Shown in pieces: positions 1-57,622 of a stretch of 57,622 nucleotides of DNA (its first letter is position 1; the number at the start of each line of letters is the position of its first letter). Origin of the DNA: Bacillota bacterium (GTDB lineage: Bacteria; Bacillota; Desulfitobacteriia; Desulfitobacteriales; JAJXUE01); assembly GCA_021811155.1 (NCBI GenBank), contig JAJZPO010000007.1, forward strand, positions 1 to 57,622, given 5' to 3'. The notes under the pieces are model-generated. The model was not told the DNA's origin, did no database searches, and worked only from the letters and a program-made list of their open reading frames with translations. Made by a program: the position numbers and the translations under genes.

Positions 1-43
1 AAAGAACTGGCAAAGGAAAAGATAAATTTCAAGGAGGAAGAGT

Positions 44-3000
44 ATGGTATTTTTCAGAAAGAGAGTTCGGGCTAAATTGGTTTCACTGACTGTCACTGCT
101 GCATTTATGTTTAATCTCTTCGGAGCGCCTTTGTCGGTCTCAGCCGCTGTTAGCACGCCGGGAGTTACGCAAAAACCAAAGCTTGCAGCGGACATAGGAG
201 AAATTCCCAACAAACTCCCGGCTGCCAGACTGGAATTGACCGGCAAGCGAACAGAATACTCGACTACGTATCTCAATCCGGATGGCAGCTTTACGGCAGA
301 AATCTATGCCCAACCCCAGTTCTATCAAGACTCAGCCGACAAGAAGTGGAAGAAGATCGACAACAGTCTTAAGCCCAGCGCTAAGAGAGTCGGGACATAT
401 GAGAACGCCGCCAATGACGTTTCTGCCAAGTTCGCTGACCAAGCCGGAACCGGCGACTTAGTATCTGTAGAAAAAAATGGGACAAGCATCGCTTTGGTTC
501 CTGATACAGCCAACATCGTTAAGGGTGTTCTAAGCGGCAACGAGATTACATATCCAGGTATCTTTGCAAATACTGATGCCCGTTACCATATGCAGGGTGA
601 CGCCGTAAAAGAAGACCTGATCCTTCACCGGTATTCAAATGTTAACACCTTTACCTTTGAACTTAAGCTCAACGGCGTAAAGCCTGTTGTGGAAAAAGAC
701 GGGACAATCGCCTTCAGTGACACTAAAGGTAATAAGCAGTGGTTTCTGGCAAAGCCATATATGACTGACGCCAATGGGAAGTATTCTGACAAGGTTTCCT
801 TAAACTTACGTGAAGTAAACGGTAAGACCTATGTAGATGTTGTGGCCGACCAGTCATTCCTGCAGGACCCTGCCACCCAGTATCCGGTCACTGTTGATCC
901 CACAATCAATAACTGGAACGTCCAGCGTGACAATTTTGTGGCCAGCTCATTTCCGACTTCAATCTTTTCCAGCAACACCTATATGGATACCGGCTATAAC
1001 AGCTATTTCGGTTCCACACGCTCGCTTGTGAAGGTCTATCTGCCCAGCCTGCCTAGCGACAGCAAGATCACGAGCGCCAACTTCAATGCTTATCAAACCC
1101 AAAGTAACGCAACCGGTGTTTCCGTCGACCTGTTCCGGGCTAACTCCAGCTGGGCGTCTTCTGTTACCTGGAATACCCAGCCCACACTTGCCGTAAACCC
1201 CGAATCCACAACAACGAGTAACGCCGTTAATACCTATTGGCAGTGGGATATTACCCAGTTGGCCAAGGACTGGTACAACGGTATTCAGCCAAACTACGGT
1301 TTCATGTTAAAGCAGCAAAACGAAGGCGCCTCGCCCTACTGCAGCTTTAATACCAGTAACGCCAGTACAAATACCCCACGGCTGACGATCAACTATACGG
1401 TAGATCCAATCGGCTTGGAAAATTTCTGGGGTTATACCAAAGACGGCGTCAACCCGGCCAACGGCAACCTGGTTTTTCAGGACACCGATCTTTCTATTTC
1501 CGGTCGTGGTATACCCGTAAGCGTCACCCGGACCTACAACAGCCGAAAGTCAATGACACCGGGTATCTTTGGTTATGGCTGGTTGAGCAACATCGAAACA
1601 CGCCTTGTCGACGCGGGAACCGGGCCAATTACTTTAATCGACGGTGATGGCACGCGACACATCTTCGGTGAAGTTGCCGGGGGAGGCTATGTCGCTGCCG
1701 GAGGCATCTATCTAACCCTGGTCAAAAACGGAGACGGGACTTATACCATCACTCAAACTGACGGAACCAAGGTAAACTACAACACCGGCGGGAAGATTGC
1801 TTCCATTGTGGACACTAATGGAAATACCACAGCCTTTGCCTATGATGCCAATGGCAAGCTGACCACGCTTAGTGACGCCTCGGGACGGACCACTTCTATA
1901 GCCTATGGAACCAACGGGTACGTCACGAGCATCACAGACCCGGTCAACCGGACGGTAGCCTATGAGTACGATGCCAACGGAAACCTGACCAAGGTCACTG
2001 ATGCCGCCGGGAAGTTCACGACCTATGCGTACGATTTAACCCATAACCTGACCGGTATAACCAATCCCCGGAACATTACCACTACCGTTGCCTACGATAC
2101 GTCAGACCGGGTCACTGCGGTAAGCCGCCCCATTACAATAGACGGAACACCCACTGCCAGCACAACCGGCTATGTCTACGATACCACGAACATGGTAACG
2201 GAAGTAACCGATGGGGAAGGCCGCCGGGTGGACTACACCTACAATGCCAACGGCAACATAGTCCAGGTGACGGAAAACCCGCTTGATACACAAAACAAGG
2301 CCATAACCACCTTTGCTTATGACAATAACAACAACTTAACCCAGATCAAAGACCCAAACACCAACAAAGTGAACGGCAGCCAAGCCTATGTTTACACTTA
2401 TGACGCCAACGGGAACATCACAGGAGTGCAGCTCCCCGAAGGTCAGAACTCTGCCAACACTTACGATAGCAACAATAACCTCATTACCGCTCAGGATTTT
2501 AACAGCACTCTTAGCTCCTATCGCTACGATTCAGCTAACAATCAGACTGAAGCCACCGATCCCAACATCCAGACCAGCGCCAATCGCTATGATGCCAATG
2601 GAAATCTCCTCAACTATACTTTCCCCATGTCTGCCGCTGACAATCTAATTCCGAACTCCAGTTTCGAACTGGACAATAACGCTGACAACTGGCCGGATAA
2701 CTGGACACAGTCAACCCAACCGAACATGACAGCGACCTTTGCCTGGTCAAGCACAGCCAAGTTTGGTCAGAAATCGGTCAGTGTTTCTAACCCCACAGGT
2801 TGGGCCATCGTCGGTACAGACATGCTCCCTTATACAGCCGGGGACAAATATGTGGTCAGCGGCTATATAAAGACCGTAGCTGCTACTAACACAGCAGTGC
2901 TCAAACTGGCCTTCTATGACGTGAACGGAAACTGGCTCGGCCAGCAAACCGCCTATCAACTCCAAGGGACGAACGACTGGACAAGAGTCCAGGCCGTAGT

Positions 3001-5359
3001 CGACAATATCCCGGCCAATACAGCCAAGATCCAAGCCACGGTTGGTCTGAATGCAGGCTCTGGAACAGCCTATTTCGACGGAGTGCAGTTAGAAAAGGGC
3101 GCCGTTCTCAGCGCTTATAATCTCGTTGATAACTCCAGCTTTGAGCGGGACAGCAATGCGGATAACATTCCGGATAACTGGACCACCAGCGGCAACCTAT
3201 CCGTCAATGACGGAATGGATCAAAGCACGGTTTATATCGGCAAGTATTCGTTTAAGATGACCGGTGAAACAGGCAAAAACAAATATATTAAGCAGCGCAT
3301 TAATGTTTCCGGTGATGCTGCCTCAAGCTTTACCCTATCGGGATGGTCAAAACAGGTGGGAGCAGACTCCAATGGCGGGTATTACGACCTACAGGTAGCC
3401 ATCAATAACAGCGACGGGACCACCGACTGGACCAATGCCAGCAATTTTGATAAGACAGCCACCGGCTGGCAGCACGTAGCGGCTCAGGTGAAACCGACAA
3501 AGGCATTTGGCTCAATTGACGTCTACTACTATTATTACAATCAAACCGGAACAGCCTGGTTCGACGCCATGCGGCTGGAAGAGGGAGCCTCCCACACCTT
3601 CAACACCTACGACGCCAATGGAAACTATGTCACCAGTGTAAAAGACCCCCTGGGAAATACTGTTTCCTCCGCCTACGATAGCATTGGCAACCAGCCTGGC
3701 AGCACGGACGGTAAAGGGCAGACCACGTCATTTGCGTATGACGCTCGAAACAGGCTTACAACGGTAACAGATGCGACAGCGGGAGTAACATCCTACGGTT
3801 ATGACGCTGCGGGGAACCGGACAAGTGTAACCGATGCCAAGAACAATGTGTCGACCTATGGATATAACGAGTTTAACAAGGTGTCAAGCTACACCAATCC
3901 GCTCAACCAGACTATCCAATTCGGGTATGACAAAGACGGGAACACCACCAAGGTTATGTTCCCGAAAGGGGACACGATCTCCTACACCTATAACGGGCTT
4001 AACCGGATGGACGGGGTATATTACAATGGTGTTAAGCAGTGGGGACTTGGCTACGATGCCAACGGCAACCTGACCTCCGCAACTGACGCCGCCGGAAACG
4101 CCACGACCTACTCCTATGACAACAACAACCGCCTTACCCAACAGGCCGAAACAGCGTCCAACACCATGGGCTATACCTACGATGCCAACAGCAACCTTAC
4201 TTCGTTAACGGTGACAGCGGGAACAGCAACAGTTACTCAAGGGTACAGCTACAACCCGATGAACCTCATGGTGGCCCTTTCCCGGAACGGGGCTAACCAG
4301 GCCAATTTCGTCTATGATGAACGGGGCAATGTAACTTCGGTGACGTATTCAAATGGCACCTATGCCGCCTATGAATATGATGCCGATAACCGCCTGTCAT
4401 CGGTGAAGAATTACAATGCTTCGGGGGCGTTGCTGGACAGCTATGCCTACAGCTATGATGCCAACGGGAACATTACTAGCGTTGCCACAAATAACGGGAC
4501 TATTTCCTACCAGTACGATGCCCTAAACCGGTTGACCCAGGAAAACCTGTTGGATGGAACGGTCATAACTTACCAGTACGATGCAGTTGGCAACCGCACG
4601 CAAAAAGCAGTGACCCAAGGCGGTAATACCACAACCACCACATACACCTATGATGCTTGGAATGAGCTAACTGCAGTCAATGGACAAGCCTACACATATG
4701 ATGCCAACGGTAACCTTACCAGTAACGGAGCTAAGACTTTTATTTACGATGCAGAAAACCACCTGACTCAAGTGAAGGATTCTGGCGGGAACTCACTGGC
4801 AACGTTTACCTACGATTACCAGGGCAAGCGTACCAGCATGACCACTACTGGTGGAACTATTTACTTCCACTACAACGGGGATAAGGTCATCTACGAGACT
4901 GATGCCAATAACAATATCGTGTCAGAGTACAGTTACAATGCCCAAAGCCAACCCGTTACCATGACGAAAAATGGGGCAACCTATTACTATCAGCTCAATG
5001 GGCATGGCGATGTAACAAAGCTCACGGATGCCAGTGGTAATGTTGTAGCGAGCTATCAATATGATGCTTGGGGAAATATTATTTCCCAGTCCGGTAGTAT
5101 GGCTTCCGCTAATCCATACCGCTATGCCGGTTACCGATATGATGAGGCAACAGGACTTTACTACCTGATGGCCAGGTACTATGATGCAGGTGTGGGACGG
5201 TTTATAAGTAGGGATACGTTCCAGGGGGTTGAGGATAGGACTTTAAGTCAGAATCAGTATGTTTATTGTGAGAATAATCCTGTTAACAGTTTGGATCCAT
5301 CGGGTCATTGGACACAACGTTGGTGGAATTCAACTTGGTTTATTGGGTACCGTCAATAG
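44..5359 (+). CDS. Secreted RHS/YD-repeat protein with DNRLRE-like and two carbohydrate-binding-like modules
   Basis: Large RHS-family wall or secreted protein of 1771 residues. The ATG is preceded by AAGGAGGAAG at 31-40. Residues 1-35 form a signal peptide (basic start, hydrophobic core, cleavage near VSA-A). A DNRLRE-like structural domain spans about 285-450, followed by a DUF6531-like RHS start near 470-545. YD repeats (GYDANGNLT type) run about 600-865 and again 1190-1680. Between them lie two related modules of about 155 residues, both opening with N-x(5)-SSFE and carrying D-NW, resembling carbohydrate-binding jelly-roll domains. The RHS-associated core (RYAGYRYDEATGLYYLMARY) is near 1692-1730. 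Only about 35 residues follow the core, so no toxin domain is visible. RHS proteins form a shell that can carry a C-terminal effector; here an adhesion or wall role is as likely. The family call is firm, the function is not known. Confidence 0.93.
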   Translation: MVFFRKRVRAKLVSLTVTAAFMFNLFGAPLSVSAAVSTPGVTQKPKLAADIGEIPNKLPAARLELTGKRTEYSTTYLNPDGSFTAEIYAQPQFYQDSADKKWKKIDNSLKPSAKRVGTYENAANDVSAKFADQAGTGDLVSVEKNGTSIALVPDTANIVKGVLSGNEITYPGIFANTDARYHMQGDAVKEDLILHRYSNVNTFTFELKLNGVKPVVEKDGTIAFSDTKGNKQWFLAKPYMTDANGKYSDKVSLNLREVNGKTYVDVVADQSFLQDPATQYPVTVDPTINNWNVQRDNFVASSFPTSIFSSNTYMDTGYNSYFGSTRSLVKVYLPSLPSDSKITSANFNAYQTQSNATGVSVDLFRANSSWASSVTWNTQPTLAVNPESTTTSNAVNTYWQWDITQLAKDWYNGIQPNYGFMLKQQNEGASPYCSFNTSNASTNTPRLTINYTVDPIGLENFWGYTKDGVNPANGNLVFQDTDLSISGRGIPVSVTRTYNSRKSMTPGIFGYGWLSNIETRLVDAGTGPITLIDGDGTRHIFGEVAGGGYVAAGGIYLTLVKNGDGTYTITQTDGTKVNYNTGGKIASIVDTNGNTTAFAYDANGKLTTLSDASGRTTSIAYGTNGYVTSITDPVNRTVAYEYDANGNLTKVTDAAGKFTTYAYDLTHNLTGITNPRNITTTVAYDTSDRVTAVSRPITIDGTPTASTTGYVYDTTNMVTEVTDGEGRRVDYTYNANGNIVQVTENPLDTQNKAITTFAYDNNNNLTQIKDPNTNKVNGSQAYVYTYDANGNITGVQLPEGQNSANTYDSNNNLITAQDFNSTLSSYRYDSANNQTEATDPNIQTSANRYDANGNLLNYTFPMSAADNLIPNSSFELDNNADNWPDNWTQSTQPNMTATFAWSSTAKFGQKSVSVSNPTGWAIVGTDMLPYTAGDKYVVSGYIKTVAATNTAVLKLAFYDVNGNWLGQQTAYQLQGTNDWTRVQAVVDNIPANTAKIQATVGLNAGSGTAYFDGVQLEKGAVLSAYNLVDNSSFERDSNADNIPDNWTTSGNLSVNDGMDQSTVYIGKYSFKMTGETGKNKYIKQRINVSGDAASSFTLSGWSKQVGADSNGGYYDLQVAINNSDGTTDWTNASNFDKTATGWQHVAAQVKPTKAFGSIDVYYYYYNQTGTAWFDAMRLEEGASHTFNTYDANGNYVTSVKDPLGNTVSSAYDSIGNQPGSTDGKGQTTSFAYDARNRLTTVTDATAGVTSYGYDAAGNRTSVTDAKNNVSTYGYNEFNKVSSYTNPLNQTIQFGYDKDGNTTKVMFPKGDTISYTYNGLNRMDGVYYNGVKQWGLGYDANGNLTSATDAAGNATTYSYDNNNRLTQQAETASNTMGYTYDANSNLTSLTVTAGTATVTQGYSYNPMNLMVALSRNGANQANFVYDERGNVTSVTYSNGTYAAYEYDADNRLSSVKNYNASGALLDSYAYSYDANGNITSVATNNGTISYQYDALNRLTQENLLDGTVITYQYDAVGNRTQKAVTQGGNTTTTTYTYDAWNELTAVNGQAYTYDANGNLTSNGAKTFIYDAENHLTQVKDSGGNSLATFTYDYQGKRTSMTTTGGTIYFHYNGDKVIYETDANNNIVSEYSYNAQSQPVTMTKNGATYYYQLNGHGDVTKLTDASGNVVASYQYDAWGNIISQSGSMASANPYRYAGYRYDEATGLYYLMARYYDAGVGRFISRDTFQGVEDRTLSQNQYVYCENNPVNSLDPSGHWTQRWWNSTWFIGYRQ

Positions 5360-5464
5360 TTTTTCGCAAAATTGGATCTTTCGCTTGGGGTATTAGATCT
5401 TGTTTCTTCCGACCACAGAGCAGACTTGATATGGGGGCGGCGGGTGCTACCCTAAAAATAGGGA

Positions 5465-5498
5465 CCGGCCTCCCACCGTTAAGGGGAGGTCGGCTTTT
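5465..5498 (+). terminator. Intrinsic terminator after the RHS gene
   Basis: A 10-bp stem (5465-5474 with 5484-5493, one G-T pair) with a 9-nt loop is followed by TTTT. It lies about 105 bp after the RHS stop and before the next gene. Confidence 0.75.
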
Positions 5499-5584
5499 GT
5501 TATGGCGCCGAAGCCAGTGTCTACATGCAAGGCATTAAACCCGGACACACTAAACCAAGTCAAATCAGCGCCAAGGGAGCCTGG

Positions 5585-6223
5585 ATGGCATTGGAATTAG
5601 TGTTGCTTTTCCTCAAATCAATCGCCATGTACCTTATCATCTATTGCCTGATCCGCCTGAACAGCAAGGGAATAGGCAAACGCACTCTGTATGACTATGC
5701 CCTGATGATCATCGTGGGAACTGTGGCCGCAGATCCCCTGAAAGATCATAATATCCTGGGCGCATCAATAGCCCTGCTTGGACTTTCCACCGGTCATCTG
5801 CTTGTGACTACTGCTGTACGCGCTAATTGGGCGCGTTTTCTGCTGCACGGAAAACCGAAGTACCTTATCCAAGCCGGAGAATTCAATCTTGAAAACTTCT
5901 ACGCCAGCAAATTGACTGTCCCAGAGTTGTATTCCGAATTGCGCCTCAACGGCCATGGTCATTTGTCGGAAATCGAGTGGGCCGCGCTCGAGCCTTCCAG
6001 GAAGATAAGCTTTATTCCCAAGTCGAACTGGCAAACCACGGTTCAGGTGCCGTCGCCCCTGATTGCTGACGGCGTCATCCAGACAAACACTCTGACCATA
6101 AGCGGTAAAAGCGTGGACTGGCTGCAGCAACACCTAATCAAAACCGGAATTGCCGACTGCAAAGAAGTTCTGATCGCTGAACTGCGCAACCAGGATGAAC
6201 TGTTTCTGATCAGGCGAAAATAG
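5585..6223 (+). CDS. DUF421 (YetF/YrbG-like) membrane protein
   Basis: A 212-residue protein of the DUF421 family. The N-terminal third is hydrophobic (membrane segments about residues 3-22 and 37-80), followed by a cytoplasmic alpha/beta domain containing HGKPKYLIQAGEF and a segment like the usual 'RxxG' surface of the family. The frame is open from an ATG at 5525, but AAGGGA at 5573-5578 correctly spaces the ATG at 5585, and the protein MALELVLLFLK then starts directly with the first membrane helix, as in relatives. The family is common in spore-formers, and some members are in the forespore membrane; the molecular role is not established. It stands alone between two terminators. Confidence 0.85.
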   Translation: MALELVLLFLKSIAMYLIIYCLIRLNSKGIGKRTLYDYALMIIVGTVAADPLKDHNILGASIALLGLSTGHLLVTTAVRANWARFLLHGKPKYLIQAGEFNLENFYASKLTVPELYSELRLNGHGHLSEIEWAALEPSRKISFIPKSNWQTTVQVPSPLIADGVIQTNTLTISGKSVDWLQQHLIKTGIADCKEVLIAELRNQDELFLIRRK

Positions 6224-6250
6224 GCCGCCTTTTTCATGCTGCATAATGTC

Positions 6251-6280
6251 AAACCCCCTGCCGTGCCGGCAAGGGGGTTT
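6251..6280. terminator. Bidirectional terminator after the DUF421 gene
   Basis: Symmetric hairpin with A-rich left and T-rich right ends (AAACCCCCT ... AGGGGGTTT). It sits between the convergent DUF421 gene and the cbiO operon and could stop transcription from both sides. Confidence 0.75.
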
Positions 6281-6291
6281 GCTGTCTTTCA

Positions 6292-6326
6292 CGTCAGCGG
6301 GCTGCTTCCCAAACAGCCCGCTGACG
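6292..6326 (-). terminator. Hairpin downstream of cbiO
   Basis: Perfect 13-bp inverted repeat (6292-6304 with 6314-6326), 30 bp after the cbiO stop on the minus strand. It lacks a clear T-run of its own, and probably acts together with the hairpin at 6251-6280. Confidence 0.6.
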
Positions 6327-6355
6327 GAAGGACTTTTTAGAAAATAGCGCCAGAC

Positions 6356-7147
6356 CTAATGAGCGTGGGCTCTTTTCCCTGCAAGGTGAAAATGGGAATG
6401 TTCGTGGATCAGGTTTACATCCAGCAGCAGACCGCGGTTGCGCAAAAGCTGCTCAGGCGCACCATCAGCGGCCACCCTGTGGTCTTCGCCAAAGATAACT
6501 ACCCTGTCCGCTATCTCCTCCACAATGTTTAAATCATGGGTGGCCGTGATCAGGGTTTTGCCGGCTTGGCGGAGGCTCAGCAAAAGTTCTACCAGCCAGC
6601 GCTGCGTGCGCGGGTCCAAGCCGTTAGTCGGTTCATCCAGGATCAGGACTTCGGGGTTAACGGCCAGCACACAGGCCAGGGCCACTTTCTTTTTCTCGCC
6701 GCCGCTCAGCCTGTAAGGAGGGCGGGCAGCCAGACTTTCGATATCCAGCAGGGCCAGAGTTTCCTGTACGCGCTGTTTGACCTGTTCCGGCGAATACCCT
6801 AACTGCAAGGGGCCAAAAGCCAGTTCATCCCAGACTGTGGCTGAAAACAACTGGGCGTCCGAGTTTTGAAAGACAAATCCCACCCTCTGGCGAAATCCAC
6901 GGGCGAACTGTTCGTCTTGCAGGTTAGCCTCGCTTAATTCCAGATTAAAAGCGTTAATCATGCCGCCGCTTGGATGAATAAGCCCGCTGACCAGTTTCAT
7001 CACAGTTGATTTGCCGCACCCGTTGGCGCCGAGAATTACCAGAGACTCGGCGGGATAAATGTCAAGACTGAGGTTTTGCAGAAAAGGTTGATCAGAGAGA
7101 TATCCGAAAGATACCTGTCGCAAAGAAAATAAGGGTAAGCGGTTCAT
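6356..7147 (-). CDS. cbiO: ECF transporter ATPase CbiO (cobalt/nickel)
   Basis: ATP-binding subunit of an energy-coupling-factor importer, 263 residues. Visible motifs are Walker A GANGCGKST (about residue 40), signature LSGGEKKK, Walker B VLILDEPTNGLDP and the H-loop TATHD. The C-terminus is histidine-rich (HEHSHFHLAGKRAHAH), which is common in Ni/Co CbiO proteins. The frame is open further upstream, but the ATG at 7147 overlaps the cbiQ stop as ATGA, indicating translational coupling; the longer reading would run deep into cbiQ. It hydrolyses ATP to drive metal entry through CbiQ and CbiM. Confidence 0.93.
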   Translation of the reverse strand: MNRLPLFSLRQVSFGYLSDQPFLQNLSLDIYPAESLVILGANGCGKSTVMKLVSGLIHPSGGMINAFNLELSEANLQDEQFARGFRQRVGFVFQNSDAQLFSATVWDELAFGPLQLGYSPEQVKQRVQETLALLDIESLAARPPYRLSGGEKKKVALACVLAVNPEVLILDEPTNGLDPRTQRWLVELLLSLRQAGKTLITATHDLNIVEEIADRVVIFGEDHRVAADGAPEQLLRNRGLLLDVNLIHEHSHFHLAGKRAHAH

Positions 7148-8094
7148 GGCAAGACACCCCCCATTGCTTTGTCGGCCACAAAAAGAAACATGCTTAGCAG
7201 TAAGGCCAGGACAATGGCGGCCCAATCCCAAAAAGTGAGGCGAAAACGGCTGATGCTGCGCACTTCCCCCGTATAGCCCCGGGCCAGCATTGAGGCGTAA
7301 ACCTCTTCGCTCATGGCCTGGGATTTGCCAAACAGTGTTCCCATGGAAGCGGCAATGAAGCGGCGGTTTTCTTTTAAATCACCCGCGCCGATCATCCGGG
7401 CTTTGCGGGCAAAAAACATTTCTTCCACACTGGATAAAAGCACAAAAATATAGCGGTAAGTCATTTCCATGGTCATGACAAAGACTTTGGGCACGAAGAA
7501 GACGCGCAAGGCTTTAAGCAGGTCCGTCCAGCGGGTGGTCAGGGTGAGCAGGACAGCAAGGGAAACCGAGCTGCCGACGCGCAGAATCATCAGGATATTG
7601 CCCTTAAGACCTTGCCTGGTAATAGCTAAAGTTGACGGGAAATGAAACGGGCCCAGGCTAAGCGAATGGGCGAAGTCCCACAGAGTAACCAGAGCAGTGC
7701 CGGGACGCACCCAGTTAAACAGGGCCGGCAGAAGCATGATTCCCGTAAACAACGGCACGACAAGCCATACCCGCTTCAAAAACCGGGCCAGAGAAACATG
7801 GGACAGTGCTGCCAGTATTATCAATCCAAAATAGGCCAGAACCAGGAGCAGCGGATTATGCACCAGGGAAACGGTCAGCAGGAAACAGGCAAATCCAATC
7901 AGTTTTGCCCTGGGATCAAGGGCCTGCAGCAGACCCGGCTTGTTTGCTGTCTGTTCGGAAAACACAGCATCCCTGATCAGCTTGGATAGGTCAAAAAGAG
8001 TTTTTTCGATGAAGTTTTGCTTGCTGCGTTTGCCGCTGCAGCCGCATGAGCACATGCCGATATTATTTTCTAGCAGCCAGTCCGGTAGTTTCAT
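7144..8094 (-). CDS. cbiQ: ECF transporter transmembrane subunit CbiQ
   Basis: T component of the metal importer, 316 residues, with several membrane helices and the family's coupling segments ending in ASMLARGYTGEVRS (A-R-G motif that docks on the ATPase). The N-terminus carries an unusual CSCGCSGKR cluster near residues 15-23 that might bind metal. The ATG lies 32 bp inside the cbiM reading frame, and the protein start MKLPDWLLENN fits the family. Its stop overlaps the cbiO start. It links CbiM to CbiO in the membrane. Confidence 0.92.
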   Translation of the reverse strand: MKLPDWLLENNIGMCSCGCSGKRSKQNFIEKTLFDLSKLIRDAVFSEQTANKPGLLQALDPRAKLIGFACFLLTVSLVHNPLLLVLAYFGLIILAALSHVSLARFLKRVWLVVPLFTGIMLLPALFNWVRPGTALVTLWDFAHSLSLGPFHFPSTLAITRQGLKGNILMILRVGSSVSLAVLLTLTTRWTDLLKALRVFFVPKVFVMTMEMTYRYIFVLLSSVEEMFFARKARMIGAGDLKENRRFIAASMGTLFGKSQAMSEEVYASMLARGYTGEVRSISRFRLTFWDWAAIVLALLLSMFLFVADKAMGGVLP

Positions 8095-9109
8095 CCGGCT
8101 TTTCCCCTTTGGCCATAAGCTTTTGCACTGCCAAGACGATTATCATGATGAGCACAACTCCAGCGATGGCTGCCGCGATATACCCGACCGCCTGCTGCCA
8201 GAAGGTTTGATCCCAACCCCGGACGCTGTAGTCAGGGAAGAGCAGGGGCTTCCAAAACCCGGTAAATTTATCCATTCCCGCCGGGATAAAACCGAATTTG
8301 GCCTGGATTTCCTCGGCGCCCCATTCACCCCACGCCGTGCCCTGGGCCAACAGTCCAAAGGGCGAAAGCAAAGCCAGGATGCCCAGGGCCGGCAGGATTT
8401 TCTTCCAGCGGGGAGATTCGCCGCCTGCGGCAGGGGCCCTCAGTGTCAACAGGGAGGGGTTAGTTTTCTGCAGGTAGGATACCACCAGTCCGGAAATAAC
8501 AGCTTCCACCGGACCGGCCACCAGCAGGTGGGCCAAGGCCATAGCCGGTACTGCCACACCCAGACCGTAAGGGCTGTAAAGCGGCGTTCCGTCCGCAGCG
8601 TGGAACAATAAAGGCTGCAGGCCAAACTCAACACCGGCTGCCAGGGCGGCCAGGTTAAGCCCTACGTAGCCTGCAATGCCTGCAGCTATCCAGCGACGTT
8701 TCGCTGTGACAGGGCTTTGTCCGGAAATCCATGTATAGATGAAGTAAGCGGCAAAGGGCAGAATAAAGGCCATATTGAAAATGTTCGCTCCCAGGGCCAG
8801 GATACCCCCGTCCCCGAAAAACAGCGCCTGGATAATCAGGGCGATGCTGATAGAGATAAAAGCCGCCCAGGGGCCCAGCACAACTGCCAGCAGCGCTCCG
8901 CCCACCCCGTGGGCTGTAGTGCCGTCCGGAATGGGAACATTGAACATCATGATGAGAAAGGAAAAGGCTGCGCCGATCGCAAGAAGCGGAATGTATCTGG
9001 CTTTTACGGTCTTGGCGGTCTTGTAGGTGGAAACCGCTGTGGTTACAGCGCTGGCCGCGCCCAGGACACCGCAGGTCTGGGGGCTTAAGTACCCGTCCGG
9101 AATGTGCAT
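8063..9109 (-). CDS. cbiM: ECF substrate-binding subunit CbiM/NikM fused to an N-type domain
   Basis: S component of 348 residues. It begins MHIPDGYLSP: in CbiM/NikM the mature N-terminus and His2 bind the Ni or Co ion. Core membrane helices cover about residues 1-215, with MFNVPIPDGTTAHGVGGALLAV characteristic in sequence order (quoted here only as the PIPDG...AHGVGG motif). After a linker the last ~110 residues hold a soluble loop and a final helix (VGYIAAAIAGVVLIMII), resembling a fused CbiN/NikN (PDGLE) domain, so no separate cbiN is needed. CooT upstream argues for nickel rather than cobalt. It starts 21 bp after cooT. Confidence 0.92.
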   Translation of the reverse strand: MHIPDGYLSPQTCGVLGAASAVTTAVSTYKTAKTVKARYIPLLAIGAAFSFLIMMFNVPIPDGTTAHGVGGALLAVVLGPWAAFISISIALIIQALFFGDGGILALGANIFNMAFILPFAAYFIYTWISGQSPVTAKRRWIAAGIAGYVGLNLAALAAGVEFGLQPLLFHAADGTPLYSPYGLGVAVPAMALAHLLVAGPVEAVISGLVVSYLQKTNPSLLTLRAPAAGGESPRWKKILPALGILALLSPFGLLAQGTAWGEWGAEEIQAKFGFIPAGMDKFTGFWKPLLFPDYSVRGWDQTFWQQAVGYIAAAIAGVVLIMIIVLAVQKLMAKGEKPDETTGLAARK

Positions 9110-9130
9110 GTAAGACTTCTCCTCATTTCT

Positions 9131-9328
9131 TTATTTCTCTGTCTCTTCTTCCAAAACAATGCGGTGGTTGAGCAGGTTCATGTCTTTAATCCTGGCCCGG
9201 ATCAGTTTTTGCCTGCCGAAAATATCCACCAGGCGCAGTCCGTCAGCCGCCGGTTCGATGATGTCTACCTGCTCCATCAGCAATTCTTCCCGGTCCCCAT
9301 TTTTCATGTAGGCATTTGCTTCGCACAC
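9131..9328 (-). CDS. cooT: CooT-family nickel-binding protein
   Basis: A 65-residue protein starting MCEANAYM, with later MEQVDIIEP and LVDIFGRQKLIRARIKDMNL, ending HRIVLEEETEK. This matches the small dimeric CooT family, where Cys2 helps bind Ni(II); CooT was described with CO dehydrogenase maturation in Rhodospirillum rubrum. The GTG start at 9328 is chosen because it puts Cys at position 2 and follows AAGGGGGTGA; the open frame extends ten codons further without a matching RBS. It is the first gene of the cooT-cbiMQO unit, which suggests nickel handling for CO dehydrogenase, hydrogenase or a similar enzyme. Confidence 0.85.
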   Translation of the reverse strand: MCEANAYMKNGDREELLMEQVDIIEPAADGLRLVDIFGRQKLIRARIKDMNLLNHRIVLEEETEK

Positions 9329-9341
9329 GGTTCTCACCCCC

Positions 9342-9397
9342 TTTAAAATAAAAAACACGAAGACCTGGCAGAGCTTCTGCCCTGCAGGACCTTCGTG
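9342..9397 (-). terminator. Terminator or attenuator between etfA and cooT
   Basis: On the minus strand the outer stem CACGAAG/CTTCGTG (9391-9397 with 9356-9362) encloses an inner GGCAG/CTGCC stem and is followed by a long T-rich tract (9342-9355). It ends the etfA operon and sits immediately before the cooT RBS. It could be a simple terminator or the expression platform of a metal-responsive leader. I do not recognise a known riboswitch core in the 180 bp. Confidence 0.7.
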
Positions 9398-9511
9398 GTC
9401 TCATTGCGCGTACCTGGACAAACCAAAGAATTTGGTCGGAATCTTCTGATTCCGGTTTTAATAAGTTTATTCGGCTTGGAAACGCAGATTCCTGCTGGAA
9501 AATAAAATTTA

Positions 9512-10516
9512 TTAATGTTTTGCCCTGCGGATTTGTGCCAACAGTTCCGGCAGCACGTCCCGGAAGTCGGCGGCCACACAATAATCGGAAAACTGGAAAA
9601 TCGGCGCTGTTTTGTCTCTATTCACACTGATGATTACACCTGAGTCCTTGATACCAACCATGTGATGAGCGGCTCCGGAAATGCCCGCGCCCAAATAGAG
9701 CTTTGGGCGTACGGTCTTGCCGCTGCTGCCGATCATGGTATGCTCTCCGCCGGTCCAACCCTGATCCAAAGCCGGCCGGGTACAGCCCACCGCGCCGTTA
9801 AATTCCTTAGCCAGCTCCTCCAGCAAGCGCCAATTCTCCCTGCTGCCAATTCCCCAACCGCCGGCCACAATTACATCAGCCTGTTCAATCGGCATCCCCG
9901 GAGGTTCTTCGACCACCAATCGTGTGGCTCGTAAACGGATCTCAGCATCGTACAGCAGCGATGCTCCGTCTTCCTGTACTATTTCCCCCGTCCGCTCCGC
10001 CAGCCCCACAGGGCTAAACACTCCGGGCTTTATGGTTGCCATTTGCGGCCGCTGCACAGGGCAAAAAATCTCCCCAATGACTTGACCGCCAAAAGCAGGC
10101 ACTAACATAGTCAAAGTTCCATCCGCGGCTAATCGCAGGTTTGTACAGTGAGCTGCCAGGCCGGTGCCGAGTTGGGCCGCCAGGGTTGGCGCCAGCTCTT
10201 CACCGCTGGCGCTGGCTCCGATCAGCACAACATCCGGTCGTTCCCGCTCGATTAGTCTGCGCAGGACGCTGCTGTAGGTGTCATTCTGGTACAGCTCCAG
10301 CCGGGGGTCGTCGACCAGGAATACTTTATCAGCGCCGTGCTTTGGCAGTTGCTGCGCCAAAGGGCCGATAGCAGACCCGAGCGCTACAGCAACCACCTGC
10401 GCATTCGCGGCTTCAGCAGCCAATTGGCAAGCTTTGCCCAAGACTTCCAGACTTACGGCAGCTGTTTTGCCCTGAACTTGCTCAATAATTACCCAGATCA
10501 CCTGCTTCTTTTCCAC
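9512..10516 (-). CDS. etfA: Electron transfer flavoprotein alpha subunit
   Basis: EtfA, 334 residues, carrying the C-terminal FAD-binding stretch with GSSGKTVRPKLYLGAGISGA followed by H-H-M-V-G-I and SVNRDKTAPIF. With EtfB it takes electrons from the acyl-CoA dehydrogenase encoded two genes upstream. A GTG at 10516 and an overlapping TTG at 10519 are both possible starts; GGGGG lies 9 and 6 nt upstream respectively, and GTG is preferred. It is the last gene of the five-gene acyl-CoA operon, 13 bp after etfB. Confidence 0.93.
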   Translation of the reverse strand: MEKKQVIWVIIEQVQGKTAAVSLEVLGKACQLAAEAANAQVVAVALGSAIGPLAQQLPKHGADKVFLVDDPRLELYQNDTYSSVLRRLIERERPDVVLIGASASGEELAPTLAAQLGTGLAAHCTNLRLAADGTLTMLVPAFGGQVIGEIFCPVQRPQMATIKPGVFSPVGLAERTGEIVQEDGASLLYDAEIRLRATRLVVEEPPGMPIEQADVIVAGGWGIGSRENWRLLEELAKEFNGAVGCTRPALDQGWTGGEHTMIGSSGKTVRPKLYLGAGISGAAHHMVGIKDSGVIISVNRDKTAPIFQFSDYCVAADFRDVLPELLAQIRRAKH

Positions 10517-10529
10517 CAACTTCCGCCCC

Positions 10530-11336
10530 CTAGCTTAGCACGCCTGAACTGCGCATGATTGCCACTATCCGCTTAGCTAACTCGGCCGGCTCGCCCTCAA
10601 GCCTCTCACCCTGGCGTTTGAGCTCTGGACGGCTTAATTTGCCCGGTTGCGTCGGCGATCCCGCCAAGCCCACACTGCCAGGGTCCAGACCCAAATTGTT
10701 CAGGCCAAGAACCTTTACCGGCTTATCCTGAGCCGCCAGAATCCCCGGCAGGGAGGTGTAGCGGGGCACATTCATGCCCCGGCTAACGCCAATCACCATG
10801 GGCAGGGCCCCTTCAACCTCGATGTAGCCGTTTTCCATTTTCATCCTTGCTCTAACGTTTGCGTCCGTGTCAATGTTGAGCCAGGTTACATTGGTCAAGT
10901 GGGAGATTCCCAGGATTTCTCCCACCTGGGACGGCACATGGGCTGTGCCGCCATCGGCGCTTTCGCTCCCTGCCAGGACCAAGTCGCAAAGTCCGAGTTT
11001 TTTAATGCCGGCGGCCAGCACCCGCGACGTGGCCAGGGTATCAGCCCCGGCAAAGGCGCGGTCGCTCAGCAGCCAAGCTTCATCAGCCCCCATAGCCAAC
11101 CCTTCCTTTACAGTCTCCAAGGCGTTGGGAGGCGCCATGCTAACCATAACCACCCGCCCCGAGTGCTGCTCCACCAGCTGCAGCGCCGCCTCCAGGGCGT
11201 GTTTATCGGCTGGATTCAGGATATTTGGCAAGCCTTCCCGCACCAGAATACCTGTCTGCGGGTCGATCTGGATGCTCTCATAGCAGCCGGGATCCGGTAC
11301 AGGCTTAACCAAAACGCTTATGTTTAGCCCTTTCAT
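10530..11336 (-). CDS. etfB: Electron transfer flavoprotein beta subunit
   Basis: EtfB, about 268 residues, with VLVKPVPDP at the N-terminus, the nucleotide-binding AGSESADGGTAHVPSQVGE region (LAGSESAD...VPSQ) and SRGMNVPRY in the middle. The frame opens at 11351 with ATG codons at 11351, 11342 and 11336; the last is chosen because GAGAG lies 8-9 nt upstream and MKGLNISVLVKPV fits relatives. It forms a heterodimer with EtfA and binds FAD (and AMP or a second FAD). I see no diagnostic feature that settles whether it is a bifurcating ETF. Confidence 0.92.
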   Translation of the reverse strand: MKGLNISVLVKPVPDPGCYESIQIDPQTGILVREGLPNILNPADKHALEAALQLVEQHSGRVVMVSMAPPNALETVKEGLAMGADEAWLLSDRAFAGADTLATSRVLAAGIKKLGLCDLVLAGSESADGGTAHVPSQVGEILGISHLTNVTWLNIDTDANVRARMKMENGYIEVEGALPMVIGVSRGMNVPRYTSLPGILAAQDKPVKVLGLNNLGLDPGSVGLAGSPTQPGKLSRPELKRQGERLEGEPAELAKRIVAIMRSSGVLS

Positions 11337-11359
11337 CAGCATCACTCTCAATCTGTGGT

Positions 11360-12505
11360 TTAGGCGAGGGTCTGGCCGGCAATGACTAATTGCATGACAT
11401 GGGATGTTCCTCCGGAAGGGATAGTGGCCAAGGCGTCGCGCAAATAACGCCCTACCGGGTAGTCATTTACCACACCGTAACCGCCCATCAGGTCCATGGT
11501 TCGTTTAGCGGCGCGGACTGCGGCTTCGGTGGAAAAGTACTTAGCCGTTGCTATTTCCGCGTCACAGCTGCCTCCCGCATCCTTAAGTCCAATCGCATAA
11601 TAGGTTAGCAGACGTGCTGCTTCATAATCCACCCTGTTCCGGGCGATTTCCAGCTGTATAGCCTGCAGCTTGGCAATTGGCTTGCCGTAAAGGACCCTTT
11701 CCTTGGCGAATCTGACTCCTTCCTCCAGGCAGCCCCGCAGGATGCCGACACTGATGGCGGACATGCCAGTGCGCCCGACTTTGCTGATAGCGGCCAGGGC
11801 CATCTTGGTGCCGTTACCCACTCCACCCAGCACGGCATCCTCCCCTGCTTGACAGTTATTCAGCGACAGATCGCCTGTTCCGGACCCTCGCAGGCCAAAC
11901 TTGTCTTCTTCCCGGCCCGGAGCAAAACCCGGAGTCCCTTTTTCAATGATAAAGGCGGAAAAGGACGGACGCCCTTTGGCGTCTTCGCCGGTGCGCACGG
12001 TGACTACACAGACATCCGCTTCAGAACTATTGGTAATGAAGCATTTCCTGCCGTTCAAAACCCATTTCCCATCCTTCAATTCACCGGTGGATTGCTGACC
12101 CCCCACATCTGAACCGCCCGAGGGCTCGGTTACTGCCAGACCGCCCAGTTTCTTGCCGCTCGCCAGCTCCGGCAGGTACTTGCGTTTTTGCTCCTCGCTG
12201 CCATAGGATAATAGAACCTCGATTCCCAGCTGGTGAGTCATCAGGGTCATGGCAAAACCGGCTGCATGCCTGGCGGTTTCCTCGAGTATTATCGCCCTTT
12301 CCGTCAACCCGAGGCCGGCTCCCCCATATTCTTTGGGCACAATCACCCCGGCAAACCCTAAGGCCCCCATTTTGCGGAATACGTCCATAGGACAGGAGTT
12401 TTCTGCGTCTATCTTGTGGGCAATGGGCTCAATCTCCTTTTCCACAAACTCGCGCACCGCTTTCCTTAACATCTCCTGTGCTGGGCTAAATGTAAACTCC
12501 GGCAT
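11360..12505 (-). CDS. Acyl-CoA dehydrogenase lacking the usual catalytic glutamate
   Basis: FAD-dependent acyl-CoA dehydrogenase of 381 residues, the family's normal length. Visible are [12 protein letters not shown] (FAD/substrate loop), [10 protein letters not shown], the middle beta domain, and [20 protein letters not shown] near the end. In medium-chain enzymes the catalytic Glu lies in I-x-E-G-T; here the aligned segment is IPSGGTSHV, with Gly instead. At the alternative position used by isovaleryl- and long-chain enzymes (Glu before a conserved Arg) this protein has KVGRTG, again Gly. The ATG at 12505 follows AGGAGAG; an upstream ATG at 12532 would overlap the previous gene. It should pass electrons to EtfAB. 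Substrate unknown. Confidence 0.92.
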
Positions 12506-12528
12506 TTTCCATCTCTCCTCTACTAATT

Positions 12529-13989
12529 TCACTTCTTATCCGGCTCCGGGATAGGCTCGCTAATCCCGGCCAGCTTGGCTGCGTAAGCTGCATATTCCTC
12601 GAAGGGGGTACCGGCGCGCACCACCAGCTTGGCTCCGTCCGGGGATCCGCCGCCATGCATGGTGCCGGGGACTCCCGCCCCGAGGGTCAGCCATTCCACC
12701 AGACGCGCTGCCCTGGCCCGGCTCTCCGCCGAAACCTTCTGCCCCGCCTTGACATACTTTTGCACCAGGTTACCGTACAGGGGACTGGTAAAATCCTGAT
12801 AGGACGGCAGACACCCTGTTTCAGCAATGCCCCCGCTGATATCCTGGCACAGCCGCTTGGTCTCGTAGGGCAAAGTAGCTACCAGGACCTTGTTGGTATG
12901 GGCAGCCACCGGGTCAGCCAGCCACACCCCGGACTGGTGCTGTTTACCCTGGGCAATCGCTCCCACTCCGACGCTGTAAGTCGTTTCGTTGTTGATAGCC
13001 ATCTCCACCAACTTGGACATAAATGCCTTGCTTGACAGGCCATTGGCCCTGGCCACATTAATTGCGGCCCCGATCATCACATCTCCTTGCCCGGCAACAC
13101 ACGCACCGATACATGCCCGGTAGTTGGCGGTGAAGTACTGGATTACCTTGCCTGCAAACTTATACTCGCCGCACATGAACACTCTGTCCCTGGGAACAAA
13201 GACATCTTCAAAAAACAGATATGCTTGAGTAATCCCTGTTTCAGGGATGTCGAAACCCTCTTCCAGTTCTCGGCCATCGCTGGCCCTTCTGGCCTCAACT
13301 ACGGTTAAACCGGCCGCATCACGGGGAACCACGAAGGCTACAGCGAAGTCCTTATCCTCTTCGCCGTAGCCGGCGCCGGGAATGACAAAGATTTCCTCGG
13401 ATGCCGCGACCCCGGCGATCATAACTTTGGCTCCGCGTACGATTATCCCGTCTTCCCGGATCTCAGTCACATGCACATTGCTGTCCAAGTCCGCTTGCTG
13501 GTGAGGCTTTAAGCTGCGGTCGCCTTTGGCGTCTGTGAGTCCTCCGGCTACCACCAGACCTTTGGCCTGAGCGCTAAGGAGCCATGCTTTCAGATGCTCG
13601 TGATAGCCGGTCCCGTATGCTTCATCCATTTCCCGGGTCACAGCCCAAAGGACATTGAAGGTATTCCAACCCACACAAGTGCCTCCCGAACAGGTACCCG
13701 TAGCCCGATAGCTTGCCCGTTTCAATTTCATGTTGTAGACGGTTTCTTCAATCGACGTCATCAGAGAATTGAAGCGAAAAATCTTGTCGCCGCCAAAAGA
13801 AGAAGTGGTGGTGAAAATATCGGCCAGCTTGGGGTCAGCGGCCATGTCGAAAGCCCGGGCATGGCTTTCCACCACGCGCTGTGTGGCAGGGTGTGATGTC
13901 ACATCCTCAATCAGTTCGCCAAATTTGTAGATGTTTGGCCGCATAGCCTTAAGACTTGCCAGGTACTGTTCTCTGGTACGTAACGCCAT
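12529..13989 (-). CDS. 4-hydroxyphenylacetate 3-hydroxylase / 4-hydroxybutyryl-CoA dehydratase family protein, divergent
   Basis: A 486-residue flavoprotein of the HpaB/AbfD family; MHGGGSP near residue 444 and VRGAKVMIAG near 184 are family marks. In AbfD of Clostridium aminobutyricum a [4Fe-4S] cluster is held by C99, C103, H292 and C299. Here the first pair is spaced C100-x4-C105, the His position is Tyr290, the last Cys is kept (C297), and an extra C293 appears. AbfD residues Glu257, Tyr296 and Lys300 correspond to Gln255, Ile294 and Val298. This is from remembered AbfD sequence, not an alignment program. It is probably not a normal 4-hydroxybutyryl-CoA dehydratase; a related dehydration, isomerisation or flavin role on a CoA ester is possible. 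It lies between the ligase and the dehydrogenase. Confidence 0.88.
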   Translation of the reverse strand: MALRTREQYLASLKAMRPNIYKFGELIEDVTSHPATQRVVESHARAFDMAADPKLADIFTTTSSFGGDKIFRFNSLMTSIEETVYNMKLKRASYRATGTCSGGTCVGWNTFNVLWAVTREMDEAYGTGYHEHLKAWLLSAQAKGLVVAGGLTDAKGDRSLKPHQQADLDSNVHVTEIREDGIIVRGAKVMIAGVAASEEIFVIPGAGYGEEDKDFAVAFVVPRDAAGLTVVEARRASDGRELEEGFDIPETGITQAYLFFEDVFVPRDRVFMCGEYKFAGKVIQYFTANYRACIGACVAGQGDVMIGAAINVARANGLSSKAFMSKLVEMAINNETTYSVGVGAIAQGKQHQSGVWLADPVAAHTNKVLVATLPYETKRLCQDISGGIAETGCLPSYQDFTSPLYGNLVQKYVKAGQKVSAESRARAARLVEWLTLGAGVPGTMHGGGSPDGAKLVVRAGTPFEEYAAYAAKLAGISEPIPEPDKK

Positions 13990-14012
13990 GTTTCTCCTCC
14001 TTGTATGTGCTG

Positions 14013-15353
14013 TTATTGCTTGCGCAAATCGACTACCCGCTTAGCTTTATGAGTCGCCCGCTCCAGGGAATTGGGAGGCAGGACCGCAACTTGCGGCTTG
14101 AAGCCAAGAATGCGGTAAATATCTACGGTTACCCGTTCCGCCAATTGTTCTGCGCTGCTGTTAAAACCCTCGACACGTTCAACTTCCACCGTAAGCTGTG
14201 CCAGGTGTTTGTGTTCCGACACCACCAGGCGGTATTCACCTGTAAGATGATGGTTTTGCCGCACCACCTTTTCGATGTCACTGGGGAAAACGTTGATACC
14301 GCTGATGATCAACATGTCATCTACCCTGCCATGCACGCCATGCAATCTTAAATGAGTACGCCCACAGCCGCAGCGTTCCGTGGTGTAGGAGACAATATCT
14401 CCGGTTCTAAAGCGGATCAGCGGTCTGGCTCGTTTTTTCAGGGAAGTAATCACCAGCTCGCCGCGCTCTCCCTCAGATACTTCTTCACCGCTGTCCGGAT
14501 CCAAAACCTCAACCAGAATATGGTCCTCGGCCCAGTGCAGACCTTCTTTGGCCTCACACATTCCGGCACAGGCGCCAAAAATGTCGGATAAACCGTAGTA
14601 ATCATAGAGTTCGGCTCCCCACAAGGCCTCAATCCTCTGCCTGGTTTCCGGAATCGAACCGCCTGGTTCCCCGGCTACGAAAATCTTCCTGATTGCCAAA
14701 TCGGTCATTGGGTCGATACCCTGGGCTTGGGCAGTTTCTCCTAAGTACCAGGCATAAGACGGAGTGGTCCACATGGCCGTGACCCTCCATTTCTGCAGAA
14801 TGTCCAACAACCGTTCAGACGGAATCGCTCCACCCCAGAGGCACATAGCTCCGACCTTCATGGCCCCAATCACATCGGGTCCTCCCACGAACATGGTGAA
14901 CTGCAGGGAATGGCAGTACACATCACTGGGTCTTAAGCCGGAGGACCAGAATAGTCTGGCTTCATAGTCCTGCCACTCTTCAAAGTCCTGCCAGGTGAAA
15001 GGGGACGCAGTAGGAACTCCTGTGGAACCGCTTGAGGCCGAAAGGTAAACCATGTCATCGCTGGGCACACAAGTCAAATCGCCGTAGGGGGGAGACGTTT
15101 CCTGCCGCTTGCGCAGGGTGCTTTTGTTGATAAAAGGTAAATTTTTCAGGTCTTCAAGCCGCTTGAAGCTATCAGGTGAAATTCCCGCAGCAGCAAAAGT
15201 TGCCCTGTAATACGGAGAGTTATAGGCCAGCGCTATGGTTTCCTTGAGCAGTTTTAACTGTAAGGCTTTGAGTTTTTCCCTGGGCATGGTCTCCAGTTCC
15301 TCGTTCCAATAAGGCGCATAACCCGCAGGCCGCCACAACCGATGCTTGGACAT
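14013..15353 (-). CDS. PaaK-like AMP-forming carboxylate-CoA ligase
   Basis: Phenylacetate-CoA ligase-like adenylating enzyme, 446 residues. Motifs include the P-loop YLSASSGSTGVPT (about residue 115), YDYYGLSDIFG (A5), IRFRTGDI (A8 start), the zinc-like CGCGRTHLRLHG and GRVDDMLIISGINVFPSDIE, ending with a PaaK C-terminal domain and the lysine-bearing THKAKRVVDLR. It should activate an aromatic or similar acid with ATP and CoA. The ATG at 15353 is preceded by GGGGGAGA; the ORF opens earlier without an RBS. It is the first gene of the operon and lies about 33 nt after the predicted sigma-54 start. The true substrate cannot be read from sequence. Confidence 0.92.
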   Translation of the reverse strand: MSKHRLWRPAGYAPYWNEELETMPREKLKALQLKLLKETIALAYNSPYYRATFAAAGISPDSFKRLEDLKNLPFINKSTLRKRQETSPPYGDLTCVPSDDMVYLSASSGSTGVPTASPFTWQDFEEWQDYEARLFWSSGLRPSDVYCHSLQFTMFVGGPDVIGAMKVGAMCLWGGAIPSERLLDILQKWRVTAMWTTPSYAWYLGETAQAQGIDPMTDLAIRKIFVAGEPGGSIPETRQRIEALWGAELYDYYGLSDIFGACAGMCEAKEGLHWAEDHILVEVLDPDSGEEVSEGERGELVITSLKKRARPLIRFRTGDIVSYTTERCGCGRTHLRLHGVHGRVDDMLIISGINVFPSDIEKVVRQNHHLTGEYRLVVSEHKHLAQLTVEVERVEGFNSSAEQLAERVTVDIYRILGFKPQVAVLPPNSLERATHKAKRVVDLRKQ

Positions 15354-15396
15354 TGACTTTCTCCCCCCTGTTAATCTTCGTTCCAATAAGTCCGTT

Positions 15397-15411
15397 GCAA
15401 TAATGGTGCCA
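15397..15411 (-). promoter_or_regulatory. Sigma-54 (-24/-12) promoter of the acyl-CoA operon
   Basis: On the minus strand the sequence reads TGGCACCATTATTGC, with exactly ten bases between the GG (-24) and GC (-12), matching the sigma-54 consensus TGGCAC-N5-TTGC. The predicted transcript starts near 15386-15387, 33 nt before the PaaK-like ATG and its RBS. Confidence 0.82.
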
Positions 15412-15462
15412 CACAGATATTGCTACTTTTCTGAATTTTCAGTTACTTGAAGCCTATTAAAG

Positions 15463-15498
15463 ACTCACAGGTGTGTGGTTATCCATACACCTGTGAGT
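15463..15498. promoter_or_regulatory. 12-bp inverted repeat upstream of the sigma-54 promoter
   Basis: Perfect inverted repeat ACTCACAGGTGT (15463-15474) and ACACCTGTGAGT (15487-15498). It is centred about 95 bp upstream of the predicted sigma-54 start, where activator sites usually lie. It also immediately follows the stop of the activator remnant, so it may instead be that gene's old terminator; the T-run is weak (CTTT). Confidence 0.55.
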
Positions 15499-15512
15499 TT
15501 ATTGATACATTG

Positions 15513-15599
15513 TTAAGAGAGAAAACCGTACTTTTTCAATTTATCGTAAAAGCTGCGCCGGTTAATGCCCAACCAGCGCATAGCCTTTTTAAATAAATT
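15513..15599 (-). pseudogene. C-terminal remnant of a sigma-54-dependent activator
   Basis: A 28-codon minus-strand frame, closed upstream by TAG and ending in TAA, encodes a peptide ending MRWLGINRRSFYDKLKKYGF-LS. The A/K-x-W-LGI-x-RR-x-x-Y-x-KLKKYG pattern is the Fis-type DNA-binding helix-turn-helix at the end of NtrC-family enhancer-binding proteins. No AAA+ domain is found in the 290 bp upstream, which instead hold the glpA promoter. The rest of the gene has been deleted or displaced, probably when the glp region came to lie here. Confidence 0.75.
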
Positions 15600-15728
15600 C
15601 TAAACCAGTCTTCCATTTTTAGCAAGCAAAACAAAATTGAGGCAAAGCACAAAAACGCCGCTGTCCCGGCCGCTTGATTTTGTCCACTCGGTTCGAAAGG
15701 CGGATTGAGGGGCATTTGGAATTTGCAT

Positions 15729-15757
15729 TTGACGTAAAGCGCGCCGCGTCGTAAAAT
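15729..15757 (+). promoter_or_regulatory. Sigma-A promoter of glpABC
   Basis: -35 TTGACG (15729-15734), 17-bp spacer, -10 TAAAAT (15752-15757), giving a start near 15764 and a leader of about 120 nt before glpA. Confidence 0.7.
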
Positions 15758-15823
15758 AGCAAGCAAATGTGAAAACTCGAAGTAATAAATAATTGATGAA
15801 TCTGGCACAGAAAATGGTTGGAG

Positions 15824-15868
15824 GCCACCGAAGAAAGCGTCAGGAGACGGTTTTTGCGGCGGCTTTTT
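15824..15868 (+). terminator. Leader terminator (attenuator candidate) before glpA
   Basis: In the glpA leader, GCCACCG (15824-15830) can pair with CGGCGGC (15857-15863, one mismatch) around an inner CGTC/GACG stem (15838-15841, 15846-15849), followed by TTTTT at 15864-15868. The hairpin ends a few bases before the glpA RBS. In Bacillus subtilis, GlpP antiterminates a leader terminator of glpD in response to glycerol-3-phosphate; a similar control is inferred here. Confidence 0.5.
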
Positions 15869-15885
15869 ACTGAAAGGGGAAAGAC

Positions 15886-17532
15886 ATGAGCCGGTATTCC
15901 GTACAGGTGGCGATCATTGGGGGCGGGGCCACCGGGGTGGGGATCTTGCGCGACCTAAGCCTGAGAGGCATTTCGGCCCTGCTCATCGAGCAGGGAGATT
16001 TGGCTCACGGCACGAGTTCACGTTTTCACGGCCTGCTGCACAGCGGCGCCCGTTATGCAGTCAAAGACCCGGTTTCGGCGCTGGAATGTGCTCAGGAAAA
16101 TGCGATCCTGAAGCGCATCGCTCCCAACTGCATTGTGAGCAGCGGGGGCTGGTTTGTGCAGAGGCCGGAGGATGATCCCGGCTATGTGGAAGCCTGGCTG
16201 CAAGGGTGCCGGGCCGCGCACATCCCGGTGCTGGAAGTTCCGGTTAGCCAGGCGCGGCGGCAGGAGCCGCTCCTGGCTAAAGATATCCTGCGCGTTTTTG
16301 AAGTGCCAGATGCCGCTGTGGACGGATTTAAGCTGGTTTGGGACAATGCCAGATCCGCCCGCTGTCACGGCGGCCGCTATCTTACGTATCACCGGGTGGA
16401 CGAGGTGCGGCGCGATGGGAACCAGGTGGTGGGTGTGCGCGGGAAAAATCTCTTAACCGGGGAAGACTTTGCGGTGGAGAGTTCACTGGTTGTGAATGCG
16501 GCGGGAGCCTGGGCTGACCGAATAGCCGCATCTGCTGGAGTTTCCCTGGAGGTGGTGTGCGATAAAGGAACGCTGCTTGCCTTTAACCACAGGTTGTTTC
16601 AGCGGGTAATCAACCGCTTGCGTTCTTCCGGGGACGGGGACATCTTTGTGCCTCACGAGACCATTACAATCTTTGGCACCACTTCGCAACGGGTCGAGGA
16701 TCCTCTGGATAATCAGCCGACCGAGCTGGAAGTAAAGCAGTTGCTGAGCTTAGGTAGCGCTTTGCTGCCGGGTCTGACGGAACAGCGGGTGATCCGCGTT
16801 TTTGCGGGCGTCAGGCCGCTGCACGGGGAAGACAGTGAACTGAATGAGCCGTCGGGCCAGGCGGCGGGACGGGAGGTTAGCAGAACCTTCGCCTTAATCG
16901 ACCATGAAGCTGTGGAAGGGATCCGGGGATTTCTCAGCGTCGTGGGTGGAAAATTCACGACCTACCGCCTCATGGCGGAGAAAGCCTCGGACTGGGCAGC
17001 GGCAAAACTGGGCAGCACGTCTCCCTGCCGCACGGCACAAGAGCCTCTTCTACCGGACGTTCCCGAGAGTTTGTACCGGGAAGCGCAGGCTCTTCTGCCT
17101 TGCGCCGCTGCGGAAAAAATGCTGGAACGGCTCGGCGAGGAAGCCTTGCCGGTCCTGGAGGCGGTGCGTCAAGACCCCGGGAAAGGCCAGCTTCTTTGTG
17201 AGTGCGAGATGGTGACGGTAGCGGAAGTGGAAAAAGCGGTGGCGGACGAAGACGCCCATCATCTGGCCGATGTGCGGCGCAAGACCCGATTGGGAATGGG
17301 AACCTGTCAGGGTGCGTTCTGCGCTTACCGGGCCCTTCCCCTTATGTGGCGGGAAGGCAATAAGTATGATCCCCTGGGCGTGGAATTGATTCGCTTTCTG
17401 AATCAGCGCTGGAAGGGAATCAGACCGGCGCTTTGGGGTGAGCAGCTGCGTGAAACGGAGTTCACCCGGGCTATCTACGCGGGATTGCTTGCCCTGAAGG
17501 AGTCAGACGGGGACAGCGGAGGGACTGCATGA
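15886..17532 (+). CDS. glpA: Anaerobic glycerol-3-phosphate dehydrogenase, subunit A
   Basis: FAD subunit of GlpABC, 548 residues. It opens with the dinucleotide-binding VAIIGGGATGVGI, followed by SSRFHGLLHSGARY. The last ~100 residues carry a BFD-like [2Fe-2S] module with C-E-C-E-M (about residue 437) and GMGTCQGAFC (about 474-483). The enzyme oxidises sn-glycerol-3-phosphate to dihydroxyacetone phosphate without oxygen. The ATG follows AAAGGGGA. Its stop overlaps the glpB start (ATGA), indicating coupled translation. Confidence 0.95.
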   Translation: MSRYSVQVAIIGGGATGVGILRDLSLRGISALLIEQGDLAHGTSSRFHGLLHSGARYAVKDPVSALECAQENAILKRIAPNCIVSSGGWFVQRPEDDPGYVEAWLQGCRAAHIPVLEVPVSQARRQEPLLAKDILRVFEVPDAAVDGFKLVWDNARSARCHGGRYLTYHRVDEVRRDGNQVVGVRGKNLLTGEDFAVESSLVVNAAGAWADRIAASAGVSLEVVCDKGTLLAFNHRLFQRVINRLRSSGDGDIFVPHETITIFGTTSQRVEDPLDNQPTELEVKQLLSLGSALLPGLTEQRVIRVFAGVRPLHGEDSELNEPSGQAAGREVSRTFALIDHEAVEGIRGFLSVVGGKFTTYRLMAEKASDWAAAKLGSTSPCRTAQEPLLPDVPESLYREAQALLPCAAAEKMLERLGEEALPVLEAVRQDPGKGQLLCECEMVTVAEVEKAVADEDAHHLADVRRKTRLGMGTCQGAFCAYRALPLMWREGNKYDPLGVELIRFLNQRWKGIRPALWGEQLRETEFTRAIYAGLLALKESDGDSGGTA

Positions 17533-18731
17533 TGTGGGATGGGATCATTATCGGCGGCGGTTTGGCAGGGCTCGTCGCAGGAATCCGGGCTCAGGAACGG
17601 GGAAAGCAAGTCCTCTTAATTTCCGAGGGCGCCGGAAGCCTGACCTTTGCTGCCGGAGTGTTGGATTTCGGCCGGATGGAAGAGCTGCAAGCGCAGGAAA
17701 ATCACCCCTATGCTCTTTTAGGGGAACAGGCCGTACGGGATGCTTTCCGCTACCTTATTGGGCTGTGTCCCGTCTATCATGGAGAATGGGGCCGTCCCCA
17801 GGCCGTATTGACTCCTCTGGGGATGCTGCGGCAAGCAGACTTGGTCCCGTTTAGGCTGGATGCGTCTCCCTTGGCTGGCGCTCGAGAGATCATCCTGATG
17901 GCTCCGGAGGGTCTAAAGGACTTTTTTCCGGAGGTGGTCAAGACCAACCTGCAAAAGCAGTTTCCTGGCGCTGCTGTCCGGTTACAGAGGCTTCGAGTTG
18001 AGGAATTTACGAATTGGCACCGGGTGGGAAAGCCTGTTCCGGCTACGGTGTATGCTAAGTTTTGGTGCACGCGGCAGGGTGCGCTGACCTTGCAAAACCT
18101 GCTCCAAGAGACCGCGCTGGAGGTTCGTTCCGGCCTGAACCCGGTGATGGTCATTCCGGGCTTGAGTTCCGCGTTTTGTCCTGGGTTGGCGCAGACGCTG
18201 GACAAGGCGCCATGGCCTGTCGTCGAGGTAACGTCTTTCCCACCGTCACCGGCAGGCCAGGGGCTGTACGAGACTTTAAAGGAGGAGTTCAGGGCGCTTG
18301 GGGGGGAACTGCTCATCGGCAGCGGTGTGGGGCGCGTTGAAATAGAATCCCAGGCAGTGCGGCGTGTCATAGTCAAGAGCCGGGGCAAAGAGACGGCCTT
18401 TGCGGCCAGAGCTTTTGTGTTGGCGACCGGAGGGCTTTTTGGCCGGGGCATCACGGTGAGCCCGACAGAAGTGCGTGAAGCTGTGTTCGGGCTGCCGCTG
18501 TATGTTCCGGCAGAATGGAGCGGCAGCGCCTTTCTGGGAGAACAGCCTTATGCCCGTACGGGAATTGCGGTCGATGACCGGTTGCGCCCGCGCCATCCAA
18601 TCAGTCGGGAACTTCTGTTGACGAATGTTCATGTGGCAGGGCGGATGCTGGCGCATTGGGATCCTTGGTTGGAGCGCTGCGGTGGCGGAGTGTCCCTGGC
18701 TTCGGGCTTCTTGGCGGGGGAACTCTTGTGA
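17529..18731 (+). CDS. glpB: Anaerobic glycerol-3-phosphate dehydrogenase, subunit B
   Basis: Second flavoprotein subunit, 400 residues, with WDGIIIGGGLAGLVAGI at the N-terminus, VLATGGLFGRGI near residue 300 and the C-terminal flavin motif VAGRMLAHWDP followed by a GGGVSLASG helix. The start overlaps the glpA stop. GlpB bridges electron flow from GlpA to the iron-sulfur subunit GlpC. Some organisms lack GlpB, so its presence here indicates the complete E. coli-type anaerobic complex. Confidence 0.93.
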   Translation: MMWDGIIIGGGLAGLVAGIRAQERGKQVLLISEGAGSLTFAAGVLDFGRMEELQAQENHPYALLGEQAVRDAFRYLIGLCPVYHGEWGRPQAVLTPLGMLRQADLVPFRLDASPLAGAREIILMAPEGLKDFFPEVVKTNLQKQFPGAAVRLQRLRVEEFTNWHRVGKPVPATVYAKFWCTRQGALTLQNLLQETALEVRSGLNPVMVIPGLSSAFCPGLAQTLDKAPWPVVEVTSFPPSPAGQGLYETLKEEFRALGGELLIGSGVGRVEIESQAVRRVIVKSRGKETAFAARAFVLATGGLFGRGITVSPTEVREAVFGLPLYVPAEWSGSAFLGEQPYARTGIAVDDRLRPRHPISRELLLTNVHVAGRMLAHWDPWLERCGGGVSLASGFLAGELL

Positions 18732-18786
18732 AGCGTACATTTCAAGGTGGAATTGGGTAGACTTAGAAAGGAAAGAAAGCAGGCGA

Positions 18787-20082
18787 ATGATGGAGGATCA
18801 AGGGAAACGCGTGAAAGGCTTAGACCCGGCGAGGGCAGAGAATTTGGACGCCTGCATCAAGTGCGGCGCCTGTACGGCCCAATGTCCGGTCACAGCGGTT
18901 TATCCGCTTTTTCCAGGTCCCAAGAGCATGGGGCCGGATGCTGAACGGCTGCGTTTGGCAGGCGTGGCTTTGACTCCGGATTGCCTCAGCTACTGTACCA
19001 ACTGCAAGACCTGTGAAGTGACCTGCCCCTCCGGAGTGAGGGTCACGGAGATGCTGCTGCGGGCCCGGGAGCAGGAAAAAGAAGCTAAAACGCGCTTAAC
19101 CGGCCGCCGGAGGAACGTTAGGGATTACATCTTAGGCCGCGCCGAGCATCTCGGGCGGTTGGGAACGGTTTGGCCGGCTTTAACCAATGCGGTACTCAGG
19201 CGAAAAACAACGCGGCGGCTGTTGGAAAAATCCATCGGGCTCAGCGCCCGGGCGCCTCTGCCGCTTTACAGCCAAAAGTTCAGGCACAGGGACAAGTCGT
19301 CCCCGCTGCGCGAACTTCTGCGGGGGGATGGAATACCTGATCCGGCAGCGCGCATTGTTTACTTTCCGGGCTGTTTTATTACGTATAACGATGCGGCCAC
19401 CGGACAGGCGGTCGTCAAGGTCTTGGAACACAATGGCTTCGAGGTAATAGTACCTGAATTTCACTGCTGCGGCGTACCTCTGACAACGAATGGCCATTTC
19501 CGGGAAGCGGTGGCCAACGCCGTACACAACTTGGCGTTGCTGCAGCCCTACCTGGAAGAGGGAATACCGGTCATTGCCTCTTGTACAAGCTGCGGCCTGG
19601 CGTTAAAAGATGACTACCCGCGCGTGGCTGCTCCCGGAGCGGAGCGTGTCGGCGCGCAAACCTATGATTTTTTCGAGTTTCTTTGGGAATTGCACAACCG
19701 GGGGGACCTGCGGGAAGATTTTCAGGCAGTGCCTGTTTCTCTGGCTTATCATGCTCCCTGTCACTTAAAGGCCCAGGGAATTGGTACGCCTGCGGTGCGT
19801 ATTCTGCGACTGATACCCGGGGTCAAGGTCCTGGAACTTGACGCGGGCTGCTGCGGCTTGTCCGGGAGCTTTGGTTTCAAGGAAGAGAAATATAACTTGG
19901 CGCAGCAGATCGGCAGCTCGTTATTCAGCCGCGTACAAACAGGGATGGAAGAGAAAAAATTTCAAGGGGTAGTAACGGAATGCGGCGGCTGCCAAATCCA
20001 GATTGCACACGGTTCCGGGGCGGAGACCGTAAATCCGGTCTGGCTCCTGGCAGAGGCTTACGGCCTGAAGGGAAAATCTTAA
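18787..20082 (+). CDS. glpC: Anaerobic glycerol-3-phosphate dehydrogenase, subunit C
   Basis: Iron-sulfur anchor subunit, 431 residues. Two [4Fe-4S] motifs are visible: CIKCGACTAQCPV (about residue 23) and CTNCKTCEVTCPSG (about residue 73). Two CCG domains follow, with HCCGVPL and GCCGLSGSFG, and a final CGGCQIQI. It transfers electrons to menaquinone or another membrane acceptor. The frame is open into glpB, but ATG codons at 18787 and 18790, after AGG and an earlier AGGAAAG, give a protein that starts just before the first cluster. It is 55 bp after glpB. Confidence 0.93.
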   Translation: MMEDQGKRVKGLDPARAENLDACIKCGACTAQCPVTAVYPLFPGPKSMGPDAERLRLAGVALTPDCLSYCTNCKTCEVTCPSGVRVTEMLLRAREQEKEAKTRLTGRRRNVRDYILGRAEHLGRLGTVWPALTNAVLRRKTTRRLLEKSIGLSARAPLPLYSQKFRHRDKSSPLRELLRGDGIPDPAARIVYFPGCFITYNDAATGQAVVKVLEHNGFEVIVPEFHCCGVPLTTNGHFREAVANAVHNLALLQPYLEEGIPVIASCTSCGLALKDDYPRVAAPGAERVGAQTYDFFEFLWELHNRGDLREDFQAVPVSLAYHAPCHLKAQGIGTPAVRILRLIPGVKVLELDAGCCGLSGSFGFKEEKYNLAQQIGSSLFSRVQTGMEEKKFQGVVTECGGCQIQIAHGSGAETVNPVWLLAEAYGLKGKS

Positions 20083-20272
20083 GAGAGTGTTGAAGAATGA
20101 CCCAAAACGGAGGCCGCTAAAAACTACGTGATAAAAATTACAAAAACTTTACATTGGATTTATGCTGGCTTTACTGAATACAGCTAAAATTACTCGAGTG
20201 GAGACAGACTCGCCATCCTGGAGAAGAGGAGTCAGAAGGAAACGGATGGAAGTTTTCGGACACCGGGGAGCC

Positions 20273-20309
20273 GCCGGAAGCGTTGCGGACCACCCGCAAC
20301 GCTTCCGGC
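20273..20309 (+). repeat. Perfect 16-bp hairpin in the ugp leader
   Basis: GCCGGAAGCGTTGCGG (20273-20288) and its exact complement (20294-20309) enclose a 5-nt loop. No T-run follows, so it is not a standard terminator. It lies 41 bp before the GTG of the first permease and may stabilise or regulate the ugp message, or hold an operator. The rest of the 267-bp glpC-ugpA gap shows no gene. Confidence 0.7.
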
Positions 20310-20349
20310 AGCAAAGTCCTGCGACTTTTGGAAGAGGGGAGTTAATTCG

Positions 20350-21237
20350 GTGCAGCGAGGCAAAAAGTTAAAGCAATTACTGTATGCGCTTTTGTATTTG
20401 AGTCCGTCCTTGCTTATATTTATCGTCTTCATCTTTTATCCCATGCTTAAGACGGTTTATTTAAGCTTTTACCTGACGAATCCCCACGGGGATCCGGTCG
20501 TATGGAAGGGGATTCTGAACTATGGTACCCTGCTGAGTTCGGAAGTTTTCCGGAAGAGCCTTTTCAGCAGTCTTCTGTTTGTGCTCTATACCGTTCCGGG
20601 GACGATCCTCATTGCTCTGGCTCTGGCGCTGCTCGCCAACGCCCGGCTGCGAGGAATAGCCGTTTTCCGGACACTTTACTCTGCCACGATCGGAGTATCA
20701 GTGGCTTCAGCGGCCACGATCTGGATGTTTCTATTTGCCCCGGGCAACAATGGCATGTTCAATTACCTGCTGACACTACTAGGAGGACCAAAAGTTGGCT
20801 GGTTGGTAACGACGCAGACAGCGCTGCCCGCCCTCTCTTTGATGAGTATATGGATGGGGTTGGGATTCAACTTCATTGTTTTATTGGGTGGCTTACAGAG
20901 CTTGCCCGAAGACATCTTCGAGAGCGCGCGCATAGACGGGGCAGGCTGGTGGAAGCAATTACAGCATATTACATTTCCTCTCCTTTCTCCCACTCTCTTT
21001 TTTGTCCTGGTGGTCGATACGATCAATACCTTTCAGTCTTTCGGGCAATTCAATATTCTGACGCAGGGCGGTCCTGATAACGCCACGAACGTCATTGTTT
21101 ACTCAATTTACCGCGAGGCTTTCTTTAACTCCCGTTTCGGTCCGGCAAGTGCGCAAGCGGTGATCCTGTTTGTGATTATTCTTGCCTTGACCCTGATCCA
21201 GTTTGGCGTGGTGGAGAGGAAGGTGCACTATCAGTGA
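20350..21237 (+). CDS. ugpA: Glycerol-3-phosphate-type ABC transporter permease UgpA
   Basis: MalF-type permease, 295 residues, with six predicted membrane helices and the EAA coupling loop DIFESARIDGAGWWKQLQHI near residue 190. The GTG start at 20350 follows AGGGGAG. The family includes UgpA and sugar permeases; linkage to glpABC supports glycerol-3-phosphate or a glycerophosphodiester. Its stop overlaps the next gene's start (GTGA). Confidence 0.85.
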   Translation: MQRGKKLKQLLYALLYLSPSLLIFIVFIFYPMLKTVYLSFYLTNPHGDPVVWKGILNYGTLLSSEVFRKSLFSSLLFVLYTVPGTILIALALALLANARLRGIAVFRTLYSATIGVSVASAATIWMFLFAPGNNGMFNYLLTLLGGPKVGWLVTTQTALPALSLMSIWMGLGFNFIVLLGGLQSLPEDIFESARIDGAGWWKQLQHITFPLLSPTLFFVLVVDTINTFQSFGQFNILTQGGPDNATNVIVYSIYREAFFNSRFGPASAQAVILFVIILALTLIQFGVVERKVHYQ

Positions 21238-22070
21238 GAACGGGTTTGATGAAGAAGCGGCTGACCCAGACGCTGCAATATGTTCTGCTTACGGCGGGCG
21301 CCCTGGCGGTTGTCTATCCAATTCTGTTTGCGATAGGGATAAGTCTGATGGATGCGGGCGAGGCTTCCGGTTATCCACCCCATGTGATCCCCCATCATGT
21401 TCAGTTTTCAGCATTTCCGGCTGCCCTGGAGACAGCTCCTTTAGCACGGTTTATGATTAACAGTTTCGTGGTTTCGCTGATCGTCACAATCGCACAGCTG
21501 ATCACTGCGAGTTTGGCGGCTTATGCCTTTGCCTTTCTGGAGTTTCCGTTTAAGAGGACTATTTTTCTCATCTTCCTGTCCACGCTGATGATTCCGGGAG
21601 AGTCCACACTCATTCCTAACTACTTAACCATGCGCTCTTTGGGCTGGATTGATACCTACCAGGGTTTGACCGTGCCTTTCATGGCGACCGCCTTCGGGAC
21701 TTTCCTCTTACGGCAGTACTTTCTGACACTCCCCAAACAATTATTTGACGCGGCCAGGATAGACGGGTGCGGGCCGTTCCGCTTCTTTCGCTCTATTGTG
21801 CTGCCCATGGCTCGTCCCGCTTTGGGGACCTTAGGGGTTTATGCTTTCATAACAACCTGGAACCAGTATCTCTGGCCCTTGTTGATGACCAACTCGACAA
21901 GCATGCGCACGGTACAGATCGGGATTGGGATGCTGCAGTTTCAGGATGCCACGACCTGGAACGTGGTCATGGCTGGGGTGGTGGTCATTCTGCTGCCTTC
22001 TCTCTTGACCATTGTTCTGGGACAGAAACAATTAATCAAAGGATTGACATCAGGGGCGGTGAAGGGTTAA
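21234..22070 (+). CDS. ugpE: Glycerol-3-phosphate-type ABC transporter permease UgpE
   Basis: MalG-type permease, 278 residues, with six hydrophobic segments and the EAA loop QLFDAARIDGCGPFRFFRSI near residue 175, plus a TTWNQYLWPLL segment typical of the family. The GTG at 21234 overlaps the ugpA stop; an ATG at 21249 is an alternative without its own RBS. It pairs with UgpA as the membrane pore. Confidence 0.85.
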   Translation: MRTGLMKKRLTQTLQYVLLTAGALAVVYPILFAIGISLMDAGEASGYPPHVIPHHVQFSAFPAALETAPLARFMINSFVVSLIVTIAQLITASLAAYAFAFLEFPFKRTIFLIFLSTLMIPGESTLIPNYLTMRSLGWIDTYQGLTVPFMATAFGTFLLRQYFLTLPKQLFDAARIDGCGPFRFFRSIVLPMARPALGTLGVYAFITTWNQYLWPLLMTNSTSMRTVQIGIGMLQFQDATTWNVVMAGVVVILLPSLLTIVLGQKQLIKGLTSGAVKG

Positions 22071-22190
22071 GTCTCACTCAAGCTCCGAATACGGCTGCGG
22101 GCAGAAGGCACGACGAGGGGGTGATTTAACCAGGCAAAATTCCGGCCCGAGACTCAATAACGCAAAACCTCAATGAAAGAAGGAGTATCA

Positions 22191-23549
22191 ATGCTGGTAA
22201 AAAAGCGTATGTTTTCAAAGGTTCTCGTGATTCTTTTGGTCCTGGGCTTACTCGTCACGGGCTGCGGCACTGCCACGAATGACGGCGCGAAACAGGGGGC
22301 TTCCGGTCCGGTGACCGTCACCTTCTGGCATTCCATGGGAGGACAACCGGCCAAGACACTGACAGCCATGGTGGAGAAGTTTAATTCAACACATACCAAC
22401 ATCCAGCTTAAGCTTGTTTATCAAGGCAGCTACGATGATGCCTTTAATAAGCTGAAGGCCTCTCCGGATCAAGGGCCCGACCTCTTTCAAGTGTATGATA
22501 TCGGAACCCGCTACATGATCGATGCCGGACTGGCGGCTCCCATGCAGGACTTTATCGACCGGGACAAATTTGACCTGAGCCAAATCGAGCCCCATGTTGT
22601 GAATTATTACAAAGTCGGAGATAAACTGTATTCCATGCCCTTCAATTCTTCCATGCCTGTTCTTTACTATAATAAAGACCTGTTTAAGGCGGCCGGGCTG
22701 AATCCGGATCAACCGCCGCGCACCTTTGACGAGGTTGAGAAAGCGGCTAAAGCGCTCACCAAGAAAGTTGGAGATAAGACCGTCTACGGCTTTTCACAGG
22801 CCATTTATGGCTGGTTTTTTGAGCAGTACATGGCTCGCAACGGAGCGCTTTATGTGAATAACGGCAACGGCCGCGATGCAGCGGCGACGGAAGCCCTGGT
22901 CAATTCACCCACCGGTGCCGAGATTTTGACTTGGTGGAAAAAATTAATCGCTGAAGGCTATGCGACTAATCTTGGACGGAAGACGGCGGATACACAAAAT
23001 GCTTTTGGCGCACAGCAGATCGCGATGACCATCGATTCCAGTGGAATCCTGCCGAATTTGACCACCGCTGCCGCCGGGAAATTTCAGATTGGGATCGCTC
23101 CACTTCCGCGAGGGAATAATGATGCGAACAGCGGCCCGGTTATCGGAGGCGGTTCTCTCTGGATCCTGAAGAATAAGCCGAAAGCTCAACAGGAGGCTGC
23201 CTGGAAAGTCGTCAAGTGGTTCATGGAGCCGGCACAAGTCGCGGCCTGGACGGTCGGCACAGGCTACCTGCCCATCAATAAATCGGCTGTGGATCAAGCA
23301 GCATATAAAGACTTCATCAAGAAATATCCTGCTTACCAGGCAGTGCTCGACCAGCTTCATAACACTCCGGAAAATCGCGTGACTCAAGGTGGCAGGATCG
23401 GGGTATTTACTCAGGCCCGGGCGACTATCGAAAATGCCATGGAGCAAGTGGTGTTAAACAAGGCGACCCCGCAGGCTGCTTTGGATGGCGCAGCGAAGAA
23501 AATCACGGAGTCCATTCAGGAGTACAACCAAACCATGGGAATTAAGTGA
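22191..23549 (+). CDS. ugpB: Extracellular solute-binding lipoprotein UgpB-like
   Basis: Substrate-binding protein, 452 residues, with a lipoprotein signal (basic MLVKKRMFSK, hydrophobic stretch, lipobox LLVTGC with Cys about residue 24). The mature part shows VTFWHSMGGQ, GPDLFQVYDIGTRYM and GGGSLWILKNKP, close to glycerol-3-phosphate binding proteins. The ATG at 22191 has AAGGAG 5 nt upstream; an earlier in-frame ATG at 22173 lacks one. It captures the substrate outside the membrane. No ABC ATPase gene follows: the next gene is on the other strand after a hairpin. Confidence 0.88.
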   Translation: MLVKKRMFSKVLVILLVLGLLVTGCGTATNDGAKQGASGPVTVTFWHSMGGQPAKTLTAMVEKFNSTHTNIQLKLVYQGSYDDAFNKLKASPDQGPDLFQVYDIGTRYMIDAGLAAPMQDFIDRDKFDLSQIEPHVVNYYKVGDKLYSMPFNSSMPVLYYNKDLFKAAGLNPDQPPRTFDEVEKAAKALTKKVGDKTVYGFSQAIYGWFFEQYMARNGALYVNNGNGRDAAATEALVNSPTGAEILTWWKKLIAEGYATNLGRKTADTQNAFGAQQIAMTIDSSGILPNLTTAAAGKFQIGIAPLPRGNNDANSGPVIGGGSLWILKNKPKAQQEAAWKVVKWFMEPAQVAAWTVGTGYLPINKSAVDQAAYKDFIKKYPAYQAVLDQLHNTPENRVTQGGRIGVFTQARATIENAMEQVVLNKATPQAALDGAAKKITESIQEYNQTMGIK

Positions 23550-23583
23550 TCCAGCTCAAAAAGTTTAAGCGATGAACAAGAAC

Positions 23584-23625
23584 GCGAAGAACCTATCATA
23601 GCTTCTGCTCTGATAGGTTCTTCGC
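23584..23625. terminator. Strong hairpin between ugpB and gntR
   Basis: Perfect 15-bp stem (23584-23598 with 23611-23625) with a 12-nt loop, between convergent genes. A T-run is weak on both sides, but position and stability suit a bidirectional terminator. Confidence 0.65.
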
Positions 23626-23708
23626 AGTGTAACGGACAAAATCTTTCTCTTAGCCGATGACCAGCGCCTGAATCCCCGCGGCATTCGAGACAGGAGTTGC
23701 CTACCCTT

Positions 23709-24443
23709 TCACTCTCGCCGGCGTACAACATGGAACACGAAGAAGTCGGACCGGAAGAAGAGGCGGGAATAGAGTATGGGTTCGTCTTGCTTGTCAAAAT
23801 GGACCTGATCCATTAACAGCAAGGGGCTGGCGGCGGAAACAGCCAGTTTGCCCGCCAGTTCCTTGCCCGCCACAATTGGCCGGATATCCGCAGACGCATA
23901 GGCAATGTGGATTCCTTTCAGTTCTTCCAGGTAACTGAAAACGGACTGCTTTAATTCCTCTCTGCCGATATGCCCAACCTTGGGGGCAAAAACGTCGATA
24001 CAGTAAACCGCCGGTACCCCGTCAGCCGTGCGCACCCGGCGCAGGTGGCTGACCTCAGTTCCTGCTTTAACACCAAGTTTCTCAGCTTCCCAGGTGTCGG
24101 CAGCTGATATTCTGAACTCCATGTCAGTTGTGCCCGGGGTCATGCCCAATTGCAAAATGGCATCGCTGACGCGGAAGAGAACTTCCAAACCCGGCTTTAC
24201 CTTCGGACCGGACTCCCCGTGGACAAAAGTTCCCAGACCCTGCTTCTTCTCAACTATGCCTTCCGACTCCAAAACCCGTAAAGCCTCGCGCAGGGTATTG
24301 CGGCTGACACCCAGTTCTGCCGCTAACTTCTCCTCGTTGGGCAGCCGGCTGCCGGCTAAATACTTGCCGCGCCTGATTTCGTCCAGCAATTCCAGCCGGA
24401 CAAGATCAGCCAGGGATTTTCCGTTTTGGTGAATCCTTCCCAT
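23709..24443 (-). CDS. GntR/HutC-family transcriptional regulator
   Basis: A 244-residue repressor. Residues 8-75 are a winged helix with AGSRLPNEEKLAAELGVSRNTLREAL and KQGLGTFVHG; residues 95-240 are a UTRA ligand-binding domain. HutC members sense small metabolites and usually act on nearby transport genes. It begins 21 bp after the nupQ stop, so it is the last gene of the nucleoside-transporter operon and is probably autoregulated. A palindrome at the bmpA promoter is its likely operator. Confidence 0.88.
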   Translation of the reverse strand: MGRIHQNGKSLADLVRLELLDEIRRGKYLAGSRLPNEEKLAAELGVSRNTLREALRVLESEGIVEKKQGLGTFVHGESGPKVKPGLEVLFRVSDAILQLGMTPGTTDMEFRISAADTWEAEKLGVKAGTEVSHLRRVRTADGVPAVYCIDVFAPKVGHIGREELKQSVFSYLEELKGIHIAYASADIRPIVAGKELAGKLAVSAASPLLLMDQVHFDKQDEPILYSRLFFRSDFFVFHVVRRRE

Positions 24444-24464
24444 TAGTCTGGTAAACCCCCTCTC

Positions 24465-25394
24465 TTACTTGTTGGGTTCATAGGGGATTCCGTCCGCTGC
24501 CGGCTCGGTGCTGCGTCCCACCAGACCTACTAGAGCCAGAATCGTCAGCGCATAGGGCAGCATCTGAATGATATTGGTGGAGATATTGCCTGTGCCCTGA
24601 AGATACATGCTTAGTGCTGTTGAAAAGCCGAACAGTAGAGCTGCGCCCAGGGAGCCGAATGGTGTCCACTTCCCGAAGATCATAGCCGCTAAGGCGATAT
24701 AACCGCGTCCGCTGCTCATGTTGGGTTCGAAGCTGTTGAGCAAGCCGAGCGAAAGATAAACTCCGCCTAAACTGGAGAGCATGCCGCCAATTATTACGCC
24801 CAGATAACGCATATTCCAGACATTGATCCCGGCCGTGTCCGCTGCCTGCGGATTTTCGCCGACAGCGCGCAGCCGAAGGCCCAGATTGGTGTGAAACAGG
24901 AAGTAATGGCTGGCTATCACGGCAAGCAGCATGATATACACAACAACATTCTGTTGACCAAGGACCGGGCCGATAAACGGAACCTGGCTGAGACCGGGAA
25001 TGTGAATGTTCGGCAAGTGCGGAGTGGATGTTGGCGTACCGCCATAGCCAAAAATCATGTTGAGCAGAAAAGTGGTCAAACCTGCGGCAAAAATATTAAC
25101 ACCCATGCCGACGACAACCTGGTCCGCCCCAATGCTTACGGTAACCCAGGCAAATATAAGGGACATTACGGCTCCCATGATTATGCCGCCCAGCATGCCC
25201 AGCCAGGCGCTGTGCGTGAGGCAGGCAGCATATACCCCGAAAAAGGCGCCAATGAGCATGATTCCTTCCATGGCGATATTTACCACGCCACTGCGTTCAG
25301 AAAATGTTCCGCCCAAAGCCGGAAGGGCCAGCGGAGTGGCCATAGCCAGCGTAGCGGCCCAAAGTTCCGGTTGGGCCAGAATATGCCAAAACAT
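24465..25394 (-). CDS. nupQ: Nucleoside ABC transporter permease (NupQ/YufQ type)
   Basis: BPD-transport type 2 permease, 309 residues, with about eight hydrophobic helices and ALPALGGTFSERSGVVNIAMEG near the N-terminus, the family hallmark, and LGLRLRAVGENPQAADTAGI near residue 170. It pairs with NupP. In B. subtilis and Lactococcus such systems import nucleosides. It is one base after the nupP stop region in a compact operon. Confidence 0.9.
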   Translation of the reverse strand: MFWHILAQPELWAATLAMATPLALPALGGTFSERSGVVNIAMEGIMLIGAFFGVYAACLTHSAWLGMLGGIIMGAVMSLIFAWVTVSIGADQVVVGMGVNIFAAGLTTFLLNMIFGYGGTPTSTPHLPNIHIPGLSQVPFIGPVLGQQNVVVYIMLLAVIASHYFLFHTNLGLRLRAVGENPQAADTAGINVWNMRYLGVIIGGMLSSLGGVYLSLGLLNSFEPNMSSGRGYIALAAMIFGKWTPFGSLGAALLFGFSTALSMYLQGTGNISTNIIQMLPYALTILALVGLVGRSTEPAADGIPYEPNK

Positions 25395-25395
25395 C

Positions 25396-26460
25396 TTATT
25401 GGGCCCCCCTCTCTGTAGCTAAGTCCAGGTGTTTACGCCACTTTTTCCGGATGACCGGCATTATTTTTTTCGCGGCAAGCAAAAAGATGATGATGCCGGA
25501 TATTACATCTGTCAGCTGCGCCGGAACGCCGGAAACCAACTGCATTGATTGTCCGCCCGTGGCAAGAGCCGCAAAGAAGAGAGCGGAGAGAATTATGCCA
25601 AACGGATTATTATTCGCCAGCAAAGCTACGACAATCGCTGTAAAACCATAGCCGGAAGTGAAGCTGTCATAAAGCCGCTGCTGCACACCCAGCATCTGTA
25701 CCGCCCCGGCCAGCCCGGCCAGAGTGCCGCTGATAAAGAGCGCCAGAACCATATACAAGGGAACGTTGATCCCGGCGTATTTGGCGCCCCGGGTATTGGA
25801 ACCCACAGCCCGCAGCCGGAAGCCAAGCGTTGTTTTGAACAAAAGCCAATAAACAACAAGCACCGCTGCCAGAGCGATAAAGAGTCCCCAAGACAATTGC
25901 GTTCGTTCGATAAGTTTGGGAATCATGGCGGAATTCTGGATTACCGGTGATTGCGGCGTGAAACCCTTTTCCATCATCGGACCGTTTTCAACCATATATT
26001 TATTGAGGAAAATGGCTATATAGCTCATCATCATTGTGGTGATGACTACATGAGCCCCAAACAAAGCCTTGGCCAAACCGGGGATAATTCCCGCCCATAA
26101 ACCGGCAGCAACCGTGGCCAGGACTATTGCCAGGGCAATATGGAGCACCGGCGGTAATCCTTTTACCGAGTAGCCAACCCAAACCGCTGCCATACTGCCA
26201 ATCCAATACTGACCCTCAGCCCCGATGTTAAACTGGCCGGCTTTAAAACCGACTGCTACACCTAAGCCTGAGAGAATCAGAGGAATAGCGCTGGCAATCG
26301 TATTGGACAGGTTATAGGTGGAACCGAAAGCTCCGGAAAAAAGGGCTGCGTAAGCCTGCAAAGGGTTGTGCCCTGTTGCCAGCATTACCATCATGCCTAT
26401 GATTATGGCAATAATAATCGATACTAAAGGAGTTAGCAACCCTTCTAAAACCCTGCGCAT
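25396..26460 (-). CDS. nupP: Nucleoside ABC transporter permease (NupP/YufP type)
   Basis: Permease of 354 residues, with membrane helices and the conserved GVAVGFKAGQFNIGAEGQYWIG segment and LGFRLRAVGSNTRGAKYAGI (about residue 215). GGAGGG lies 8 nt before the ATG. It forms the heterodimeric channel with NupQ, powered by NupO. Confidence 0.9.
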   Translation of the reverse strand: MRRVLEGLLTPLVSIIIAIIIGMMVMLATGHNPLQAYAALFSGAFGSTYNLSNTIASAIPLILSGLGVAVGFKAGQFNIGAEGQYWIGSMAAVWVGYSVKGLPPVLHIALAIVLATVAAGLWAGIIPGLAKALFGAHVVITTMMMSYIAIFLNKYMVENGPMMEKGFTPQSPVIQNSAMIPKLIERTQLSWGLFIALAAVLVVYWLLFKTTLGFRLRAVGSNTRGAKYAGINVPLYMVLALFISGTLAGLAGAVQMLGVQQRLYDSFTSGYGFTAIVVALLANNNPFGIILSALFFAALATGGQSMQLVSGVPAQLTDVISGIIIFLLAAKKIMPVIRKKWRKHLDLATERGAQ

Positions 26461-26464
26461 AATA

Positions 26465-27979
26465 TCAGCCCTCCTTTTCCAGCTTTACGCCGGTCATGAG
26501 CAGCCCCAGCTGCTCACGTGTTGCTTGCCCGCCGGGTAGTACAGCCATCAGTCTTCCGTCGTGGATGACCCCGATACGGTCTGACAATGACATTATCTCA
26601 TCCAGTTCCAATGAAACCAAAAGCACCGCCTTGCCGTTGGCCCTAAGCTCCAATAGCTTGTCGTGAATAAACTGAATCGCTCCTACATCCAAACCGCGGG
26701 TTGGCTGCGCCGCAATCAGCAATTCAGGCTCCCGGGACACTTCCCTGGCCAAAATAACCTTCTGTTGGTTTCCGCCTGAAAGATTGCGAGCTATGGCATG
26801 AATCCGGTGCGGCCGGACGTCGAAGGACTCGGATAACCGTTCCGCATGTGCTTCAATTGCTTGTCTGTGCATCTGCCCAAATTGAGCAAAAGGAGCTCGC
26901 GCAAAATCGCGCAAGACGAAATTCTCCGTCAACTCAAAATCCAGAACCAACCCATCCGCGTGACGGTCCTGGGGAATATACGAGATCCCGGCGGTGGTGC
27001 GTTTGTGAACATTCGCTTTAGTGATGTCGTTGCCTCTGAAAACTACTTTCCCGCTTTTTGCCGGCAAGAGGCCGGTAATAGCATCCACAAGCTCGAACTG
27101 CCCATTGCCATCAATTCCGGCTAAGCCAAATATCTCTCCCTGCCGTACCTCAAAGCTCACTCCCCTGACTTTTTCCGCATGCCCCTGTGCAACCACCAGA
27201 TCCTGCACTTCTAAGACCGGTTTGCCTGCAGTCTGAGGCGGTTTGGAAACCTGAAGCACTACTTCCCGCCCTACCATCAAATTGGCCAGTTCTTGCGGAG
27301 TCGTTTTTGCCGTTTCCACAGTGGCGACGGTTTTCCCTGCCCGCATCACGGTTACCCGGTCGGAAACCCGTTTGACTTCATCCAGCTTATGACTGATGAA
27401 AACAATGGGAATGCCTTGTTCGCGCAAACGCTCCATGACTTGAATCAATTGTTCTACTTCCTGCGGTGTGAGCAAAGCTGTAGGTTCGTCAAGGATAAGC
27501 ACCTTGGCCTTGCGATAGAAAACTTTAAGAATTTCCACCCTTTGCTGCAACCCGACAGTCAAGTCGCCTACTTTGGCGCTGGGGTCTATTTCCAGGTGGT
27601 ACTGTTTAGAAAGCTGCCGGATAACTTCTTCATTTTCTTTGCGCCGGTAATGGATATTACCAGGCTCGCTGCCCAGGACAATGTTTTCGGCTACAGTGAG
27701 GGCTGGAATGAGCATAAAATGTTGATGAACCATGCCTATTCCGGCCTGAATCGCCTGCCTGGGACTGGAAAAGTGCAGTTCCTGACCGTGTAGGGAGATA
27801 CTGCCGGAGTCCGGTTGATAGAGACCGTAAATCATTTTTACCAAGGTGGATTTTCCGGCCCCGTTTTCACCCAGAATGGCATGAATCTCGCCGTCCCGAA
27901 GTTCCAAATTCACGCGGTCATTGGCCAGCACCCCGGGAAATCGCTTGGTGAGATTCTTGATTTCCAAACAAACGCTCAT
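26465..27979 (-). CDS. nupO: Nucleoside ABC transporter double ATPase (NupO/YufO type)
   Basis: ATPase of 504 residues with two fused ABC domains, as in ribose and nucleoside importers. The first has Walker A GENGAGKST (about residue 37) and LILDEPTALLTP; the second has a degenerate P-loop (GIDGNGQ) and signature NLSGGNQQK, a normal asymmetry in this class. The ATG at 27979 follows GGAGGGG; an in-frame ATG at 27991 overlaps that RBS and is unlikely. Confidence 0.92.
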   Translation of the reverse strand: MSVCLEIKNLTKRFPGVLANDRVNLELRDGEIHAILGENGAGKSTLVKMIYGLYQPDSGSISLHGQELHFSSPRQAIQAGIGMVHQHFMLIPALTVAENIVLGSEPGNIHYRRKENEEVIRQLSKQYHLEIDPSAKVGDLTVGLQQRVEILKVFYRKAKVLILDEPTALLTPQEVEQLIQVMERLREQGIPIVFISHKLDEVKRVSDRVTVMRAGKTVATVETAKTTPQELANLMVGREVVLQVSKPPQTAGKPVLEVQDLVVAQGHAEKVRGVSFEVRQGEIFGLAGIDGNGQFELVDAITGLLPAKSGKVVFRGNDITKANVHKRTTAGISYIPQDRHADGLVLDFELTENFVLRDFARAPFAQFGQMHRQAIEAHAERLSESFDVRPHRIHAIARNLSGGNQQKVILAREVSREPELLIAAQPTRGLDVGAIQFIHDKLLELRANGKAVLLVSLELDEIMSLSDRIGVIHDGRLMAVLPGGQATREQLGLLMTGVKLEKEG

Positions 27980-27993
27980 AGTCCCCTCCATAA

Positions 27994-28039
27994 AAAGTGG
28001 ATTGCCCCATATCTTAAAATTAATGAAGCAATCCACTTT
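27994..28039 (-). terminator. Intercistronic stem-loop between bmpA and nupO
   Basis: Perfect 12-bp stem (28028-28039 with 27994-28005) followed on the minus strand by TTTTTAT, just before the nupO RBS. It looks like a leaky terminator or a 3'-protecting hairpin that would leave more message for the binding protein than for the membrane parts. Confidence 0.65.
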
Positions 28040-28077
28040 CAGTGCTCGTACTCAAAGAAGCAACAAACGTTGACTAA

Positions 28078-29130
28078 TTATTTACCGTAACCTGCCGGCA
28101 TTTCATTGGATACCTTAATGCTGCCATCCTTAATCTTCTTGGCAGCTTCGTTAACCTTGGCTACAACCGGATCCGGCACAGCTTTGATCGGTTTGGCAAA
28201 GCCTACGCCGTCATTGGCCAGGTTGAAGAAGACATCGCCGCTCTTAAACTGGTTGTCCTTCGTAGCTTTGATGATGCTGTAGGTAGCTGTATCCACGCCT
28301 TTCAGAGCGCTGGTAATCACATTGTCAGGCGCCAGGTAGTTTTGGTCAGCATCAACCCCGATAGCATATACTTTCTTTTCTTTGGCAGCGTCGATAACGC
28401 CGTTGCCGGTTCCGCCTGCTACGTGGAAGACAATGTCAGCGCCTTGGCCAATCATGGTCAGAGCGGTTGTCTTGCCGCCGGCCGGGTCGTCAAATTTACC
28501 TGTATATTTAACTATAATATTAATATTGGAATCAACGCTCTTGGCCCCTTGAATGAACCCGGCGATGTAGTCATTGACCGGAGGAATAGCCATGCCGCCG
28601 ACAACACCCACAGTGTTCTTGCCTAACATGTTAGGAATACCTGTACTTGTTTCCATGGCTCCGGCCATGACGCCAACCAAATAACCGCATTGCTCGGTAT
28701 TAAAGAGGGCCGAGGAAACATTCGGTTGGTCTTTGATTTCGGAGTCAATAATCATAAACTTGGTATCAGGGAATTGCTTAGCTACTTTGGCCACTGCGTC
28801 GTGCATCAAGAAACCAACGGCAATTACCAGATTGTATTTCTCTTGCGCAAACTTGGTAAGGTTGCTTTCATAGTCTGTCATTTGTTTGGACTCAACAACA
28901 GCTGTCTGCACACCCAAGTCAGCCTTGGCTTTTTCCAGGCCTTTGTTAGCCAGGTAGTTGAAACTGTGGTCATTCAGGCCGCCAACGTCGGTAACCAGCG
29001 CGACCTTAAAGTCAGGTTTTTTCGCGGTGTCACCAGTGTTAGGCGTAGTACCTGTGTTGCCGCAGCCCGCCAGGGCCAGGGTCAAGATGAGAACAACAGC
29101 GAGAGCGCCAAATAACCGAGACCTTTTCAT
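28078..29130 (-). CDS. bmpA: Nucleoside-binding lipoprotein BmpA/PnrA family
   Basis: Substrate-binding lipoprotein, 350 residues. The signal MKRSRLFGALAVVLILTLAL ends in a lipobox LAGC. The mature part has ALVTDVGGLNDHSFN, typical of the BMP/PnrA fold, and GADIVFHVAGGTGNGV and YAIGVDADQ in the second lobe. The ATG at 29130 has GGAGGG 6 nt upstream; the ORF opens earlier. PnrA of Treponema binds purine nucleosides. It is the first gene of the operon. Confidence 0.92.
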   Translation of the reverse strand: MKRSRLFGALAVVLILTLALAGCGNTGTTPNTGDTAKKPDFKVALVTDVGGLNDHSFNYLANKGLEKAKADLGVQTAVVESKQMTDYESNLTKFAQEKYNLVIAVGFLMHDAVAKVAKQFPDTKFMIIDSEIKDQPNVSSALFNTEQCGYLVGVMAGAMETSTGIPNMLGKNTVGVVGGMAIPPVNDYIAGFIQGAKSVDSNINIIVKYTGKFDDPAGGKTTALTMIGQGADIVFHVAGGTGNGVIDAAKEKKVYAIGVDADQNYLAPDNVITSALKGVDTATYSIIKATKDNQFKSGDVFFNLANDGVGFAKPIKAVPDPVVAKVNEAAKKIKDGSIKVSNEMPAGYGK

Positions 29131-29188
29131 TTTTTTCCCTCCATTTTGTTTCATAGACTCCCGGCATGCGCCGAGCCGGTTGGGATAG

Positions 29189-29206
29189 TTGTAGGACATC
29201 CAACAA
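29189..29206. promoter_or_regulatory. Candidate GntR operator, TTGTNGGANNTCCNACAA
   Basis: TTGTAGGACATCCAACAA is an imperfect palindrome (14 of 18 positions symmetric) just downstream of the predicted bmpA transcription start. Binding here would block the promoter; the HutC-type regulator encoded in the same operon is the likely partner. Confidence 0.5.
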
Positions 29207-29217
29207 GTCCTGTAAGT

Positions 29218-29247
29218 AGTTTAGCTCAAAATTCTAACTTCAGTCAA
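29218..29247 (-). promoter_or_regulatory. Sigma-A promoter of the bmpA-nupOPQ operon
   Basis: On the minus strand, TTGACT (29247-29242), 18-bp spacer and TAAACT (29223-29218), giving a start near 29211. Confidence 0.55.
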
Positions 29248-29283
29248 GATACTTTGATTGCGTTTCCCCCATAATTTAGTTTT

Positions 29284-29397
29284 TCATTTATCATGATCGG
29301 CGAAGAGCGCTCTCTGCAGTTCGCCTCCGGAGACCAGGGTGATGGGCTTGCCGGCAAATTGAAGCGTATCCGTATACTCCATCCTTTCCCGCTGCAT
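29284..29397 (-). CDS. Possible 37-residue protein downstream of ackA
   Basis: An open frame from an ATG at 29397, 1 bp after the ackA stop, encodes MQRERMEYTDTLQFAGKPIT and then LVSGGELQRALFADHDK. Codon choice resembles the flanking genes (GCC, GGC, CTG, CCC). A second ATG at 29382 follows GGGAAAGG closely. No family is recognised, and no terminator separates it from ackA. It may be real or chance. Confidence 0.35.
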   Translation of the reverse strand: MQRERMEYTDTLQFAGKPITLVSGGELQRALFADHDK

Positions 29398-29398
29398 G

Positions 29399-30595
29399 TC
29401 AAGATGCGGAAACGATCTCCACCGTATCCCGGGCGATCATCAGTTCCTCGTTGGTAGGTATAACCAGCACCCGGCAGCTGGAACCATCCATAGAGATGTC
29501 GACTTCCTTGCCCCGGACATTGTTCTTTTCCGGATCAATCGCCACACCCAGGTAACTTAAGCCTCCGGCGACAGCCTGCCTCATTTCGGGGGAGTTCTCG
29601 CCCAGACCCGCTGTAAACACAATGGCATCAGCCCCGTCAAGCACGGCCGCATATGCTCCTACATATTTTTTCACATCGTGCGCAAAGATATCCAGCGCCA
29701 GTTGCGCCCGAAAATTCCCCGCCGCGGCGGCTTCCTCAATATCCCGGAAATCGCTGCTCACACCGGAAACCCCGAGCACACCGCATTTTTTGTTTAAGAA
29801 TTCGTTGGCCTCTTCGGCGTTAAGCTTTTCCTTTTCCATGATAAACGACACGATGGCAGGATCCAAGTCACCGGAACGGGTACCCATCATCAGCCCCTCG
29901 AGCGGAGTAAATCCCATGGAAGTCTCCAGCGATTTGCCGCCTTTAACCGCTGCGATGGATGCCCCATTGCCCAGGTGGCAGGTTATAAGCCTGGTCTCGC
30001 TCATCGGTTTGCCGAGAATCTCCGCTGCGCGGATGCTTACATACTTGTGTGATGTGCCATGGAAGCCGTATTTGCGGATTTTGTACTTCTCATACAGTTC
30101 ATAAGGCAGACCGTAAATATAGGCATAGGGCGGCATTGTCTGATGAAAGGCGGTATCAAACACCGCAACCTGGGGCACCCCGGGCATTAACTTCTGGCAG
30201 GCCTCAATTCCCATGATATTCGGCGGATTGTGCAGGGGGGCAAGCTCAACACATTCCGCCAATGCCGCCATAACCGAGGCATTAATCAAGACGGAGGAGG
30301 CAAACTTTTCCCCGCCGTGCACCACCCGGTGGCCGACTGCGCCGATTTCACCCAAACTGCTGATGACGCCAAATGCTCGGTCAACCAGCGTTTCCAATAC
30401 CAGGGCAATCGCTTCGCGGTGGCTCGGCAGTTCCTGTTCCACTACCCTTTTTTCCTCGCCCCGGCGGTGGGTAAGCTGGGACCCTGGGATGCCGATGCGC
30501 TCAACCAATCCCTTAGCCTGCACGGCTTTGTCTGCCATGTCCATGAGCTGATATTTCAGCGACGAACTGCCGCAGTTAAGCACTAAAACTTTCAT
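29399..30595 (-). CDS. ackA: Acetate kinase
   Basis: AckA, 398 residues, starting [20 protein letters not shown], with [30 protein letters not shown], the phosphate-binding [14 protein letters not shown] and [16 protein letters not shown]. It interconverts acetyl phosphate and acetate with ATP gain. Phosphotransacetylase is not next to it. It lies 18 bp downstream of the patatin-like gene, probably in one transcript. Confidence 0.96.
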
Positions 30596-30613
30596 TCTGC
30601 CGCTCCTCTGTTA

Positions 30614-31429
30614 TCATTCTGACTTCTGACTTCTGACTCCTGACTTCTGGTCCAAAAGCAAAGCCTGCTTAAGCCTCGGCAGCGCCTTGGCAGCCGCTTC
30701 CCTGCCCAGACGCACGGCCTCTTCCGCCATGTCAAACCCGAAGGAACCGATATGGCTTACCTCCGGCTGGATTAGTACCTGGGCATCGATGACCATCCGC
30801 CGGAAGATCTCATCCTCCATGATTTCAATGGATTGCATGATCACATCAAATACGTTCTTGACTTTGACTTCCCGGCTGCTTTTAACGTCCACTCCGATGA
30901 TAAATTCTGCCCCGAGGCTTTTGGCCACCCCTAAGGGCAGCCGTTCAATCACAGCCCCGTCTACCAAGGTCATGCCCTGATAGAGGTAAGGACAAAAAAC
31001 GCCCGGAATCGAAATGCTGGCTCGTACGGCCGGAGCAATTTTACCCTCGGTAAACACCACCTGCCGGCCGTTCTCCAAATCGGTGGCTACAACAGCCAGG
31101 CTAAGATCCAGTTCTTCAAAGCTTTTGTCCTTGGTTAAAAGGCGGAGCAATTCAAGAATCTTTTCCCCTTTGACAAAGCCCTGCCTGGGGACATTCAGGT
31201 CCATCAGCTGCTTCATTACGGGATAGGTATAAAGCAGTTTTTCCACCATGTGCAGATCGGCGCCTGCTGCATACAGGGCGCCAAAAACCGCTCCGGCGCT
31301 GCAGCCCACAACCTGGTCAATAGAAATTCCTGCCTCCTGCAGCGCCTGGAGGACACCCAGATGGGCCATGCCCCGGGCCGCACCGGAACCAAGCACCAGT
31401 CCTACGCGTGACCTGGTCAAGTTATCCAC
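30614..31429 (-). CDS. Patatin-like phospholipase family protein
   Basis: A 271-residue serine lipase-like protein. It has the oxyanion G-S-G-A-A-R-G (about residue 14), nucleophile GCSAG (about 43) and catalytic Asp in LVDGAV (about 156). Members of this bacterial group (YlbK/RssA-like) are probable acyl-hydrolases. The start is a GTG at 31429; an in-frame TTG three codons later is an alternative. The last ten residues (KSGVRSQKSE) are encoded by a CTGACTTC-type tandem repeat that runs into the stop, suggesting the gene end was replaced by a repeat. Confidence 0.9.
   Translation of the reverse strand: MDNLTRSRVGLVLGSGAARGMAHLGVLQALQEAGISIDQVVGCSAGAVFGALYAAGADLHMVEKLLYTYPVMKQLMDLNVPRQGFVKGEKILELLRLLTKDKSFEELDLSLAVVATDLENGRQVVFTEGKIAPAVRASISIPGVFCPYLYQGMTLVDGAVIERLPLGVAKSLGAEFIIGVDVKSSREVKVKNVFDVIMQSIEIMEDEIFRRMVIDAQVLIQPEVSHIGSFGFDMAEEAVRLGREAAAKALPRLKQALLLDQKSGVRSQKSE
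30618..30650. repeat. CTGACTTCTGACTCC-type tandem repeat
   Basis: About four copies of a 7-10 bp unit (TCTGACT, TCCTGACT) cover the last codons of the patatin-like gene. The same unit occurs at 35242-35260 (inverted) and 56706-56744. Confidence 0.7.
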
Positions 31430-31559
31430 CCCATCCTATGTAGGATTCCCTGGACAAGCGGGTCGTATCCTTAACCGGTCTAGACCATCCAGGGGACAAA
31501 TATACATTACTAGAAAAGCAGGGGAAATTCCTGCAATCAGGTGTCAAAGGAGTGGGCCG

Positions 31560-32768
31560 ATGCTCTCCCAACACCAGTTTAAGGCTTTGGCAAAAACTGC
31601 GGCTCTGGTGGTTCTGGCCGCTGCCATGGTTGTTTACCCCCAGGATGTGCTGTCTGCAGCCAGCCAAGGTGTTTCGCTTTGGGCGCTTTATGTTCTGCCG
31701 GCCCTCCTGCCCTTTTTCATACTTTCAGAACTGTTGATGGGAACAGGATTTGTGCACCTTATTGGCGTGGTGCTCGAGCCCGTAATGCGCCCTGTTTTCC
31801 GCCTGCCCGGCTCAAGCGCTTTCGTGGTAGTCATGGGGTTTACCTCCGGCCCGCCCATCGGTGCAATGCTTACCGCCAAACTTTACAGGGAAAAACTCCT
31901 TACCCAAACCGAAGCGGAGCGGCTGCTTACTTTTACCAATAACCCCAGTCCTGGCTTTATGCTGGGAGCAGTTGCGGCAGGCATGTTTGGCAACCCCGGC
32001 CTGGGGATCATCCTCGCCTTTGCCAACTATCTGGCCAACCTCCTCCTGGGTATCGGCCTGCGCTTTTATGGGGACCGGAGCGACGAAGCGGGCAATCCCA
32101 AAGCCGGTTCGCCAAACCTTTGGCGCAGGTCCCTACGGGAGATGCTCGCGGCCCAGCACAAGGATGGGCGGCCTTTAGGACAGTTGATCGGAGACTCTAT
32201 CCGCACTTCAGTAAATACTATCCTCTTAGTTGGTGGATTTATTCTTTTTTTCGCCGTGCTCATCCGGCTCTTGTCAATTCTGGGCGTTATCCGTGTCCTC
32301 ACTGCAGGGTTTAGCTTCATCCTTTCTCCCCTGGGCCTTGCCACCTCCCTCTACCCCGCAGCGGCCAGCGGGTTCCTCGAAGTGACACTTGGAGCAAAAG
32401 CTGCAGCCAACGCTGCCGCGCCGGTATCACAGCAGGTTCCGGTGGCGGCGGCAATAATGGCCTGGAGCGGGATCTCAGTCCACGCCCAAGTAGCCGGATT
32501 TATCAGCGGTACCCCAATCCGCCTCGCCCCCTTTGTGCTGGGCAGAGTGGCTCACGCCGGGCTAACCGCTGGAATTGCCGCCATCACCCTGCGTTTTTCC
32601 TCCAGTGTCCCTGTGCTGCAGACCAGGGGCGCTGGGCTCTCGATCTGGCAGTCCGAATTCATGGCCCTGTTCCTGGCCTTTACAACTACTGCCCTCGCTG
32701 CGGTAATTCTGTTATTGCTGCTCCGGAGTCTTTCATTCCGCACGTTTAGGCCATTCAACAGGCGCTGA
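31560..32768 (+). CDS. ylbJ: Sporulation integral membrane protein YlbJ
   Basis: A 402-residue membrane protein with about eight hydrophobic segments and two nucleoside-recognition (Gate) domains; GFTSGPPIGAMLTAKLY near residue 100 and GFLEVTLGAKAAANA near 270 are typical. YlbJ is needed for spore cortex formation in B. subtilis and is mother-cell expressed. The ATG at 31560 follows AAGGAG at 8 nt; the frame is open further upstream across the divergent gene. It is divergent from the patatin-like gene. Confidence 0.9.
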   Translation: MLSQHQFKALAKTAALVVLAAAMVVYPQDVLSAASQGVSLWALYVLPALLPFFILSELLMGTGFVHLIGVVLEPVMRPVFRLPGSSAFVVVMGFTSGPPIGAMLTAKLYREKLLTQTEAERLLTFTNNPSPGFMLGAVAAGMFGNPGLGIILAFANYLANLLLGIGLRFYGDRSDEAGNPKAGSPNLWRRSLREMLAAQHKDGRPLGQLIGDSIRTSVNTILLVGGFILFFAVLIRLLSILGVIRVLTAGFSFILSPLGLATSLYPAAASGFLEVTLGAKAAANAAAPVSQQVPVAAAIMAWSGISVHAQVAGFISGTPIRLAPFVLGRVAHAGLTAGIAAITLRFSSSVPVLQTRGAGLSIWQSEFMALFLAFTTTALAAVILLLLLRSLSFRTFRPFNRR

Positions 32769-32836
32769 CAACAGCAGCGTAACACCAAACCTTAGGAGCG
32801 GCCCAATAACAAATAATTGCGGAAAGAGGTAAAATG

Positions 32837-32874
32837 AAAACGGGTTGCGCAGCAAACAACCCGCACCCCGTTTT
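32837..32874. terminator. Bidirectional terminator between ylbJ and the coiled-coil gene
   Basis: GGGTTG/CAACCC stem (32842-32847, 32857-32862) extended by AAAAC/GTTTT, with A-rich and T-rich flanks, between two convergent genes. Confidence 0.65.
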
Positions 32875-32928
32875 TCCGCGATAAACTAATTCAGCTGCTG
32901 TATGCAGTACCAACATCAGCTTAAGCAG

Positions 32929-33381
32929 CTATTCCCTGATGCTCTTTGCCAACTCTTCCCGGTCTTCATGCAGGGATTCAACTACCCCCACCAAGGATTT
33001 CTCCACCCGTGCCAAGAGGTCATCAGCATAGGCATTGGCTCCGTTGCGTATCTCCCTGGCGACTTTCTTGGCCTGGGCTACCAGTTCCTCGGCATGCTCC
33101 TGGGCCTGGCGCGTAATCTCCGATTCTTCCACCAGTTTAGCGATATAGCTGCGACCCTGGTCCACCAGTTTGCCGGCCTCGGCCTGAGCCTCCTCCAGAA
33201 TTCTCTCCCGTTCTTTGGTAATCCATTTAGCCTGCCGCACTTCTTCCGGCAGGGCAGTCCTGATTTTATCAATTATGTCAAAGATAGCCTCGTCGTCCAC
33301 AAGTACTTTGCCTGTCATGGGGATCTTTGCACCCCGGTCAACATATGCCTCCAACTCGTCCAGCAGCGCCAATACATCCAT
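32929..33381 (-). CDS. Coiled-coil protein resembling ATP synthase b-subunit/DivIVA-like helices
   Basis: A 150-residue, charged, helical protein with no membrane segment. Residues 55-150 are rich in Ala, Glu, Lys and Arg in heptads (ERERILEEAQAEAGKLVDQG, QAQEHAEELVAQAKKVAREI). Such proteins are often named 'F0 subunit B-like' by homology of coiled coils only. It starts 2 bp after rsmD and is probably co-transcribed. Function unknown. Confidence 0.8.
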   Translation of the reverse strand: MDVLALLDELEAYVDRGAKIPMTGKVLVDDEAIFDIIDKIRTALPEEVRQAKWITKERERILEEAQAEAGKLVDQGRSYIAKLVEESEITRQAQEHAEELVAQAKKVAREIRNGANAYADDLLARVEKSLVGVVESLHEDREELAKSIRE

Positions 33382-33383
33382 AT

Positions 33384-33950
33384 TTATTTTTCCCTTCCCC
33401 CTGTTTCCCTAAGCTGGTAGTACCAAATTACAGTATCCCCGTACCTGTTCTGCTTCCGCAAAGTTATTGTACCTAATTCGACAGGCATTTCTTCTTCCCT
33501 GCTTGTTTCAACAATTATTACCCCGTTGGACGCCAAATAATTGCCCTCCGCCAGTATTTCCAGGCTGGCCTGAGCCAAGCCTTGGCGGTAAGGCGGATCC
33601 AGAAAGATCAAGTCGAAGACTTGCCCCTCCAGTTCCCGCAGCACAATCAAACCGTCCCGGGTCAGCAAGCTCACCTTTGATGTCAGGCCGGTGAGCTTGG
33701 CATTTTCCCGGATCACTGCGGCGGCCCGGGTACTTTTTTCGACCACCACGGCATGATCTGCCCCCCGGCTTAACGCCTCCAGCGCCAAGGCCCCGGACCC
33801 CGCGAACAAATCAAGCGCCCTTGCTGCCAGAACTCTTGTGCCTAATACACTGAAAATGGCCTCTTTCACCCTGTCCGCCGTAGGACGTGTATTTAATCCC
33901 GGCAAAGTTTTTAGTCTTCGTCCACCTGCCGTACCGGCAATTATTCGCAT
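33384..33950 (-). CDS. rsmD: 16S rRNA (guanine-966-N2)-methyltransferase RsmD
   Basis: A 188-residue methyltransferase starting MRIIAGTAGGRRLKTLPG, with the SAM-binding ALDLFAGSGALALEALSRGA (about residue 43) and catalytic FDLIFLDPPYRQG (about 113). It methylates G966 of 16S rRNA. GGAGGA precedes the ATG. In many relatives coaD follows directly; here a coiled-coil gene does. Confidence 0.94.
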   Translation of the reverse strand: MRIIAGTAGGRRLKTLPGLNTRPTADRVKEAIFSVLGTRVLAARALDLFAGSGALALEALSRGADHAVVVEKSTRAAAVIRENAKLTGLTSKVSLLTRDGLIVLRELEGQVFDLIFLDPPYRQGLAQASLEILAEGNYLASNGVIIVETSREEEMPVELGTITLRKQNRYGDTVIWYYQLRETGGREK

Positions 33951-33973
33951 AAAAATTCCTCCAAACCAGCACC

Positions 33974-33982
33974 ATTATAGCA
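33974..33982 (-). promoter_or_regulatory. Extended -10 promoter of rsmD
   Basis: TGCTATAAT on the minus strand, giving a start near 33967 and a leader of about 17 nt. The -35 is poor, as is usual with an extended -10. Confidence 0.6.
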
Positions 33983-34245
33983 TTTTGCCGAGTAGGGTTG
34001 CATAGTTTTGAGCTTTAGAACAAACAATATTGGTGTAACTTCTCTGCATAGGGTAAGTTTCGTGAAGAGCAAAAAAGGTTTCTTCAAACCTTCCCCCATG
34101 AGCTCTTCTCCGGTTTTCTCCTCTCCCAATGTCACCGGTTACGGCCAATCCGGTGATACCTGAAAAACGCAGGCTTAGCTTGCGTTTTTTTGTATATTTA
34201 CTTTCGGCTTGGAAAAGGCTATGCAATGAATAGCTTCAGGAGGGT
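33983..34245. other. Intergenic region between rsmD and gpr with two hairpins
   Basis: No clear gene. A minus-strand frame covers it (TGLAVTGDIGRGENRRRAHG then GRFEETFFALHE), but the frame crosses a terminator-like hairpin (34077-34090, followed by T6 on the minus strand) and has no RBS. A second hairpin with T-runs on both sides is at 34165-34187. TCACCGG/CCGGTGA (about 34133-34155) adds a further stem. A structured RNA ending at one of these hairpins is possible. Confidence 0.4.
34165..34191. terminator. Hairpin with T-runs upstream of gpr
   Basis: AAACGCA/TGCGTTT stem extended by G-C pairs with a 3-nt loop. It is followed by T7 on the plus strand and by T5 on the minus strand. It separates gpr from upstream transcription. 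Confidence 0.65.
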
Positions 34246-34251
34246 ATGTAT

Positions 34252-35238
34252 TTGAGCAAGGCAAGATTATATGAACGCCTGAGCATTAGTCTGGATATGG
34301 TGGTTGAGGCCCATGAAGTGCTGCGGGGAGATTCCGGCAAAGAAATACCGGGCGTCAGGATGGACCAGACGAACTACCCCCATGCCACCGTCACCACTAT
34401 CACTATTTTGGACAGCCGCGGCGAAGAATATATGGGACGTCCCAAAGGGACCTACATAACAATCGACGCTCCCTCAGTGCGGGAAAACAACCGGGACGTG
34501 CACAAAGAGATTGGCCTGCTCTTGGGAGAAAAACTGCAGGGGATTTTGGGTCTGGGATCCGATGATTCGGTCCTTCTGGTAGGCCTGGGCAACTGGAACG
34601 CCACTCCCGATGCCCTGGGTCCCAGGGTAATCGACGCCAGCCTAATTACCCGGCACCTGCACAAATACGCCCCCGACGAGCTCCAGGGAGGACTGCGCTC
34701 CGTCAGCGCCATTGCCCCCGGCGTTTTGGGCCTCACCGGCATTGAAACAGCCGAAATCATCAACGGCGTAGTGGCTAAGATTAAGCCGGATGTGGTCATA
34801 GCCATCGACGCTCTTGCCGCCGGCTCACTGGACCGCATCGCCACCAGCATCCAAATCGCAGATACAGGGATCAATCCCGGTTCCGGGGTGGGCAACCGCC
34901 GGGCGGGAATCAACCAGGAGTCCGTGGGCTGCCGGGTGATAGCCATTGGCATCCCTACCGTTGTAAACGCCGCTGTCATTGCCCACAATGTTATAGAAAC
35001 CCTTTTTGAACAGTTTAAAAGCAGCCCCAGCCTTTACCGCTTATATAAAAACATCCGCGAAGACGTAATCGAAGATATAATCAATTCCGTCCTGTCACCT
35101 TACAAAGAGAACCTGATGGTAACACCTAAGGAAATCGACGACTTGATTGACCGCATGGCCAGGATTGTGGCCGGAGGAATCGCCCAGGCCCTGCACCCGG
35201 CCATCTGCCCCGACGAATTTGACGCATATTTGAATTAG
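34252..35238 (+). CDS. gpr: Germination protease Gpr
   Basis: A 328-residue spore protease that cleaves SASPs at germination. The propeptide region and VRMDQTNYPHATVTTITI, then LLVGLGNWNATPDALGPRV and DALAAGSLDRIATSIQIADT match the family throughout. A TTG at 34252 is chosen because AGGAGGG ends 7 nt before it; the ATG at 34246 is only 1 nt from the RBS. The spore-forming nature of the host follows from this gene. A SASP-like gene lies just downstream on the other strand. Confidence 0.95.
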   Translation: MSKARLYERLSISLDMVVEAHEVLRGDSGKEIPGVRMDQTNYPHATVTTITILDSRGEEYMGRPKGTYITIDAPSVRENNRDVHKEIGLLLGEKLQGILGLGSDDSVLLVGLGNWNATPDALGPRVIDASLITRHLHKYAPDELQGGLRSVSAIAPGVLGLTGIETAEIINGVVAKIKPDVVIAIDALAAGSLDRIATSIQIADTGINPGSGVGNRRAGINQESVGCRVIAIGIPTVVNAAVIAHNVIETLFEQFKSSPSLYRLYKNIREDVIEDIINSVLSPYKENLMVTPKEIDDLIDRMARIVAGGIAQALHPAICPDEFDAYLN

Positions 35239-35241
35239 AGC

Positions 35242-35260
35242 AGAAGGAGTCAGGAGTCAG
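35242..35260. repeat. Short AGGAGTCAGGAGTCAG repeat
   Basis: Inverted copy of the CTGACTCC unit found at 30618-30650 and 56706-56744, four bases after the gpr stop. Confidence 0.55.
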
Positions 35261-35336
35261 CCATAAATGGGGCGCCTAAACGTTGATCATACTCGGATAA
35301 GTTTGCTGAGTAAAGGTTGCTGAGGTACAACAGAAA

Positions 35337-35371
35337 GCCGGTGAGCGGAGGAAAGGTTCCGCTTCACCGGC
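35337..35371 (-). terminator. Terminator of the SASP gene
   Basis: Stem GCCGGTG-AGCGGA/TCCGCT-TCACCGGC with one bulge (35337-35349, 35358-35371), followed on the minus strand by TTTCTGTT, six bases after the SASP stop. Confidence 0.7.
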
Positions 35372-35377
35372 CTTCTG

Positions 35378-35518
35378 CTATTTGTCCTGGCCCTGTTTGA
35401 GAGCCGCTATCTGGCCCCTGTGCTTCTTATTATTTATGGAGATCTCTTCAGCCACTTCGTATTTGAATTTTTCCAGGCTCGCTGTTAATGGGAACTCGGG
35501 CTTGTTGCGCCGCGGCAT
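35378..35518 (-). CDS. Short alpha/beta-type small acid-soluble spore protein-like protein
   Basis: A 46-residue protein starting [20 protein letters not shown] then [12 protein letters not shown]. The start and the A-x-L-x-x-x-KYEVAEE helix match alpha/beta SASPs, including a plausible GPR site in YE-VA. The second conserved half (N-G-x-V-G-G ... V) is missing; the protein ends [22 protein letters not shown] lies 7 nt before the ATG, and a terminator follows, so the short form appears to be the real gene. It may be a minor or altered spore DNA-binding protein. Confidence 0.75.
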
Positions 35519-35678
35519 ACGTCTACCTCCTTTAGCTGCTTGCACTTAAACATCTCAACTTTTACTGGTTTTAGTTTGTCCGTTCCTCTCTGCAAATTAC
35601 TAGGTTGTTGTTGGTTTTGCCGGAAATCTAAGGACAAAAAATGCGCGCTTCGTGGGCAAAAATATTTTCATCCGCCTC

Positions 35679-35707
35679 TTGATTTTCAAAAACATTTACT
35701 ATATAAT
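35679..35707 (+). promoter_or_regulatory. Sigma-A promoter of the rubrerythrin operon
   Basis: TTGATT (35679-35684), 17-bp spacer and TATAAT (35702-35707), about 40 bp before the rubrerythrin GTG. Confidence 0.75.
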
Positions 35708-35749
35708 AATAATTACAAAACACAAATTTTTATTAAGGAGTGGTTTTTC

Positions 35750-36295
35750 GTGAAAAAGTTTATCTGTTCAGTTTGCGGGTATGTACATGAAGGTATGGAG
35801 CCACCGGAAAAATGCCCTCAGTGCGGCGCCTCCAAAGACAAATTTGTGGTGAAGGCAGCAGGGGAAATGCAGTGGGCCGACGAACACGTAATAGGCGTGG
35901 CTACGGGTGTTGACCCTGAGGTCATCGAAGGCTTAAAGGCCAACTTCACCGGAGAATGCACCGAAGTCGGCATGTACCTGGCTATGAGTCGCCAGGCGGA
36001 CCGGGAAGGTTTCCCTGAAATAGCGGAGGCTTACAAAAGAATAGCCTTCGAAGAGGCCGAGCATGCCGCCAAATTCGCGGAACTCCTGGGTGAAGTTGTC
36101 ACAGCCAGCACCAAGCAAAACCTCAACATGCGAGTGGAAGCCGAGCACGGCGCCTGTCAGGGCAAAAAGGACCTGGCCACCCTGGCCAAGAAACTGAATC
36201 TGGATGCCATTCACGATACCGTCCACGAAATGTGCAAAGACGAGGCCCGTCACGGTATGGCCTTCAGGGGCCTGTTGAACCGGTACTTCAAATAA
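35750..36295 (+). CDS. Reverse rubrerythrin
   Basis: A 181-residue peroxide-reducing protein. An N-terminal rubredoxin-like domain ([17 protein letters not shown]; residues 6-34) precedes a ferritin-like diiron domain with E-x-x-H motifs ([10 protein letters not shown] near 110, [11 protein letters not shown] near 163). This order, opposite to classical rubrerythrin, defines reverse rubrerythrins, which act in Clostridium as NADH-linked H2O2/O2 scavengers. The GTG start follows AAGGAG at 9 nt; the ORF is open further upstream through the promoter. Confidence 0.93.
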
Positions 36296-36333
36296 CCTGA
36301 ATCCCATAAAATAAAAATAAAGGAGGGTTATTT

Positions 36334-36480
36334 ATGGCGCATTGTCAAAAATGCGGGGCGGAACTGGAAGAGATGGACTTGTACGAGGACTACGGCATGA
36401 AGGTGTGCGAGGACTGTAAGATCAGGGGGACTTCCTCGCCCTCCCAGCCCTGCGGCGGTGAAAGATTTTACACAGCTTGA
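36334..36480 (+). CDS. Small double-CxxC zinc-ribbon protein
   Basis: A 48-residue protein, MAHCQKCGAELEEMDLYEDY then GMKVCEDCKI, with CQKC and CEDC forming a probable zinc or iron site. AAGGAGGG precedes the ATG. It lies 38 bp after the reverse rubrerythrin and shares its promoter and terminator, which suggests a role in oxidative stress or electron delivery. Similar proteins follow rubrerythrin in other Clostridia, but the function is not known to me. Confidence 0.8.
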   Translation: MAHCQKCGAELEEMDLYEDYGMKVCEDCKIRGTSSPSQPCGGERFYTA

Positions 36481-36497
36481 TATCGGCTCCCAAGCCA

Positions 36498-36528
36498 ACA
36501 GCCAGGCACACTTGCCTGGCTGTTTTTT
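36498..36528 (+). terminator. Terminator of the rubrerythrin operon
   Basis: Perfect 11-bp stem ACAGCCAGGCA/TGCCTGGCTGT (36498-36508, 36513-36523) followed by six T. Confidence 0.88.
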
Positions 36529-36604
36529 CAGCTATTTAACGCCCATGGTTTTCCATTTCTTAAATGTTTGTAAATTTCAAATCCAAATGACTCTACGTAA
36601 AAAT

Positions 36605-36653
36605 GCAAAAACAAGCCCGCCTCTGAGCAGAATCTGCCAAAGACAGGCTTGTT
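36605..36653 (-). terminator. Terminator of the core-MetE-like gene
   Basis: AACAAGCC/GGCTTGTT stem (36610-36617, 36646-36653) with a long loop, followed on the minus strand by TTTTGCATTTTT. Confidence 0.55.
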
Positions 36654-36714
36654 GAATATCTTGAATAGGCGCTTTTTCTTTGTACCCTGCAAGTGATGGA
36701 AGTTGTTTGGGCCC

Positions 36715-37743
36715 TTAGTCGTACAGCTTATACTTTTCCCGGATTGCAGTGGAAACGTTTTGCAGCATCTCAAAGGATTTGTTTACCGTATTGCTGCCAT
36801 CGGCATTGATCAGGCAGCAGCGGGCCGGGGCCAGCAGGGACTGCTTCAGCAGAAGTTCCAGGGAGATCCCCTTGCCAGCCAGGTAGCCCCACATCTCTTC
36901 CAGTTTCTCCACCATGTTTTTTACCTGGACATCCGCCATTTCCTCAGTCAGGGTAGGGATTATTCCCCAGGCGATATACCTGCCCTCCTCAAGGAAGGTC
37001 TTTACTTGCTCATGGTAGCGGCTGAAAATATGTCCGCAGCTCAGGGCATCCATGGACAGTATGCTGATGTCCTGACTTAGCAGAAAGGACCAGTCCGGGT
37101 TGCCGCAGAGGTGGATGCCTATGGGAGCGTCCATCATACCGATAAACTCCTGATAGTCCTGCCGGGCTGTTTCACTTGCGTAACCGGTAAAGGAGCCGAA
37201 GATAATCTCTAAGCCCGGCTCATCCACCCACATGAAGGCCTGGGAGTTTTTCTCTTTCAACTGGCGGTACTGGACGTTCATCTTCTGGGCCATGAAATCA
37301 TAGATTAGCCCTTTAACCTCGGCGTTATAAATAATCGGTTTCTTGTTCTCATCCATAATTTTCATCCCGAAGCTCACCGGCCCGATCTGCTGACCCCGAA
37401 TAGCCGGGTAGCGGCTCAGGTCGTGTGCGAGAAACCGTTCGTAGACCATGGAATATTCCCCGCTCAGGGCAAAATAGTCCGGTTCCTCCATATGCTCCAG
37501 ATATTCCGGCAGTTGTTCATAAAAAAGCTCTGTCGAAAACCTGATGCGCTGGTCTGCCAGATCCAGTGTGATCCCGGGGAAATGCTCCGAGGCCTGGACG
37601 TACATATCTTCATAGAAACTTACCCGCGGCAGCTGCGGCCAAAAGGGTATATCTACGGACAAGGCCAGTTCCAAGGCCTCGTCCACACTCGTATGCGGCA
37701 TAACTCCCATGGCAGTTGTGCGGCAGTTACCTTTCCAGTCCAT
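36715..37743 (-). CDS. Core-MetE/UROD-like zinc methyltransferase
   Basis: A 342-residue TIM-barrel protein of the uroporphyrinogen decarboxylase/cobalamin-independent methionine synthase superfamily. IHLCGNPDW (H211, C213), SMDALSCG (D232) and LLAPARCCL (C309/C310) correspond in order to the MetE zinc ligands His-x-Cys, Glu and Cys. The N-terminal half of MetE is missing, so this resembles the short 'core MetE' forms that probably take a methyl group from a corrinoid protein rather than folate. The start at 37743 is ATG with AGGGGGAGT upstream. It stands alone between a terminator and a divergent gene. Methyl donor and acceptor unknown. Confidence 0.75.
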   Translation of the reverse strand: MDWKGNCRTTAMGVMPHTSVDEALELALSVDIPFWPQLPRVSFYEDMYVQASEHFPGITLDLADQRIRFSTELFYEQLPEYLEHMEEPDYFALSGEYSMVYERFLAHDLSRYPAIRGQQIGPVSFGMKIMDENKKPIIYNAEVKGLIYDFMAQKMNVQYRQLKEKNSQAFMWVDEPGLEIIFGSFTGYASETARQDYQEFIGMMDAPIGIHLCGNPDWSFLLSQDISILSMDALSCGHIFSRYHEQVKTFLEEGRYIAWGIIPTLTEEMADVQVKNMVEKLEEMWGYLAGKGISLELLLKQSLLAPARCCLINADGSNTVNKSFEMLQNVSTAIREKYKLYD

Positions 37744-37970
37744 GTCTACTCCCCCTTTTTCCCTTAGGATACCTTTCCCTGGGTTTGCCGGCTATGATTT
37801 GAATCATACTCCTTTAGTGATTTGCAATACAATCTCCTCCCATGCAGGATTCGAGGCAAAAGATATTTGCCAGAAGTTTTTGTGAAAATAATTTCAATCG
37901 CCATAGGAATTTGGAACTTAATGGCGAAAGAGATTATTATACTGAAACATTAAGGGGGTTGGGATAGGCC

Positions 37971-38627
37971 ATGATTACCCTAAAGGAGAAACTGAATTAC
38001 GTATGGAAAAACAGCAACTGGAGATTGCTAATACTTCCTTTTGTCTTGATCGCAATTTATTTTTTGCAAGGCGGTATACCCGATTTCCGGCAAAAGGCAG
38101 CCTTTGATCCGGGTTCTGTTTTTGCTGCCTTGATTTCCTTCGGCATAGCTATAGTCGGCTTACTGAGTTTCAGCTTTCTGTTAAACATCCTGATTCACAC
38201 ATTCAAACTGAAAATCGATTTTCACCCTGATGATTATAACGTGTCCAGCGGCATCACACATGCCTTAGAAACACGGGGTCTCCGCCTTCCGTTCGCCGTC
38301 AGCGGGTGTATTATCAACCCTCTGGGAGAAGAACTTTTGTTCCGGATGCTGATTTTAGGGTATCTATCGGGCTTTCTTGACAGCATGAGGTATGGTGGCG
38401 CCTGGGCAAGTGTTATCAGCATCACGGCCTACTGCCTGTTGGCCCGCAAAACCAAGGAAGTTATGGAAGTATTAATCATCGCCGCCGTGGGGGCGCTCTG
38501 TTCCTATCTGTACCTCAGGTACAGCATCTGGTATTCCTTTGCCGCCAACGGAGGATTTGTCGTGGGAATTTATGCCACCACAGCAGTCTTCTACCAACTT
38601 TACAATAAGAAAGACAGCGCTGCGTAG
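37971..38627 (+). CDS. CPBP-like membrane protein with incomplete protease motifs
   Basis: A 218-residue protein with about six hydrophobic segments (residues 18-32, 47-70, 105-125, 135-150 and 158-210 in part). NPLGEELLFRMLI near residue 120 is the E-E-x-x-x-R motif 1 of CPBP (Abi/CAAX-type) intramembrane proteases. The later histidine motifs (FxxxH, HxxxN) are not seen: the matching helices read ITAYCLL and YSFAANGG. It may be a non-proteolytic relative or an unrelated protein with a chance motif. A strong terminator follows. Confidence 0.65.
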   Translation: MITLKEKLNYVWKNSNWRLLILPFVLIAIYFLQGGIPDFRQKAAFDPGSVFAALISFGIAIVGLLSFSFLLNILIHTFKLKIDFHPDDYNVSSGITHALETRGLRLPFAVSGCIINPLGEELLFRMLILGYLSGFLDSMRYGGAWASVISITAYCLLARKTKEVMEVLIIAAVGALCSYLYLRYSIWYSFAANGGFVVGIYATTAVFYQLYNKKDSAA

Positions 38628-38641
38628 GTGGAAAACCTTTG

Positions 38642-38673
38642 CGAGCGTACCCGCCAGGGCACGCTCGTTTTTT
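38642..38673 (+). terminator. Terminator after the CPBP-like gene
   Basis: CGAGCGT/ACGCTCG stem with inner CCC/GGG (38642-38667) followed by six T; it also faces the convergent recG gene. Confidence 0.82.
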
Positions 38674-38680
38674 GTTTACT

Positions 38681-41299
38681 TCAGTTGTGGGTAGAACCTC
38701 CCAAAAAAAGTTCTGGGCCGAACCTCTTCTCCATTTCCCGCAACAGGAGCGCATTGGCCGGCGATGCCATGATTATCTCTGCGGCGACCCGGGCCTGCTC
38801 CAAGAGCAACCCGTCCTGCAGGATATCGGCAATCTTTAATTCCGGCAGTCCGTGCTGCCTGGTACCAAAAAATTCGCCCGGACCCCTCAGCTTCAGATCC
38901 TCTTCCGCTATCTTAAAACCATCGTTGGTCTCACACATGATGCCAAGCCTGCGCTGGATATCCTCCGAAAAGACGTTGCTCACAAGCAGGCAGTAGGACT
39001 GGTATTCACCCCTGCCTACCCGTCCCCGCAGCTGGTGCAGTTGGGCCAGACCGAACCGTTCCGCCCCCTCCACCACCATCAAACTGGCGTTTGGCACATT
39101 TACACCCACTTCGATTACCGTGGTGGAAACCAGAACCTGGATTTTGTTAGCCCGGAATCCTTCTATCACTGTTTCTTTTTCCTGAGGTTTCATCCGGCCA
39201 TGCAGCAGGCCAATCCTGTAGCGCGGGAATCGCCTCGCCATCTCTTCCGCCAGGTCGGTGGCTGCACGTAAGTCCAAGGCCTCGGATTCCTCCACCAAAG
39301 GACAGACCACATAGACCTGACGTCCGCCAACAATCTCCCGCTCCATAAACATGTAGAGCTTTTCCCTGCTTTTGTCGCTGATATGGAGGGTCTTGATCTC
39401 CTTGCGTCCGGGCGGCATTTCGTCAATCACGGACAGGTGCAGATCGCCGTACAGGGTAAGCGCCAGGGTGCGGGGAATGGGCGTCGCTGTCATCACCAGG
39501 ACATGGGGGTTGTTGCCTTTTTGTTGCAGTTCCGCTCTTTGACGTACGCCAAAGCGGTGCTGTTCATCGGTCACCGCCAGGCCCAGAGCCTTAAATGCTA
39601 CGCCTTCCTGAATCAAGGCATGGGTGCCAACCAAAACATCGCATTCGCCGGCTGCAACCTGCTGCAGGATCTCCTCCCGTTCCCTTTTGCCGCTGCTTCC
39701 CGTGAGCAGGCTCACCTTTGCGCCTAAAGGCTCCAGTTCATCTTTCAGATAGGCAAAATGCTGTTCAGCCAGGATTTCCGTCGGAGCCATCATGGCGCCC
39801 TGGTAGCCGCACTCCACCGCCCTGAGCAGGGCCATGGCCGCAACCACTGTTTTGCCTGACCCAACATCGCCCTGGACAAGCCGGGCCATGGGGTGTTTGC
39901 CGGCCATATCAAGCAGGATTTCTCCAATTACCCTTTCCTGGGCCAGAGTTAATTTAAAGGGCAGTCCGGCACGCAGTTTCGGCAGCAAGCTGTCCTCGCA
40001 CAACATGGGAATTCCGGGTACTTCTGCTTTTTTGCCCCTCAGCCGTTGGATGCCGAGCTGGAGCAGCAAAAACTCCTCAAATACGAGGCGGCGCCGCGCT
40101 GCCTGCTGCTCTTTAAAATCTCTTGGAAAGTGAATCTGCCGGTAAGCCTCAGTCCTGCCCATCAAACCGTACCGTTTCAGCATGGTTTCCGGCAGGATTT
40201 CCGGCATCAGGTCTTTAAGGTGTTCCAGAGCATTTCCAACCAGGGTGCGAATCTGCTTGGGCGGAAGGTTTTCCGTAGCCGCGTAAACCGGAACTATCCC
40301 GGGAGTAAATTCTCCCCCTTCCACCACTTCGTAATCTGTTACCGCCAGATCCGCAAGCCCAAAGCGCCGGTCCACTTTGCCCGTGACAATCACTTCTGTT
40401 CCTCTGGGAAGCTGCTTGACCAGGTAATGATTATTGAACCACACGGCGTTAAGCGTGCCGGTTGCGTCCCGTATGGCAATCTTGATGATGGTCAGGCCGC
40501 GCCGCGGTTTCAGCTCCTGATGTCCTGTTACCCTGCCCCGGACAGTCTCCACCGCGCCATGCACCACTTCGCTGATAGACTTCACTTGGCGTCGGTCCTC
40601 ATAGCGTCGCGGGAAATGGTTTAGAAGATCCTCAACTGTGACAATTCCCAGTTTAGCCAGGAGTTTGGCCCGCTGTGGGCCCACGTTTCTTAAATATTGA
40701 ACCGGAAGGGTCTTAGCCCGATCCCCTGCCTCAGGTGTTTTACCCCTTTTGCCGTTTATTTGCCCCGGTCTACTGCCGCCGGGGTCATCTTTCTTCTCCC
40801 ATTCTTTTGCCTTCTCAACATCTTCTTGCCAGCGCTTTAAACCGTTTAGCAGCATTTTCTGCTGCGGCCTGGTAAGAGCAAATTTAGCCGCGAGGGTTTG
40901 CCCAGGCTCTACTTTTGAACCGGTAGGTTTGCCCGGCGGCCCTTGCGTAAATCTATCATCAAAATCCCGCAACTTGCCGTCGCTGGGAACCAGGCTCAGG
41001 TGGGAAGGCCCAGCGCCCAACCCCTGTTGCAGGGCTGACACCAATTTGTCAATTTCTTCCAGGCTCTTCTGTCTCTGCCGGGGGGGCAGTTCCAAGTAGT
41101 TTTGAGCCAAATCCTTCAACCTGTCCAGGATGACCCGGTACCTGATCAGTCCTGCCTGGGGATGTAATGTCAGTTTATCCACGGAAAGCAGGAGGAAATT
41201 GGCAAATCCCCCCAGCGCACCGGCGTTGGTACAACCGTTGCGCTGCTCGGCTTTAATCGCTTTGTTCAAGGTTTCTAACAGAACCAGGGGGTTGGCCAT
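38681..41299 (-). CDS. recG: ATP-dependent DNA helicase RecG with N-terminal extension
   Basis: RecG of 872 residues. The wedge/OB domain starts near LPVQYLRNVGP (residue 198), the helicase core has Walker A GDVGSGKTVVA, DEQHRFG (motif II), TATPIPRT (motif III) and QLRGRVGRGE (motif VI). Typical RecG has about 680-780 residues; the first 195 residues here are an added helical and linker region (LPPRQRQKSLEEIDKLVSAL, then a Pro/Gly-rich link). It remodels stalled forks and Holliday junctions. The ATG at 41299 (AGAGGTGA upstream) is preferred to an in-frame GTG at 41308. Gene order after sdaAA matches Bacillus. Confidence 0.95.
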   Translation of the reverse strand: MANPLVLLETLNKAIKAEQRNGCTNAGALGGFANFLLLSVDKLTLHPQAGLIRYRVILDRLKDLAQNYLELPPRQRQKSLEEIDKLVSALQQGLGAGPSHLSLVPSDGKLRDFDDRFTQGPPGKPTGSKVEPGQTLAAKFALTRPQQKMLLNGLKRWQEDVEKAKEWEKKDDPGGSRPGQINGKRGKTPEAGDRAKTLPVQYLRNVGPQRAKLLAKLGIVTVEDLLNHFPRRYEDRRQVKSISEVVHGAVETVRGRVTGHQELKPRRGLTIIKIAIRDATGTLNAVWFNNHYLVKQLPRGTEVIVTGKVDRRFGLADLAVTDYEVVEGGEFTPGIVPVYAATENLPPKQIRTLVGNALEHLKDLMPEILPETMLKRYGLMGRTEAYRQIHFPRDFKEQQAARRRLVFEEFLLLQLGIQRLRGKKAEVPGIPMLCEDSLLPKLRAGLPFKLTLAQERVIGEILLDMAGKHPMARLVQGDVGSGKTVVAAMALLRAVECGYQGAMMAPTEILAEQHFAYLKDELEPLGAKVSLLTGSSGKREREEILQQVAAGECDVLVGTHALIQEGVAFKALGLAVTDEQHRFGVRQRAELQQKGNNPHVLVMTATPIPRTLALTLYGDLHLSVIDEMPPGRKEIKTLHISDKSREKLYMFMEREIVGGRQVYVVCPLVEESEALDLRAATDLAEEMARRFPRYRIGLLHGRMKPQEKETVIEGFRANKIQVLVSTTVIEVGVNVPNASLMVVEGAERFGLAQLHQLRGRVGRGEYQSYCLLVSNVFSEDIQRRLGIMCETNDGFKIAEEDLKLRGPGEFFGTRQHGLPELKIADILQDGLLLEQARVAAEIIMASPANALLLREMEKRFGPELFLGGSTHN

Positions 41300-41348
41300 C
41301 CCGCTCACCTCTCTCCCCCAATTCGCTCCTTGCCGGGTTTTATCCTGC

Positions 41349-42236
41349 CTACCTCTCCCTATTGCCCAAAAAACCTTCCCGCACCTGTAGAGCGGTGGGT
41401 GTAAGGGCCAATCCGCCCTGAGCCGTTTCCTTCAAGCTGCAGGGCATGGCGCTGCCGATTTGGTCCATGGCCCATATCACTTCATCCAAGGGGATGTTGC
41501 TCTTGATTCCTGCCATAGCCATGTCCACAGCCAGCAAGGCGTTAGCTGCGGCGGCAGCGTTTCGCTTCACACAGGGCACCTCCACAAGTCCTGCCACCGG
41601 GTCACACACCAGTCCCAGCATGGTTTTCAGGGCCATTGCCCCTGCATGGGCGGCCTGCACAGGGTCCCCCCCGGCCAGCTCCACCCCTGCTGCTGCTGCC
41701 ATACAGGCAGCGGAACCGCATTCTGCCTGACATCCTCCCTGGGCGCCTGATATGGACGCCTGACTTGCAATCACCATGCCGATGCCTGCTGCGGCAAACA
41801 GAGCTTCTAAGAGCAGCTCATCCCGAGCCCCGGTTTCCTCGGCCAAGGTCAGCAGTACTCCTGGCAGGACGCCGCACGAGCCCGCCGTCGGGGCTGCCAC
41901 AATCTTACCCATACCTGCATTTACTTCTGCCACTGCCAATGCTCTGGCTGCTGTCCTGGCCAGCACGTCTCCGGAGAGACTCTTTCCAGCCAGGCGTCTT
42001 TCTTCCAGCAGTTTGGCGTCCCCGCCCACCAACCCGCTCATGGAACGCCTGGTCCCGGTCATCCCTTCAACCACGGCCTGCCGCATAACCTGCAAGTTTT
42101 CCAGCATTTTAAGCCGTAAAGCTTGTTCCGTCGTTTCCAGTTCCTCCGCCTGAAGCCTGAGTACGAGCCGGCCCAGTGATAACCCTAATTCCCCCGCCTG
42201 GGCCAGCAATTCTTTCACAGTAGGTCCTTTCGCCAC
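41349..42236 (-). CDS. sdaAA: L-serine dehydratase, iron-sulfur-dependent, alpha subunit
   Basis: A 295-residue catalytic subunit. GKIVAAPTAGSCGVLPG, SISGAQGGCQAECGSAACMA and CDPVAGLVEVPCVKRNAAAA give the conserved cysteines of the oxygen-sensitive [4Fe-4S] cluster. It converts L-serine to pyruvate and ammonia. A GTG at 42236 follows GGAGG at 6 nt and is chosen over an ATG at 42257. It follows sdaAB by 43 bp. Confidence 0.95.
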   Translation of the reverse strand: MAKGPTVKELLAQAGELGLSLGRLVLRLQAEELETTEQALRLKMLENLQVMRQAVVEGMTGTRRSMSGLVGGDAKLLEERRLAGKSLSGDVLARTAARALAVAEVNAGMGKIVAAPTAGSCGVLPGVLLTLAEETGARDELLLEALFAAAGIGMVIASQASISGAQGGCQAECGSAACMAAAAGVELAGGDPVQAAHAGAMALKTMLGLVCDPVAGLVEVPCVKRNAAAAANALLAVDMAMAGIKSNIPLDEVIWAMDQIGSAMPCSLKETAQGGLALTPTALQVREGFLGNRER

Positions 42237-42279
42237 AACATACCTCCAACAAAACAACCATGACTTTTTGGGTCGCCCA

Positions 42280-42948
42280 TCACGCCATGGGCTTGACCGC
42301 CAAGGCCCTCGACACTGCGCGAAGCCTGCCTATCAAGTCCAGCGCTGCTCCTTCCACCGGTTGGTCTGTCTCCAATATGGTCAGAGCCTCAGCCCCTTTT
42401 TTTTGCCGCGACAAACGCATCTGAGCAATATTCACCTGTGCTGCGGCCAGGAGAGTGGTCATCTGGGCAACCACCCCCGGCTGGTCCTGGTGCACTACAA
42501 TCAAAGTATGATAGTCACCGCCAAGTTCCACCGGGAAATCGTCGATACGGGTGACAAGAATCCTTCCTCCGCCTACCGATGAGCCCATCACCCGGACACT
42601 CAGCCCCTCCCTGCCCTTTAGTTCCAGCATAGCGCTGTTCGGGTGCACATCGCCCAGATCAGCTGTGACAAACTCTACCTGCATATTCCTCTCCCGGGCC
42701 AGGTCCAGGGCCCGCGGAATACGTTCGTCATCCGTCCCCATGCCCAAAAGCCCCGCCACCAAGGCCAGGTTAGTGCCGTGTCCCCGGTAGGTCTCGGCAA
42801 AGGAACCATGCAGGTGGATTATGGCTTCCATTGGCTCCTGGTTAAGTATGGTCCTGGCCATGAGCCCCAGCCGCACCGCCCCCGCCGTATGGGAACTGGA
42901 AGGTCCAATCATCACCGGTCCTATTATATCAAAGGCTGAAACAGGCAT
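42280..42948 (-). CDS. sdaAB: L-serine dehydratase, iron-sulfur-dependent, beta subunit
   Basis: A 222-residue subunit with FDIIGPVMIGPSSSHTAGAV at the N-terminus and a C-terminal ACT domain (IVVHQDQPGVVAQMTTLLAA, about residue 145 onward) that may sense serine. It forms the enzyme with SdaAA. The ATG at 42948 matches the family start; GGAGG is 10 nt upstream, with no better choice. Confidence 0.94.
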   Translation of the reverse strand: MPVSAFDIIGPVMIGPSSSHTAGAVRLGLMARTILNQEPMEAIIHLHGSFAETYRGHGTNLALVAGLLGMGTDDERIPRALDLARERNMQVEFVTADLGDVHPNSAMLELKGREGLSVRVMGSSVGGGRILVTRIDDFPVELGGDYHTLIVVHQDQPGVVAQMTTLLAAAQVNIAQMRLSRQKKGAEALTILETDQPVEGAALDLIGRLRAVSRALAVKPMA

Positions 42949-43001
42949 GCTCAAAGTACCTCCATACAGCAAACCGGCCCTGATGGACCGGCCAGTTCCA
43001 A

Positions 43002-44639
43002 TTATTCCACGCTCAGTATGTAATAATACAGGGGCTGCCCGCCGTCGTGTACTTCCACCTCGCTGTGGCCGAAATACCGGCGGAGCTCAGCGGCGAGCTC
43101 ATTTGCAGCCGCTTCGGCCACATCCTGGCCGTAAAAGACCGAAATCAAGTCCGCCTCTTCCCCGCCCATTTTCTCAACGAGTTCCACTGCCACCCGGGCA
43201 GGGTCTTCTCCGGTCAGGGCTATCTTGTCATCAATCAATCCCAGGATGTCCCCGGTCCTTATTTCATGTCCGTCAAACTGTGAGTCCCTGACCGCATAGG
43301 TTACCTCCCCCGACTTCAGGCTGCCGCAGCTTGCGTCCAGGGCCTGGGCGTTCTCTTCGAATGACGCCTCAGGCTCGAAGGCCAGGACAGCGCTGATACC
43401 CTGAGGTATGGACTTGGTCGGTACCACATGGACTTCCTTGTCTGTCAGGGATGCAGCTTGACCTGCAGCAAGGATAATGTTGCCGTTGTTAGGCAGAACG
43501 AACACCTTTTCAGCCCGGGTCCGGTTGATAGCATCCACCAGATCCTCCGTGCTGGGGTTCATGGTTTGCCCCCCCTGAATGATTTCGTCCACTCCCAGGC
43601 TGCGGAATATTTCCACCAGTCCCTGGCCTGCGGCTACGGTCACAATGCCCATGTCCTTCAGCGGCTCTTCCGGCTCGGCTGGGTTCTCTGCCAGGTTTTC
43701 CCCCTTCGAGGCATGCCGTTTGGCCTCGCTCTGTTCCCGCATGTTGTGAATTTGCACTTCATGCAGGCTGCCCAGCCGGACGCAATACTCAAGAATTTTG
43801 CCCGGGTGGTTGGTATGAATGTGAACCTTGGCCACATTTTCGGTCCCAACCACCAGCAGGCAGTCACCATCCCCCGCTAAGTCCTGCTTTATTCTTTCCA
43901 GTTGCAGGTCGGAACCTTTGACAATAAACTCAGTACAATACTGAAAGACAATTTCTTCCTCGCTTACGTCCGTCTGTACCGGTTGGACTGGCTGATCAAC
44001 CAAAGTCAGGGGTTGGATTTCCTTACCCGTTAAGGCTGCGAGCCAGCCTTCCAGAATCACCAAAAAGCCTTTTCCACCCGCATCCACAACTCCCGCCTGC
44101 TTGAGGGTTGGCAGCATGTCCGGTGTACGGGCCAGGGTCTCCTCCCCTTTGGCGAGGGCGGCTTCCAGCACTGCCTGTATTTCAGGCTTGCGCCTGGCTG
44201 CCTGAACAGCCTCTTTGGCGCTTTCCCGGGCAACTGTCAGGATGGTTCCCTCCACCGGCTTCATCACCGCTTTATAGGCTGTCTCCACACCCAGTTGCAG
44301 TGCACGGGCCAGCTCACCGGACGTGGCGCTATCCTTGCCCTCCAACCCTTTGGCAATGCCCCGGAATAGTTGGGACAGGATGACGCCTGAGTTTCCCCTT
44401 GCACCCATCAGAGAGCCCATGGATGCCGCGGCAGCCACCTGGGAAACCGTTGGATTGTCCAGGCCGACCGCCTCCCTGGCCGCGGACTGAACAGTCAAAA
44501 ACATATTTGTGCCGGTGTCCCCATCGGGTACCGGAAACACATTTAGGGCGTCCACCGCTTCTCTCTGCTGCTCCATGGCCCGGCTCCCGCCGAGTATCAT
44601 TTGCTGAAGCCGGCCGCCCGATAATTGCGATATTGCCAA
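43002..44639 (-). CDS. fakA: Fatty acid kinase FakA (YloV, DAK2/DhaL domain)
   Basis: A 545-residue protein. The N-terminal DhaL ATP-binding domain has FPVPDGDTGTNM (metal-binding Asp, about residue 35) and MGARGNSGVILSQLFRG. A middle domain (CTEFIVKG, HIHTNHPG) and a C-terminal DegV-like/DAK1-like domain follow. FakA phosphorylates fatty acids bound to FakB for lipid synthesis. The TTG start follows GGGAGGG at 4 nt. It follows the Asp23 gene by about 50 bp, as in Bacillus (yloU-yloV). Confidence 0.93.
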   Translation of the reverse strand: MAISQLSGGRLQQMILGGSRAMEQQREAVDALNVFPVPDGDTGTNMFLTVQSAAREAVGLDNPTVSQVAAAASMGSLMGARGNSGVILSQLFRGIAKGLEGKDSATSGELARALQLGVETAYKAVMKPVEGTILTVARESAKEAVQAARRKPEIQAVLEAALAKGEETLARTPDMLPTLKQAGVVDAGGKGFLVILEGWLAALTGKEIQPLTLVDQPVQPVQTDVSEEEIVFQYCTEFIVKGSDLQLERIKQDLAGDGDCLLVVGTENVAKVHIHTNHPGKILEYCVRLGSLHEVQIHNMREQSEAKRHASKGENLAENPAEPEEPLKDMGIVTVAAGQGLVEIFRSLGVDEIIQGGQTMNPSTEDLVDAINRTRAEKVFVLPNNGNIILAAGQAASLTDKEVHVVPTKSIPQGISAVLAFEPEASFEENAQALDASCGSLKSGEVTYAVRDSQFDGHEIRTGDILGLIDDKIALTGEDPARVAVELVEKMGGEEADLISVFYGQDVAEAAANELAAELRRYFGHSEVEVHDGGQPLYYYILSVE

Positions 44640-44692
44640 GAAACCCTCCCGGCCTTCGTGTGCCGGGATTCACCTCCCCCTAAATCCAGGCC

Positions 44693-45049
44693 CTATTTAG
44701 CGACCCTTACGCCTTGAACGTTGACATTTACTAGAGCTACAGGCAGGCCGGTCATCTGTTCCACCGAAAAGCGCACCTTTTCCATTACATTATGGGCAAC
44801 TTCTGAAATTCTCACACCGTAGCTGACGATAATAAACACATCGATAACTACTTCGTTGTTTTCGATTCGCACCTGTACCCCTTTGGAGAGGGATTCCCTG
44901 CCGAGCAATTCGACAAACCCGTCTGAAATCTTCCTGGAAGCCATCCCCACCAGGCCATAACATTCCACAGCGGCAATTCCGGCGATTGTCGCAATTACCT
45001 CTTCGGAAATGTCAACCTTACCCAAAATGTTAGTAATCTCCTTCCCCAC
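44693..45049 (-). CDS. Asp23/Gls24 family protein YloU
   Basis: A 118-residue Asp23 protein with VDISEEVIATIAGIAAVECY, IIVSYGVRISEVAHNV and VNVQGVRVAK at the end, aligned along its length with Bacillus YloU. The start is a GTG at 45049. Asp23 proteins lie near the membrane and help envelope homeostasis; its constant partner here is fakA. Confidence 0.92.
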   Translation of the reverse strand: MGKEITNILGKVDISEEVIATIAGIAAVECYGLVGMASRKISDGFVELLGRESLSKGVQVRIENNEVVIDVFIIVSYGVRISEVAHNVMEKVRFSVEQMTGLPVALVNVNVQGVRVAK

Positions 45050-45219
45050 GCAGCGGCGCCCCCCTAACCAAATTTAGGAATCCCGTTGGTATAAATTATG
45101 AAGAAAGTGCAATTCTTATACTGCATAAAGCCTCAACGACTTGGCAGTATTCGACGCATTGCTTCAATTTTCCTGCTTTCTGGTCCTAACCGCCTCACAG
45201 GCCGGCAGGCAAAATTCAA

Positions 45220-45236
45220 GGCGCCCTTAAGGCGCC
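45220..45236. terminator. Weak hairpin in the gap between the DUF1858 and Asp23 genes
   Basis: GGCGCC/GGCGCC stem with a 5-nt CTTAA loop. On the minus strand it lies 72 bp after the DUF1858 stop and is followed by TTGAATTTT. The 258-bp gap shows no gene. Confidence 0.4.
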
Positions 45237-45307
45237 CGTACCGGTTTCGAATTAGCCGCAACGGAAAAGCAAGATCCACACTTCAGCCAAGCAGGTCCTT
45301 CAACCGT

Positions 45308-45499
45308 TTAGTCCAGTTCGTTTAGCTCCTTTAGGAGGAGTTCAAGATTGATTTCATGGCTCCTGGCGCCCATTTCGATGCTTTCAAACTCCGAACCAAG
45401 GCAATCAATGCAATGCATACCGTGTTTGACGAATATTTCCCTGGAGTAAGGTTTTGACTGCAGTACTTCCATGATGGACGAGTCTTTTGTAATCAGCAT
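45308..45499 (-). CDS. DUF1858 domain protein
   Basis: A 63-residue protein, MLITKDSSIMEVLQSKPYSR then EIFVKHGMHCIDCLGSEFES, with the C-x-x-C signature of DUF1858 (N-terminal domain of the ScdA/RIC di-iron repair family and stand-alone proteins). The ATG at 45499 follows GAGGGGG. It may bind iron or act in Fe-S repair; this is inferred from family context only. Divergent from rpmB. Confidence 0.85.
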   Translation of the reverse strand: MLITKDSSIMEVLQSKPYSREIFVKHGMHCIDCLGSEFESIEMGARSHEINLELLLKELNELD

Positions 45500-45595
45500 G
45501 CGGTTACCCCCTCGGCTGAATTCGCTGCCCTGTTGCAAATTTATTCTGCGTCCTGGGTTTCTTTCCTGCTTTATGTTATTAAAAAAGGAAATTTC

Positions 45596-45624
45596 TTGCC
45601 ACCGGCCTGATTTTTTGATAAAAT
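45596..45624 (+). promoter_or_regulatory. Sigma-A promoter of rpmB
   Basis: TTGCCA (45596-45601), 17-bp spacer and TAAAAT (45619-45624); start near 45631, about 63 nt before the rpmB GTG. Confidence 0.72.
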
Positions 45625-45693
45625 GAAGCAGTGATTTTTGACCCGTTGTTTTTTGCCACTGCGGGCAGACTAGGGTGCAAAGGAGGTTTGAAG

Positions 45694-45885
45694 GTGGCCA
45701 AGGTTTGTGATATATGCGGCAAAGGGATTGTCACCGGCATTCAGGTCAGCCATTCCCACATTCGTACCAAGCGGACCTGGAATCCCAACCTGCAAAAGGT
45801 GCGGGCTATTATCGACGGCACCCCTACCCGGGTGAAAGTTTGCACCAGATGCCTGCGTTCCGGAAAAGTTCAACGCGCTATGTAA
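45694..45885 (+). CDS. rpmB: 50S ribosomal protein L28 (zinc-binding form)
   Basis: A 63-residue L28 with [31 protein letters not shown] and [13 protein letters not shown]. All four zinc cysteines are kept (C+ form). The GTG at 45694 follows AAAGGAGG; the longer open frame is not used. It has its own promoter and terminator. Confidence 0.96.
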
Positions 45886-45894
45886 ACCGCCTAA

Positions 45895-45928
45895 AAGGCC
45901 TTAAGCAACTAAGCTTAAGGCCTTTTTT
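45895..45928. terminator. Terminator of rpmB
   Basis: Perfect 12-bp stem AAGGCCTTAAGC/GCTTAAGGCCTT (45895-45906, 45913-45924) with T-run, facing also the minus-strand small gene that ends at 45944. Confidence 0.88.
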
Positions 45929-45943
45929 GTGTGTCCCCGTGTC

Positions 45944-46108
45944 CTAGCGGAAGGGTGACTTTTCCGGTATCACAGATGGGTGTTTTCTCCCCTGTGTTTG
46001 CACGTTCTGATCGATGTTCCGCTCTTTCTGGCTGTCAAACTCAGTAAAAATCCGGTCATGAATGGTCTGCGGCTGTTTGGCTCTTAGGTTTTTCTTGTTG
46101 GTGCCCAA
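45944..46108 (-). CDS. Small hydrophilic protein of unknown function
   Basis: A 54-residue charged protein (GTNKKNLRAKQPQTIHDRIF then TEFDSQKERNIDQ) without cysteines or membrane segments. AAAGGAGG (46116-46123) is 7 nt before a TTG at 46108 and only 1 nt before an ATG at 46114, so TTG is the likely start. The strong RBS and the shared terminator support a real gene. Composition would suit a small spore or nucleic-acid-binding protein, but I recognise no family. Confidence 0.55.
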   Translation of the reverse strand: MGTNKKNLRAKQPQTIHDRIFTEFDSQKERNIDQNVQTQGRKHPSVIPEKSPFR

Positions 46109-46174
46109 TTTCATTCCTCCTTTTCTGTCCATATTCTGCCCCGTAAGCTCTTGGATAATCAGAAATACAGGCTG

Positions 46175-46840
46175 TTAAGTGGCTTTCCCTCTATCCAAAC
46201 TGCCCGCATCCCTGGATTTGACTGTCAGCAGCAAGCCTTCAGCAAACTTTACCCGGGCTGTTTTTGCAGTCAGGACATTGCTGATGCCATAGGGGTTGCC
46301 GATTTCGAATACTCCGTCCTTGACCGCATATTTTAGGTTTTCTGTGTTGACTCCGGTCACCCTGGTGGTCAAGGGCAGCAGGGATACCTCCTCTCCGGGT
46401 TCACCCTCAATTAAGGCCTCTTTTTCCCAGAGCCGGATATCGTTGTTCTCATCCAGCACAATTCCTTCTACCCCATGGGCATGGAGGGAAGCCAGAACAG
46501 AGAGGTTGCCAAGAGTATGGTCCAGCCTTTTTCCGGTAGCGGCGAGGAGAAGAACTGTTTTTGCCCCCCGGGCCACCGCTTCCGCCAGGGCAAGCTGTAA
46601 ATCTGTCTGGTCTTTTTCTTTTGGATACTGCTTTACGGGCACTCCTGCCGTCCTGTAATGCTCCAGTATTTCCGGTCTGACAGAATCCAAGTCGCCTACA
46701 ATGACTAGCGGCATCAGCCCCAGGCGGTAGGCGTGATTGGTCCCACCATCAGCGCAAATCAGCGCGTCCAAGCCATTGACCACTGAACCCAGCCAGGCAT
46801 AATCCTCAACACTGCCATTGCACAGTATTCCAACCCGCAT
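46175..46840 (-). CDS. thiN: Thiamine pyrophosphokinase
   Basis: A 221-residue ThiN. ICADGGTNHAYRLGL, VIVGDLDSV, KEKDQTDLQLAL and GKRLDHTLGNLSVL are the catalytic and substrate motifs; a C-terminal thiamine-binding domain has ISNVLTAKTARV. It transfers pyrophosphate from ATP to thiamine. The ATG at 46840 follows GGAGGGTG; the ORF is open further upstream through a hairpin cluster. Confidence 0.94.
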   Translation of the reverse strand: MRVGILCNGSVEDYAWLGSVVNGLDALICADGGTNHAYRLGLMPLVIVGDLDSVRPEILEHYRTAGVPVKQYPKEKDQTDLQLALAEAVARGAKTVLLLAATGKRLDHTLGNLSVLASLHAHGVEGIVLDENNDIRLWEKEALIEGEPGEEVSLLPLTTRVTGVNTENLKYAVKDGVFEIGNPYGISNVLTAKTARVKFAEGLLLTVKSRDAGSLDRGKAT

Positions 46841-46864
46841 ATGCGTCACCCTCCAAGTTAACAA

Positions 46865-47041
46865 GAAATGCGCGCTTCGTTTTTCCTCAGCGCGCGCATT
46901 TCCCTGCCGAGGCTGAGACATGCATGTTTAGTCTCAGCCTCTCTAGGACTAGGATCGCGCTAGCCTCGACCCTTCTTTCGGGTTTGCGCGATCCGTCGCA
47001 GCACCGTGATAAATATACTCGGCAAAAGTTGCCGAGTATAT
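46865..47041. repeat. Cluster of four strong hairpins between rpe and thiN
   Basis: Four separate inverted repeats follow each other: 11 bp (46865-46875/46892-46902), 11 bp (46909-46919/46931-46941), 9 bp with an inner stem (46952-46960/46986-46994), and 13 bp with a 3-nt loop (47013-47025/47029-47041). The last, read on the minus strand, lies 90 bp after the rpe stop and is followed by TTTATC, so it may end the rpe transcript. The others have no obvious role. No gene is seen in this 290-bp gap. Confidence 0.7.
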
Positions 47042-47130
47042 CCTTTTCTGAGGTAAAACTAAAAGCGCCCGGCACAGATGGGACGCTTACTGGCAAGGGC
47101 CACGGCCCTCTTTCTATCGAACACACAAAC

Positions 47131-47826
47131 TTATGCATGCCCATGCTGCCGTGCCTGCCGCAGCGCCAGACCGTTTTGACCTTGCTCCCTGATTTGGCGC
47201 ACCGCACCGGAGATGTCCCCTGTGCCGAATACAGCCGAGCCGGCCACCAGCACGGTTGCGCCCGCTTTTGCGACCAGCGGCGCGGTCGCAGCGGAAATAC
47301 CTCCATCCACTTCGATTTCCGCTCCTAAGCCATACTGTTCCAGATGCTTGGCCAGGATCTCAATTTTGGGGACCACGCTGTTGATAAACTTCTGCCCGCC
47401 GAATCCAGGGTTAACCGTCATCAATAACAACAAATCAACATCTTCAACCACATACTTGATCGCATCAAGGGGGGTCGCAGGATTTAAGGCAACCCCGGCT
47501 CTGATGCCGAGGGATTTTATCTGGTGTATTGTTCGGTGCAGATGCCTCGCGGCTTCGGCGTGAACAGTGATGATGTCCGCGCCGGCCCTGGCGAAATCCT
47601 CCACATAGCGGTCCGGCTCCTCAATCATCAGGTGAACATCGAATGCCAGCTTAACATGGGGCCTGAGAGCATTCACTACCCCAGGGCCAATAGTGATATT
47701 GGGCACAAAGTGTCCGTCCATTACATCGACATGCAGGTACTCGGCGCCGGCCTCAGCCGCTTGCCGGACATCGGACAAAAGGTTGGCGAAGTCAGCTGAC
47801 AAAATAGAAGGGGCCAGTTTAATCAA
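47131..47826 (-). CDS. rpe: Ribulose-phosphate 3-epimerase
   Basis: A 231-residue TIM barrel with KLAPSILSADF, HVDVMDGHFVPNITIG, LMTVNPGFGGQKFI and EVDGGI. It interconverts ribulose-5-phosphate and xylulose-5-phosphate in the pentose phosphate pathway, using a divalent metal. TTG start at 47826 with GGAG upstream, 2 bp after rsgA. Confidence 0.95.
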   Translation of the reverse strand: MIKLAPSILSADFANLLSDVRQAAEAGAEYLHVDVMDGHFVPNITIGPGVVNALRPHVKLAFDVHLMIEEPDRYVEDFARAGADIITVHAEAARHLHRTIHQIKSLGIRAGVALNPATPLDAIKYVVEDVDLLLLMTVNPGFGGQKFINSVVPKIEILAKHLEQYGLGAEIEVDGGISAATAPLVAKAGATVLVAGSAVFGTGDISGAVRQIREQGQNGLALRQARQHGHA

Positions 47827-47828
47827 GT

Positions 47829-48704
47829 TCAGTATCTCCTCTCCTGCTCGATCACTTCCGTCAAAAAAGCCAGGTAATCGGCATAGCGTTTACTGTCTAT
47901 CCTGCCCAGTTCCACCGCTGCCTTAACCGCGCACTGGGGTTCCAGCCGGTGCAGGCAGGTCGAAAACTTGCACTGAGGCGCATGTTCAAGGAATTCCGGG
48001 AAAAACCGGGACAGTTCCTCCCTTTGCATTGGCGGCAGGTCCAAGCTGCTGAACCCGGGGGTATCCGCCACCAATCCCCCTCCATCCAAAGGTATCAGTT
48101 CCACATGCCTGGTGGTGTGGCGTCCCCGCCTCAGTTTGGCGCTCACCTCGCCTGTCTTCAGCTGCAGGCCCGGATGCACGGCGTTGAGCAGGGAAGATTT
48201 TCCCACCCCGGAAGGGCCCGCGAAAACGCTGGTCTTGCCCTCCAACACCCGGCGCAGTTCTTCAACACCCTGCCCTGATTTGGCTGAAACCAGGATTACC
48301 TCGTAACCGATGCTGCGGTAAAGTTCTACCGCTGCGTCTGTTTCAGGCGGCAGAGCCAGATCAGCCTTGTTAAAGCAAACTACCGGATTAACACCCGCGG
48401 CTTCGGCCTGAATCAAAATCCTGTCCAGCAGGTTCCGGTCAGGCTGCGGCGTGACCAGCGCAAAAACCACAATCACCTGCTCCACGTTGGCAACCGGGGG
48501 ACGGACCAAAGCGTTCGTCCTGGGCAGCACCTCTTCGATTACCCCCTTGTGCCCCTTAAGGGGTGAAATTTTCACCCGGTCCCCGGGCAAAAAGTCCTGG
48601 GCATGAAGGCGGAAGCGCCCCCGCAGGGAGCACTCCCAAAGCTTTTCACCGGCCTGCACATAATAAAACCCGCTGTAACCTTTTAGAATAATTCCTTCCG
48701 ACAT
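47829..48704 (-). CDS. rsgA: Ribosome small subunit GTPase RsgA
   Basis: A 291-residue circularly permuted GTPase: OB domain (about 1-65), then G4 CFNKADLA, G1 FAGPSGVGKSSLLNAV and G3 ADTPGFSSLDLP, with a C-terminal zinc region CKFSTCLHRLEPQC. It helps late 30S assembly. The start is ATG with GAGG upstream. The order prkC-rsgA-rpe-thiN is the Bacillus order. Confidence 0.95.
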   Translation of the reverse strand: MSEGIILKGYSGFYYVQAGEKLWECSLRGRFRLHAQDFLPGDRVKISPLKGHKGVIEEVLPRTNALVRPPVANVEQVIVVFALVTPQPDRNLLDRILIQAEAAGVNPVVCFNKADLALPPETDAAVELYRSIGYEVILVSAKSGQGVEELRRVLEGKTSVFAGPSGVGKSSLLNAVHPGLQLKTGEVSAKLRRGRHTTRHVELIPLDGGGLVADTPGFSSLDLPPMQREELSRFFPEFLEHAPQCKFSTCLHRLEPQCAVKAAVELGRIDSKRYADYLAFLTEVIEQERRY

Positions 48705-48726
48705 GCAAAAACCTCAATAAATGTAA

Positions 48727-50619
48727 TCAGGGATAATCCCGTTCAAACATCTTTACCCCGTCCACAAAAATCTGCAGCGTAGCGGTAGGATAGTACTGAA
48801 TGTCCTTATTATAGGGCGTGCCGGGCTGGTAGGCAAAGCTGTCCACGTCTGTCCAGCCCCTGTAGTCGTGCAGCTTGATTACCACCATGTGCGGCTTTTC
48901 ATCGGTTGGCACCGTCATGGACAACAGCTGGGTGACATCCTTGGCCAGGAGCATCTTGGCCACCGGCCCGGGGCCGGAACTAATCACCAGTGTTACCGCA
49001 GAACCCTGGAGCACACTTTCGCCCGGCTTGGGATTGGAGTCGATAACATAGCCCTGGGGATAGTCTGTGCTCTGCTTAGTGTCCGTGTTTACGGTCATCT
49101 TGCCCAGGGCCTGGAATGCCGCGTCCTCTGTCATCCCGATCACCGCGGGCATCTGAATAGTCTGGTCTTTTGGTCCTTTGCTCACCTGCAGGGTAATCGC
49201 GCCGTCTTTGGGCCAGGAGGTGTTGGATCCGGGATCCTGGCCAACAACAATGCCCTCAGCCACATCATTCCTGGTTACATACTGAATTGTGGGGTTTGTG
49301 GTGAACCCAGCCTGGCTCAGCATGTTCAGGGCCGTGTCCTTATCAATCTTGTTCCCGCTCAAATCCGGCATGGCAGCGGTAGCCGGACCCTGGCTCACCC
49401 ATACCGCCAAATCGGTGCGGGCAACCTTAATTACCGTGTTGGAGGCCGGATACTGGCGGAAAATGCGGCCTGCCGGCTCTTGGCTGTTGGTCTGATAGGT
49501 TACATTCTCAGCGCTGATGTGCAGCCCGGCAAGCTTGAGCTTTTGTGCCGCCTGGTCTACCGTCAGATGGGAAAGGTCAGGCATCTGTGTTTCCGCTCCA
49601 AAGATGTAAGACCTTACCGATGCATAGGCTCCGCCCACCAATAAGGACAGAAGAATTACAATAAGGGCAACCCAGCCGGCAGCCCTGAGCTTTCTTTTGG
49701 GTTTGACTGCCCCTGCCGGGGCCGCTTCCTTTACCGGACGCATCACTTGGGTCATTTGATCTCCCTCCACCCGCTTGCCGGGTTTGAAGGGCAGAGCGCT
49801 CATTCCCTGGGCAACCCGCTGCAAGTCTTGCTTGAATTGTTTGGCGTCAGCATAACGGTCTTCAGGGTACTTGGATATGGCCCGCAATATCACTTGTTCA
49901 AGATTGGCCGGAACCGCCGGGTTCAGCGCCGAGGGCGGCTTGGGTTCATCGGTCATGTGCTTGAGGGCAATTGAAATCGGGCTTTCGCCGTCAAAGGGCA
50001 GGCCCCCCGTAACCATTTCGTACAAAATTATGCCAAGGGAATAAAGGTCCGACTGCTCATTCGTGGCCTCGCCCCTGGCCTGCTCCGGCGAAAAATAGTG
50101 CACTGACCCGACGATAGTCCCGGTATGGGTTACCGTAGCTGACGATGCAGCCCGGGCAATGCCAAAGTCCGTCACCTTGGCCCGCCCGTCGGAAGCCAAG
50201 AGGATGTTATGGGGCTTGATGTCCCGGTGGATTATCTGGTGCTTGTGGGCGTGGTCCAAGGCGTCACAGATCTGTTTTGAGATATCCAAAGCCTGCTCTA
50301 TGGGCAAAGGGGCATGTTCCTTGATGTATTCCTTCAGGTTAGGACCGTCGATAAACTCCATCACGATGTATTCCTGGTCCTGGTCCATACCCACATCGTA
50401 AATCGAGACAATGTTCGGGTGGGATAAGCTGGCGACTGCCTGGGCTTCCCGGCGAAAACGCCGGGTAAAGTCTTCATCGCTGGCAAATTGTTCCCGCAGC
50501 ACCTTCACCGTGACAACACGGTTTAAGACCGTGTCCTGCGCCTTGTATACCACAGCCATACCGCCCGCGCCCAATTTACTGATAACCTGGTACCTGCCGT
50601 TGCCAAAGCTTTTGTTCAA
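48727..50619 (-). CDS. prkC: PASTA-domain Ser/Thr protein kinase PrkC
   Basis: A 630-residue membrane kinase. The N-terminal Hanks kinase (about 10-270) has LGAGGMAVVYKA, HRDIKPHNILL and VTDFGIARA. A single membrane helix lies near 330-352, followed by three PASTA domains (about 355-565) that bind muropeptides or lipid II outside, and a C-terminal tail of about 60 residues. It senses cell-wall fragments and drives growth, division and spore germination. TTG start with AAGGTGA upstream. Its phosphatase is encoded three genes upstream. Confidence 0.95.
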   Translation of the reverse strand: MNKSFGNGRYQVISKLGAGGMAVVYKAQDTVLNRVVTVKVLREQFASDEDFTRRFRREAQAVASLSHPNIVSIYDVGMDQDQEYIVMEFIDGPNLKEYIKEHAPLPIEQALDISKQICDALDHAHKHQIIHRDIKPHNILLASDGRAKVTDFGIARAASSATVTHTGTIVGSVHYFSPEQARGEATNEQSDLYSLGIILYEMVTGGLPFDGESPISIALKHMTDEPKPPSALNPAVPANLEQVILRAISKYPEDRYADAKQFKQDLQRVAQGMSALPFKPGKRVEGDQMTQVMRPVKEAAPAGAVKPKRKLRAAGWVALIVILLSLLVGGAYASVRSYIFGAETQMPDLSHLTVDQAAQKLKLAGLHISAENVTYQTNSQEPAGRIFRQYPASNTVIKVARTDLAVWVSQGPATAAMPDLSGNKIDKDTALNMLSQAGFTTNPTIQYVTRNDVAEGIVVGQDPGSNTSWPKDGAITLQVSKGPKDQTIQMPAVIGMTEDAAFQALGKMTVNTDTKQSTDYPQGYVIDSNPKPGESVLQGSAVTLVISSGPGPVAKMLLAKDVTQLLSMTVPTDEKPHMVVIKLHDYRGWTDVDSFAYQPGTPYNKDIQYYPTATLQIFVDGVKMFERDYP

Positions 50620-50625
50620 AGGCCG

Positions 50626-52125
50626 TCACCTTCTTTCACTTAATGCAGCTAGAATCATATCTCGGGCAATCGGGCCGGCCGAACCTCCACCGGTTTTGCC
50701 GTGTTCAACTACAACTGCCACGGCGATCACCGGGTCTTCCGCAGGGGCGTAGGCCACGAACCAGCCATGGGGCGCTTTCGTCGCATTACCCAATTCGGCG
50801 GTTCCGGTCTTGGCTGCTATCTGAACGCCGTCAATAGCCAGACCTTTAGCTGTTCCATATTCCACAGCGTCTACCATACCTTCCCCGATCAGCTTGGCTT
50901 CAACGGGTGACAGGGGTGTCTGCCAAAGTTCGGGCCGGAACTGGTAAACCATTTCCTGTTTTGGGTTGATCACCTTTTCCACCAGCGCCGGCCGCATCAT
51001 CTTGCCGCCGTTGGCGATAGCGGCGCCGATCATGGCCATGTGGAGCGGCGTCACCTGAACCTCAGCTTGTCCGTACGAACTGTCCATGAGTTCTCCCAGT
51101 TTGAGCTTGGCAGGCACTCCGCTTTTGTTGATCGAACTGTTCCGGATACTCTTCGTGCCCAGTTCCCAGAGCGGAATCTGCTGCCCAAAGCCATACCTGC
51201 GGGCAGCGTCCAGGAAAGAACTGTCTCCCGCCAGGGCCGCCCGGGTAGCAAAGTAAGTATTTGACGACCGGGCCAGGGCGCTGAAAAAGTCCAACGAACC
51301 CATGCCTTCTCTAACCAGGTCCACGACTTCCCGGCTCTCACCGTTCGCCTCCACCCGATCCTTGCCTGTGTCCTCATAGACAGCATTGACATCCAGGCCC
51401 GCCCGCAGCAAACCGCCGGCGGTTACCAGTTTCATCACCGAACCGGGAGTATAGGTCACGCTCACAGCCTTGTTCACAAAAATCTGGTTGCCAACAGAGT
51501 TAATTTCCTGGTATTTTTGGTCGAGCTGATTGGGGTCAAAGGTTGGCGAACTGACCATTGCCAAAACTCTGCCGGTTTTCGGCTCAATGGCCACCGCAGC
51601 GCCGCTTTTTCCCTTAAAAGCCGCTGCTCCCGCCGCCTGGATCTTGGAGTCCAGGGTCAGCACCGCGTCGTTGCCCCGGCGCGGTTTATCGATAAGCTGC
51701 TGGGAAAGGGACTGGATGCTCTCCCCCGGTCCAAGCCCCAGCAAAAGCCTGTTCAAAGAATCCTCCAGGCCGCTTCTGGCATAGATGAAGGAATAACTTC
51801 CCACCACATGGGTAAACAAGTCTCCCTTGGGATAGAGGCGAATCTGGGCCGGGTACTGGTCACCGGGGGGACGGACTGTAGGTCCAAGCTTGCGGCCTAA
51901 AAGTTTTTCCGCCTCCCCGGGCGTACAACTTTTAGCCAATATTTCGCCGTTCCGGTCGAAAATTCCTCCACGCCAGATCTTCTGTTCCTCATAGACCGAG
52001 CGAAGATTACCCGGTTTAGCCAAAAGTTCATCCGCCTTGACCAACTGCCAGTATACAAGTCCGAGGCTCAAGATGCCAAAACAGAGGGTAATGCCTAGAA
52101 CCGCCCGCTTGATGCTTCTGGTCAT
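50626..52125 (-). CDS. Penicillin-binding protein, class B transpeptidase
   Basis: A 499-residue transpeptidase with one N-terminal membrane helix (about 8-28). Active-site motifs are TPGSVMKLV (S-x-x-K, about 227), ARSSNTYFA (S-x-N, about 287) and AAKTGTAEL (K-T-G, about 441). It pairs with the adjacent SEDS protein, whose stop overlaps its start as ATGA, to make septal or lateral peptidoglycan. Confidence 0.94.
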   Translation of the reverse strand: MTRSIKRAVLGITLCFGILSLGLVYWQLVKADELLAKPGNLRSVYEEQKIWRGGIFDRNGEILAKSCTPGEAEKLLGRKLGPTVRPPGDQYPAQIRLYPKGDLFTHVVGSYSFIYARSGLEDSLNRLLLGLGPGESIQSLSQQLIDKPRRGNDAVLTLDSKIQAAGAAAFKGKSGAAVAIEPKTGRVLAMVSSPTFDPNQLDQKYQEINSVGNQIFVNKAVSVTYTPGSVMKLVTAGGLLRAGLDVNAVYEDTGKDRVEANGESREVVDLVREGMGSLDFFSALARSSNTYFATRAALAGDSSFLDAARRYGFGQQIPLWELGTKSIRNSSINKSGVPAKLKLGELMDSSYGQAEVQVTPLHMAMIGAAIANGGKMMRPALVEKVINPKQEMVYQFRPELWQTPLSPVEAKLIGEGMVDAVEYGTAKGLAIDGVQIAAKTGTAELGNATKAPHGWFVAYAPAEDPVIAVAVVVEHGKTGGGSAGPIARDMILAALSERR

Positions 52126-53423
52126 CCGGCTAACCCCTTTCCAAGTCCAATCCGGCCGGCAGCGGCCTGCCGCTCCGAGACATGGGAGATATTGTTCAAG
52201 CAGCCAATCATGAACATGTGTACCAAGAGCGAGTTGCCGCCGTAACTAATCCAGGGCAAAGGAAGTCCGGTAAGAGGCAGAAGTTTGGTCACCCCTGCCA
52301 GAATGATCAATGTCTCGAAGGCGAAGAGAAAGCCCATGCCTGAAGCCAAAATTGTGCCGAATTCATCATTTGCCTTCAGGGCGATAGCAAAACAGCGGTA
52401 AATTACCACCAGGAGGAGAATGATCACAGCCACCGCCCCTATGAAACCCAGCTCTTCTGCAATCACAGAAAAGATAAAGTCGGTTTCCGCAGCGGGAATT
52501 TTGGCTGCGCCAAACCCGCGGCCCAGACCCATGCCCAACAGTCCGCCGCTGCCAATGGCAAACAAGGACTGGGCGATTTGAGTTCCGCTCCCGTATACTG
52601 CCTGCCAGGGATTCAGCCAGATCTCAACCCTGTTCTGGACATGTGAAAACAGCTTGTAGCCCAAAAACCCTGTGCCCAAAAATACCGGCAGGCCAAGAGC
52701 CAGATATATTCCCCGTTCGGTGCTCAGGTAGACCATAAACAAAGAAACAGCAAAAAAGACCAGGGCCGTGCCCAAACTCTTCTGCGCTGCCAGCAGGAGG
52801 AGAGAAAGCCCCACCATCATGGCCAGCGGTCCCATAATCCGGGGTTCCGGCAGAGAGAAGCGCCAGACCTGAACCGTACCCACCGCCAGGAGTTCCCGGT
52901 TGTTGGCAAGGTAGTTCGCCAAAAAAATGATTACGGCCACCTTGACCAGTTCCTCGGGCTCAATGCCTATGCCACCCAGTCTGAACCAGCTGGTAGCCCC
53001 TCCCGTGGTAATCCCGAAAAAGAGTGTAATACAAAGCAGGATGATTGCCGCCAGGGCCCAGACATACTGGTAGCGGGCCAACCTGCGGTAATCCCTGAGG
53101 CCCCACAGGCAGGCAGCGGCTATCCCCACCCCGAAGGTATTCCACCAAAACTGCCGTACTGCCAGGTCTGGATTGATCCTGGCCAGGACTACCAGGCCGA
53201 TTGCCATCAGACAAGCCACACTGGGTAGCAGAAACCTGTCCCCCCTGTACCCCAACAGCAAATTCAACAAATAATAAGCCAGAAAAACCAGTGAAAACAT
53301 GGCTGCCTGCCAGACAAACTGCTCAGCGCCTTTGCCCATCAGATACAAAATGCCCAAGCCCAGCCACAGAATGGCCAGAGGATAGGCAAACAGGGTTATA
53401 TTAGCCACCGGGCGTTTAAACAT
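52122..53423 (-). CDS. FtsW/RodA/SpoVE-family SEDS glycosyltransferase
   Basis: A 433-residue SEDS protein with about ten to twelve membrane helices. LFGITTGGATSWFRLGGIGI with EPEELVKVA is the signature (catalytic region), and LPLTGLPLPWISYGGNSLL is near the C-terminus. It polymerises lipid II with the neighbouring class B PBP. Whether it acts in division, elongation or sporulation cannot be told. ATG start overlaps nothing upstream; stp follows by 24 bp. Confidence 0.94.
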   Translation of the reverse strand: MFKRPVANITLFAYPLAILWLGLGILYLMGKGAEQFVWQAAMFSLVFLAYYLLNLLLGYRGDRFLLPSVACLMAIGLVVLARINPDLAVRQFWWNTFGVGIAAACLWGLRDYRRLARYQYVWALAAIILLCITLFFGITTGGATSWFRLGGIGIEPEELVKVAVIIFLANYLANNRELLAVGTVQVWRFSLPEPRIMGPLAMMVGLSLLLLAAQKSLGTALVFFAVSLFMVYLSTERGIYLALGLPVFLGTGFLGYKLFSHVQNRVEIWLNPWQAVYGSGTQIAQSLFAIGSGGLLGMGLGRGFGAAKIPAAETDFIFSVIAEELGFIGAVAVIILLLVVIYRCFAIALKANDEFGTILASGMGFLFAFETLIILAGVTKLLPLTGLPLPWISYGGNSLLVHMFMIGCLNNISHVSERQAAAGRIGLGKGLAG

Positions 53424-53447
53424 GGTCGACCTCCCGCATGGGATTCA

Positions 53448-54149
53448 TCAAAATTCAATCAGCAGGGCAGTGAAGTTGTCAAACCCTCCCCGCTCCAGGG
53501 CCAGCTGTTTCAGGTTCTCCAGGGCTGCAGCCGGTGAAGCGCTGCTTTCAATGGCCTGAACCACTTCTTCCGGTTTGACCAGGTTGGAAAGGCCGTCTGT
53601 ACAGAGAAAAAGCCGGTCTCCCTGCTCAATTACCGGTGAAAGTATATCCACTTCCACCCCCGGCTCCGTGCCGAGGGCTCTGGTCACTATGTGCCTGTGT
53701 GGATGGGTTTCGGCTTCTTCCTCACTGATCTGGCCGCTTCTCACCAGTTCACTTACCAGAGAGTGGTCCCTGGTGAGCTGGGTAACTTGGGAGCTGCGAA
53801 TCAGGTAGGCCCTGCTGTCCCCCACATGTCCAATAACAACCTTGCCTTCCCCGCAGTGCACCGCCGTAATGGTAGTGCCCATCCCGGCCAGATCCTGCTG
53901 TTCCTGGGACTGGCGGTAGATTTCCCGGTTGGCAGCCTGAATGGCCAGGGACAATGCCCCATCGCTCTTTGCGTTGGCCTGCATGCTCTCTCCCAGGGTT
54001 TTTACCGCCAGCCGGGAGGCAACTTCCCCTGCTTCATGCCCACCCATGCCGTCAGCCACGGCAAACAGACCGAGGCGGTGATTAATCAAATAACTGTCTT
54101 CATTCCCCTTGCGTACGAGTCCCGTTTCACTGATTGCCTCAATCCTCAT
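53448..54149 (-). CDS. stp: PP2C-type Ser/Thr phosphatase Stp/PrpC
   Basis: A 233-residue phosphatase. VRKGNEDSYLI, FAVADGMGGHEAGEVAS, GHVGDSRAYLI and DRLFLCTDGLSNL carry the metal-binding aspartates. It reverses PrkC phosphorylation. The ATG at 54149 with AGGTGG upstream gives MRIEAISETG; it overlaps the end of the FHA gene by 11 bp. An earlier ATG at 54185 would overlap more. Confidence 0.94.
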   Translation of the reverse strand: MRIEAISETGLVRKGNEDSYLINHRLGLFAVADGMGGHEAGEVASRLAVKTLGESMQANAKSDGALSLAIQAANREIYRQSQEQQDLAGMGTTITAVHCGEGKVVIGHVGDSRAYLIRSSQVTQLTRDHSLVSELVRSGQISEEEAETHPHRHIVTRALGTEPGVEVDILSPVIEQGDRLFLCTDGLSNLVKPEEVVQAIESSASPAAALENLKQLALERGGFDNFTALLIEF

Positions 54150-54585
54150 CTTGCCACCTCGTATACTGGAATGTGATACTGCCAATTTTCACATAGTCCC
54201 CCGGAACCAATTGAATCCGGGACATGATTCTTTCTCCGTTTACCCAGGTACCGTTGGTGCTGCCCGTGTCCTCAAGCCATACCTCAGTATCCTTATAAAA
54301 CAGGCGGGCATGGTCCTGAGAGGCAAAAGAATCAGGCAAAACAACATCATTGTTGACTCCCCTGCCAATACTGAGCCCAGTCCTGCCAATCTTAAACACC
54401 TGTCCCTTGGCCAATCCCCCTTCTGTGGTCAAAACCTCCAAACGGCCGACAAAAGGGCTGTTCCGCCTGTCCCGGTACCAGGCGGCGGAACGCAATTCCC
54501 CATAAAGGGTGGTCACCACCCTGAACAGAAACAGGTATATCAATATTACCAGCAAAAACCGTCCGCCGACAAGAATGTACTGCAC
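54139..54585 (-). CDS. Membrane-anchored FHA-domain protein (FhaB-like)
   Basis: A 148-residue protein with one N-terminal membrane helix (about 5-25) and a C-terminal FHA domain (about 65-140) containing GRTGLSIGRGVNNDVVLPDS and STNGTWVNGERI. FHA domains bind phosphothreonine, probably of PrkC or its targets. It resembles actinobacterial FhaB by size and context. It overlaps stp and follows the FhaA-like gene by 1 bp. Confidence 0.92.
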   Translation of the reverse strand: MQYILVGGRFLLVILIYLFLFRVVTTLYGELRSAAWYRDRRNSPFVGRLEVLTTEGGLAKGQVFKIGRTGLSIGRGVNNDVVLPDSFASQDHARLFYKDTEVWLEDTGSTNGTWVNGERIMSRIQLVPGDYVKIGSITFQYTRWQDED

Positions 54586-54586
54586 T

Positions 54587-55333
54587 CTAAATCACCCTTA
54601 ACTCAAGTACGGAGTTACCCAAAGTAACCCGGTCTCCCGGTGCGATTTTTGTGCGTCCTACCCTTCTGCCGTTTACATAGGTGCCGTTGGTGCTTCCCAG
54701 GTCATCCAGGAAAAAGATCCCGTCCCTGCAGGCCAGAGCCGCGTGCCGCCGCGACACCTTGATATCATCCAGGGCCAGGTCGCACTCAGCCTGCCTGCCG
54801 ATAAAGATTGACCCGGCAGCAAGCGGGAAGCGTTTGCCTGCATCAGGCCCTTCCAGCACTTCCAGCACAAAGCCTGATTCCCGCCGCATAGCCTCGACGT
54901 TGAAATGCTTATCCGAAAAAATCAGGGTCGCGTCCTTCTTTTCCTCCATTCCGCCCGCCAGGTCTTCGGGCGAAACAATACTTTCGTCAAACTCGCAGAC
55001 AACTTTAATTTCCCCCGGCTTGAGTTCTCCCGGCTCCAATTCCACCAGAGGCTGGCTGACAAAGGTGTACCCCCCCTGCTGCCCCTGCTGCAGCAAGTAT
55101 TTTGCCAACTCATGGGAAAAAGCCGTGGCAAAAGAGCCGAGGCCGGACCAATCCTCCGGGCTGACATACACCTTATAGACGTTGGGCACGTAAACAGCAG
55201 AAACGCTCACTCGTTTATGCCCCTGCATTTCCCGCACCAGCTGTTTGGCGATTTCCACCGGCTGGACGGGCTTGGCTTGTTTCTTAAACACCCCTGTAAA
55301 AACCTTTTCTGCAATTTGTTCAAACTTTGCCAT
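54587..55333 (-). CDS. DUF3662-FHA protein (FhaA-like)
   Basis: A 248-residue cytoplasmic protein with an N-terminal DUF3662 domain (about 1-120, MAKFEQIAEKVFTGVFKKQA) and a C-terminal FHA domain with SIFIGRQAECDLALDDIKVS and STNGTYVNGRRV. In actinobacteria FhaA links wall synthesis to phosphosignalling. The ATG at 55333 overlaps the rlmN end by 14 bp; a TTG at 55345 with AAGGTGG upstream is an alternative. No gene seen with a start further upstream. Confidence 0.92.
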   Translation of the reverse strand: MAKFEQIAEKVFTGVFKKQAKPVQPVEIAKQLVREMQGHKRVSVSAVYVPNVYKVYVSPEDWSGLGSFATAFSHELAKYLLQQGQQGGYTFVSQPLVELEPGELKPGEIKVVCEFDESIVSPEDLAGGMEEKKDATLIFSDKHFNVEAMRRESGFVLEVLEGPDAGKRFPLAAGSIFIGRQAECDLALDDIKVSRRHAALACRDGIFFLDDLGSTNGTYVNGRRVGRTKIAPGDRVTLGNSVLELRVI

Positions 55334-56405
55334 TAAGGACAAGGAATTCACCACCTTGGCGTTTGCGCAGCTGCCCACAGGCAGCGTCGATATCTGAGCC
55401 CTTTTCCTCCCTGAGGGAAACCTCAACACCGGCTTCAGTCAGGATCCGGGCAAATTCAGCATTTTCGGCTTCAGTAGGCCGCTCCAGTCCGGTTTCGCGC
55501 ACAGCATTGACCGGAATCAGGTTGATATTACACAGCAGTCCTTCGGTCAGCCTGGCCAAGTCCCGGGCATCCTGGGGGCTGGAGTTAACCCCTTTGACCA
55601 GTGCGTATTCAAAAGTAATCCGCCGGTTTGTAATCTCTATGTATTTTCTACATGCATCCATGAGTTCCTGCAGTGGATAATGGCGGTTCATGGGAACCAA
55701 ACGGTCCCGGACCTCATCCCGTGCCGAATGCAGGGAGATTGCCAGTGTTACTTGCGGATTGTCCCGGGCCAGGTCCAGGATCCGCGGCACGATGCCGCAG
55801 GTGGACACGGTCATGCGCCGCATGCCGATGTTTTGCCCCTTGGGGTTGTTAAGCAGGCTGATCGCGGCCAGCAGACTGCCATAGTTCTGCAGCGGCTCGC
55901 CCATTCCCATGAACACCACGTTAGTGACGCGAAATTCCGGATCTTCCTGCCGCACCTGGCGCATGATTTCGAGCACCTGGCCGACGATCTCACCCGCCTC
56001 CAGGTTACGTACGAGCCCCCCCAGACCGGTGGCGCAGAAAGCACAGCCCATGGCGCAGCCCACCTGGGTGGAGACGCATACCGTGGCCCTGTCCCGGGCC
56101 ACCTTCCTTTCATAGAGCATCAACACCGTCTCCACCGTCTGGCCGTCGCCCAGCCGAAATAGATACTTCCTGGTACCGTCCGTGCGCGAAACCTGGGTTT
56201 TCAGCGCTTCCAGCGACGTCAGATCCACCGCCCCGGCTAAAGCCTCACCGACTGAGGCTGGGACATTTTTCATCTCATCCCACGCCCCGGCTCCCTTGGC
56301 CTGAACCCATTCAAACACCTGGCCGGCCCGAAACTTAGGCAATCCCGCAGCCACACATACATCTTGTAATTCTTCCAACCTTAACCCGCGTAACGATAGC
56401 CCCAT
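55320..56405 (-). CDS. rlmN: Dual-specificity 23S rRNA/tRNA adenine-C2 methyltransferase RlmN
   Basis: A 361-residue radical-SAM enzyme. CAMGCAFCATG is the C-x3-C-x2-C cluster motif; VFMGMGEPLQNY and RMTVSTCGIVPRI are family motifs, and the catalytic Cys near the C-terminus lies in DIDAACGQLR. It methylates A2503 of 23S rRNA and A37 of some tRNAs. ATG start at 56405. Confidence 0.95.
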   Translation of the reverse strand: MGLSLRGLRLEELQDVCVAAGLPKFRAGQVFEWVQAKGAGAWDEMKNVPASVGEALAGAVDLTSLEALKTQVSRTDGTRKYLFRLGDGQTVETVLMLYERKVARDRATVCVSTQVGCAMGCAFCATGLGGLVRNLEAGEIVGQVLEIMRQVRQEDPEFRVTNVVFMGMGEPLQNYGSLLAAISLLNNPKGQNIGMRRMTVSTCGIVPRILDLARDNPQVTLAISLHSARDEVRDRLVPMNRHYPLQELMDACRKYIEITNRRITFEYALVKGVNSSPQDARDLARLTEGLLCNINLIPVNAVRETGLERPTEAENAEFARILTEAGVEVSLREEKGSDIDAACGQLRKRQGGEFLVLNGKV

Positions 56406-56478
56406 AAAGCACTCCTATTTCTGTAAGGGAATTCAGAACTCAGAATTCAGAATTCCAAGCATCTCTCATTCTGTCCTA

Positions 56479-56683
56479 GTGAGTCAGTTGGGGACGGTTC
56501 TTGATTGACTCACTCAGAAGTCAGAATCAGTTTGACCTATCTTAAGTCATTGTTTCATTCATCAGTGGTGCCGCTTAGCGGTATGGGAGTCTGAATTCTG
56601 ACTAAACATTATTAGAAATGGGCCCAGCGAGATTCGGCAAGATTCGCTAGGACGGATAGAACCGTCCCCTTTGTCCTAGCGAA
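56479..56683. repeat. REPIN-like inverted pair of hairpins
   Basis: Hairpin 1 (56479-56486 GTGAGTCA with 56506-56513) carries GGGGACGGTTCT in its loop. Hairpin 2 (56643-56653 TTCGCTAGGAC with its complement 56673-56683) carries AGAACCGTCCCC in its loop, the reverse complement. The two loops are thus inverted copies about 160 bp apart, a REP/REPIN arrangement usually moved by a tyrosine (Y1) transposase encoded elsewhere. Confidence 0.65.
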
Positions 56684-56705
56684 TGGCTCGCATACCGCTC
56701 CCCAT

Positions 56706-56744
56706 TCTGACTCCTGACTCCTGACTCCTGACTTCTGAATTCTG
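56706..56744. repeat. CTGACTC tandem repeat
   Basis: Three to four copies of CTGACTCCT-type units followed by CTGAATTCTG, the same unit as at 30618-30650 and 35242-35260. Confidence 0.7.
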
Positions 56745-56791
56745 CTTTCATCCTGCCCAATATCCCCTATTATCGTCCATAAAATTCCACT

Positions 56792-57622
56792 TTAAACAAT
56801 CCTGTCCAGCCTGGCGATGAAGAAACCGTCCATCTCATGAATGTGAGGCAGGAACTGGATGAACCCTTTTGCAGCCATATGCCTGTCCTCGTCCCGCTCC
56901 AGTTTAAAGGGCAGCACCGTGTTCAGGTCCACTGGCTTAAAATCCTGGTGTTCCCGCCTGAAGGCCTTGACCACTTCGAAGTTTTCCTCAGGTTCGACCG
57001 TACAGGTGCTGTATACCAGGGTTCCCCCCGGCTTTACCAGCTTCGCGGCTTCCTCAAGTATCTTCAGCTGCAGTTTCTGCAGTTCCAAAATATCCTTTGC
57101 TTCCTTTTTCCAGCGGGCATCAGCCTTGCGTCTGAGCACCCCAAGGCCGGAACAGGGCGCGTCCACCAGAACCCGGTCCACTCTCCCGCTCACCAGGTTT
57201 CCCAAGTTGCTGGCGTCCCCTTCCCGGACCTGGACAGATTCAATTCCCAGCCGCCGGCAGGTCCCCTCAATCAGAGGAAGCTTGTGGGGATGGATGTCAA
57301 AAGCCAAAACTTCTCCCCTGTCCTGCATTAACTGCGCGATATGGCTGGTTTTGCCCCCAGGAGCCGCACAGGCGTCCACTACCCGTTCCCCCGCCTTCGC
57401 CCCGAGCACGTGAGCTACCAGCATGGAGCTCTCATCCTGAACCGTGCATAAGCCCTCTTGCAAGGGTTCAAGCTCCTCTACCGCAGAAAACTCTCTTATT
57501 TCCAGGCTTTCCGGCGTCCTGTCCCCCGACCGGGCAGACACTCCTGCTGCCTGGAGCCTCTCCAACAAGTCCTGCCGGGTAATCCTGAGGGTATTGGTTC
57601 TGAGCCAGACAGTGCCCAGATC
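56792..57622 (-). CDS. rsmB: 16S rRNA (cytosine-967-C5)-methyltransferase RsmB, partial
   Basis: The frame runs off the right edge, so the N-terminal part (NusB-like domain) is missing; about 276 residues are present. Visible are WLRTNTLRI, CAAPGGKTSHIAQLM (SAM binding), VDAPCSGLGVLRRKADARW (motif IV) and LVYSTCTVEPEEN (motif VI with the catalytic Cys). It methylates C967 of 16S rRNA. rlmN follows in the same direction after the repeat region. Confidence 0.94.
   Translation of the reverse strand, partial: DLGTVWLRTNTLRITRQDLLERLQAAGVSARSGDRTPESLEIREFSAVEELEPLQEGLCTVQDESSMLVAHVLGAKAGERVVDACAAPGGKTSHIAQLMQDRGEVLAFDIHPHKLPLIEGTCRRLGIESVQVREGDASNLGNLVSGRVDRVLVDAPCSGLGVLRRKADARWKKEAKDILELQKLQLKILEEAAKLVKPGGTLVYSTCTVEPEENFEVVKAFRREHQDFKPVDLNTVLPFKLERDEDRHMAAKGFIQFLPHIHEMDGFFIARLDRIV

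Follow-up and report, generated by a model that had tools for sequence, protein, structure and literature searches.

A conserved five-gene operon of a Bacillota bacterium probably joins CoA activation of an acid to two flavoenzymes with altered catalytic residues

A stretch of 57,622 nucleotides (the window) from a Bacillota bacterium (assembly GCA_021811155.1, contig JAJZPO010000007.1) carries five genes that encode an acyl-CoA ligase (LIG), a flavoprotein (ABF), an acyl-CoA dehydrogenase (ACD) and the two subunits of an electron transfer flavoprotein (EtfB and EtfA), which raises the question of which acid is activated and what becomes of its CoA ester. The protein families of the five genes were checked by Pfam, NCBIfam and PDB searches. 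The set is conserved, and it probably lets an anaerobe attach CoA to an acid and then rework the ester by a pair of flavin enzymes, both with catalytic residues unlike those of characterised relatives. The first-pass annotation knew of no described pathway with exactly this set; no published pathway with the five genes was found in open-access full text, and the copies found in other genomes carry no assigned pathway either.

Organization of the operon and its flanks

The genes LIG-ABF-ACD-EtfB-EtfA form a single tight operon on the minus strand (Table 1), with intergenic gaps of 23, 23, 23 and 10 nt, and are thus the compact unit that had been described. The sigma-54 promoter proposed for it was confirmed as an exact match to the consensus, TGGCACCATTATTGCA (15411-15396), where shuffles give an expectation of 0.09 exact matches per window; similar sites were identified upstream of homologous ligase, ABF or CoA-transferase genes at eight other loci.

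Table 1. Features of the operon and its upstream flank in the window
Feature	Position	Strand	Basis
LIG, AMP-forming acyl-CoA ligase, PaaK / 2-hydroxyisobutyryl-CoA synthetase-like, 446 aa	14013..15353	-	NCBIfam, PDB matches
ABF, flavoprotein with 4-hydroxybutyryl-CoA dehydratase fold, new clade	12529..13989	-	PDB matches, tree, residues
ACD, acyl-CoA dehydrogenase fold, 381 aa	11360..12505	-	family matches, residue comparison
EtfB, electron transfer flavoprotein beta subunit	10530..11336	-	family searches
EtfA, electron transfer flavoprotein alpha subunit, final gene of the operon; start codon TTG or GTG	9512..10519	-	family searches
Sigma-54 (-24/-12) promoter TGGCAC-N5-TTGCA, 42 nt 5' of the ligase ATG	15396..15411	-	exact consensus
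Relic, the 23 terminal codons left of a sigma-54 activator gene of NtrC type	15516..15584	-	similarity to L051 regulator

The upstream flank holds the remnant of a regulator gene of NtrC type. Its open frame is just 28 aa and shares 83% identity with the C-terminus of a regulator encoded at locus L051, an intact relative located two genes away from the operon of that locus. No ortholog was found elsewhere in the window genome, in which the best other match reached 43%. Judged by these similarities, the sigma-54 activator gene adjoining the operon is reduced to a 23-codon relic in this genome.

Downstream of the operon lie genes for CooT and a Cbi-type Co/Ni transporter and no pathway enzymes, and no thiolase or hydratase gene adjoins the operon, as had been noted at first pass. 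A cobalt or B12 link was considered, as a Cbi-type transporter occurs in the window and at L051 and L052 and at first looked conserved. The transporter is treated as unrelated because the window CbiM has no BLAST match at 1e-15 among all the locus proteins, a cobalamin riboswitch is present in L051 and L052 only, and the window copy is accompanied by CooT.

Ligase and flavoenzyme subfamilies

The designation of the ligase as PaaK-like holds in that LIG is PaaK-related; it is not PaaK proper, since its scores lie under the curated NCBIfam cut-offs (289 bits against 646 for TIGR02155, PaaK; 313 against 700 for NF041878). Its PDB matches include 4r1l (6e-85) and 6hdw (3e-77), and its similarity to 2-hydroxyisobutyryl-CoA synthetase (6hdw) almost equals that to PaaK-type ligases. 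LIG aligns with these enzymes over more than 430 residues and belongs to the same ligase family, but falls under every curated cut-off. Because PaaK-type ligases are close relatives, arylacetates are also compatible with LIG, which counts against the short-chain substrate favoured below.

ABF has the Pfam domains HpaB_N and HpaB and matches 4-hydroxybutyryl-CoA dehydratase AbfD (1u8v; E 8e-92 across residues 3-460) and vinylacetyl-CoA Delta-isomerase (6vjr; 2e-88), with which it shares fold, length and three [4Fe-4S] cysteines. The match to 4-hydroxyphenylacetate 3-monooxygenase HpaB (2yyg; 2e-24), a member of the same superfamily, is far weaker, the Thermus HpaB in the alignment is without the paired cysteines, and the NCBIfam score (TIGR02309, 117 bits; cut-off 480) rules out HpaB proper. 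In the tree, ABF belongs to a clade of 27 members (support 100/100, branch 0.88) that is separate from that of AbfD; the earlier description as a divergent AbfD-like protein is correct and applies to its relatives as well.

The cluster cysteines of AbfD are retained in the window ABF as Cys100, Cys105 and Cys297, and Cys occupies AbfD positions 99, 103 and 299 in 27/27 clade members, with one residue inserted between the first two (CX4C in ABF, CX3C in AbfD). At the position of the fourth cluster ligand, AbfD His292, the clade has Tyr in 25 of 27 members (Tyr290 in the window ABF), Glu in one and His in one, whereas His is present in 25/25 AbfD-like sequences outside the clade. The active-site residues of AbfD include Tyr296, Lys300, Glu455 and Thr190; in the ABF clade, the first is replaced by Ile (26/27; otherwise Met), the second by Val or Met (Val in 25/27) and the last by Ala or Cys, and Glu455 is absent. 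The change of a hydroxyl or double bond by known AbfD chemistry, as proposed at first pass, is not supported for ABF, because the residues on which it relies are replaced or absent throughout the clade. Naming by plain similarity would make ABF a 4-hydroxyphenylacetate hydroxylase or a 4-hydroxybutyryl-CoA dehydratase, and its residues contradict both names.

For ACD, the N, M and C domains of acyl-CoA dehydrogenases (ACADs) were all matched in Pfam. The catalytic Glu of these enzymes is located between helices J and K, or in helix G as in IVD (PMC5798300). With the Bcd sequence from the PDB as reference, the window ACD has Gly at both positions; among 15 ACD sequences, the J-K position reads GGT in 14 and SGT in one, and the helix G residue before Arg is Gly or Ser in all 15 and Glu in none. 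The usual base is therefore missing, as the first-pass annotation had it, and it is missing in the relatives too. We infer that its absence would favour reduction: ACD is more likely to act as a reductase, since it has no base for abstraction of the alpha-proton. The top NCBIfam model of ACD is the acryloyl-CoA reductase AcrC, whose curated cut-off (640 bits; ACD scores 352) rules out AcrC proper, and CarC (PDB 6fah) is among the relatives. The unit of an ACAD with EtfBA is common to AcrABC, CarCDE and the window operon, which differs from both in its additional ABF gene and in an ACD without the glutamate.

Occurrence and gene neighbours in other genomes

The same five-gene neighbourhood, sought in other genomes, is present in complete order at L051 and L052 (genomes of the same order) and in a deltaproteobacterial MAG (L014), and ABF-ACD-EtfB-EtfA without an adjacent ligase was identified at L009, L069, L071 and L074, an archaeal MAG included. 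Among 398 genomes, ABF occurs in 11, ACD in 9 and both in 6 (Fisher p = 7e-9); their co-occurrence far exceeds chance. Carriers of ABF include MAGs labelled Zixiibacteriota, Synergistaceae, Negativicutes, Deltaproteobacteria and Euryarchaeota. A separate AbfD-like gene accompanies the ABF-clade gene in each of two genomes (G042 and G043), and the window genome has an additional, more distant AbfD-like paralog.

In three genomes (G126, G329 and G436), ACD-EtfBA is found in the absence of ABF, and such loci contain DoeA/EutA-like genes (L118 and likewise L117) or, in L120, a Na+-translocating decarboxylase; given these other contexts, the substrate of ACD is not necessarily the product of ABF. 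ACADs with the normal glutamate lie near ABF in L068 and L079, which counts against the reading preferred below.

As assigned by sequence family, the gene supplying the acyl-CoA differs between loci, being a PaaK-like ligase, a butyrate-type CoA-transferase or a Vor- or Por-type 2-oxoacid:ferredoxin oxidoreductase. Beside ABF are found a VorB that exceeds its cut-off (542 against 399) together with an OCD-family gene (L071), a PorA-like gene (L016), a butyryl-CoA:acetate CoA-transferase-like gene (L077) and Por-type subunits (L015, L016 and L072). Ligase homologs adjoin Por-type subunits in L123 and L124, the former additionally containing genes for an ACAD, an aminotransferase and the first part of the isobutyryl-CoA mutase IcmF. 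In L010 and L077, genes for ETF, crotonase, 3-hydroxyacyl-CoA dehydrogenase and/or thiolase neighbour ABF. The breadth of the Vor and Por subunit families, together with the presence of Por types at three ABF loci, is a caveat against the preferred reading. LarA-like genes (L072, L120) and RACo (L076) were dropped as pathway clues, each being met only once or twice.

A tentative route and its alternatives

Gene content, gene order kept in three other genomes, the promoter, the two diverged flavoenzyme subfamilies, the co-occurrence of ABF and ACD and the exchange of acyl-CoA suppliers between loci are, at the level of sequence, well established. On this basis we tentatively read the locus as an operon that, under sigma-54 control, serves the anaerobic catabolism of a short-chain carboxylic acid. 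The ligase would form the CoA ester, a place taken elsewhere by a CoA-transferase or a 2-oxoacid:ferredoxin oxidoreductase. ABF, which would bind FAD and, through three cysteines with Tyr at the fourth position, a [4Fe-4S] cluster, may generate on the acyl-CoA a radical of the flavin/ketyl type and carry out a redox-neutral elimination or isomerisation to an enoyl-CoA through groups unlike those of 4-hydroxybutyryl-CoA dehydratase. By way of EtfBA, ACD would then exchange two electrons with this product, more likely in the reductive direction. The order of steps suggested at first pass, from activation through the AbfD-like and dehydrogenase steps to electron exchange with ETF, is plausible in this light. 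The acid would most likely be a C4-C5 compound, perhaps branched (isobutyrate, isovalerate or 2-methylbutyrate), or another amino-acid-derived acid formed by oxidative decarboxylation, such as 3-methylthiopropionate.

The first-pass annotation offered a side route feeding another pathway or a reductase route with the acid as electron acceptor; the missing base would speak for reduction. Caffeate respiration follows the gene logic of ligase, ACAD and EtfBA that the window operon shares. A comparable respiration, in which an unsaturated or hydroxy acid is activated by the ligase and serves as electron acceptor, ABF dehydrates or isomerises its CoA ester to a 2-enoyl-CoA, ACD-ETF (possibly bifurcating) reduces this and the saturated acid leaves, would suit the missing base of ACD and its relationship to CarC and acryloyl-CoA reductase. 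This alternative seems rather unlikely, as the oxidative neighbours at many ABF loci (2-oxoacid:ferredoxin oxidoreductase, FixC-like protein, crotonase and thiolase) point to degradation.

It is a speculative extension, and an unlikely one, that the 4-hydroxybutyryl-CoA dehydratase fold has gained a new activity here, with a predicted FAD/[4Fe-4S] ABF whose three-Cys cluster exposes a substrate-accessible iron near Tyr for a radical reaction unknown in the family (e.g. B12-free conversion of branched to linear acyl-CoA), coupled to a base-less, reductase-only ACD.

Improbable as well is an arylacetate route, in which the ligase would yield phenylacetyl-CoA or a related ester as the aryl-acyl-CoA substrate of ABF and ACD. 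The PaaK-like ligase agrees with it, and AOR-family and Por-type genes adjoining relatives of ABF or the ligase could supply arylacetate or arylacetyl-CoA; however, the ligase lies below the PaaK cut-off, the CoA-transferase relatives are butyrate-type, VorB is named after a branched aliphatic 2-oxoacid, no ring-reduction genes were recognised in the loci read, and arylacetyl-CoA does not offer ACD a beta carbon that bears hydrogen.

A canonical 4-hydroxybutyryl-CoA dehydratase or vinylacetyl-CoA isomerase supplying crotonyl-CoA to butyryl-CoA dehydrogenase would account for the shared fold, the three cluster cysteines and the butyrate-type neighbours in L010 and L077. The five altered positions, the separate, long-branched clade and the AbfD-like genes present besides ABF in G042, G043 and the window genome make this highly doubtful, and the standard 4-hydroxybutyrate route is disfavoured by residues and tree alike. 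That ABF is a B12-free carbon-skeleton isomerase linking branched (isobutyryl-CoA) and linear C4 acyl-CoA is very improbable, such a rearrangement being without known precedent in its fold, although this fold natively performs radical chemistry, a ligase homolog lies with IcmF in L123, and L010 and L077 hold linear C4 oxidation genes.

The gamma-butyrobetaine utilisation (bbu) cluster encodes a flavoenzyme, BbuA, for anaerobic elimination from an acyl-CoA, with a mechanism proposed to be radical and to resemble that of 4-hydroxybutyryl-CoA dehydratase, an enzyme to which BbuA has an identity of only about 10% (PMC8364193). The window operon resembles it in anaerobic acyl-CoA elimination by a flavoenzyme, which is only predicted for ABF, but the bbu cluster has CoA-transferases in place of the ligase, ferredoxin in place of ETF, and a betaine transporter. 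BbuA-like betaine elimination was rejected on account of this low identity and the different cluster.

Two subfamilies of flavoenzymes, each changed in its catalytic residues, thus travel together across anaerobic genomes. Solving the reaction would give a name to an unassigned route by which anaerobes degrade acids or amino acids; ABF would test how a dehydratase-type cluster functions without its histidine, and ACD whether an acyl-CoA dehydrogenase can function without a glutamate base.

Gene order of the operon

The five-gene acyl-CoA operon proposed in the first-pass annotation was confirmed as a set of adjacent minus-strand genes with an exact sigma-54 site. It comprises an AMP-forming acyl-CoA ligase resembling PaaK and 2-hydroxyisobutyryl-CoA synthetase (LIG), a flavoprotein of the 4-hydroxybutyryl-CoA dehydratase (AbfD) fold (ABF), a protein of the acyl-CoA dehydrogenase (ACAD) fold (ACD) and the electron transfer flavoprotein subunits EtfB and EtfA, separated in this order by 23, 23, 23 and 10 nt. 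The host genome (3.22 Mb, 149 contigs) shares its order with Desulfosporosinus, an assignment based on the zero branch length, in the tree, between the ABF-like protein (family f2) of its relative G015 and the D. lacus counterpart.

Features of the window
Feature	Coordinates	Strand	Remark
YD-repeat (RHS-like) protein	44-5359		1771 aa; so in appearance, by translation alone
CooT and Cbi-type Co/Ni ECF transporter genes	6356-9337		downstream of operon
EtfA	10519-9512	minus
EtfB	11336-10530	minus
ACD	12505-11360	minus
ABF	13989-12529	minus
LIG	15353-14013	minus	first gene of five
Sigma-54 site	15411-15396		exact consensus match; expected 0.09 per window
C-terminus of NtrC-type activator	15584-15516		23 codons; upstream of operon

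ABF was searched for in public genomes, in 83 genomes of the class and in 398 of the phylum. The complete order LIG-ABF-ACD-EtfB-EtfA was found in G042 and G043 (loci L051 and L052, about 61-83% identity) and in a deltaproteobacterial MAG (L014, 64-84%), whose ABF (L014:9796-11046) lacks residues 45-111 through an in-frame loss in the assembly that may be an assembly error. ABF-ACD-EtfBA occurs with the ligase at a greater distance in L069 and without a neighboring ligase in L009 (an archaeal MAG), L071 and L074; L067 has LIG-ABF alone. Among the 398 phylum genomes, ABF is present in 11, ACD in 9 and both in 6 (Fisher p 7e-9), and the ligase in 6, 3 of them with ABF (p 3e-4), both tests taking related genomes as independent.

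The downstream CooT (Pfam E 3e-24) and Cbi-type transporter genes (CbiM barely over the cut-off, 402.6 vs 401) were not judged part of the operon's pathway; CooT suggests nickel as the metal transported. Beside the homologous operons, a cobalamin riboswitch precedes cbiMNQO-like genes (L051:13740-13922, L052:3765-3948).

Residues of the flavoprotein and the dehydrogenase

Among solved structures, ABF is closest to 4-hydroxybutyryl-CoA dehydratase (1u8v) and vinylacetyl-CoA isomerase (6vjr). In a tree of 53 sequences, 27 ABF orthologs form a single clade (100/100 support, stem 0.88; the program warned that some long branches meet), which was compared with 25 other AbfD-like sequences. The cluster cysteines are present in 27/27 members, the first two spaced CX4C, with one inserted residue. 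The position of AbfD His292 is Tyr in 25/27 members and His in 25/25 of the other sequences; Tyr296 is replaced by Ile, Lys300 by Val and Thr190 by Ala or Cys, and Glu455 is absent in the sense that the alignment is gapped there. This pattern, in which the cluster is probably present and the fourth ligand or a nearby base appears altered, would fit an enzyme of a different reaction. For 4-hydroxybutyryl-CoA dehydratase, a flavin semiquinone/allylic ketyl proposal has been summarized (PMC13101534); a precedent for an iron that binds the substrate during radical reactions of acyl-CoA is offered by (R)-2-hydroxyacyl-CoA dehydratases, where the substrate is bound to the cluster iron (PMC8473912).

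All 15 ACD sequences compared (60-100% identity to the window ACD) depart from YEGT, with GGT in 14 and SGT in the remaining one, and carry Gly or Ser at the helix-G position; YEGT is retained by the ACADs of L068, L079 and L123. The usual base would thereby no longer be available to abstract the alpha-proton, a loss that fits reduction or a reaction independent of this step. EtfB-EtfA follow ACD in every compared locus except L115, which has no adjacent ETF. ACD is also found away from ABF: L117 and L118 combine ACD-EtfBA with genes for a DoeA-like ectoine hydrolase, for EutA-like and agmatinase-like proteins and for a TRAP transporter, possibly an anaerobic ectoine-type route, and in L120 ACD-EtfBA lies beside MmdA-type decarboxylase alpha and Na+-translocating beta subunits, with genes that resemble IlvD and LarA going by their sequence starts.

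ABF is unlikely to be a 4-hydroxybutyryl-CoA dehydratase, since it lacks several defining features of that enzyme. Given these residues, the missing family base of ACD and the finding of no description of the five-gene set in open-access full text, the original designation as an unassigned acyl-CoA pathway stands.

Probable sigma-54 control

The activator remnant upstream of the operon is 83% identical to the L051 regulator; the remainder of the gene is gone, and a search of the host genome returned no match elsewhere better than 43% identity. In L051, an intact regulator gene comes first, then a gene for an MFS transporter and then the operon, and L052 has the same arrangement, its regulator being incomplete at the end of the stretch. 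The window operon thus retains its promoter beside a regulator that is now a relic; another of the sigma-54 activators of the host genome (approximately 20 strong matches) may serve it. A loose scan of homologous loci (TGGCAY-N5-TTGCW, one mismatch allowed, chance level per locus not assessed) located sigma-54-like sites upstream of ligase genes (L051, L052, L067, L069), CoA-transferase genes (L010, L077, L085, L086) and ABF genes (L069, L085, L086). Sigma-54 activator genes lie nearby in L051, L052, L067, L069, L077 and L010.

Possible supply of the acyl-CoA

The candidate CoA-ester-forming gene beside ABF varies from locus to locus, the PaaK-like ligase being one type. L077 carries a CoA-transferase like butyryl-CoA:acetate CoA-transferase (400 of 675 bits), with similar genes in L010, L085 and L086; L071 carries a VorB-type 2-oxoacid:ferredoxin oxidoreductase (542 bits vs a cut-off of 399) and an OCD-family gene, and L015, L016 and L072 a Por-type one. 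AOR-family genes are close to ABF in L069 (whose copy has 1aor as its closest match), L077, L085 and L086, and ligase relatives adjoin Por subunits in L123 and L124, the former also holding MetNQ-type ABC genes, an aminotransferase, an ACAD and IcmF. A conserved membrane protein near ABF or the ligase (L067, L069, L077, L085, L086; Pfam MFS_MOT1 match at most weak, in the L077 copy) is possibly an acid transporter. Taken together, the suppliers, AOR-family genes and neighbors of the ligase relatives point to acids that would derive from 2-oxoacids, and VorB, the CoA-transferase and IcmF suggest a size of C4-C5; against this argument from neighbors, ABF lies alongside ordinary beta-oxidation genes in L068 and L079, and the ACD copies of L117, L118 and L120 stand away from ABF. 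The likeliest reading, advanced tentatively, is that the operon may encode a route for a short acid involving a new ABF reaction.
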